Virus record (IMG/VR): IMGVR_UViG_3300017917_000477 | Location: 1 to 31,448 of that record | Length of the DNA stretch: 31,448 nt | DNA from: a virus | Reading direction: 5' to 3' (one strand) | In this document: piece after piece, positions 1 to 31,448 of the stretch | Numbering within the stretch: position 1 is the stretch's first letter | Layout of the letters: each line of letters starts with the position of its first letter | Translations under genes and position numbers: made by a program | The notes under the pieces: model-generated | What the model was told of the DNA's origin: nothing | Database searches by the model: none | The model's input: only the letters and a program-made list of their open reading frames with translations

Positions 1-6
1 TGCCAT
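1..6 (-). CDS. Start of a further late gene, cut by the window edge
   Basis: Only the first two codons (Met-Ala) lie inside the window. The start is supported by a good ribosome binding site, GGAG at 16-19 within AGGACGGA, nine bases upstream, and by a TATAAATA-like box further upstream at 30-37. The gene continues off the left edge, so nothing can be said of its product except that it belongs to the same minus-strand late block. Confidence 0.5.
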
Positions 7-29
7 GTTGTTTTACTCCGTCCTATCTT

Positions 30-37
30 TATTTATT
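30..37 (-). promoter_or_regulatory. Candidate T4-type late promoter box
   Basis: Read on the minus strand the box is AATAAATA, seven of eight bases matching the T4 late -10 element TATAAATA recognised by gp55 polymerase. It sits in the only spacer at this end (7-57). Initiation about five bases downstream would leave a leader of roughly 18 nt that contains the GGAG ribosome site of the next gene. Geometry fits a real promoter, but the box is AT-rich and could be chance. Confidence 0.42.
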
Positions 38-57
38 CGGTAATAATATACACATAT

Positions 58-663
58 TTATGCGGCGCTGAGATTAGTTAAAGTTTGGATACGCAATGTA
101 TAATCAATTTGTATCTGTCTGTTTAAGCTCTTTTGCACCGGGTGAAAAATTACGTGTGTAATCAAACGCAAATCTGTTGCTGAACCGTTCCAGGTTTTTA
201 AGCCTAGTTCGTCAAACACAAATTCACCATTAAAATTAGTACTGTTATCAAATGCTTGTTGTCCAGCTGGTTCACCATAATCCAACAAACACTGAACTAA
301 AATGTCTGTATACACTTTACCAGTGGTATGTAACACGGTCATTTTGTTGTTAGCTGGATCTGTATTAGCTGCTGAGTTGTCATCGACTACCTTAGCATAA
401 GTTTCGTTGTACAAGTCAGCATTTTGACCTGTGGTATTTGGGGGCAAGTATGTGATAACTCCAGTTGGGTCCACACTTGAACCACCATTACCAAATGCCA
501 TTAAGTAAATCCATCCTAGATCTCTATCACTTAGAGTCTGTGCCATAGAGATACTGATGTTTTCATAATGAATGGCGTTCTTTTTATCTACAAATACTTC
601 GCCTGTTTCAGGATTAAAAATCTTAACAAATCCTTCAATTTTGGCTAACCCGGGTTGAATCAT
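58..663 (-). CDS. Virion-associated protein, 201 aa, with EGFVxIFxPETxEVFV N-terminal motif
   Basis: The protein has 201 residues, no signal peptide and no membrane segment. Its N-terminus carries a motif (residues about 10-25, EGFVKIFNPETGEVFV) followed by N-A-I-H-Y-E-N-I-S and an A-Q-T-L-S-D-R stretch; from memory of marine T4-like phages this arrangement recurs in small structural proteins encoded beside tail and fibre genes. The start is fixed by GGAG at 672-675, eight bases upstream and inside the preceding 48-aa ORF, with an ATGA overlap that suggests translational coupling. The preceding ORF repeats the same motif. Its place directly after the giant protein, in the late block, points to a baseplate or fibre-attachment role; this is inference from position and motif only. 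It does not resemble T4 gp8 in any way I can see. Confidence 0.75.
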   Translation of the reverse strand: MIQPGLAKIEGFVKIFNPETGEVFVDKKNAIHYENISISMAQTLSDRDLGWIYLMAFGNGGSSVDPTGVITYLPPNTTGQNADLYNETYAKVVDDNSAANTDPANNKMTVLHTTGKVYTDILVQCLLDYGEPAGQQAFDNSTNFNGEFVFDELGLKTWNGSATDLRLITHVIFHPVQKSLNRQIQIDYTLRIQTLTNLSAA

Positions 664-806
664 GCTCTTTTCTCCACAAATACTTCTTTAGTTTCAGGAT
701 CAAAAATACGTACAAAGCCTTCAACCGATATAGATCCAGTATCATTGGGCTTTTTTGGAGCAGGTTGTTGCGAAGCCTGCTGTTTGTGTGTGGTATTTTC
801 TGTCAT
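660..806 (-). CDS. 48-aa ORF, partial paralogue of the next protein's N-terminus
   Basis: A short reading frame of 48 codons plus stop fills the gap between the giant gene and the 201-aa gene. It begins M-T-E-N-T-T-H-K, runs through a Gln/Pro/Lys-rich linker, then carries VEGFVRIFDPETKEVFVEK and ends. That second half matches the start of the following protein (KIEGFVKIFNPETGEVFVDK) at about 44 of 57 nucleotides by my count. Its TGA overlaps the next ATG (ATGA). It has no Shine-Dalgarno sequence; a CTAAATA box lies four bases before the start. It could be a real small protein, a truncated tandem duplicate, or the 5' part of a frameshifted longer protein. Protein evidence is lacking, but the gap-filling position and conserved motif argue for translation. 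Confidence 0.6.
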   Translation of the reverse strand: MTENTTHKQQASQQPAPKKPNDTGSISVEGFVRIFDPETKEVFVEKRA

Positions 807-810
807 GCTT

Positions 811-818
811 TATTTAGC
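811..818 (-). promoter_or_regulatory. TAAATA box just upstream of the 48-aa ORF
   Basis: On the minus strand the box reads GCTAAATA and is followed by four bases and then ATG. It is one of four such boxes that sit 4-7 nt before SD-less start codons in this late block (see findings). It could be a late promoter giving a leaderless transcript, or simply an AT-rich initiation context. Confidence 0.25.
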
Positions 819-823
819 TGGAT

Positions 824-3800
824 TTACAGCCCCCTTAAGAACCTTGCGGCCTGTGTGTTTGTGTCTTGTAATGCTACTCCATCACTTGGTGTTCCAGCGC
901 CAGGAGCATACCATGTTACGCCTTGGCGTACCAAAATATTAATTTCATATCCGCTTGTTGGAGCAGTATCAAACTCTATTTGAACCGGTCCACTACCAAT
1001 AATTGTGTAATTGCCAACTTGGCGTGTTCCACCTACATATACCTCAACTGCTTCATCAATAATGGTACTGTCTTCACTGTCCAAATTGATATCAGTGGTA
1101 AACACAGTAGTTACTGAATCTCCCATAAATGCAGTATTGTTAATGTAGTTTTGAAATTCTTCTGGCATCAAATTACCACGACCGAGATTATAAACAATAG
1201 AATCAACTGGATGGTCCGCAATTGCTGTGCCAGCTGTTCCTCTTAACAAACCACTTACGGTATTGTTTACAATGTCTCGCTCACGATACATAATACGTTC
1301 ACCGTTAACTGTTAATACTCCCCAGATATTACTGTCCAGTGCTGGTTCGTCAAGAGCGTTGGCATTAACCACATACACTATATCATCTGTAGAGTTTAAG
1401 TCTTGGGACAATAATGTTGTAGTTGCCGGTGTAATGCGATAAGTGGCTTGAACTCCACGCATATCCTGGAATATACGGAATGCCATTGCTTCAGGAACTA
1501 CACTGTCAGTAAATTCGGTTACCATTAGTACATCTGTTGTATCCATAATACCTGCAGATAGTACTAGTTCTTCCCCAACTATAGTAAAGTCTTGTCCAAA
1601 GAATAATCGGCGACCTCCGCCGGTGGTGTTAGTATTGAGTGTGACTATTAATCTTTCTGGATCTGTGATGATTCTTCTAAGTTGTATGTTGTTAACTGCA
1701 ACCGTTGTGCCTGCAGAATAATCAAAACTACCCGGTGTGTTTGAAACAGTAGCTGAGTCAAAGTCTGTATCATCATACCCTTCTACTATTACTGTACCGG
1801 TGATAATTGGTCCAACAAATACCTGTGTTAAAATATTTTGTTGGCGTGTATCATTCCATGTAGTTACTGTAATGACGTCGCCGTTAACAGGAACCAAGCC
1901 TTTTGTTGGATCAAATACTATTTGATTTCCATTAACTTGACATTGAGTATTTGTAGTTACTGCAATTAAAATTTTGTCACCAATTTCGGGCGTGTTTGCA
2001 AATATTATTTCGCGAGGAGTAGAACCATCATATGGTTCTACTGTAAAGTCAACACCTAATGTTTGCGGAATATCATTGATATAGACTAGTACTTCATTGT
2101 CTGCAATTAAAGCCTGACTAAATCCAAGTCGATTTGGTAATTCATATGCTGTACTACCGTCACCTATGTAATCAATACCGGCTGCCGTTCTAGCTCGGGC
2201 ACCATTAACGGTAACAATCATATTAGCAGGATTAGTATAAGCTAAACTATAGTCTAGGTCATAGGCATAAATTCCAGTTTGACCGTTGATATATTGAATT
2301 GCTGGAGCACTCCAACTATAGTTAACAGTTGTGCTATCAATTGTGGTTGGGCCAAACACATAGACAACTACCACGTCATTGCTTGTAAAACTTGATCCAA
2401 ACGTAACTGTTGTAGTATTGTCAGAACCTTCAGCAAATGTTAAGTTAGTATAAACTTGTCCGTCGACCCAAGCTACTATTTCTTGAATTTGACTATACAA
2501 TACAGGAACGGTCACAGATGATCCAGCTGTGCCATTGAATATTTCTCGATACAACTGATTGCCGCCGCCAACTCCATATGCGGTACCGATCAGGGTGTCT
2601 CCTACGTTGCATCCTGAAGTAACTGTGAATGTTTTGGCAATCCAGTCCACGGTAAAGTTTATTCCGGCTCCTAGTAATTCAATGCCAGTGGTTTCATTAA
2701 CCAGTGAACCTGATACAAAGAATGGTACTTGATCATACCAAAGACTGAAATCATAAGTCTGTGGTAGTTGATCAACTACTATACCGTAAGAGTATGTTGG
2801 GAAACCGTGTCCGTTGACTGCCCAATCGCTACCAGGACGTGTGTAAACACGTAAGTCTAATGTATCAAACTCACTGCCCGGGATTAATTCTTCAGGAGCA
2901 TGACTAGAGTAAGTGTCAATATATGCACCACCGTCAACATTAACATCTGTAGCTCTTGTGCCAAGGAATGGATCAAGGTAAGCACTCTCATAAATTGCAT
3001 CTAGAATCGCAGGGTCATAAGTCGGTCGGCCTTCTGGTCCATAACTGATGTTGTCGTATGGATTGATATCAAAGTTACCAACATCATATCCTGTATTTTG
3101 ACTGAACAATGGGCCAAACACTTGTACACCTGGGTAATCTAACCCATCAATTAACAATGGCAAGTCAAGTCCAATTTCATTAGGACCTGGTGTATAATAA
3201 CCACGTGTACGATCAACACCGCTTAGGGTACTAGGATTAACCAATAGCCAATCTTCAGGATTAAATGTTGCGCTTTGTACTTCAGAACTATCGCTGCTGT
3301 CAGCTTGCCAAACTACATTGTTGTATCTAACTTGTGTGCCATTGGTGTAGATTACATTGGCTTGCCAATCTACAATGTTACTATTATACTGATAACGGTC
3401 ATACTTGATTGTAGTTTTGATTGATCGAATTAAGTCGTTGCCCATTACAGCCGATGCTCTAGCACCTACACCGTTGCCACCAACAAAAGTTATTACAGCT
3501 TCTGTTAGATATCCTGATCCTGGATTGATAATATTAATACCAATTACCTGACCGGCTGTATTAATTACTGCGGTCATTTCGGCTGGTGTAGTTGATACAC
3601 CAGATACCACTACCTCGGGCTCTACAGTATATCCTTGGCCGCCGTCAATAATGTTAACGCCCTGAATACTTAAAAGATAGTTGTTATACCATGCGTTCCA
3701 TGGTGTGTCATCCCATATTTCTGCATTTGCTGGTGTGTCGCTGTTGTTGTTTGCACGACCGGTTCCAGCAGCATCACTTTGAGTGTATGGTAATAAAATT

Positions 3801-6800
3801 GGACTTACATACTGAGGAATTACCAAATCAAGATTGTAATATGCCGGGTTATCAAAGTCTGAAATCATGCCAGCATAAGAATCTAAACCATTGTAGGCTA
3901 GGTTGAATTCTCGAACCTGCACGTGATAAGGTTTAACTTCTTGTAGATAGTCCAGAACAAACTCTTGATTGTCTTGTCTATATATTTGGAATGGCACTAG
4001 TTCACGAATCTTATGTTCAACATCAATCAAACTAGTCTTAATCAACCACTCTGGAGCTTCCTGTTCGCTTAAAATAAAATTAAACATCAAGATTAGTAGT
4101 CTATTGCGTTCAATAGCTAGTTCATCAATTAGTAATTCTTCGTTGATTGCTTGAATAATTTTACGTGTTTCAATCACTGGTTCAGCATCAAAATACTGAG
4201 CGTCAAACACTTCAACATCAAAGCCAAACAATCCCACAGAATAATTCCATAGTTTTTCACTAAATTCTATAGTTCCATCTTCAAGTCCAACACGATCCCA
4301 CCCTGTATCTGTACGTAGATAAATTTCAAACTTACCTTGTGCATTTGAGGTTACTTTAACGCTGTCGCCGACAGCCACAGACAATGTTGCCAATGATGCA
4401 TAATTTAAAACTTCAGCCACTGGTATTATTGCACTGTTATATCCTGGCATGTACCAGTTAATATGATTCCAATATTTGCGAGTGTCGTATGTTTGAACAC
4501 GAGTAAGTTGTACCACATTTGGTGAACCTAACAATGACGATCCTGCAATTACAGTGTAGATTGTCCAGAGGCCGCCGTTGGTGCTATCACTAACAATAAG
4601 ATATTTGTAACCCAACGGAACTTCAGATAAATCCTGATACCCAAGTTGCTCAATATTGTCTAACCTCATGTTCCACTCGCCGCTTGATACAGTTGGCTCG
4701 GGTTCCTGACTGTTTAACAGTGTGAATTTTCTTGTTTCAACAATTGGATAATTCTTCAGTATTGAATTAGCACGAACAAGATAGTTTTCGAGTGCTTCAT
4801 AACGATTCAAGAACATGCTTTGTCTTGGTCGGAATTGTACACCATATTGTTCTGGAGGGCTTAACGTTGCATCCGGAACTTTAGCTCCTACTGTGTTGAC
4901 TCCGCAAAAACTGTCTTGAAGTTTGCGATACAATCCATCACTTAAGAAACTGTCAGGGCGATCCTGGGCGATTAGTTCAAACTCTGTGTGAATATTATCT
5001 GTGGTATATTCACGATCATATTCAATGTGTAATATTGTATCTTGGGCTGAGATGAAATCAAGTCCATTATAGATAGCCACAGTACTTGAATTTAAAGCCG
5101 CAATATAAGGAATTCCACTGCTTCTTGGACTTTCAATATATCTTGAAATACCAATGGTACTCAATGTTTTGCCAGCTTTAGTATCAACTGTGTCAACACC
5201 TGTGACCCAGAAATAATATTGAGTGGCAAATGTCCCTTGAGGGGTCAAACGACTTGATACTGCATAGCTTGAAGTATCCAATGGAGTTCCTTGGCCAGTG
5301 TAGGAATCTGGAGGAGTTGAGCTTTCAATCCATTGATAGATGTCTATACTTGATCCAGGGAACAACTGCCCCCATCTGCGACTAGCATAAACAATGTCGT
5401 CTTGATTTGGATCAATAAATCTTGCTCGATCTATGTTCCACCATATTTCACCTACATGATTCTCTGCCCAGAAGTTACCATTGTTATTGGTTGATCCAAC
5501 ATTGTATTTGGCTGGATCTGCTACGCTGATGTAATCAATGTTTTGACGTGCTGCTCCTAATATTTTTCCTTGTAACGGATTAATAAAATCAAAGAAATGT
5601 GTTTTGCTTGATTGTAACTTATCATACATAAACACAGAATTTAACAAATAAACATCAACCACTGGTTGTTGCTGATGAATTACTGTCCAGGCCCGTCTAC
5701 GTTCGGTGTTGTTAAACACAGCCACACGTCCGTAATTTAAATTACTTAACGTGCTGTCTCCAAGATCACTACCGGGCGCACCAACTAGCAATCTACCGGT
5801 GGTATAATTTACGGCTGTGCCCCAACGGTCAAGAGATCCAACCTCAGAATCATATATTTGTTGTCCAAACACAAACTTTCCTGGATTAGATACAGAATCA
5901 GTTGCACTTGGCAAATAGTCAAATGTATAAACTGCACCACTTTGTATCACAGTTGAACTAAACGGTGTACTGTTGTCATCAAAATAAGTAGATCCACTAT
6001 CAAATGTCACTGGCTCATAGAGATTACCACCAGGGGCACCTACTACTAAATTATCAGCTTCGCTGTCAATAAACAACGATTTTCCAAATTCTGCGCTTGG
6101 TACTGGATTTGGACTGGTGATTGTTTGTGTGTAAGCGTACAAATCAAAACCAAGATCCGCATACGCTGTTCCACTGGTTCCGGGCAAAACTGTTAATCGA
6201 TTAAATTGATCTGCGGCTGCTGTGTTAATAACACTAATAGTCAACTTCCCATCGGTAGATATTGCTGTAATGTTTGGAATATTTGCAGCAACTATAGCAT
6301 CGGCTAATCCTTCAACAGTGTTGTCTGGTGCGTTTGGTACAGCAACTGGTGTATTCTGAATACGAATAGTATCTCCTGGAGTTAATGTAGGATCTACTTC
6401 TGTAGATGTTATAACTCCATACACACGAGCTTGATTTACTCTTCTGTCAACACTGCCGGCCCCGGGAACAATTGATCCATCCAATGGGGCGCCAACGTAT
6501 ATACTGCAATTATTTGGACAGATGTCTACAGTTTCTCCAAAGTTTGCAGATTCAAATACTGCATTGGCTGGGAAATTTTGTATTAGATTGAATATGTTAC
6601 TTTCAAATTGTAGGATATCACCGACTGATAGTGTTACATTTTCCAACACTACATCGGAACCAGAAACAGTAAACTGCCCATTGATAAATTGACCAGCGTT
6701 GTCTAAGAATGTGTTGTTTAACAACACGCTAACTGGGGATTGGAACCCAGATGGTAATGCATAGGTCAAGGTGGTTGGATCTGTAACAATAACTCTTGTT

Positions 6801-9800
6801 ACGCTACGATCAAATGTGTATACGCTACCAGCATCGCTCGTTGTATCAACTGTGTCATTTGGACAACCAATAATCACTTGTCGACCGTCGGTGGTAGTTG
6901 CAACACTTTGACCAAATCTTGCATCTGATGCTAACCCACCAACAGTAATAGTATCAACTGGTGTAAAATAAGTTTTTGAAGTAACTACAATCGCTGCGTC
7001 ATTAGCCGGAGCAGTAGTAAACGTGATGTTGCCACTAGCCCAATTATAGTCAATATAAGGACGTTGTAGATCTCCATTAACTGTAACAGAGAAAGAGAAT
7101 ATATCATTGTTATCAACAGTTTTTAAATAAAGATCAACGTCAAACACTGTTGTACTGCCATCACCTGTGTATGTTTCTGCAGTTTTACGTGTAATGACTA
7201 ACTTTAGGCCCCGGGCTGGTGTATTGGTTAATGCAACGTTTGTTCCTGAGACTGTATAATCAACACCCAAGGTCAACAACTGATTATTTAGAACTACGTT
7301 TAATTGTTCGTCTTCAGTTATTACGATTGACTCGCTGTAATTGTACAAGAAAGTAATACCATCAGTGGTATATGACACTGCCTGTTCTTCAAGGTCCACT
7401 CTTCCAAACGCATATACTTTGTTTTCAGCTGGGGCTCCTATATACATCCAACGTTCATCACGGCTTATGGCAACTGAATATCCAAACTCTGATGTTTCTG
7501 CATAATCACCAAACGGTGCAACTAACAGTTGTCGTTGTTCAAAAGCATTGGTGGTGTTGCCGCGATAAATGACACTAGCATAACCAGTTTGACTGTTGCT
7601 TTCACTTGCTCCTGCAACACACCACTCTTGATTTCCAATGTCAACAGCATTTCCATAACCTTGTGTGTCTGTTGCACCTAACAACAAAGTTGAACTTTGT
7701 GCATATTTGTTGTTATTGTCTCGTAGATACGGATATAATGCTCCAGTACCATTAAATGATGGAGCTCCGACAAGAGCAATAATATTGTCAACTCCTTGTG
7801 CGATACTTGATCCATATCCAGTATTTGAAACTAAAATATTTGGTTCCAAAGATGTATTGGAAACAAACGGCGATTGTTTTTCAATTACTTCCCACAATCC
7901 TGCGCCGTTGTTATCTACCCATGCTCGTGCTCCTGGTAATAACGAATTAACATATGGCAAGTTAACCACATCGCTGGCCTGTGACACTCTCATTGTTTGT
8001 AAACTGTAGGCGATTCCTTGAAGTGCAATATTTGATAATCCATTTAGTATAGTAATTGGTAATTCAACTACTATACTTGTTGCGCCGGGCACTGCTAGGA
8101 CACGATACACGCCGTTGATTTGTTCATTTACAAAACGTATTACAATAATACTATCAACGCTCAATCCGTGAGGTTTACTAAACGTAATTGTGCTGGTAGT
8201 ATCAAGATTTGAGGAAATATTTAAAATTCTACCAGGTACACCTGTGCATCTGTAAATATTCCAATCATAGCTGTTGCTCTTGGCTGCCCAGACTGTGGTT
8301 CCTATACCAATGGTATCTAACACCGCTGGAGAAATTCCTAACTCGCCTAGCAATGAAAATACTGTAACATCAACATCATCAAGATTTACATAGCCGGCTG
8401 TTGGTAATGCTGCATCTTGTACATTGGTTAATGTAGTTGGTAATATATCAGTGGATGTAATTTTGTAGCTTTCTCTCCAGAGATCGTTGAGCAATACAGT
8501 TTGATCAGCTTGGCTAGTTTGTTGAGGTTCAACAACCTGAATCAGTGCCGGATCAGATTCTAACAATGCTTCATTTAACTGAAGTTCAATAAAACTACGG
8601 TTGGCATTGGCACCATACGTGGCACGTTGAATTGCCCAATTTTCAAATACATCATATTCTGCAACTTCTTTACCAAGATTAGCATTGCCTAACAAACGTA
8701 CACTTTGTATAGTTCCTTTGTTCTTTAAAAATTGTTGATAGACATTTACCTGACTAATATCATCAAGATTTAATGCTGTCATATATTCTCTTGGTCTAAA
8801 ACCTATTAGGCCATAGCTCAACAAATCTTGATCGCTCTCAAGATTTGCAGTGTTAGTATTATAACTGTTTGCTAGTTGGTTGGCTTTGTTAGGTACGTTC
8901 TCTAACAGACCTCCTTGAATCTTAGTATAATCACTCTTAACCCAATTGCTATATTGGAATTCAACTGCTGGTTGAACAATAGTTTGAGCTGACCAATAAT
9001 TGTTCTTATAAAGAACAATTTCTCCTTTTGCATACTTACGATTTGGCTCCCAATTTTTAATGGTGGCACGATTGTTAAGTATGAAACCTTGTGCATCAAC
9101 TTGACCATTCCAATCTGCGCTCACTGCTGCAATCATATTGATACGGCTCTGGCGTGCACCAGTGGCCGGATTATAAATTAAATCATTAAAAATACTTACA
9201 TTATCAAGTACTACCATACTTTCATAGCTGGTATATTTTAAATCTAAATATGAAATTGTTTGATTGCTTAAACTTGATATTTTAAATGTATTTTCAAAAC
9301 GATCTACAACCAAATCTCTCACAGGTAATGTTGTTCTGTTTTGATCTAAAATAAGATTTTCAGGAGTTTGTGCAACCACACTATCAACAATCGCGCCAGC
9401 CTTGTATGCAGTCAATGATGTTGCTGTTGGATTGAGATTAATAACACTTCCAGTTTGCCAACCTTGATTGGCCCAATATAAAAATTCCTGAGCCATTTGA
9501 TTCCAGTTTAACGTGCGACCATTTTCTCTTCCATCAAAAACCAATCCTTGGCTTTCTAGCAATGCTCCGTAGCTTAACAAGAAATCAACCACAACAGTTT
9601 GATTAGTAAACACATATCCGTAAGGTACTTGTACTACATCTTTTGAATATTCGTTGGGCACTCGAACAGTTGTTCCGCCCGACTCAATGGTAATTTTTGT
9701 ACCAGATGTTCGACTGGCTAAAATTTCAAAATACGGATTGGTAATACTGTATCCATAAACAGCATATCCATCATCAACAACTTGAACAATTACACTACTA

Positions 9801-12800
9801 TAAACAATTCTTTCAAAAGGTTGATTTTTGTACAACAATAAATTATAACTCTCGTCAGGCAAGAGCAAACTAGAATTTAAACTGTTTGGGCTTGATTTTT
9901 CTGTGTAAATTTTAAGATATTGTTTGTCAGTAAAGCTACCCATACGATAACATAATCTTACATCGAGGTTGGCTAAATCTGCAGTTAATCTTGTTGAGCT
10001 GTCTGTGCCTAATAGTTGATTGTAATCGACTATCCAGTCAATATAACTGGCTTTGCTTACTCCATTGCCGTAGACTTCAACACCATTAGCATCTAATCTA
10101 TAACGGTCATTATAGAGATACTGATCGAGTTCTGTGTCAAACTTATACAAGTCTCTATCAACAAACAATGAGAAGAATTCTGCTGGACGAGTCAATGCCA
10201 ACAGTCTCATAATAGCAAATGGATAACTTGAACTCTTGAACCACGTAGCTTCTACAGGACCACCATCACCAAAAGTCCATGATTTTTGAAACTGTGACGA
10301 GTCGTACAATCCGACTACTGTGTCAAACGGACTTAATAGTTGTCCTTCACTGTTGGTTGGAATAACGTTAGATAACCCAGGGCGTGCATATTGTGGGAGA
10401 ATATACTCACCGGCCGGATCGGCAACACGTCCTAGTTCTAAATCATCCCATAGAACCAAGTTACCACTGGTATATGGAGCTGATCCATAGATATCTTCCC
10501 ACCATGATGGTTCTTCTGTAAAACCTAACATTTCCCACGGGCGTGTATCTGGGTAATCAGTATCATAGAAATATCTATAAATGCCGCGCCAGGCGCCAAT
10601 CAGCAAAGGAGTTTCTGCTAAAATGTTATCTAAACTAGATAACTTGTTGCCAGCAGCACTATAGTTCCAAGTAAATTCATTAGTGGAACTATAATCTTGT
10701 TGTTTATAATCTAACTTGTTCCAACCAACCCAACTTAAAAAGTCTGTAGATAGTATTTGATTGATTTCAGACAGTGTGTAATCTGTGGTTCGGAATTGTC
10801 CGGGGATTACTTCTGTGGCTGGCAAAGGAATAGCCGATTTAATTTTTAAGTTATTGTAAATTCTAGTTTCAAACTCTAGCAACAGACTGTCTCGAAAATC
10901 GCCAAATGCAATAGTTTTACTACCATCATGACCCTGTATAACCAATGTTGGATTGATATAAGTTGTATCTAGATAGATCTGTGGTTTAAATGCAGGATAC
11001 AATCCAAGTTTAGTTGGAGTGTTGGGAACAAAGTTACCATACGTGGTTGCATATTCTCTAATAACAATAACATCGCCTACACTCAGTGGAGAAGTAATTG
11101 TCAACCGTGGGCCTTCTGTTGCAACAGTGTAATCGTATCCGTAGGTTAATAACTCATTGTTAACATACACTAGAACACTTTTATAGTTTGAACTTGTAAA
11201 GTCATAAGTGGTTGTTAAATCAAATACTGGAGTTGATATGGCAGTATATGTTGTTGTTGATTGAGTAAACACCGAGCTAGCCGGCAACATATCACTCCAG
11301 TAAAACGGATTCAATGATGTACGACCAACAGTTATGTCATTGATTATTGCAGTCAACATATCCGGAATAGAATAGTTGGTATAATCATTACGTACCGCTG
11401 TATCTAACAGTTGAGCTTTGAATTTTTCGTATTCTCTGCTGTTGTAATTTAACGCATTGAATATGTTGTATTGTTCACTGCGCATAAAATAACCAGCTAA
11501 TGTCATTGGTGAACTTTGTTGTAGAATATTTTCTCCATAAAGTCCAATGTTGCCAAGGTCTCGAGTGTTATTGGCACCGTTGATTGGTCCTACAATATCT
11601 TTGAGATTTTCGCCAATTGTTTCATAGTGTGATCGAATAGTACCTAGAGTAAATGTTCCGCTGTTTTCGTTCAATGGATTATTTTCAAGGTTAACTGGAA
11701 CTTGATAGAACGCAACTTTACTAATTTTATCACTGATAATATCAACTTCAATAACATCGTCGGGCGCAGCAATTTCAATATTGGAATTAATAGTTAACGT
11801 TGTAGTATCGCCGTTGACTGTGTAGGTATACTTTGTAGGATCAATAAATTTTCCCGACACATATACTTGAAGTGCTGGCAAAGGAGTTGACTCGTCAGCT
11901 GGCACATCCATAACTAGTGGATTGCCATTATAGATAAATCTAAATTGTTGTCTTGTAATACTTTTTGTAATTGCTGACTGCCAACCAATTTCTTTAATAA
12001 ATGTGGTTCTATCTTTGTATTCTCTAACAACACCTTGACTGATGTTTTCGGTAGAACTTACACTATCTTTGGTGTAGGTAAACGTATCGGTGTATAGATT
12101 ATTTTCAAATACAATATCTCCAACGTTAGCTAAACTTAGATATCTTAAAGGAAATCCTAGAACTAAATCCTTATTGCCAGTTGATGAGGCGTAAGAGAAC
12201 AATTTACTACCTGTAAAATTGGTACTTGGATATTTTACGCGATTACTAAAACTAACCCCACTTAAGTCATAAACATCAAACAACGGTGCTTGATTTGTTG
12301 CTGTTTTTTCTTGCGCTTGTATCCATTCTACTCCATCGTAGTAAAAACTCAAACCTTGTTGTTGTGCTCCACTCAGACAAACTACAGTTTGATCTACTAA
12401 CACTGTTGAATCACTTGCCGGTACTAAATTAATAATTGGTTGAGCAATCAGTGGAGGCACAGAATCTGGTACAATAAACTCTACTACATAAATTTTATTT
12501 CGAACTTGAGGATCAGAATCTGCTGCAAATATAACTCTAGAACCATTAATAAACGAATATCCATCTGTGCTGTAGCTAGTTGTTCCATTAATAGTACTCA
12601 ATGCATCTGTGGAGTTGAAATCAATAATGTCAACTGGTTGTTTTCCTTGGGTTCCAAAATTAAACAACTTGGTTCCAGCTCTAAATTCAATGATAGGACG
12701 TTTTGCACGGAAGTTATTATCCAACAATGCAACGCTATTATTGTATTCAGCTGTGGCATTGATTACGTCAATGTGGAACCAGCGGTTGCTGCGTGTCCAT

Positions 12801-14776
12801 GCATTAAGGTCGGGACTAGCGCGGTTGATTGTGAGATAATCAGGAATTTCAGGCTGATTTAAACTGGCATCATAATTTCCAATATCGTAACCGGTGCTGT
12901 CATAGGGTACAGTTGCACTCTGGGTATAAGTTTCAGGGGTCACAAAATTAGACACCGGAAGTAGTTTAATTGCAGTACCAACACCCTCAACATAATATTC
13001 TTGATTTTGATAACTACTAGGATTTACAGATCCAATGAATTGGACTTTTAATCCATTGGTGAATACAACTCCATTGGGACTGGTATAATTTTTCTTGTCA
13101 AGTATATCACTGATATCCAATGTATCAACCTGATCTTGATTGATTAGTTTGATGCGACCAAATATTCCTGGATCAGTTCCATCTTGATAATACAACGTAT
13201 CTTTTACGGCTGTTAATAAAGGAATTTGTTCAAAAAATCCCTCAGCATTTTTAAACCATTGAGTATTTGAATACTGTGTTCCGTACAATGTTGTAAATTT
13301 TTCTAATTCTGAAACAGATAGAATATCAACCAACTTGATATACTGAGAACCATCATCGGTGGTTACATATTGTATTTGCCAAACACTGTATCGTTTATTT
13401 GCTGGGACATCTGTGGTTTGATCAAACAGCGTAGTGTCATATGACCCAGGTCCACTTTGTACATTACCTACGTTTGGCAACGGATCAAATTGTGTAGTTA
13501 CTTGCCACCCACCATCTTGTGCATTTTCAATTTGATTCAAAAATACAATAGTTTTTCCGTTGAGCGAAGTGGTTCCATCAATGCCACCAGTTTGTTCTAT
13601 AAAGGGTACAACATATTGATTGTTAATTTCATTAAACTTAAGATCCGACACAATCAAATCCACTGTGCCAGCTGGTTTACCTGGTATGCTACCAATCGTA
13701 TCTAGCGTATAATAGAAATTTTGTGCAGTGGCCAATGGGACATTAAAAGTAACTGTGCCTAAATCTTCGCCGTTGTTAACAACTCCTAGCACATCTCTTG
13801 AACTGATATTTGGTGTTGCAGGAATACGTCCGTTAACTCCAGGGTCGGTTTGAATCCAGAATCCTGGGCCAGTTCCAGGAGTAGCATCAATGATATTGAT
13901 TTGCCCTTGCATATTAGGCTGAGTAGAATTTGCATAATACAAGGTGTCTGGTGCATCCTGAGGAACTACGAATGTGATTAATCCTTCGCTGATACCATTG
14001 TTAGTAACGCCAACATTGTATTGATTGTTTGTTCCAAGAGTAGGCGATGTTTTAATATACATCGGCAAATCTCTGTTGAGAATTAGATCAAACACATATG
14101 TGTTTCCTCGTACCAGTGTCAACGTTGGATTGTTTACATAATCAATCACGTAGGCACTAGTGCCTTGATTCGTTACACGAAAGTTAATAGTTTCTTTTTC
14201 ATTTTGTGCAACATTGAATGTGTAGTTGCCCCCTCTAACCAACGTTAAAGAAGGGTTTGTTCCAGGAACTCCACTAAATGAATATACTCCGTTAGATCGT
14301 GTTACATCAAAACTATCTGTGGTTGCTACTGCTTCGGCAAACACGTCAACAGAATCTGGGCCAGCTGGCAACCAGTAGTATTGATTAAAATTTACAAATT
14401 TATCAAAATCAACAAATGGATCCCAAGTATAGTATTCGCTCGTGTACAATCTGTCTGCGTTATTGGTAATAGATCCTTGAAGATTTAATGCATCTGTAAT
14501 ACCAGGATAGGTAATAGCATCATTAACGTTTTGTCGATCCTCACTTAGCAATACCACCCCAGGCTCAAGCTGATAATTGGTGCGAATGGCTGTGGGTTCT
14601 GTTACATAGTTTTCATCGGGATTTACACCAGGTCCAACTCTGCGTCCAACAAACCCTTGAATCTTTTTAAACTTAGGTTCTTGTACTAATTGATCAAGGG
14701 TTGCTCCGAGAAACTGTCGATTAGTAGAGGTTTGAAAAATCTCTGGTAAAAAATCTACGGTGCGTACTCTTGCCAT
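824..14776 (-). CDS. Giant baseplate/tail structural protein, 4650 aa, multidomain
   Basis: One uninterrupted frame of 13.95 kb. It lies directly after gp6, where T4 has gp7, and starts one base after the gp6 stop, with GGAG at 14786-14789. Approximate modules in order: N-terminal head (1-140) with D-F-L-P-E-I-F and G-R-R-V-G-P-G-V motifs that I recall from marine T4-like structural proteins; cupredoxin-like beta repeats (about 175-380) with T-L-V-R-G-x-T-Y; a Trp/Tyr-rich core (about 1090-1790); a CBM5/12-like W/Y module (about 1900-1955); an FG-GAP beta-propeller (about 2315-3010) with V-G-A-P repeats; a conserved alpha-rich part (about 3540-3650); GGxGY repeats (about 3710-3775); a second W/Y module (about 3800-3850); a H-A-P-E-E-L motif (about 3955); then many V-x-V-N-G beta-hairpin repeats to the end (A-A-R-F-L-R-G). 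No signal peptide or transmembrane segment. Probably a wedge/fibre protein replacing gp7 and perhaps fibre genes; function is inferred from position. Confidence 0.88.
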   Translation of the reverse strand: MARVRTVDFLPEIFQTSTNRQFLGATLDQLVQEPKFKKIQGFVGRRVGPGVNPDENYVTEPTAIRTNYQLEPGVVLLSEDRQNVNDAITYPGITDALNLQGSITNNADRLYTSEYYTWDPFVDFDKFVNFNQYYWLPAGPDSVDVFAEAVATTDSFDVTRSNGVYSFSGVPGTNPSLTLVRGGNYTFNVAQNEKETINFRVTNQGTSAYVIDYVNNPTLTLVRGNTYVFDLILNRDLPMYIKTSPTLGTNNQYNVGVTNNGISEGLITFVVPQDAPDTLYYANSTQPNMQGQINIIDATPGTGPGFWIQTDPGVNGRIPATPNISSRDVLGVVNNGEDLGTVTFNVPLATAQNFYYTLDTIGSIPGKPAGTVDLIVSDLKFNEINNQYVVPFIEQTGGIDGTTSLNGKTIVFLNQIENAQDGGWQVTTQFDPLPNVGNVQSGPGSYDTTLFDQTTDVPANKRYSVWQIQYVTTDDGSQYIKLVDILSVSELEKFTTLYGTQYSNTQWFKNAEGFFEQIPLLTAVKDTLYYQDGTDPGIFGRIKLINQDQVDTLDISDILDKKNYTSPNGVVFTNGLKVQFIGSVNPSSYQNQEYYVEGVGTAIKLLPVSNFVTPETYTQSATVPYDSTGYDIGNYDASLNQPEIPDYLTINRASPDLNAWTRSNRWFHIDVINATAEYNNSVALLDNNFRAKRPIIEFRAGTKLFNFGTQGKQPVDIIDFNSTDALSTINGTTSYSTDGYSFINGSRVIFAADSDPQVRNKIYVVEFIVPDSVPPLIAQPIINLVPASDSTVLVDQTVVCLSGAQQQGLSFYYDGVEWIQAQEKTATNQAPLFDVYDLSGVSFSNRVKYPSTNFTGSKLFSYASSTGNKDLVLGFPLRYLSLANVGDIVFENNLYTDTFTYTKDSVSSTENISQGVVREYKDRTTFIKEIGWQSAITKSITRQQFRFIYNGNPLVMDVPADESTPLPALQVYVSGKFIDPTKYTYTVNGDTTTLTINSNIEIAAPDDVIEVDIISDKISKVAFYQVPVNLENNPLNENSGTFTLGTIRSHYETIGENLKDIVGPINGANNTRDLGNIGLYGENILQQSSPMTLAGYFMRSEQYNIFNALNYNSREYEKFKAQLLDTAVRNDYTNYSIPDMLTAIINDITVGRTSLNPFYWSDMLPASSVFTQSTTTYTAISTPVFDLTTTYDFTSSNYKSVLVYVNNELLTYGYDYTVATEGPRLTITSPLSVGDVIVIREYATTYGNFVPNTPTKLGLYPAFKPQIYLDTTYINPTLVIQGHDGSKTIAFGDFRDSLLLEFETRIYNNLKIKSAIPLPATEVIPGQFRTTDYTLSEINQILSTDFLSWVGWNKLDYKQQDYSSTNEFTWNYSAAGNKLSSLDNILAETPLLIGAWRGIYRYFYDTDYPDTRPWEMLGFTEEPSWWEDIYGSAPYTSGNLVLWDDLELGRVADPAGEYILPQYARPGLSNVIPTNSEGQLLSPFDTVVGLYDSSQFQKSWTFGDGGPVEATWFKSSSYPFAIMRLLALTRPAEFFSLFVDRDLYKFDTELDQYLYNDRYRLDANGVEVYGNGVSKASYIDWIVDYNQLLGTDSSTRLTADLANLDVRLCYRMGSFTDKQYLKIYTEKSSPNSLNSSLLLPDESYNLLLYKNQPFERIVYSSVIVQVVDDGYAVYGYSITNPYFEILASRTSGTKITIESGGTTVRVPNEYSKDVVQVPYGYVFTNQTVVVDFLLSYGALLESQGLVFDGRENGRTLNWNQMAQEFLYWANQGWQTGSVINLNPTATSLTAYKAGAIVDSVVAQTPENLILDQNRTTLPVRDLVVDRFENTFKISSLSNQTISYLDLKYTSYESMVVLDNVSIFNDLIYNPATGARQSRINMIAAVSADWNGQVDAQGFILNNRATIKNWEPNRKYAKGEIVLYKNNYWSAQTIVQPAVEFQYSNWVKSDYTKIQGGLLENVPNKANQLANSYNTNTANLESDQDLLSYGLIGFRPREYMTALNLDDISQVNVYQQFLKNKGTIQSVRLLGNANLGKEVAEYDVFENWAIQRATYGANANRSFIELQLNEALLESDPALIQVVEPQQTSQADQTVLLNDLWRESYKITSTDILPTTLTNVQDAALPTAGYVNLDDVDVTVFSLLGELGISPAVLDTIGIGTTVWAAKSNSYDWNIYRCTGVPGRILNISSNLDTTSTITFSKPHGLSVDSIIVIRFVNEQINGVYRVLAVPGATSIVVELPITILNGLSNIALQGIAYSLQTMRVSQASDVVNLPYVNSLLPGARAWVDNNGAGLWEVIEKQSPFVSNTSLEPNILVSNTGYGSSIAQGVDNIIALVGAPSFNGTGALYPYLRDNNNKYAQSSTLLLGATDTQGYGNAVDIGNQEWCVAGASESNSQTGYASVIYRGNTTNAFEQRQLLVAPFGDYAETSEFGYSVAISRDERWMYIGAPAENKVYAFGRVDLEEQAVSYTTDGITFLYNYSESIVITEDEQLNVVLNNQLLTLGVDYTVSGTNVALTNTPARGLKLVITRKTAETYTGDGSTTVFDVDLYLKTVDNNDIFSFSVTVNGDLQRPYIDYNWASGNITFTTAPANDAAIVVTSKTYFTPVDTITVGGLASDARFGQSVATTTDGRQVIIGCPNDTVDTTSDAGSVYTFDRSVTRVIVTDPTTLTYALPSGFQSPVSVLLNNTFLDNAGQFINGQFTVSGSDVVLENVTLSVGDILQFESNIFNLIQNFPANAVFESANFGETVDICPNNCSIYVGAPLDGSIVPGAGSVDRRVNQARVYGVITSTEVDPTLTPGDTIRIQNTPVAVPNAPDNTVEGLADAIVAANIPNITAISTDGKLTISVINTAAADQFNRLTVLPGTSGTAYADLGFDLYAYTQTITSPNPVPSAEFGKSLFIDSEADNLVVGAPGGNLYEPVTFDSGSTYFDDNSTPFSSTVIQSGAVYTFDYLPSATDSVSNPGKFVFGQQIYDSEVGSLDRWGTAVNYTTGRLLVGAPGSDLGDSTLSNLNYGRVAVFNNTERRRAWTVIHQQQPVVDVYLLNSVFMYDKLQSSKTHFFDFINPLQGKILGAARQNIDYISVADPAKYNVGSTNNNGNFWAENHVGEIWWNIDRARFIDPNQDDIVYASRRWGQLFPGSSIDIYQWIESSTPPDSYTGQGTPLDTSSYAVSSRLTPQGTFATQYYFWVTGVDTVDTKAGKTLSTIGISRYIESPRSSGIPYIAALNSSTVAIYNGLDFISAQDTILHIEYDREYTTDNIHTEFELIAQDRPDSFLSDGLYRKLQDSFCGVNTVGAKVPDATLSPPEQYGVQFRPRQSMFLNRYEALENYLVRANSILKNYPIVETRKFTLLNSQEPEPTVSSGEWNMRLDNIEQLGYQDLSEVPLGYKYLIVSDSTNGGLWTIYTVIAGSSLLGSPNVVQLTRVQTYDTRKYWNHINWYMPGYNSAIIPVAEVLNYASLATLSVAVGDSVKVTSNAQGKFEIYLRTDTGWDRVGLEDGTIEFSEKLWNYSVGLFGFDVEVFDAQYFDAEPVIETRKIIQAINEELLIDELAIERNRLLILMFNFILSEQEAPEWLIKTSLIDVEHKIRELVPFQIYRQDNQEFVLDYLQEVKPYHVQVREFNLAYNGLDSYAGMISDFDNPAYYNLDLVIPQYVSPILLPYTQSDAAGTGRANNNSDTPANAEIWDDTPWNAWYNNYLLSIQGVNIIDGGQGYTVEPEVVVSGVSTTPAEMTAVINTAGQVIGINIINPGSGYLTEAVITFVGGNGVGARASAVMGNDLIRSIKTTIKYDRYQYNSNIVDWQANVIYTNGTQVRYNNVVWQADSSDSSEVQSATFNPEDWLLVNPSTLSGVDRTRGYYTPGPNEIGLDLPLLIDGLDYPGVQVFGPLFSQNTGYDVGNFDINPYDNISYGPEGRPTYDPAILDAIYESAYLDPFLGTRATDVNVDGGAYIDTYSSHAPEELIPGSEFDTLDLRVYTRPGSDWAVNGHGFPTYSYGIVVDQLPQTYDFSLWYDQVPFFVSGSLVNETTGIELLGAGINFTVDWIAKTFTVTSGCNVGDTLIGTAYGVGGGNQLYREIFNGTAGSSVTVPVLYSQIQEIVAWVDGQVYTNLTFAEGSDNTTTVTFGSSFTSNDVVVVYVFGPTTIDSTTVNYSWSAPAIQYINGQTGIYAYDLDYSLAYTNPANMIVTVNGARARTAAGIDYIGDGSTAYELPNRLGFSQALIADNEVLVYINDIPQTLGVDFTVEPYDGSTPREIIFANTPEIGDKILIAVTTNTQCQVNGNQIVFDPTKGLVPVNGDVITVTTWNDTRQQNILTQVFVGPIITGTVIVEGYDDTDFDSATVSNTPGSFDYSAGTTVAVNNIQLRRIITDPERLIVTLNTNTTGGGRRLFFGQDFTIVGEELVLSAGIMDTTDVLMVTEFTDSVVPEAMAFRIFQDMRGVQATYRITPATTTLLSQDLNSTDDIVYVVNANALDEPALDSNIWGVLTVNGERIMYRERDIVNNTVSGLLRGTAGTAIADHPVDSIVYNLGRGNLMPEEFQNYINNTAFMGDSVTTVFTTDINLDSEDSTIIDEAVEVYVGGTRQVGNYTIIGSGPVQIEFDTAPTSGYEINILVRQGVTWYAPGAGTPSDGVALQDTNTQAARFLRGL

Positions 14777-14777
14777 A

Positions 14778-17700
14778 TTAAATTACTCCACTTCCTGGTG
14801 CTGTTCTAATGTTAGTGCTGGTCAATGCTTCAATAACTTCCACGTTGTTGACATTGGCGGCGTTTACAAATATCTGACTTGGAGTTGATCTAATCTCGTA
14901 CAAGTCACCAAAACTCTTCTGTGGATTCAAAGGAACAAGAACCACACTACTAATTATGCCGCCCATTTCGGCGTGAAGATAAGCAGCCAACTCTGAGAAG
15001 TAGAAGGTATCCCCAAAGTCCCATTTGTCTAACGTAAAATAGTTGTTCATGTTTTGAATTACTAGATTTTTAATTTCACTGATACTAGCAGTGCTATTTG
15101 CAGCTTTGATTACTTTAATAGTTGCTCGCAATTCTTCTGCTGCCTTTTCTCCAAACAAAGGTTTAAATTCTACACTGTTTAAAATTACACTGTCGGAAAT
15201 CATTTTATAATCTTGCAAGCCACCATAGGTGGTTGTTAAACTATCAATAGTTGGTGGCGTTGGTTCTGGTACTGTGCCAGTGACATCACGAATATAGTTT
15301 TGATACGCAGTGTAATACTCATTGGTAACCACATATAGATCAATAATATTTGTGGTTCCGGGATCAATGCGAGATGTCAGAGGACTATTATGTCTGTATT
15401 GGAAATATAAATCTTGTCGTCCAATTCTAGCAATAAATTCATTGTTAACTACCAATGTTCTTACACCTGTTGCTGTATCAATTACCAAGGTATAAAATAT
15501 TTCACTTTGATAAGCATAAAAAACTTGACCATTAACATATTCTGTTTTAACTAATTCAATATCATTTAATGTAGCATATTCTGAATTAACAATGCCTCGT
15601 TCAACTAACAAATATCTTTCAAGATTGTCAAAATCCACAGTCTTTTGTAAAAACACCCAGGGCGACGAAGAAGTAATTGTTGATGTTGGGGCTACAATTT
15701 CATCAAAAAAGTCTGGGTTATCTGGGACTCCGTCGGAGTCGGCATCGCTGAAAGATACCAATACCTGGAAGTCATCTACAAAGCCATCACTTTGAACAGG
15801 CTGACCAACAATTTTAAGACGTGTGTCGCCTGCTAATGGTAAAGAACTATCGGGCTTGCTATTTGTTTTTAAAATATTAATAAAATCACTGATTACTGTA
15901 CCAGTTCTTGAATCATATATTTGTTGATCTCCGTAATAGAAGAAACGTGTTTGTAATACACTTCCAAAGAAATAATCAAGTGCTCTTGAGCTTACAGTGT
16001 ATGTGCTACCGTCTGTGATAAACTGCACAAACCAACTTGCGTCAAGATTTGTACCAGAAGTATTTCCAGCATAGACTTGACTCCACTCAGAATTAACGGA
16101 TAGATTGGTACTAGTAATCAAATACCACGATCCAGATGTGCCAGTAATGGTTCCAAGACTGTCATACCCAATGCCAAAATTTCTATTTAAACGTATTTGT
16201 TCTGCCATGCTTTGTTCAAAAGAAGTAGGCAAGTCTGTAACAAAAATTGGAATCACTTGTGTGGCAATTGCCCCGGTTGGAATATAATTGTTTAGTACAA
16301 CCGGACCTGACCCATCAGGCAGATTTCCTAATCCATTGTTGGTACCGTCAAGGATGACTGATACTGGGCTTGCCCATAATACTAATTTTTCATCGGCACG
16401 TGTTGGTGTTCCTGCTTTTAGTCTATTGTTAGAATCAAAAAAGTAACCTGCTGGCGGAACAAATTTAACTAAACTTCCAATTTCAATGTATTTTTTATTG
16501 TCGCTGGTATATGGCCCAATAGGAACTGCGGTGCCATTGGATCTAGTAAAATAACCAGTGGTAGTATTTGCAAGGCTAGTGCTCAACTTCCACAACACAT
16601 CCAATGATGTTAATGGTGCTCGCGGAAATTTAGCATAATAAAATTGAGTGCTTTGGCTTTCAGATAATGTGGGTTGAATCTGATTAGTAATTACACTTGA
16701 AATTTCGTTATTTGTTAAAAAGGTAAATTGAAAACTTGGCAAACTGTAATTTTCATACAACGCACCATCGCTACTAAAAACATTTGTGCTAGCATATTTT
16801 CCAGTGTTGTCAACTAATTCAAGATAGCGGCTTGTGCCAATACTTGCGCGGTTTAATGCTTTTGATTTTAAAATTGAATTGTAGGCAGTAAACGGAAAGT
16901 TATTATAATCTTCGCCATTGACCATGCGGTTCTGTGTGTAATAACGAGCAGGAGCACGTTGTTTGATTTCGTCGATGCTCTCACGTGCGGTAGCATTTGA
17001 CACAGGAGTAGTAATACCGCATGTAAATGTAATTGTTTCAAGCTGACCTGTTCGACTTACATAACTGATTGGTAATACAACACTTTGCATTTCTTCTGGG
17101 TTAATAATGTATTCCAACCCGTTTGACGCACGAACATAACAACGGAATTGTCCAACTGGAATTTCAGAAAACACACCATCGCCAAAATTTAAAGTAATTT
17201 GATCGTTTGTTCTTGAGCTAACTGAAAACAATTTACGCAAACCGGGTGCAGTTTGTTCGGCAGCAGCACCATACACACTTTCAACAAATTCCCATTCGCC
17301 AGCAATTGATCCCACACTGTCAAGTTGATACAGCCATCGATCGTCGTTATTGACACCTTCGATGTTAATATTAACTGCGCGATTACTTACACGATCAGCT
17401 AGATTAAAATCTTGATTCTGTAACACTCCTTGTTTAAACAAAAAGAAATATCCAGTATTGATGCTATTGAATCCCAGCTGATCGTTGCGGAACAATATGT
17501 TAAAAATACCGTTGGGTTGAGGACTTGGTTCATATACATAGTCCTTGCCAATGGTACTGGCATTAACTGCTTCAAATGGCATGTTGATGCCATCTATTGT
17601 GGCATTGTATGGAATTACAGGTAAAAATCCCGGAACTAAATTTACTGAATACTCAGAAGTATCTACTCCTAAAATAGTAGTTCGATTTCCAGGGCGGCCA

Positions 17701-18209
17701 ATACGTTGGCTGTCAACTAGACTGGCATTAATGATAGCTGTAAATTGTTCCTGCCAGTTAAAGTTTGTTGGATCTGCCCAGTTTACTGTTACGTTGGCAA
17801 GATCAATGCCATTGAAATCGGTTACATTTTCTGTGGTTTGTACACTTAAAATCTTTAGATAACCACTGGCACAAATGTTACGCTTTGGTGTATAACTTAC
17901 TAGATTTGCAAGACGAACAACTGAATCTCTACGTTCGGCTGTGTCGATATAATTTTCACGTGTGTTTAAATCTGTACGGAAAGCCAACGATTGGCCCATG
18001 AATGCCATAACATCAAGCATGGCAATAAATTCAGATGATTCAATGTAATCATTAAATGTTTCTGGATAATAAAGACGCAAGTAGTCTACAAAACTCTTGC
18101 GTAGAGTTTCAAAATCGTAACTTTGGAAGTCTGCTTCACGATAGGTTTGATAGATTCTTTTCCAATCTTCAACCCCAAATATTGCTGTCTGTCTAGTAGT
18201 CTTTGCCAT
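14778..18209 (-). CDS. 6: Baseplate wedge subunit gp6
   Basis: This is a structural protein of the baseplate wedge; in T4, gp6 dimers form the inner ring that joins wedges around the hub. The N-terminal 120 residues are diagnostic: D-F-E-T-L-R-K-S-F-V-D-Y-L-R, then E-S-S-E-F-I-A-M-L-D-V-M-A-F-M-G-Q-S-L-A-F-R-T-D-L-N (as separate blocks), T-A-E-R-R-D-S-V-V-R-L-A and S-Y-T-P-K-R. The C-terminus (about 1000-1143) has the usual F-G-D-T-F-Y-F-S-E-L region. At 1143 aa it is far longer than T4 gp6 (about 660 aa); the extra length lies in beta-rich middle segments, as in marine relatives. It follows gp25, as in T4, after a 43-nt spacer, and no Shine-Dalgarno sequence precedes its ATG; a CATAAATA box is seven bases upstream instead. 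Confidence 0.93.
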   Translation of the reverse strand: MAKTTRQTAIFGVEDWKRIYQTYREADFQSYDFETLRKSFVDYLRLYYPETFNDYIESSEFIAMLDVMAFMGQSLAFRTDLNTRENYIDTAERRDSVVRLANLVSYTPKRNICASGYLKILSVQTTENVTDFNGIDLANVTVNWADPTNFNWQEQFTAIINASLVDSQRIGRPGNRTTILGVDTSEYSVNLVPGFLPVIPYNATIDGINMPFEAVNASTIGKDYVYEPSPQPNGIFNILFRNDQLGFNSINTGYFFLFKQGVLQNQDFNLADRVSNRAVNINIEGVNNDDRWLYQLDSVGSIAGEWEFVESVYGAAAEQTAPGLRKLFSVSSRTNDQITLNFGDGVFSEIPVGQFRCYVRASNGLEYIINPEEMQSVVLPISYVSRTGQLETITFTCGITTPVSNATARESIDEIKQRAPARYYTQNRMVNGEDYNNFPFTAYNSILKSKALNRASIGTSRYLELVDNTGKYASTNVFSSDGALYENYSLPSFQFTFLTNNEISSVITNQIQPTLSESQSTQFYYAKFPRAPLTSLDVLWKLSTSLANTTTGYFTRSNGTAVPIGPYTSDNKKYIEIGSLVKFVPPAGYFFDSNNRLKAGTPTRADEKLVLWASPVSVILDGTNNGLGNLPDGSGPVVLNNYIPTGAIATQVIPIFVTDLPTSFEQSMAEQIRLNRNFGIGYDSLGTITGTSGSWYLITSTNLSVNSEWSQVYAGNTSGTNLDASWFVQFITDGSTYTVSSRALDYFFGSVLQTRFFYYGDQQIYDSRTGTVISDFINILKTNSKPDSSLPLAGDTRLKIVGQPVQSDGFVDDFQVLVSFSDADSDGVPDNPDFFDEIVAPTSTITSSSPWVFLQKTVDFDNLERYLLVERGIVNSEYATLNDIELVKTEYVNGQVFYAYQSEIFYTLVIDTATGVRTLVVNNEFIARIGRQDLYFQYRHNSPLTSRIDPGTTNIIDLYVVTNEYYTAYQNYIRDVTGTVPEPTPPTIDSLTTTYGGLQDYKMISDSVILNSVEFKPLFGEKAAEELRATIKVIKAANSTASISEIKNLVIQNMNNYFTLDKWDFGDTFYFSELAAYLHAEMGGIISSVVLVPLNPQKSFGDLYEIRSTPSQIFVNAANVNNVEVIEALTSTNIRTAPGSGVI

Positions 18210-18216
18210 GGTCTTG

Positions 18217-18224
18217 TATTTATG
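18217..18224 (-). promoter_or_regulatory. Candidate late promoter box upstream of gp6
   Basis: The minus strand reads CATAAATA, seven of eight bases matching the T4 late element TATAAATA. It lies in the 43-nt gp25-gp6 spacer, so it is not constrained by coding. Only seven bases separate it from the gp6 ATG; with T4 late spacing, transcription would begin 2-3 nt before the start codon, giving an effectively leaderless gp6 mRNA. Confidence 0.42.
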
Positions 18225-18252
18225 GCAGTGAAAAACGGCTCAGTTTAAGATG

Positions 18253-18627
18253 TCAAATATAACTGGCCCGGCGTGTTTGTTGGTCAAAAAATATACTCAA
18301 TCTTTCAGCATCGGTGCTGGGCACTATAGTCAACAGTAGTTGTATTAGCATGCCATTTTCTTGGGGAAATATATCAACTTCGGTAATTTGTAAACGTGGA
18401 TCGCCGCCGGCTACACGTTGTATTTCTCTTACAATAGCTGCTTCTGTTTCATTGGTTTGATTTTCAAACAGATTGTCCCAGAGTGCTGTACCATATCCAG
18501 GGCGTCCGACCAATTGCCCTTGGCGTATATTCAATGCATTGAGTAAATCGCGTTTGATCAAAGCATCATCAACTAGTGTGAACTTTTTAAACTGTTCTTG
18601 CGTATTGAATCCGATAAATGTAGCCAT
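18253..18627 (-). CDS. 25: Baseplate wedge subunit gp25 (GPW/gp25 family)
   Basis: A 124-aa protein of the GPW/gp25 family, the small wedge component that anchors gp6 and the first sheath ring in T4 and has counterparts in contractile injection systems. Family hallmarks are visible: residues about 20-35 (a L-x-x-A-L-N-I-R-Q-G stretch), the G-R-P-G-Y-G-T-A-L-W motif near 41-50 followed by L-F-E-N, and the E-x-x-I-V-R-E-I helix before the R-L-Q-I-T-E-V strand. Length is typical (T4 gp25 is 132 aa). It is followed by gp6, conserved T4 order. There is no Shine-Dalgarno sequence; the stop of the upstream 258-aa gene is embedded in a CTTAAATA box seven bases before the ATG. Confidence 0.95.
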   Translation of the reverse strand: MATFIGFNTQEQFKKFTLVDDALIKRDLLNALNIRQGQLVGRPGYGTALWDNLFENQTNETEAAIVREIQRVAGGDPRLQITEVDIFPQENGMLIQLLLTIVPSTDAERLSIFFDQQTRRASYI

Positions 18628-18634
18628 AGTTTAG

Positions 18635-18642
18635 TATTTAAG
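18635..18642 (-). promoter_or_regulatory. TAAATA box upstream of gp25
   Basis: The minus strand reads CTTAAATA and ends seven bases before the gp25 ATG, the same spacing as at gp6. The TAA inside it is also the stop codon of the upstream gene, so part of the box is explained by coding; it is therefore weaker evidence than the gp6 box. Confidence 0.28.
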
Positions 18643-19414
18643 CCTTTGGTTTGCCAGGTGCAAAACGGAACACACCATCTTCGTTTATTGTTGTAGGTTC
18701 ATTGGTAACTGTGACTATATCAACATAATCAATAGACGGAACTTTAGGATTACCAATGATATCAAGCACCGCTTGATCAAGATCCTGGCGTTCAACAGTG
18801 TTGTCAAATCCTGGGAGATCAATTCCAACATTTAACAATGACGAATACGTGTTTACAAATTCTATAGCATATTGCGCCTGGCGTGCTACTAACAAAATAT
18901 TGTTGGTAAGATCGGATCCAGCAGTATCATTAACCCAACTTAACACCGCATTAACTCCGTATCTAGTTGCTGGTTGTAAAAATGTTGCTTGGTATATGGC
19001 TGTTTCGTTGCCTGTTAAAATACCAACATCAATGAGTCCTTGGTATGCTCCTGTCATTATATCAATCTGTGCAAGATTTTGCAGAATTGGATCATCTAGG
19101 TAATCCAATAAACTTGTGATGCCATTTTGTCCAGTCCACACTGCAGGAGTGGTCAATACAGTGATTGTCATTGATGGTTCAGTAATTAAACTCAATGTTC
19201 CGGGTTTGAGATACCCGGTTAATGTCAAACCAGCAGGTGTTTGTCCGTAAATTCCAATCCCTCGGGTAGCAATTTCTGGACCAATATACACAGGATCTCC
19301 GTTGCTGTTGAGTTGCCAATCCTCTAATAAATTACCATCAGCGTCGTATGGATTTACGTAGGCATTAACAGCAGCCTGTGCTGTTAGTGCAGTTACTTGT
19401 TCAGCTGTAATCAT
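18638..19414 (-). CDS. Unrecognised baseplate-cluster protein, 258 aa
   Basis: I do not recognise this protein. It is 258 aa, acidic, without a signal peptide, membrane segment or cysteine pattern. The N-terminal part has P-Y-D-A-D-G-N-L and a Y-G-Q-T-P-A-G-L-T-L-T-G-Y-L-K-P-G-T-L-S stretch (about residues 57-76), then a long mostly helical middle ending in a D-L-P-G-F-D-N region. The start is clear: AAGGAG at 19423-19428, eight bases upstream, within the end of gp5. Lying between the gp5-like spike and gp25, it is probably a hub or wedge accessory protein made late in infection. The G-Y-L-K-P-G-T stretch is a turn-rich motif I loosely associate with virion proteins, not enough for a domain call. 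Confidence 0.8.
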   Translation of the reverse strand: MITAEQVTALTAQAAVNAYVNPYDADGNLLEDWQLNSNGDPVYIGPEIATRGIGIYGQTPAGLTLTGYLKPGTLSLITEPSMTITVLTTPAVWTGQNGITSLLDYLDDPILQNLAQIDIMTGAYQGLIDVGILTGNETAIYQATFLQPATRYGVNAVLSWVNDTAGSDLTNNILLVARQAQYAIEFVNTYSSLLNVGIDLPGFDNTVERQDLDQAVLDIIGNPKVPSIDYVDIVTVTNEPTTINEDGVFRFAPGKPKA

Positions 19415-19417
19415 AAT

Positions 19418-21085
19418 TTATGCTCCTTCCCCAAGTGCATTGCCAGCCGGAGGTTCGCTAATGTAATCTTCGGCAGTAAGTGCTTTTGTCAACGGCGCTT
19501 TTGTTGCGGCCAATGCTTTGTTTGCTGCTTTTGTTTGCAAACTTGTTTGAGTTGTAGTAGATGCAGTTGTAGTAGATGCAGTTGTAGTAGATGCAGTTGT
19601 TGGATCTGGAACCGGATCTTGACCAGAAGGGGTTTCATTTAAATTAATTTTATTATTAACACCTTTGCTATGATAGGGATAGGGTTCATGTGTGGGTGCT
19701 CTAGTTACAATAGTTTCCAATGTTCCCGGATCTACGATCCATCCCTGAGTGGCATCAAATTTAGTATCTGCTAATTTGTAGTTTGGAAGAGCCGGTATTT
19801 CAGGCACCGGGGGTGTTGGTGCTCCATTTAGATTGATTACTTTGCCTTTGAAATTTAATGCCGACGTGGCTTCCCATCCACCAACTTTACTCTTGATGCC
19901 TAATGTACCATCAGATCGGAGTCCTAAATATTTTGTGCCGGACAAAAGCAATTTATCCAGAGAACTCATAATCATAGTTTTACCACTTTCCAAAAACATT
20001 TTTTCTTGGGCTTTCATTTTAATAGTTCCGCCGGCATACATGTTGATATTTTTATCAGCATGTAGATTCAATGTACCTTCGGTGCGTAAATTAATGGAAT
20101 TTGTACTATAAACATCTACCGTGCCTTGTTTTCCAAACTCCATCCAGGTTTGACCATTGGCGTGAGTAATATAAAAACAATCGCCATCGTCGCTCATAGT
20201 AATTTGATGGCCTTTGGCTGTGCGAATACGCACAAGAGTATCGGTTCCTTCAAGATCCCCGTCGTCCATTACAAATGTGTGGCCGCCCATGCGCCCAATT
20301 ACTTGAATATCCTGAGAAGTAACTGCACCTGAATCTAATTTAGCCTTGATTGTTTTAGGATCTAAACCACCTTGATAGATAGCTTTGCCTGGCGTTGAAA
20401 TTCCATATACTGAACTTGGAGATTCTCGCTGACTGTTTGATCTAATAGGACCTCTGATAGGATCTTTGTTTAATCCCTGTTGAAATAGTATTCCTGCAAC
20501 TACACTTTGAACTGGTTTTGGTTGATCATAGAATTTTGGATTTTCGTTAATTGCATCATTTTGTTGATTGATTTCTGTTACAGGCAACAAGGGGCTGTCT
20601 ACAAAATAATTTTTTTGTGATTTATTTCCAGCAACATATTTGTTACTAGATCCAATAGCTGGGATCATGTGATTGATCCCAGCCTCAGGCACACATCCTA
20701 AATATATTCCCTGACTAGGGTCTCCCCCGATAAAGAAACAAACAACACGTACACCTAGGTCTGGAGGAGTAAACCACATTCCATAACTGTTTCTATTACC
20801 AGGGTAGGTACCTACACCGGCACTGGTTCCAGCCAAGGGAGTTGCACCGTAAAATGGCGGACAATAACTTACTGTTCGCCATAGCGTTGTATCTTTTAAG
20901 TTAGGACTTCCGTCGGCGTTGGTTGCTCCAAATTCTTCAATATAAACTTGTAATCTTCCAGATCGAACTGCATCAACATTGTTAACTACAATGCCAATGT
21001 ACGGTCCCATTTCCGCAGCAACGCCGCCGCGGTCAAATTTATAATTACCGGGACGTCCTCTACTGCGTTGTGTATTTTCTGCCAT
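19418..21085 (-). CDS. 5: gp5-like baseplate hub spike (OB fold plus beta-helix, no lysozyme domain)
   Basis: This is the central spike protein, equivalent to T4 gp5 and to VgrG. An N-terminal OB-fold region (about 25-140) has the pattern G-P-Y-I-G-I-V-V-N-N-V-D, G-R-L-Q-V-Y-I-E-E-F-G and P-P-D-L-G-V-R-V-V-C-F-F, followed by G-D-P-S-Q-G-I-Y-L-G. From about 265 on, G-G-H-T-F-V-M-D-D-G-D and repeated strands (S-I-N-L-R-T-E-G-T-L-N-L-H-A-D) indicate the trimeric VgrG-type beta-helix needle. No lysozyme catalytic domain lies between them, unlike T4 gp5 (575 aa with lysozyme); the segment about 155-260 is a Pro/Gln-rich linker. The C-terminus carries a short T-T-A-S-T repeat (about 497-512). AGGA lies six bases before the ATG. 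It follows the hub-like 975-aa gene, and the two would form the hub together. Confidence 0.85.
   Translation of the reverse strand: MAENTQRSRGRPGNYKFDRGGVAAEMGPYIGIVVNNVDAVRSGRLQVYIEEFGATNADGSPNLKDTTLWRTVSYCPPFYGATPLAGTSAGVGTYPGNRNSYGMWFTPPDLGVRVVCFFIGGDPSQGIYLGCVPEAGINHMIPAIGSSNKYVAGNKSQKNYFVDSPLLPVTEINQQNDAINENPKFYDQPKPVQSVVAGILFQQGLNKDPIRGPIRSNSQRESPSSVYGISTPGKAIYQGGLDPKTIKAKLDSGAVTSQDIQVIGRMGGHTFVMDDGDLEGTDTLVRIRTAKGHQITMSDDGDCFYITHANGQTWMEFGKQGTVDVYSTNSINLRTEGTLNLHADKNINMYAGGTIKMKAQEKMFLESGKTMIMSSLDKLLLSGTKYLGLRSDGTLGIKSKVGGWEATSALNFKGKVINLNGAPTPPVPEIPALPNYKLADTKFDATQGWIVDPGTLETIVTRAPTHEPYPYHSKGVNNKINLNETPSGQDPVPDPTTASTTTASTTTASTTTQTSLQTKAANKALAATKAPLTKALTAEDYISEPPAGNALGEGA
19551..19595 (-). 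repeat. Three tandem 15-bp repeats in the gp5 C-terminus
   Basis: The plus-strand unit GTTGTAGTAGATGCA occurs three times without mismatch at 19551-19565, 19566-19580 and 19581-19595. In frame it gives T-T-A-S-T pentapeptides in a Ser/Thr-rich linker. Perfect copies suggest recent slippage, so copy number is likely to vary between relatives. Confidence 0.9.
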
Positions 21086-21101
21086 TGCTTATCCTAAAAT
21101 T

Positions 21102-24029
21102 TTATTCTTCATTGAGAAGTTCTGGTCCACTTGTGCCAGCTCCTGCATCGTCTCCTGCAGCCATGCTCTGAGGCGGCGCTGGACCTAGATCAACTGTTTG
21201 ATTGATTGCCGATTGAGGTACTACCAACGTTCCATTACTTCCTATAGAGATGCCCGAAGAGGTTGGTGCTGTACTTACAGCAGCCGGTCTAGTTGGCGAA
21301 CTTCCTAATATATTTTGAACAGTATTTCCTACAACATTCAATCCAGCAGATATTGCTTGATTAGTTATTCCAGCAATCAACGGAGAGTTATTTAAAAATG
21401 CTGGATTAGTGAATGATCCGGTTAATGCTCCAATTATTCCTGTAAGATTGGTTCGACCTTGTAACAAAGAGTTAATAGTATCCTGTTGTACGCCTGCAGC
21501 AATAGATTGATTGGCTTTGAATGTTTGATCTGGATAATATGTATTCAATGTTCCTTTGAGTGTTTGTGTAAACTTACCTCGGTTAAACTCACTAATGCAT
21601 TCATTGGCTCTGTACACATAACTTTGTCTCGCTGCTCCGGGTTGGCGTCCGTTAAGGAAATAAGTAGTCTGGTCATTGGGATCAATTAATCCAGTTGAAA
21701 GATTGTAATCTCTGGGAGAATTTATTAGTATTTCAAAACAGATTTGTTGGCTATCAAAGTTGATAGTGCCATCAGCTAAAAAACTTCTAAAATAAAATGG
21801 ATCATTTTTCTGTAATCCAGCAAATGCTTCTCCTTGTTGTAACCAAGCTGGATCGCCAACAATGGTTAAAGTACAGTTGGCCTGATCTCCTGGATTAAAC
21901 AAATAGTCAGCCAAGTTGGCCTTGGTTTCGTTAACTTTTCCATCAGCTCCTTGACTACTTTGATTACTGCGAGGACTAAAATTTCGTTTGATCGAATCGT
22001 TGATCACTGTGGCAGCATTGCTTGATCCTCCGCTGAGAACACTGGTATACAATGTGTTCATTGATTGCTCATAACTTAATACAGAATTATTTTCTCCAGT
22101 GAACCAATAGTTGTATTGTTTATGCACCCCTTTAAACGTTGGTAGATAAAAATAGTTACTGCCCGATTCATTGATTCTGTAAATATTCACAATGTACTTG
22201 ATATCATAGGCATAGTCATTGCGTTTAGGATCGTATTTGGTTGGTGTTGCTTGTAGACCAATTTTAAAATATGCTAGATTGGCTGCTGCGGCTCCGTTGG
22301 GTTTTTCTTTTTGTGTGTTAGGATCAAAGATTACAATCTGTTGATCTTCAAGATAGCTTGAATTTCTAACTACCTGATCAATAACCTGTACTAGTTGACT
22401 ACCAGCAGTGATTGTAGTGATCTTGCTGTTGGTATCTACACTTTGTTTTGCACCAACTTTTTGATCAGCCGCTGATTGACTAGTCGAGTTTGATACTTTA
22501 CTTTTGTCGGTTGACCCTTTGTTTTTAACTTTGGCTTCTTCAATTGACGGATTTACAAACTCTATGCTATAGGTATCCGGGTAGGTATAAATGCCATCGC
22601 GCACTAACTGTAATTGATATTCATTCATGGCTGCAACCAGTCCTTGACGAATAGTTTTTTGAACTTTGGGTGCTGCTGATGCATTGCTCGGAGCCGGAGG
22701 TGTTCCATAGAATCCACCTTCCTGTGCATCTGCGTCTTGACTGGCGGCAGCAGCAGATGCTGTTGTATATTGAGCTGGGCCACTGAGTACGTCTTTTACT
22801 GTAATTCCACTGAGTTCAACATTGTAGGGTATTGATCCACGACTTGTTCCAGCATTGACTTGATAGCTAGGACTTGTGGCTTCAATTTCATACTCAACTA
22901 GTTTGTTGGCAATTTTAAAATCAATTTTGTTTATGGCCAGTGGATACCATTTTTCAACAAAGGCCGAACGATCGCTGATGCCATCGGGTGCCACTGTTCC
23001 GGCCTTGACAAGATTTCCCTGTGCATCATATCCGTAAAAACGTATGACCAACAAATACATCTGCGCAGCAAAGTTTTTCTTTTTAAACTCAGCAGACCCA
23101 AGATAGGCTTGAACTGCTCGATCAAGGTTGCCAATTAGTGTGATACCATTGGGTTCAACTACTGTCATTTTTACAGTGTTGACGTTGTGAGCAGCATTGG
23201 TTCCTTTACCTGTAATAGCTGACCTTAATTCAATGCGTTCAATATAGTAATCGTTGCTGAAAAATTGATTGCGGCCGCCAACAGGGGCTCCACCGCTTTG
23301 CATCAACAACTGTGCGCCTCTAAGATTTTTCTGTTTGGTCCTCATCATGGCCTGATAATCTGTAGGACTCATCAAATACAAACTGGCGCTGTAAGTGTAG
23401 CTAGCATATTGATCTAACACATTGGGCTGTGGTACAATTTTTTCTTCGTTGAACACATTGTCAATTTCAACTCTGGTAGCATTTTTACTAGTGGTATCAT
23501 CACGTGGTGCACCGGCACCCGGTGTTCCTCCAACACTAGTTGAGATTGACGGTGAGCCGTTAAATTCTTCTCTGCCATCAATCTCGGCATTTAACAACAA
23601 TGGACCACCTTGTTCGTTGTCTCCAAGAGAAGTGCTTTGAGTTTCTTCAAGGGTTCTTAATGTTCCATCAAGGCCACTGTCTACATTCTCTAAGAAACTA
23701 AAAGGTTCTGCATTGGTACTGCTGTTGGTATCGGGTGGTGATTCAATACGGCCTTCGTTGTTTAACAATAATGGACCAGATTCAGGTGATTGTGTTCTTG
23801 AGTTAGGCACTGTGGCTCGTGCATCGTCGTTGACTAGATTGCCAGCACTGGCCACATCGCCCAAGGATTCGGCTTGATTAATTTGTCTAACTACCGATGA
23901 TATCTCAGCATTAATTGCCTGAATTTCTGGCAATAAAAAAGTTTCACCAGCATTGTATCGAGCGGCTAACACAGCTCTTTCTTGAATCAATGCTTGGTAG
24001 CGAGCGGTTAACTCTTGTGGTGTGGCCAT
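21102..24029 (-). CDS. Baseplate hub-like structural protein, 975 aa (gp27-position)
   Basis: This 975-aa protein sits immediately before the gp5-like spike, where the hub partner of the spike is expected, so a gp27-like role is the best guess. Visible parts: an N-terminal helical segment (1-55, Q-E-L-T-A-R-Y-Q-A-L-I-Q-E-R); a disordered acidic linker (about 60-200) holding two G-P-L-L-L-N motifs at 85 and 142; a folded beta-rich domain (about 205-430) with Y-S-A-S-L-Y-L-M-S-P and Y-L-V-I-R-F-Y-G-Y-D-A-Q-G; another linker; a second folded domain (about 530-840) with Y-F-K-I-G-L-Q-A-T-P and G-D-P-A-W-L-Q-Q; and a Pro/Gly/Ser-rich tail that ends in G-P-E-L-L-N-E-E. No enzymatic motif is evident. 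ATG follows the gp53 stop by one base. Sequence similarity to T4 gp27 is not apparent by eye. Confidence 0.78.
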   Translation of the reverse strand: MATPQELTARYQALIQERAVLAARYNAGETFLLPEIQAINAEISSVVRQINQAESLGDVASAGNLVNDDARATVPNSRTQSPESGPLLLNNEGRIESPPDTNSSTNAEPFSFLENVDSGLDGTLRTLEETQSTSLGDNEQGGPLLLNAEIDGREEFNGSPSISTSVGGTPGAGAPRDDTTSKNATRVEIDNVFNEEKIVPQPNVLDQYASYTYSASLYLMSPTDYQAMMRTKQKNLRGAQLLMQSGGAPVGGRNQFFSNDYYIERIELRSAITGKGTNAAHNVNTVKMTVVEPNGITLIGNLDRAVQAYLGSAEFKKKNFAAQMYLLVIRFYGYDAQGNLVKAGTVAPDGISDRSAFVEKWYPLAINKIDFKIANKLVEYEIEATSPSYQVNAGTSRGSIPYNVELSGITVKDVLSGPAQYTTASAAAASQDADAQEGGFYGTPPAPSNASAAPKVQKTIRQGLVAAMNEYQLQLVRDGIYTYPDTYSIEFVNPSIEEAKVKNKGSTDKSKVSNSTSQSAADQKVGAKQSVDTNSKITTITAGSQLVQVIDQVVRNSSYLEDQQIVIFDPNTQKEKPNGAAAANLAYFKIGLQATPTKYDPKRNDYAYDIKYIVNIYRINESGSNYFYLPTFKGVHKQYNYWFTGENNSVLSYEQSMNTLYTSVLSGGSSNAATVINDSIKRNFSPRSNQSSQGADGKVNETKANLADYLFNPGDQANCTLTIVGDPAWLQQGEAFAGLQKNDPFYFRSFLADGTINFDSQQICFEILINSPRDYNLSTGLIDPNDQTTYFLNGRQPGAARQSYVYRANECISEFNRGKFTQTLKGTLNTYYPDQTFKANQSIAAGVQQDTINSLLQGRTNLTGIIGALTGSFTNPAFLNNSPLIAGITNQAISAGLNVVGNTVQNILGSSPTRPAAVSTAPTSSGISIGSNGTLVVPQSAINQTVDLGPAPPQSMAAGDDAGAGTSGPELLNEE

Positions 24030-24030
24030 G

Positions 24031-24330
24031 TTAGAATCCCAACACTTCTTGCAATGTGGTTATTTTTGGTAGATAGATTGTGACACCTTCAGCAAAGTCC
24101 AACGGAGGAGCCGATAAAGTATTAGGATTGCGCTGATAAAATACCCACCATAGTGTTGCTGTGTCGTATAAGTCAAACGCCAATAAATCTGGTCTATATT
24201 GGTAGGTTTGATTGATCTTAAACTGCAAGTCATCTGCTAACTTAGGTATAGGTCTATTGACCATAACATCAAGATAGAATTGGGTATATCCTGTTGTGAA
24301 ATAAGGACTGGTTGTGTCGTAGTTGCTCAT
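24031..24330 (-). CDS. 53: Baseplate wedge protein gp53-like
   Basis: A 99-aa protein. The central and C-terminal part is of the gp53 / LysM-like wedge type: Y-R-P-D-L-L-A-F-D-L-Y-D-T-A-T-L-W-W-V-F-Y-Q-R-N-P (about 46-70), then a glycine turn and I-Y-L-P (about 84-90). In T4, gp53 completes the wedge and links neighbouring wedges; T4 gp53 is about twice as long (196 aa), so this is a short form. The start is secure: a strong AAAGGAGG ribosome site lies about ten bases upstream, and the ATG shares one base with the stop of the preceding gene (TAATG), implying translational coupling. Its position beside tube-cap-like and hub genes supports the assignment. Confidence 0.75.
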   Translation of the reverse strand: MSNYDTTSPYFTTGYTQFYLDVMVNRPIPKLADDLQFKINQTYQYRPDLLAFDLYDTATLWWVFYQRNPNTLSAPPLDFAEGVTIYLPKITTLQEVLGF

Positions 24331-26447
24331 TACCAGAATCCTCCTTTGAGTAGGTTGCCGTTGGCAAAGTTTTTAACTGAGAACTGTTTGCTAACTTGTT
24401 CGCGACTTTGTATTGGGAACAATGTGAGACTGATATCCATCTTTGTTGGAACATAAGTAGGATTGTCTAACCCCAAAGTGTTACTAGCTAATCGATTATC
24501 CAATGCACCTTTGGTCAATCCTACTGTGGCTAATCTTTGTAGAGCATAGCTCAATGGATTTCCAGCAATGGTCTGACGATTACGCTGTGTCTGTAAATTA
24601 GTGCCATTGGTTCCACCACTTTGTGCTCGAATATAATCAACATCTGCTGGTAAGTTATAGTTAAACTGACTAATCACACACGGGTGTTCTGCAAATTGAT
24701 AGTCACCCAGTCCTGATAGATATACCAGCGGTGGAGGTGCTCCTCGTTGAGCATCTTGTCCATAAAACATTTTTGTGGCGCTACGGAAAAAGTGTATCAC
24801 TGCTAACAAATAATTTGCTTCGCTAGTGTCCTGGGCTGTAAACATAGTGTTTATGTTGATTGCATCAACATAACTGCCTTTATAAAAATATCCCCTGTAA
24901 TTTGAATGTGTTAGATTATAGGCATCATATTCAGCTTTATAGGCAGTGTCAATTTTTGGAGTATAGGGGAATATTACTCCGTCAGTATTTCTCAATGGCC
25001 AAAGAACTGGGCCACATTGTGGGTCATTGTACAAATAATTTGAGTTAGGAGCCAAACGTAATCTTACTCGCCAATCGCCGGCTTGAGCCCGATTCTGCCG
25101 TTGATCTCTGACAGTTTGTTGCTGACGTGCTTGAGAAATTATTCCCGCAGCTGATCCAGCGATATCATTGACCAAGTTGCCTAAATTAAGATTTATACCA
25201 GTTGTGTTGGCGCCCGTAGCTGTGTCATTTAACAACACAAGATCATCAGATTGATTGGCATCAACTGCTTCAGCTTCTGATCTTAAAACATTTAAACCAT
25301 CAACTTCAACAAACTCGTCTTCTTGATTTTGGGGGGATGTAGATAAATTTTCCCCAGCGTTACCAATGCTAAGATCTTGCGCAGCTAGAATTGCTGCCTG
25401 CTCACTCAATCCTGACTGCACTGTTTCTCCAGTGTCATTGTTAAACACATCATACAATCCTGTTTCTGGATTGTAAAACTCTGTGAAGTTTCCGCCGGTG
25501 CCGGTTGCCCGTGAAGGATCCTGTGCAATAGTATTGCCAAGATTGACACCAACTCCGGTAACATCAATATCTACAGGTGATGTTGTACTGTATGCACTGT
25601 CGGGGAATTGCAATGTGGTATTAACAGGTCTTGGTTGAGCTTGCGCTGAGCCTGACCCAGTAACAAAGGCCAGTGCTGAGTTCAATGACCCGCCAATGTT
25701 AAATCCACCACTGGGTGCAATTCCTGGAGTGCCATATCCAGTAGTTGATCCAAATCCAGGTGTGCCTAAAATTGAACTCAATGCTACACCACCACCTCCA
25801 ATTCCGGGTACAATGTTGGGATTAATACCTGAGGTTCCTGACACAATTGATCCTAGGCTTGGCAATACAGAACCTACTCCTGCGTTGATTAATGCTGGAT
25901 TAACTCCTAACGCATTACCGACTATAGCTGATCCAACTGGAAGAGTTGCTCTAGCTGCAGTAGTTAACAAATTTGTTCCAATGCTAGCAGCGCCACTAAC
26001 AATAGATCCTACTCCGGGTATACTAGTCAATCCCGATGGTAATGCACCTGTGATACTGCTGATTGATGTTGGAAGATAATTTGTTATACCACTAAAAGAT
26101 CCTGTAACATCTCCAAAGAATTCGCTAATGCCAGCACCGGCTGAATCTAATATGCTACCAAAACTTGTGGCATTAAACCAGTCAGCATTGCCAGCAAAGC
26201 TACCTACTTGTTCGTATAGACTTCCGCCAATGTCTCCAAAAAATTCACCAGCTGAGCCAAATATGTCTCCCCCGAAGTCAACAAAACTTCCGCCAATATC
26301 TGTTAAAAATTCTGTACCAAAGCTGTCTGTAAACGAGTCTAGGCCAAAGTCGCTAGTAAAGTCTGTGGCAAAGTCTGTGGCGAAGTCTGCAAAGTCACCT
26401 GCAAAGTCACCAACAAACCCACCAATATCAAATCCGCCTACACTCAT
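24330..26447 (-). CDS. Baseplate tail-tube cap-like protein (gp48/gp54 type), 705 aa
   Basis: The C-terminal third (about 455-705) looks like the tube-cap/tube-initiator proteins of T4-like marine phages: W-R-V-R-L-R-L-A-P, G-P-V-L-W-P-L, then D-G-V-I-F-P-Y-T-P-K-I, N-Y-L-L-A-V-I-H-F-F-R-S-A-T-K-M-F-Y-G and a final L-L-K-G-G-F-W. T4 gp48 and gp54 (about 320-365 aa) share this tube-like fold; which one this equals I cannot tell. The N-terminal 110 residues are a Phe/Asp/Gly repeat (D-F-A-T-D-F-A-T-D-F), followed by about 300 residues rich in Gly, Ser, Ile and Pro, unlike T4. A D-L-V-L-L-N-D motif near 403 resembles a motif in the 975-aa neighbour. AAGGAA at 26454-26459 precedes the ATG by six bases, overlapping the upstream stop. 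Confidence 0.68.
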   Translation of the reverse strand: MSVGGFDIGGFVGDFAGDFADFATDFATDFTSDFGLDSFTDSFGTEFLTDIGGSFVDFGGDIFGSAGEFFGDIGGSLYEQVGSFAGNADWFNATSFGSILDSAGAGISEFFGDVTGSFSGITNYLPTSISSITGALPSGLTSIPGVGSIVSGAASIGTNLLTTAARATLPVGSAIVGNALGVNPALINAGVGSVLPSLGSIVSGTSGINPNIVPGIGGGGVALSSILGTPGFGSTTGYGTPGIAPSGGFNIGGSLNSALAFVTGSGSAQAQPRPVNTTLQFPDSAYSTTSPVDIDVTGVGVNLGNTIAQDPSRATGTGGNFTEFYNPETGLYDVFNNDTGETVQSGLSEQAAILAAQDLSIGNAGENLSTSPQNQEDEFVEVDGLNVLRSEAEAVDANQSDDLVLLNDTATGANTTGINLNLGNLVNDIAGSAAGIISQARQQQTVRDQRQNRAQAGDWRVRLRLAPNSNYLYNDPQCGPVLWPLRNTDGVIFPYTPKIDTAYKAEYDAYNLTHSNYRGYFYKGSYVDAININTMFTAQDTSEANYLLAVIHFFRSATKMFYGQDAQRGAPPPLVYLSGLGDYQFAEHPCVISQFNYNLPADVDYIRAQSGGTNGTNLQTQRNRQTIAGNPLSYALQRLATVGLTKGALDNRLASNTLGLDNPTYVPTKMDISLTLFPIQSREQVSKQFSVKNFANGNLLKGGFW
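26346..26420 (-). repeat. Imperfect tandem repeats encoding a Phe-Asp-rich N-terminus
   Basis: The plus strand repeats AAGTCTGTGGCA-like 12-mers (26359-26370, 26371-26382) flanked by degenerate AAAGTC units. In frame these give D-F-A-T-D-F-A-T-D-F periodicity near the start of the 705-aa protein. The near-identical core suggests expansion by slippage. Confidence 0.7.
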
Positions 26448-26457
26448 TTACTGTTCC

Positions 26458-26832
26458 TTAAAATGTCTCGATTATCTTTTCGAGATCTGTTTCTGTTGTG
26501 GGATGTATACAGTACCACACACAGTCGTCCAAGGTAGCTACAGCATAACGTGTGTTAGCTTTAAGTAACACATGCACTGGGGCAGTTAACTTGGCTTTAA
26601 ATTCTGGGCCTTCAATATATACGTTGCCTTGTGCTAATATAGTTACGTGATCTGTAGCAAACTGTTTGGTATATAATTTTACACCTTGTGGCACTGAATA
26701 TGCTTTAATAAACACTCCGTCTGACACAATGTTTTTTACTCTAGCGTGTTCTAACAAACTTTTTGTTGTTTCTTGAGCCACATCTGCAGAGTCCGCTAAA
26801 TCTGCACGTGGTTGAATGTCTTGAGTTTCCAT
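26458..26832 (-). CDS. Cupin-like small protein, 124 aa
   Basis: Starting at the ATG at 26832 gives 124 residues (M-E-T-Q-D-I-Q-P). A longer frame extends upstream to 26958, but it would run through the divergent promoter and into gp55, and the added residues are hydrophobic and unlike the rest, so it is rejected. From residue about 35 on the sequence has a small double-stranded beta-helix pattern: P-Q-G-V-K-L-Y-T-K, D-H-V-T-I-L-A-Q-G-N-V, then V-H-V-L-L-K-A, and T-L-D-D-C-V-W-Y-C-I-H-P, as in single-domain cupins of tailed phages. Only part of the usual His metal set is visible, so catalysis is doubtful. It is the first gene of the late block. No Shine-Dalgarno sequence is present; a GTTAAATA box ends five bases before the ATG. 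Confidence 0.72.
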   Translation of the reverse strand: METQDIQPRADLADSADVAQETTKSLLEHARVKNIVSDGVFIKAYSVPQGVKLYTKQFATDHVTILAQGNVYIEGPEFKAKLTAPVHVLLKANTRYAVATLDDCVWYCIHPTTETDLEKIIETF

Positions 26833-26837
26833 AGCTG

Positions 26838-26845
26838 TATTTAAC
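26838..26845 (-). promoter_or_regulatory. Candidate late promoter box at the head of the virion block
   Basis: The minus strand reads GTTAAATA, six of eight bases matching TATAAATA, and lies in non-coding sequence five bases before the cupin-like ATG. It is the natural place for a promoter of the whole minus-strand block. As at gp6, T4-type spacing would put the transcript start at the start codon. Confidence 0.4.
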
Positions 26846-26877
26846 CAAAAAATTATCGGCGTATATAAAGAAAAAGG

Positions 26878-26905
26878 TTGACAATGTTGTAACTTGTTGT
26901 ATAAT
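26878..26905 (+). promoter_or_regulatory. Consensus sigma-70 promoter for the gp55 operon
   Basis: TTGACA at 26878-26883 and TATAAT at 26900-26905 are both perfect matches to the bacterial housekeeping consensus, with a 16-bp spacer. A transcript would start near 26912, leaving a leader of about 19 nt with the AGGAG site of gp55. This is expected of an early phage promoter read by unmodified host polymerase. Confidence 0.85.
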
Positions 26906-26917
26906 AAGTATATTATT

Positions 26918-26922
26918 AGGAG
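26918..26922 (+). promoter_or_regulatory. Ribosome binding site that fixes the TTG start of gp55
   Basis: AGGAG lies eight bases before a TTG codon at 26931. There is no in-frame ATG nearby that keeps the conserved K-V-N-Y-L-N-N segment, and the promoter leaves no room for an upstream start, so TTG initiation is well supported. Confidence 0.8.
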
Positions 26923-26930
26923 ATTACACA

Positions 26931-27824
26931 TTGGCCACAGCACCAAGAACCCCAGCAAAAGTCAACTATCTCAACAATAGAGATATCTTAAAAGAAATAC
27001 ATCTAAGCAAAAATACGTATTGCACATACACAGATCCTGTAAACGATCATCAATATGATATTATTTTGCCCACAATAGAAAAGATCAATCAACGTACCAT
27101 TGCCGAAGCTAGACGCAATCGTGCTGATAGACTTAAACGTGAGGGTACTATTGTAGACCCTAAAAAAATACCCAACACCGATTTAGTTTTCCGTATTACC
27201 TGTTGGGACCACATACCCATGGCACCAAAAAAGGTTCCTAAAAACGCTACAAAAAAGAAAAAACTTGAAGATATTTTAGAGTTTGATGTCATTGAAGACG
27301 ATCCGTTGGCTGACTTAGTTGACGAACCCGTGCTTGATACTACACGCATGCGTGTGAATTTTCCTCCGTTTGAACACTATAGAATTAACGAGGAAAAAGA
27401 ACCATTCTTAGTAGGACGTAGTCACTGGATTGGAGATTTCAAAACTGGCGAGTTTTCAAAGGATCATGGTCAAATGACTCGTAAACTAGCACACATGTTT
27501 ATGAAGTTATGTGAGAGATATGCCACACGTTCAAACTGGCGAGGATATACTTACAACGAAGAAATGCGTGGACAAGCCTTACTGCAACTAAGTCAAATTG
27601 GTCTACAGTTTGATGAATCCAAAAGTCAAAATCCATTTGCTTACTACACAGCGGCTATTACAAATAGTTTCACTCGTATTCTTAATTTAGAAAAGAAAAA
27701 TCAAAATATTCGCGATGACATTTTAGAGATGAACGGTCTAAATCCAAGTTGGACTCGTCAGAACTCTGGTAAATCTAATCCTGATCATATTGCCGGACCG
27801 GTTGTAAGTATTGATCAAGAATAG
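26931..27824 (+). CDS. 55: Late transcription sigma factor gp55
   Basis: gp55 is the phage sigma factor that directs host RNA polymerase to late promoters. The family signature is at both ends: K-V-N-Y-L-N-N-R-D-I-L-K-E-I near the N-terminus (T4 has K-Y-N-Y-V-N-N-K-E-L-L), and the region about 185-265 with Y-N-E-E-M-R-G-Q-A-L-L-Q, F-D-E-S-K-S-Q-N-P-F-A-Y-Y-T-A-A-I-T-N-S-F and R-I-L-N-L-E-K-K-N-Q, equivalent to sigma region 2. At 297 aa it is much longer than T4 gp55 (185 aa); an insertion of about 95-120 residues (about 65-180) includes a Lys-rich then Asp/Glu-rich segment (K-K-K-K-L-E-D-I-L-E-F-D). The C-terminus (G-P-V-V-S-I-D-Q-E) lacks the L-D-F-L-Y clamp-binding tail of T4. First gene of the plus-strand operon, TTG start. 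Confidence 0.92.
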   Translation: MATAPRTPAKVNYLNNRDILKEIHLSKNTYCTYTDPVNDHQYDIILPTIEKINQRTIAEARRNRADRLKREGTIVDPKKIPNTDLVFRITCWDHIPMAPKKVPKNATKKKKLEDILEFDVIEDDPLADLVDEPVLDTTRMRVNFPPFEHYRINEEKEPFLVGRSHWIGDFKTGEFSKDHGQMTRKLAHMFMKLCERYATRSNWRGYTYNEEMRGQALLQLSQIGLQFDESKSQNPFAYYTAAITNSFTRILNLEKKNQNIRDDILEMNGLNPSWTRQNSGKSNPDHIAGPVVSIDQE

Positions 27825-27836
27825 TATAATCATTGA

Positions 27837-28850
27837 ATGAGTCTATTTAAAAAAGCACTACTATTCACCGATATACATTTTGGCCTAAAGTCAAACAGCC
27901 TGGTTCACAATCAAGATTGTGAAGCATTTGTAGATTGGGCTATTCAGTTGGGCCAGGAACAAGGTTGCGAAACTGGATTCTTTCTTGGGGACTGGCATCA
28001 TCATCGAGCTAGTTTAAATCTGCAAACTTTGAATTTCAGCCTTAGAAGTTTGGAAAAACTAAGTCGGGCGTTTGATCGCTTTTATTTTATTCCTGGAAAT
28101 CATGACTTGTATTATCGAGACCGGAGAGACATACACGGTGCTGAGTGGGCTCGACACATTCCCAATATCATTGTGGTCAATGACTGGTTTCAAGACGAAG
28201 ATGTGGTAATTGCGCCGTGGCTCGTTGGCGATGACCACAAACGTATTCCAAAACTCAATGCTCGATATGTGCTTGGGCATTTTGAGTTGCCACACTTCAA
28301 AATGAATGCCATGGTTGAAATGCCCGACCACGGAGAACTACAAGCTGAACACTTCGATGGTGTTGGAGAGGTGTTTTCTGGGCACTTCCATTTGCGTCAA
28401 CAACGACGCAACATCAATTATATTGGCAATGCATTTCCACATAACTTTGCTGATGCCGGTGACGACAAACGTGGCTGTACAGTTGTTGAGTGGGGAGAGA
28501 AGCCCACGTATCATGCTTGGCCCGGGCAACCGTTATATAAAGTCACTAAATTGAGCACAGTAATTGATTCAGCTCCAACTATACTTTTACCAAACATGCA
28601 TGTGCGTGTTGAATTGGATATTGACATTAGCTACGAAGAAGCAACTTTTATCAAAGACACGTTTGTTAAAGATTACAATTTACGTGAGATGGCATTGATA
28701 CCTGTTAAGAGCACCGCAGTTGACACCGACATGGCTCCTGGCGAAGTTAGATTTGAATCAGTAGATCAGATTGTCACTGATCAGATTACAAATATATCCA
28801 GCGAATTTTACGATCCAAAATTATTGTTACAAATCTATCAAAATCTATGA
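27837..28850 (+). CDS. 47: Recombination endonuclease subunit gp47 (SbcD/Mre11-like)
   Basis: This is the nuclease subunit of the gp46/gp47 complex, which resects DNA ends for recombination-dependent replication and takes part in host DNA breakdown. All calcineurin-type metallophosphoesterase motifs are present: D12-I-H14, G-D52-W-H54, G-N88-H89-D90, G147-H148 and G-H183-F-H185. Length 337 aa matches T4 gp47 (339 aa). It begins 12 bases after the gp55 stop without an obvious Shine-Dalgarno site, and its TGA overlaps the gp46 ATG (ATGA), so the two subunits are likely translated together. A TATAAT sequence at 27825-27830 sits in the short spacer but has no suitable -35. Confidence 0.95.
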   Translation: MSLFKKALLFTDIHFGLKSNSLVHNQDCEAFVDWAIQLGQEQGCETGFFLGDWHHHRASLNLQTLNFSLRSLEKLSRAFDRFYFIPGNHDLYYRDRRDIHGAEWARHIPNIIVVNDWFQDEDVVIAPWLVGDDHKRIPKLNARYVLGHFELPHFKMNAMVEMPDHGELQAEHFDGVGEVFSGHFHLRQQRRNINYIGNAFPHNFADAGDDKRGCTVVEWGEKPTYHAWPGQPLYKVTKLSTVIDSAPTILLPNMHVRVELDIDISYEEATFIKDTFVKDYNLREMALIPVKSTAVDTDMAPGEVRFESVDQIVTDQITNISSEFYDPKLLLQIYQNL

Positions 28851-30610
28851 TTCATATTAAAAACTTAACTGTTCGAAATTTTATGAGCGTGGGCAATGCC
28901 ACGCAGGCCATTGACTTTGATCGCAAAGATCTTACATTGGTTTTAGGAGAGAATCTAGACCTTGGTGGAGATGGCTCACGCAATGGCACAGGTAAAACTA
29001 CAATTATTAATGCGTTAAGTTATGCGTTGTACGGCAATGCTCTTTCAAATATTCGCAAAGACAATCTAGTAAACAAAACCAATGGCAAGAACATGCTTGT
29101 GAGTTTGGACTTTATTGTTGCTGGCAAAGAATACAGAATCGAACGTGGACGTAAACCTAATGTGCTCAAGTTTTATGTCAACAATGAAGAACAAGCAGCT
29201 AGTGACTATGCTCAAGGTGACAGTCGTGAAACACAAGAAGCTATCGAAACAACCATGGGCTTGAGTCATGACATGTTCAAACACATTATGGCTTTGAATA
29301 CCTATACCGAACCGTTCTTGAGTTTAAAAGCCAACGATCAACGAACACTAATTGAACAGTTGTTGGGTATTACCATGCTCAGTGAACGTGCTGATCGCAT
29401 CAAAGAACTAAACAAAGCAACCAAAGATTCAATCACACAGGAAGAGTTTAGAATACGTGCTGTAATTGAAGCCAACAAACGCATTGAGGAACAGATTGAA
29501 AGTCTCAAACGCAGACAAACCATGTGGGTTAATAAACATGCCGAAGACGTACAAAAACTACAACTCGCACTGGATGAACTTCAGAAAATCAACATTGATG
29601 AAGAGATCCAGGCGCACAAGGAACACTCAGCGTGGGATCAACGCCGCAAGGATTACAATGACCTCCAAGGTGCCATCAGCCGCGCTAAGTTGGAGGTCCA
29701 ACGTGAAGAGAAGTCTATTAAAAAATTGGAGGCGGAGATTGCCTCGCTCCAGAGCCACCAGTGCCATACGTGCGGTCAGCCGTTCCACGACGAGAAGCAC
29801 CAACAAGTTTTGGAGAATAAACAGAAAGATTTGGCAGATGCGCGAGAGAAGTGCCAGCAAGATAGCGCCACAGTATCAGAAATACAGACTGCCATCACCC
29901 AGCTGGGCGAAATAGGTCGTCCACCTAAGATGTTCTATGACAAAGAAGAAGATGCTATTTCTCATAGAGCTACACTGGCTGGGCTACAGGCACAGATTGA
30001 GATCAAACGTACAGAAACTGATCCGTACGAAGAACAAATTGTTGAAATGGCACAACAGGCTTTGCAAACCATTGACTACGATGAACTAAATCGCCTTACA
30101 CGTTTGCAAGAGCACCAAGAGTTTTTGTTGAAGTTGCTGACATCCAAAGACAGTTTTATTCGTAAAAAGATCATTGAACAGAATTTAAGTTACTTGAACA
30201 GCAGACTCACACATTATCTTGATCGCATTGGATTGCCACATACAGTTGTATTCCAAAACGATCTAACTGTGAGTATTGAAGAATTAGGGCGCGAACTGGA
30301 TTTTGACAATTTGAGTCGTGGAGAACGCAACAGACTTATTTTGAGTATGAGTTGGGCATTCCGTGATGTTTGGGAAAGTTTATACGAACCTATCAACGTT
30401 TTGTTTATTGACGAAATGATCGACAACGGCATGGACACTCAGGGTGTTGAAAACAGTCTAGCACTACTTAAGAAAATGAGTCGTGATAGACATAAGAGCA
30501 TTTGGTTAGTAAGTCACAAAGACGAACTTGCTGGGAGAGTAGAGAACATTCTCAAAGTGGTCAAAGAAAACGGATTTACATCATATAATACAGATATAGA
30601 GATTGCTTAA
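28847..30610 (+). CDS. 46: Recombination endonuclease subunit gp46 (SbcC/Rad50-like ATPase)
   Basis: This is the SMC-type ATPase partner of gp47. Walker A is G43-S-R-N-G-T-G-K50-T; coiled-coil arms follow (about 170-300 and 315-400), joined by the zinc-hook C306-H-T-C309-G-Q; then the ABC signature L489-S-R-G-E and Walker B V-L-F-I-D522-E523, with the switch His in W-L-V-S-H-K. Length 587 aa compares with 560 aa in T4. The frame is intact and overlaps gp47 by four bases. The hook segment (about 29640-29880) is visibly richer in G+C (about 48-57% per 60-base line by my count) than flanking lines (about 38-42%) and uses different codons, which hints at a recombined patch. Confidence 0.96.
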   Translation: MIHIKNLTVRNFMSVGNATQAIDFDRKDLTLVLGENLDLGGDGSRNGTGKTTIINALSYALYGNALSNIRKDNLVNKTNGKNMLVSLDFIVAGKEYRIERGRKPNVLKFYVNNEEQAASDYAQGDSRETQEAIETTMGLSHDMFKHIMALNTYTEPFLSLKANDQRTLIEQLLGITMLSERADRIKELNKATKDSITQEEFRIRAVIEANKRIEEQIESLKRRQTMWVNKHAEDVQKLQLALDELQKINIDEEIQAHKEHSAWDQRRKDYNDLQGAISRAKLEVQREEKSIKKLEAEIASLQSHQCHTCGQPFHDEKHQQVLENKQKDLADAREKCQQDSATVSEIQTAITQLGEIGRPPKMFYDKEEDAISHRATLAGLQAQIEIKRTETDPYEEQIVEMAQQALQTIDYDELNRLTRLQEHQEFLLKLLTSKDSFIRKKIIEQNLSYLNSRLTHYLDRIGLPHTVVFQNDLTVSIEELGRELDFDNLSRGERNRLILSMSWAFRDVWESLYEPINVLFIDEMIDNGMDTQGVENSLALLKKMSRDRHKSIWLVSHKDELAGRVENILKVVKENGFTSYNTDIEIA

Positions 30611-30651
30611 AAAATCTGCGGTATTGCAACAACTTTGATAACTAATAGTCC

Positions 30652-31080
30652 ATGGTATGGCTATATGAATCTAAACAAGTTGATGTTTTACCCGAAGACT
30701 GTGTGGGATTTGTTTACTTGATAACAAATACTATCACAGGACGCAAGTACATTGGTAAAAAATTAGCAAAATTTTCAAAGACAACATACAAAGTAGTAAA
30801 ACTAAAGAACGGCAACAAAAAGAAGAAAAAAATCAGAAGTAAAATTGATTCAGACTGGCAACTATACTATGGCTCAAGCCCAGAACTAAGCAAAGATATC
30901 GAACAACTAGGCATAGAAAACTTCTCAAGAGAAATACTTTATTATTGTAAAAGCAAGTCTGAATGTAGTTACATTGAGGCCCGAGAACAATTTGCACGCA
31001 AAGTATTAGAATCAGACGACTACTACAACGGACACATTCAAGTTCGTGTACACGGTAGTCACATAAAAAACAAAATTTAA
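30652..31080 (+). CDS. SegE-like GIY-YIG endonuclease
   Basis: A 142-aa protein with a GIY-YIG nuclease fold: G19-F-V-Y22 and K32-Y-I-G35 stand for the GIY and YIG strands. The following features fit SegE-type phage endonucleases: a Lys-rich stretch (N-G-N-K-K-K-K-K-I), S-D-W-Q-L-Y-Y-G-S-S-P-E-L (about 68-80), F-S-R-E-I-L, and the E in Y-I-E-A-R-E-Q-F, with Y-Y-N-G-H near the end supplying the usual catalytic Glu and Asn. It is free-standing, 41 bases after gp46, on the same strand, and there is no clear Shine-Dalgarno site. Such genes often act as homing endonucleases that cut near their insertion point in gene-lacking relatives; some relatives may have other roles. It is directly followed by the structured non-coding region. 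Confidence 0.82.
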   Translation: MVWLYESKQVDVLPEDCVGFVYLITNTITGRKYIGKKLAKFSKTTYKVVKLKNGNKKKKKIRSKIDSDWQLYYGSSPELSKDIEQLGIENFSREILYYCKSKSECSYIEAREQFARKVLESDDYYNGHIQVRVHGSHIKNKI

Positions 31081-31448
31081 CACAGGCATCTAGATAGGCA
31101 ACAACATGACTCTGTTGGTAGGAGTGTTCCTACCCCCATTGAGGAACGGTGAGATACCCGGTCCAGATTCTTGGGCGTCAAAGGCAATTGCTAACTTAAG
31201 GCAACAAATGGTTTGAGCTCTGTAGAAAAAGATACAACTCATGCTTATAGGATTTGGGTCTATTCCGGATTACTAGGGTTCCGTTGATATGTGAAGCTTG
31301 AGTAGGGGGTACCGGTCAACCGCCTCCGTGTCGTAAGACAATCTCATTAGAATAGATGACTGTGCTACTCGGATAATGGCATTTTCAATTCACCGTGCAT
31401 ACGGTGAATTATGACCAATTAATCTGGATAATAGCTAAAACAAATCAA
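31081..31448 (+). ncRNA. Structured non-coding region, unidentified RNA candidate
   Basis: No credible gene is present in these 368 bases to the window edge. The plus strand contains a run of hairpins: 31117-31134 (GGTAGGA/TCCTACC, loop GTGT), 31143-31164 (GGA-CGG/CCG-TCC with one A.G mismatch), 31214-31241 (TGAG and TGTA paired with TACA and CTCA), 31305-31327 (GGGGG and CGG paired with CCG and CCTCC around TCAA), 31329-31340 (TGTC/GACA with a GTAA GNRA tetraloop), and 31387-31410 (perfect 10-bp stem). This density, the GNRA loop and higher G+C than nearby genes suggest an RNA with a fold. It is not a tRNA, and I cannot place it in a known family; it could be a leader of the next gene, an intron fragment or an independent RNA. 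Strand is inferred from the flanking operon. Confidence 0.5.
31387..31410. repeat. Perfect inverted repeat, 10-bp arms
   Basis: The arms AATTCACCGT (31387-31396) and ACGGTGAATT (31401-31410) are exact complements around GCAT. There is no T-run on either side, so it is not an intrinsic terminator as it stands. It may be an operator, a processing hairpin or the last stem of the structured RNA. Confidence 0.85.

Follow-up and report, generated by a model that had tools for sequence, protein, structure and literature searches.

Gene Content of the Window

The window, by which we mean the whole 31,448-base virus record analyzed here, is filled in its left half by a giant, intact minus-strand open reading frame of 4650 aa with zero internal stops (Table 1). 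This gene occupies the gp7 position, immediately following the gene for a gp6-type baseplate wedge protein, as in the T4 gene order 6-7-8-9-10 (record NC_000866). A gp6 homolog was likewise found upstream on the same strand in 78/78 and 40/40 loci with enough sequence (118 loci). In the jumbo phage PA5oct, the giant gene is flanked by gp6 and a gp10-like gene, and the record labels its product ESI-MS/MS. Gene order and the mark on the PA5oct homolog support the original prediction that the domain described below is part of a phage baseplate protein. Upstream of the gp6-type gene, a 124-aa gene is gp25-like in look, and beyond it are more hub-like and spike-like genes, as judged by eye and by gene order.

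Gene order relates the giant protein to T4 gp7, and we do not claim that it is gp7. None of the T4 gp7 Pfam domains (PF21427, PF21456, and PF21428) was found on the giant protein at E<=1, and hhalign against T4 gp7 gave no significant match. The best candidate for gp7 homology by sequence, a 16-residue 'KGT/KGI' match, was not significant and was rejected. The predicted model of scaffold residues 1240-2300 was of low confidence (pLDDT 57.5, pTM 0.31) and had no fold match at E<=0.001, and it is given no weight for or against gp7. Closer to the C terminus lies a CBM5/12-like stretch; the protein scored 25.5 bits for this family, slightly below the cut-off of 26.2.

Table 1. Features of the giant gene and its neighbor in the window
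Feature	Residues	Position (nt)	Strand	Basis
gp6-type baseplate wedge gene, 1143 aa		14778..18209	-	phrog_10646, 940 bits
Giant virion protein, gp7 gene position		824..14776	-	phrog_10938, 1024 bits; directly after gp6
Hairpin unit outside propeller	1203-1239	11060..11170	-	Hairpin profile
N-side conserved scaffold	1240-2300	7877..11059	-	Common to jumbo phages
Seven-bladed FG-GAP_2 propeller with inserts (predicted)	2318-3035	5672..7825	-	Pfam, AlphaFold2, Foldseek, blade HMM
Blade 1	2318-2368	7673..7825	-	AlphaFold2 model, blade HMM
Blade 2	2369-2421	7514..7672	-	AlphaFold2 model, blade HMM
Blade 3, strands A-C (strand D ~2603-2610)	2428-2460	7397..7495	-	Model, blade HMM
Blade 3 insert: two tandem hairpin domains (cores 2488-2532 and 2559-2604)	2461-2602	6971..7396	-	Model, hairpin profile, PF03906 in 5 homologs
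Blade 4, strands A-C	2618-2663	6788..6925	-	Model, blade HMM
Blade 4 insert: one hairpin domain	2664-2726	6599..6787	-	Model, hairpin profile
Blade 5, strands A-C	2743-2781	6434..6550	-	Model, blade HMM
Blade 5 insert: ~98-residue alpha/beta module	2782-2879	6140..6433	-	Alignment, model
Blade 6	2894-2974	5855..6097	-	FG invariant 50/50; blade HMM 6.7 bits (weak)
Blade 7	2982-3035	5672..5833	-	Model, blade HMM
C-side conserved scaffold	3030-3700	3677..5689	-	Common to jumbo phages
CBM5/12-like stretch	3804-3825	3302..3367	-	PF02839
Hairpin unit close to C terminus	4231-4271	1964..2086	-	Hairpin profile
Hairpin unit close to C terminus	4579-4614	935..1042	-	Hairpin profile

An Integrin-Type Propeller Between Two Scaffolds

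The original prediction placed an integrin-type FG-GAP beta-propeller of at least six blades at residues 2315-3010. These residues map to positions 5750-7830 of the window as predicted, with the closing strand extending to ~3035 (nt 5672). Sequence profiles and structure prediction together confirm the segment as a seven-bladed, integrin-type FG-GAP_2 propeller; the FG-GAP blades were correctly recognized, and their number is raised to seven by the blade HMM and the predicted model. FG-GAP_2 (PF14312) scored 35.7 bits on the whole giant protein and 50.8 bits over four stretches of the propeller segment, both above the curated cut-off of 23. The classic FG-GAP family (PF01839), which had been the profile named for the check, reached at best 14.1 bits on the segment, under its curated cut-off of 22.1, and gave no match when the window's own record was searched. 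Among 80 IMG/VR loci retrieved with homologs of the propeller segment, 50 diverse ones were aligned, of which 49/50 matched FG-GAP_2 at E<=0.01 (best 2.1e-19); the FG glycines of the blades were invariant or almost so across these 50 sequences.

AlphaFold2 modeled residues 2230-3060, using the 50-homolog alignment, as a confident seven-bladed propeller (pLDDT 89.7, pTM 0.89). Integrin alpha subunits made up 49/50 of the best Foldseek rows against PDB (E ~1e-10, probability 1.00), with alignments of ~796 columns and a target TM only up to 0.63 because the inserts lower the score. By sequence, the alignment profile ranked integrin alpha-M first among PDB sequences at a weak E of 0.007; phmmer of the whole giant protein against PDB gave no match, and the flank profiles gave no useful match.

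The top structural matches, integrin alpha-V, alpha-5, and alpha-M, likewise have seven FG-GAP blades, and in some integrins an alpha-I domain interrupts the propeller between blades 2 and 3. The window's protein differs from them in its ~11% identity, its lack of thigh, calf, and membrane parts, its nature as a phage virion protein, and the placement of its inserts in blades 3, 4, and 5. In addition, the window's propeller has none of the DxDxDG-type Ca2+ loops of integrins, and a DxDx[DN]G motif of any kind occurred in 4/50 homologs; the absence of these loops counts against the proposal, considered below, that the propeller binds a ligand. The A-B loop of blade 5 carries a CxxxC motif at residues 2753 and 2757, kept in 50/50 and 49/50 homologs, which could form a disulfide or a metal site. 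When bacterial and archaeal genomes were searched with the propeller, no relative turned up, and a cellular donor was therefore not identified.

Inserts Within the Blades

In the predicted model, the blades each consist of four strands, A to D. The blade HMM located seven blades in the window with spacings of 53/57/190/125/151/88 residues; this HMM was trained on the same protein family and serves to locate blades, not as independent proof of them. The original prediction had described hairpin modules sitting between blades. The inserts are real; their location, however, is in the connections between strands C and D inside blades 3, 4, and 5. Since the A-B and C-D loops lie on one propeller face, the fixed inserts should project from a single side, as expected from propeller topology. 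The blade 5 insert contains an additional unit in some homologs.

The resemblance of these hairpins to units at the C terminus was borne out. The profile of the first hairpin unit matched the second (i-E 9e-12) as well as residues 1203-1239 (5e-10), 4231-4271 (1.7e-9), and 4579-4614 (4e-5), and profile-profile comparison of the hairpin domains gave E values of 2.4e-12 to 7.6e-6. By these profiles, the hairpin domains in the propeller and elsewhere in the giant protein are one repeat family. Furthermore, the T7 tail-fiber N-terminal domain PF03906 was matched in five of the 50 homologs (best 3.9e-7). Both results are consistent with a role in which the T7-anchoring-like hairpin domains hold tail fibers or whiskers, so that fibers, and not the propeller, would recognize the host; the SU10 propeller also has a loop that docks a short tail fiber (PMC9509320). 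We consider this explanation improbable: compact relatives such as locus L246 lack hairpin inserts in the propeller, and the T7 domain belongs to the fiber rather than to its dock.

The interruption of the propeller had been called unusual, which is true in part. The propeller of the SU10 nozzle, a protein of the T7 gp12 type, also has seven blades, with Ig-like domains placed between the second and the third (PMC9509320), and an interrupted propeller is therefore not unique. The SU10 nozzle and the window's protein are alike in being phage-tail propellers with small beta insertions. SU10 is a short-tailed phage, whereas the window's protein is encoded among gp6/gp25-type contractile baseplate genes and does not qualify as the nozzle of a short-tailed phage, and the SU10 nozzle was not among the leading structural matches of the propeller.

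A Fixed Slot With Variable Contents

The N and C scaffolds are homologous, by blastp, to those of giant proteins in the jumbo phages RaK2, PA5oct, Atu_ph07, SCTP-2, and others, and the RaK2/PA5oct/Atu_ph07-type protein (phrog_10938) occupies the same place after gp6. The slot between the scaffolds spans 860 residues in the window and 122, 299, 1530, and 414 residues in RaK2, PA5oct, Atu_ph07, and SCTP-2, respectively. Unlike that of the window, these four slots contain zero blades by the blade HMM. The propeller thus occupies one fixed backbone slot, which is empty or otherwise filled in jumbo relatives, and the scaffold therefore works without it. A LamG/ConA jelly roll had been suggested by eye for the SCTP-2 slot; Pfam gave no family there, and the suggestion was dropped. 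A search with the SCTP-2 C scaffold as the query returned no match.

The propeller is present in ~220 IMG/VR loci, and no full-length member of the window's clade lacks it. All seven blade positions were found in 158/160 loci chosen through either the propeller or the C scaffold, two sets that overlap in a few contigs, and the remaining two loci are apparently truncated contigs. A further 63 loci, more distant, were found via the PA5oct and Atu_ph07 C scaffolds; 60 of them showed between four and seven blade positions, and three had none. A tree of C scaffolds with 38 rows placed the 32 that bear a propeller in one clade (support 100/98), with PA5oct, SCTP-2, RaK2, Atu_ph07, L260, and L255 outside it; the tree is midpoint rooted, and several of the propeller-less rows are on long branches. 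One single gain of the propeller is the simplest reading. psbA was not found in 11 long contigs, and typical psbA-bearing cyanophages are therefore unlikely.

The contents of the slot also vary among propeller-bearing relatives. Within the window's clade, spacings ranged from 185 to 297 residues between blades 3 and 4, from 147 to 270 between blades 5 and 6, and from 51 to 128 between blades 2 and 3, with a spacing of 249 between blades 6 and 7 in one member. The same slot in L246 holds seven uninterrupted blades with spacings of 45-79, and L261 has inserts of intermediate size. In L216, L241, and L248, 764-864 residues separate detected blades, and the slot of L250 is of comparable great length (1283). 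CBM5/12 matches fell within the long-insert propeller regions of L216 and L250. Thus, one closed fold took in different modules at different junctions. A compact propeller as the ancestral state was not established, since L246 and L249 nest, with weak support, between interrupted forms in the C-scaffold tree.

Possible Function of the Propeller

Most likely, the propeller would act on the baseplate wedge of uncultured large phages as a head for adhesion or docking. We propose that the integrin-type FG-GAP_2 propeller in its fixed backbone slot may form a rigid platform that is exposed at the baseplate, with six copies per baseplate provided that the wedge follows T4. The small plug-in domains of blades 3, 4, and 5 would project from the platform, which would bind a host cell surface structure (glycan or protein) or dock a tail fiber that does so. 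We give an even chance to such a platform on the wedge protein; its exposure at the surface, its copy number, its binding of a ligand, and the nature of that ligand are inferences.

Several observations bear on this proposal. In its favor, the leading PDB folds are integrin alpha propellers, and receptor binding has been supported or proposed for the baseplate propellers of other phages, phi11 Gp45 and phiKZ gp131C (PMC4901313). In 25/25 relatives, likeness to the window was lower for the blades (50.5%) and inserts (43.8%) than for the flanks (63.0% and 60.0%), although the 25 comparisons share one reference, the window, and are not independent. Greater divergence of blades and inserts is expected of an exposed, diversifying module; it is also compatible with relaxed constraint. 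CBM5/12-like modules occur both in the giant protein itself and inside the propeller of relatives. The less conserved module, its optional presence across phages, and its CBM-like neighbors together favor an exposed, host-facing role. A ligand-binding head, as originally suggested, would be plausible.

The main rival is a structural role, as in the SU10 nozzle, in which the propeller would be a rigid wedge block making inter-wedge or sheath contacts, braced by its inserts and binding no ligand. The SU10 precedent, a seven-bladed propeller with Ig-like insertions and a role in tail architecture (PMC9509320), speaks for this possibility, as does the predicted model, a single compact rigid unit (pTM 0.89). 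A structural role would account equally well for the presence of the propeller in all full-length members of the window's clade. Jumbo relatives that share the scaffolds are nevertheless propeller-free, and the propeller diverges faster than the scaffolds, and we regard a purely structural role as unlikely. An enzyme that cleaves or modifies host surface polymers is very improbable. A weak Lactonase match in the compact relative L246 (17.9 bits, cut-off 21.7) and the discussion of phiKZ gp131C as a possible cell-degrading enzyme (PMC4901313) would be in keeping with it; against these stand zero catalytic families above cut-off in the window's giant protein and nearest folds that are non-enzymatic integrins.

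To return to an adhesion head, we consider it somewhat short of an even chance that the propeller was captured once into the wedge backbone and then became an acceptor for more binding modules. If so, host adhesion would be built into the backbone of the wedge protein and not solely into tail fibers. Hairpins, CBM5/12 modules, and the several-hundred-residue inserts of relatives would then make recognition around the baseplate both nested and evolvable. The backbone of a phage baseplate protein here includes a ligand-binding fold that is known chiefly from animal integrins, in a propeller lineage seen here in metagenomes only. Its fixed slot with phage-specific contents offers a testable handle on host recognition by phages not yet grown, and because one locus holds a compact propeller in some relatives and an interrupted one in others, domain insertion into a closed repeat fold can be studied there.

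Comparison With Known Phage Propellers

The architecture of the window's protein had no record among 50,697 phages at the sensitivity used, and no description of FG-GAP propellers in phage baseplates was found in the open-access literature searched. Precedents are nevertheless already known in phiKZ gp131C, phi11 Gp45, the SU10 nozzle, cyanophage S-MbCM6, and stand-alone FG-GAP_2 phage proteins; what is of interest here is that the slot is fixed, that the uncultured clade is broad, and that the insertions are nested. The seven-bladed phiKZ gp131C and five-bladed phi11 Gp45 are peripheral baseplate propellers, with receptor binding proposed for the former and supported for the latter (PMC4901313). 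Both are separate peripheral proteins, whereas the window's propeller is embedded in the wedge backbone, and neither was among the best 50 Foldseek folds.

S-MbCM6 has a 7022-aa protein annotated as the gp8 baseplate wedge, in which FG-GAP_2 scores 138 bits and LamG domains are also present; a separate gene of this phage is annotated as gp7. The 7022-aa protein was absent from the matches to giant-protein residues 560-2230 and showed no scaffold relation. Finally, a 407-aa S-TIM5 protein (H6WG31; 262.7 bits), annotated as a virion structural protein, and a 393-aa 'hemagglutinin' of Atu_ph07 are stand-alone FG-GAP_2 propellers, encoded by separate short genes and without inserts of the window's kind.

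A second variable region lies close to the N-terminus of the giant baseplate protein. It is missing from the jumbo-phage relatives, in which BLAST alignments skip from residue ~136 to ~555, and its repeats look cupredoxin/YHYH-like by eye. About 200 Synechococcus phage records among the matches disappeared once this region was excluded from the query, and it is probably their source.

The propeller itself is divided far more widely in two relatives (L216 and L250) than in the window, with several hundred residues, accompanied by CBM5/12 modules, inserted after blade 2. In Atu_ph07, many GxGYxxxPxVxxxGG repeats take the place of the propeller in a slot of ~1530 residues, and the phage also encodes a separate FG-GAP protein, named hemagglutinin. 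FG-GAP_2 blades also occur in the giant protein of cyanophage S-MbCM6, together with YHYH, two LamG domains, and a reelin-like repeat.

Whereas integrins would be expected to carry a calcium loop between strands A and B of blade 5, the giant protein has a CxxxC motif there, with its cysteines kept in 50/50 and 49/50 aligned sequences. A disulfide or metal site is possible at this position.

Because phrog_11259 homologs follow the giant gene in 62/80, 67/80, and 44/63 loci of the three locus sets, the phrog_11259 protein is a possible partner of the giant baseplate protein.

Features of the window and of compared phages
Feature	Location	Residues	Remarks
Second variable region	window ~13100-14370	~137-555	near N-terminus of giant protein
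CxxxC	window 6506-6520	2753-2757	blade-5 A-B loop
phrog_11259 protein, 201 aa	window 58-663		unknown function; downstream of giant gene
SbcCD/gp47-gp46-like pair and 142-aa GIY-YIG-like endonuclease	window 27837-31080		plus strand; by eye
Split propeller, relative L216	L216:6506-10165
Split propeller, relative L250	L250:6071-10102
Slot region, Atu_ph07	L083:9699-14768
7022-aa protein, cyanophage S-MbCM6	L114:1-19848		annotated gp8 baseplate wedge

Follow-up and report, generated by a model that had tools for sequence, protein, structure and literature searches.

GOLLD and ROOL RNAs are often encoded near tRNA islands. Both are described as large, ornate, pseudoknotted noncoding RNAs of phages and prophages, ROOL being 659 nt and GOLLD >800 nt long, and the function of GOLLD is given as unknown (PMC12286853). 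Symmetric kissing loops are reported for OLE and GOLLD, and OLE chains are said to meet through four conserved A-A pairs in a symmetric arrangement (PMC12286853).

The window analyzed here is the whole of IMG/VR record IMGVR_UViG_3300017917_000477, 31,448 bases long, and the end of the contig falls inside the RNA that we describe. This RNA is like GOLLD and ROOL, as that source portrays them, in being large, ornate, pseudoknotted and phage-borne, but it differs from them in having no Rfam match, in its length of ~430 nt, in its position beside gp46 and a GIY-YIG gene, in the absence of tRNA genes from 55 loci, and in a pair of arms coupled by identity. It shares with OLE its large size and its structure. 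OLE, in which two chains touch symmetrically through segments that are alike, is described as a bacterial RNA, and the present RNA has no OLE family match.

At the gathering score none of the 4227 families of Rfam 15, the GOLLD, ROOL and OLE covariance models included, matched in the whole window or in 20 homologous loci, which agrees with the original prediction, where the stretch could not be matched to introns, tmRNA, RNase P RNA or a riboswitch; at E ≤ 10 only weak unrelated matches were seen for the last 499 bases of the window and for the complete homolog L075. A search with ARAGORN gave neither tRNA nor tmRNA, whether in the window or in 55 homologous loci, and tmRNA was rejected as an identity, tRNA-like ends and a tag frame being absent by ARAGORN and Rfam. 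No group I or group II intron family model matched, and there is no interrupted gene, the RNA lying between separate ORFs in the loci inspected. Representatives of its sequence types A, B, and C (see below) gave no blastn match among 50,697 phage records at E ≤ 1. The RNA matches no family searched and, as far as the literature was searched, is undescribed. On comparative grounds we consider it very probably a real, new, free-standing structured RNA.

Gene neighborhood and family

No gene of the upstream operon in the ORF list extends into the last 368 bases of the window (31081–31448), and the sole ORF of at least 40 codons that overlaps them is 50 codons long and lies on the minus strand (31090–31242). 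The original prediction had picked out this stretch as gene-free and dense in RNA structure, and both features hold up, the second through strong covariation in homologs. When the longest ORF of each of 67 homologs is taken, the median length is 37 (plus) and 41 (minus) codons and the maximum 67 and 77, and a protein-coding stretch was rejected as improbable on this comparison of ORF lengths.

The upstream gene order is late sigma factor, gp47, gp46, GIY-YIG gene, and then the RNA. On the plus strand, the gp46-like (SbcC/Rad50) gene of this operon occupies 28847–30610 (phrog_77), and the GIY-YIG (SegE-type) endonuclease gene at 30652–31080 (PF19835, SegE_GIY-YIG, E 1.2e-32) is immediately 5′ of the RNA. 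The GIY-YIG family, phrog_447, carries the PHROGs label "NAD synthetase" and the same label is found in many phage records; it looks wrong, as Pfam calls the family SegE_GIY-YIG. Elsewhere in the window a single minus-strand ORF of 4650 codons (824–14776) fills nearly half of the sequence.

The first set of relatives came from the best 80 of 595 IMG/VR GIY-YIG protein relatives and from a scan for the conserved RNA motif (at least 120 stretches). The RNA profile matches 196 of 207 records at E ≤ 1e-3 (window included), or 157 distinct RNA sequences, a ratio that is not a frequency since most of the records were fetched via the RNA motif or the neighboring gene; the 11 records without a profile match include six named-phage loci. 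A fairer sampling, by gp46 relatives (best ones only), gave 83 loci, 45 of which have >3.5 kb downstream, and 43 of these 45 carry both the RNA and the GIY-YIG gene. By this test the distant loci L423 and L424 have neither. Among the 38 loci with less room, 18 have both, 7 have neither, and 13 have a GIY-YIG match without the RNA; 11 of these last end within ~50 bases of the GIY-YIG match, and the exceptions are L359, which has ~900 bases left and no RNA match, and L425, whose GIY-YIG match is weak and on the minus strand.

The family falls into at least three sequence types, A (that of the window), B, and C, and the 3′ part is common to all. Three blocks of types A and B score in L423 above all of 300 shuffles, and on these blocks we accept L423 as a distant member; its stretch 8326–9139 has a fold z-score of −9.0 and a repeated 7-mer that differs (AGGTAAT). 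The block-versus-shuffle comparison led us to reject L424 as a member. The same slot in that locus (10108–11051) contains, by eye, several diverged copies of the short motif ATGGATTTTAGAT...AATGGATAAA, which is not the RNA.

Among the matches listed, the GIY-YIG gene is upstream of the RNA in 107 of 120 motif-fetched loci. Twelve of the 13 others have <600 bases upstream, and the last, L095, has 1019 bases in which the gene is absent. Of the 107 loci having the gene (again among the matches listed), 21 have a gap of more than 300 nt between gene and RNA, filled by other genes where inspected; the RNA is retained even at a distance of ~0.3–1.9 kb from the GIY-YIG gene. In many loci other genes have inserted beside the RNA, upstream or downstream of it and in either orientation, among them homing endonucleases (PHROGs) and sulfotransferase-, SGNH- and radical-SAM-like genes (by eye), and the RNA flanks look like an insertion hot spot.

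On the downstream side, 151 loci have room for a further ORF, which lies on the opposite strand in 137 and on the same strand in 14; another 45 loci are too short. Several contigs are present twice among the loci, and hence we recounted by distinct RNA; of the 120 with room, 107 have a convergent next ORF and the other 13 are followed by a same-strand one. A convergent baseplate-hub gene, phrog_150, is common farther downstream in relatives, and the gp45 gene that had been expected next is not borne out by this arrangement. The family lies between the gp47-gp46-GIY-YIG block and a second block, for the most part convergent, in phages that are T4-like and probably jumbo.

Because the downstream ORFs are mostly convergent, the RNA is better understood as a separate RNA between convergent blocks than as a leader. 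The original prediction had named both a leader and a free-standing RNA; the leader is disfavored and the free-standing RNA fits best, and overall its observation is confirmed and its interpretation partly supported. A leader, riboswitch, intron or other known phage RNA would suit a position after gp46 in a gene-dense genome and the 13 of 120 distinct RNAs with room in which the next ORF is on the same strand, but the lack of any Rfam, tRNA or tmRNA match, the mostly convergent downstream genes and the absence of an interrupted gene largely refute such a reading, which we hold to be very improbable. In the one homolog scanned, the complete L075, there is neither a promoter above chance nor a plus-strand terminator match. 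The element could also serve merely to protect the gp46-GIY-YIG mRNA, as its 3′ UTR or as a bidirectional terminator, since it ends that block, has hairpins at its end and is flanked mostly by convergent blocks; its structure, however, far exceeds what a terminator needs and it persists ~0.3–1.9 kb away from the GIY-YIG gene, and we think this quite unlikely.

Fold of the plus strand

The window contains the 5′ ~350 nt of a large structured noncoding RNA of type A (31090–31448, plus strand, the 5′ edge being approximate), delimited by nhmmer and blastn homologs and by covariation. Complete homologs extend past 31448 into a hairpin with GA..GAA internal-loop bases and then a last hairpin, which is 83.8% paired in the alignment of 67 type A sequences, for a total type A length of ~400–450 nt (~430). 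The window sequence alone folds to −106.7 kcal/mol (z −2.1, with 3 of 100 shuffles as good), and as this single-sequence result is only modest the case rests on the comparison of homologs.

The alignment comprises 66 of 68 chosen loci (L038 and L054 were left out) and the window, or 67 sequences. Its 94 pairs, in 17 helices and one pseudoknot, have standard pairs in 97.0% of 6223 cells, a value flattered by a structure derived from largely the same sequences as were counted; fairer measures are the slid-partner controls, with 37.9–43.8% standard pairs, and the double changes, with 51 of the 94 pairs changing on both sides (shuffle mean 29.3) and 530 double-changed cells against a shuffle mean of 146.0. 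None of 500 shuffles reaches the observed value on any of five measures. Covariation among homologous spacers, the check suggested with the original prediction, is strong and does not refute it. Six pairs of the variable 5′ hairpin, <70% paired, were left out of the counted structure; 31183–31186/31412–31416 (88–99% paired), two alternative pairings (31300–31303/31367–31370 and 31344–31348/31355–31359) and two lone pairs were removed by hand, and helix 10 and the pseudoknot were added by hand from the covariation scan. At mostly Watson-Crick pairs there are 173 G-U cells and 61 A-C cells, and this large excess of G-U makes the plus strand the likely folded RNA and led us to reject a minus-strand RNA. 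Type B has its own consensus of 111 pairs, 64 of them changed on both sides, with 9704 of 10424 cells paired in 97 sequences. These comparisons show a plus strand predicted to fold into a conserved architecture of ~17 helices and a pseudoknot.

The 5′ domain (31108–31179) consists of helices 31108–31110/31177–31179, 31135–31138/31172–31175 and 31143–31151/31157–31164, which are 99.5, 100 and 98.7% paired, respectively, and in which 11 of 14 pairs show double-side changes; it also includes the variable hairpin (about 31116–31134), which is misaligned between subgroups and outside the counted structure. Helix 4 (31188–31204; 96.1% paired, 4 of 5 pairs double-side changed) closes a highly conserved loop around UAACUUAAG, and the helix 5–6 hairpin (31210–31245; 98.1 and 95.0% paired, 5 of 11 pairs double-side changed) has a conserved GAAAAAGAU-type loop. 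Helix 7 (31248–31275; 99.7% paired, 3 of 10 pairs double-side changed) presents in its loop, at 31259–31264, the 5′ strand of the pseudoknot, whose 3′ strand is at 31351–31356 (helix 8; 95.2% paired, 5 of 7 pairs double-side changed) and which gains one more pair, at 31350, in homologs. Helix 9 (31276–31298) is a nearly invariant stem, 98.5% paired, in which no pair changes on both sides, and so it has no covariation support.

Helices 10–13 (31299–31346) comprise a closing helix, 31299–31302/31343–31346, around a bulged stem and a GNRA hairpin; among the 67 sequences the pair 31299/31346 is split evenly between A-U and U-A, at 33 each. The bulged stem (31305–31327; 99.7 and 99.0% paired) has a UAC bulge and a UCAA loop, and its end pair is G-C or A-U. 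In the GNRA hairpin (31330–31339) a GUAA loop at 31333–31336 caps the stem 31330–31332/31337–31339, which is 100% paired with 3 of 3 pairs changed on both sides; a GNRA loop is found in 61 of 92 type A RNAs (automatic loop pick) while the stem changes. Helix 14, a 10-bp hairpin (31387–31410), is 98.2% paired in the 9 pairs counted, and type B has a different hairpin sequence in this place. The GNRA, bulged and 10-bp hairpins had each been named in the original prediction, and all three are present and conserved in homologs.

Twin arms

Helix 14 lies between two copies of GGATAAT on the plus strand, arm 1 (u1) at 31371–31377 after a near-invariant CTC and arm 2 (u2) at 31426–31432 after TCT. 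A covariation scan found that columns 31371/31426 and 31375/31430, and also 31377/31432, covary by identity and not by complementarity. Most arms read R-G-A-T-R-A-W, and the GAT.A core is kept in most variants. Of 319 matches to the arm pattern 295 were used, giving 222 unique RNAs, and in these arm 1 is preceded by CTC in 220 and arm 2 by TCT, with the arms 47–61 nt apart around the hairpin. The arms agree at their free positions in 220, 222 and 220 of the 222, and positions 0, 4 and 6 are the fair ones for this count, as CT[CA]/TCT and some of the core are set by the pattern, which also selects the most similar pair wherever more than one fits. In a larger set of 239 unique RNAs from all loci, the arm 7-mers are identical in 235, with 13 different sequences, and the remaining 4 differ by one base.

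A quick tree was made from 92 type A RNAs (138 complete matches reduced at 95% identity, plus the truncated window) with the arm columns left out; on it two arm positions change at least 19 and at least 10 times, with 19 and 10 joint changes. Independent pairs go the same way in 13 of 14 and 6 of 6 cases (sign test p 0.0002 and 0.03). Two columns inside one arm, taken as a control, do not track each other, and the coupling is weaker two places past the 7-mer (544/614: 19 and 11 changes, 21 joint). Of 333 loci with a complete 3′ part, 331 fit the two-arm pattern and the other two have repeats of other letters; L159, L408 and L423, which lie outside the pattern, still have identical 6–7-mers of other letters, 54–65 nt apart. 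In types B and C short GCTTCGCT-type repeats follow arm 2 in many members. The comparison of homologs shows two 7-nt segments that appear to evolve as identical copies.

A pairing partner for the arms was sought in several places. No complementary column was found within the RNA alignment; reverse complements of the arms number 78 against 65.3 expected within 2.5 kb, which is no clear excess, and 0 against 0.2 expected in the 350 nt before arm 1, an expectation too low to inform. In 21 long contigs the 13 arm-like matches outside the RNA that were read are all inside long open frames. A pattern search of the genome collection gave 3 exact matches, one of which (L327, E 0.008) was touched by the type B profile at E ≤ 0.01 while the other two were untouched, and these three are taken as chance. 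The triplets before the arms have candidate partners in the core: ACUC of arm 1 could be bound by GAGU at 31300–31303 (proposed by alifold as an alternative, without covariation), and AUCU of arm 2 by AGAU in the loop near 31230–31233 (by eye, without covariation). The fixed CTC and TCT could in this way anchor each arm to the core.

Our preferred explanation, to which we give a probability of about one half, is that this is a free-standing, trans-acting structured RNA with duplicate recognition arms. It would be made as a discrete or processed transcript ending at the last hairpins, and would act in trans and not as the leader of a neighboring gene. Its invariant parts would form a rigid core from which both arms are presented, with a separate triplet (CTC for arm 1, TCT for arm 2) holding each in place. 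The two arms would contact a common partner. Base pairing to a single target elsewhere than in the locus is the likeliest means, and a host RNA that varies from host to host would be an example; when such a shared target changes, both arms must change. We put forward this last part, the duplicate-arm, one-target mechanism, tentatively and at somewhat less than even odds. The failure to find an arm partner in the RNA columns, in the 2.5-kb flanks or in the 13 arm-like sites read speaks against it, as does the fading of identity coupling outside the 7-mers (544/614). A separate target also needs three sites to change together, and direct contact or copying between the arms is arguably more parsimonious.

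Direct contact would be expected of a structural, self-assembling RNA like GOLLD, ROOL and OLE, a homo-oligomer whose arms are kept alike by lying in symmetry-related contacts. The present RNA is similar in kind to GOLLD and ROOL (large, ornate, pseudoknotted, phage-encoded), and a two-body relation accounts for joint change without a third site. Against self-assembly, all four bases occur as identical arm pairs at one position or another, and homo-pairs of different bases are not known to be geometrically interchangeable. No tRNA gene occurs in the window or in 55 homologous loci, unlike GOLLD and ROOL. The OLE symmetric contact is a precedent for like segments, but at ~430 nt the RNA is smaller than the 659 nt of ROOL and the >800 nt of GOLLD given there (PMC12286853). 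We find self-assembly doubtful.

Two short segments must likewise be identical in the T4 gene 60 bypass, the telomerase template, the DRT2 repeats and the lambda att overlap. A small-ORF bypass like that of T4 gene 60 was raised because RGA-URA resembles a codon and a stop, and was dropped because, by eye, an indel makes the frame that starts at the upstream ATG differ from one relative to another; the present RNA, unlike gene 60, has no common reading frame by eye. Copying or recombination could act here if a nascent strand jumps templates, being made on one repeat and then pairing again with the second, or if the 7-mers are the overlap of recombining sites. Such schemes would demand identity without a separately encoded partner, and 7 nt would suit a recombinase overlap. 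The telomerase, DRT2 and lambda att comparisons differ from the present case in that 14 long contigs have no match to a reverse transcriptase (PF00078), tyrosine recombinase (PF00589) or serine recombinase (PF00239), though host enzymes, other families or missing parts of contigs could still supply one, and no excised single-copy form is present among the 333 loci with a complete 3′ part. This reading seems to us improbable.

A protein could also impose identity, if a phage or host protein (a dimer) binds both arms, or an RNase cuts both, and site and protein co-evolve. The GAT.A core of most variants and two like sites 47–61 nt apart around a hairpin are what favors protein binding, but at least 19 and at least 10 joint flips within one RNA type are many for a change of specificity, and L159, L408 and L423 keep arm identity with different letters; it is on balance unlikely. 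The RNA may represent a new phage RNA class, one with two segments that do not pair with each other and yet are kept the same by selection, via direct coupling or copying (symmetric self-assembly, or one strand re-pairing arm to arm), which we regard as possible, not probable.

Cultivated relatives and biological meaning

Judged by gp46, the closest isolates are jumbo phages of the Arenbergviridae, PA5oct and Paride among them (52% identity). Sinorhizobium phage Phosso (48%) comes next. In the same slot after gp46, Paride (L330:13180–14130) and Phosso (L331:13430–14400) have ~900 nt each without convincing genes, and these stretches fold better than shuffles (z −3.9 and −6.5, respectively). 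The gene beyond the slot is an annotated baseplate hub in Paride and a hypothetical gene in Phosso. The Paride stretch is annotated as several tiny hypothetical proteins, and that of Phosso contains the 11-mer CTTCGCTATTC twice, 66 nt apart. Rfam gave one weak match on the Paride, Phosso and Atu_ph07 loci, outside the stretch. The best block of the Paride stretch against the RNA was equaled in 1 of 300 shuffles with ~20 blocks tried, and we do not claim homology; for Phosso the figure is 39 of 300. It is possible that these stretches are a large RNA in cultivated jumbo phages, and a laboratory model may thus exist in named Pseudomonas and Sinorhizobium jumbo phages.

Retention of the RNA by nearly all sampled phages of an uncultivated group with little wasted space suggests that it should matter for infection. 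The twin arms offer a testable handle, as matched and mismatched arm pairs are directly comparable. If the identity coupling is true, it would be a mode of covariation that methods seeking complementarity would not report as structure, and if the partner of the arms is a host RNA, the arms could help to identify the hosts of these phages.
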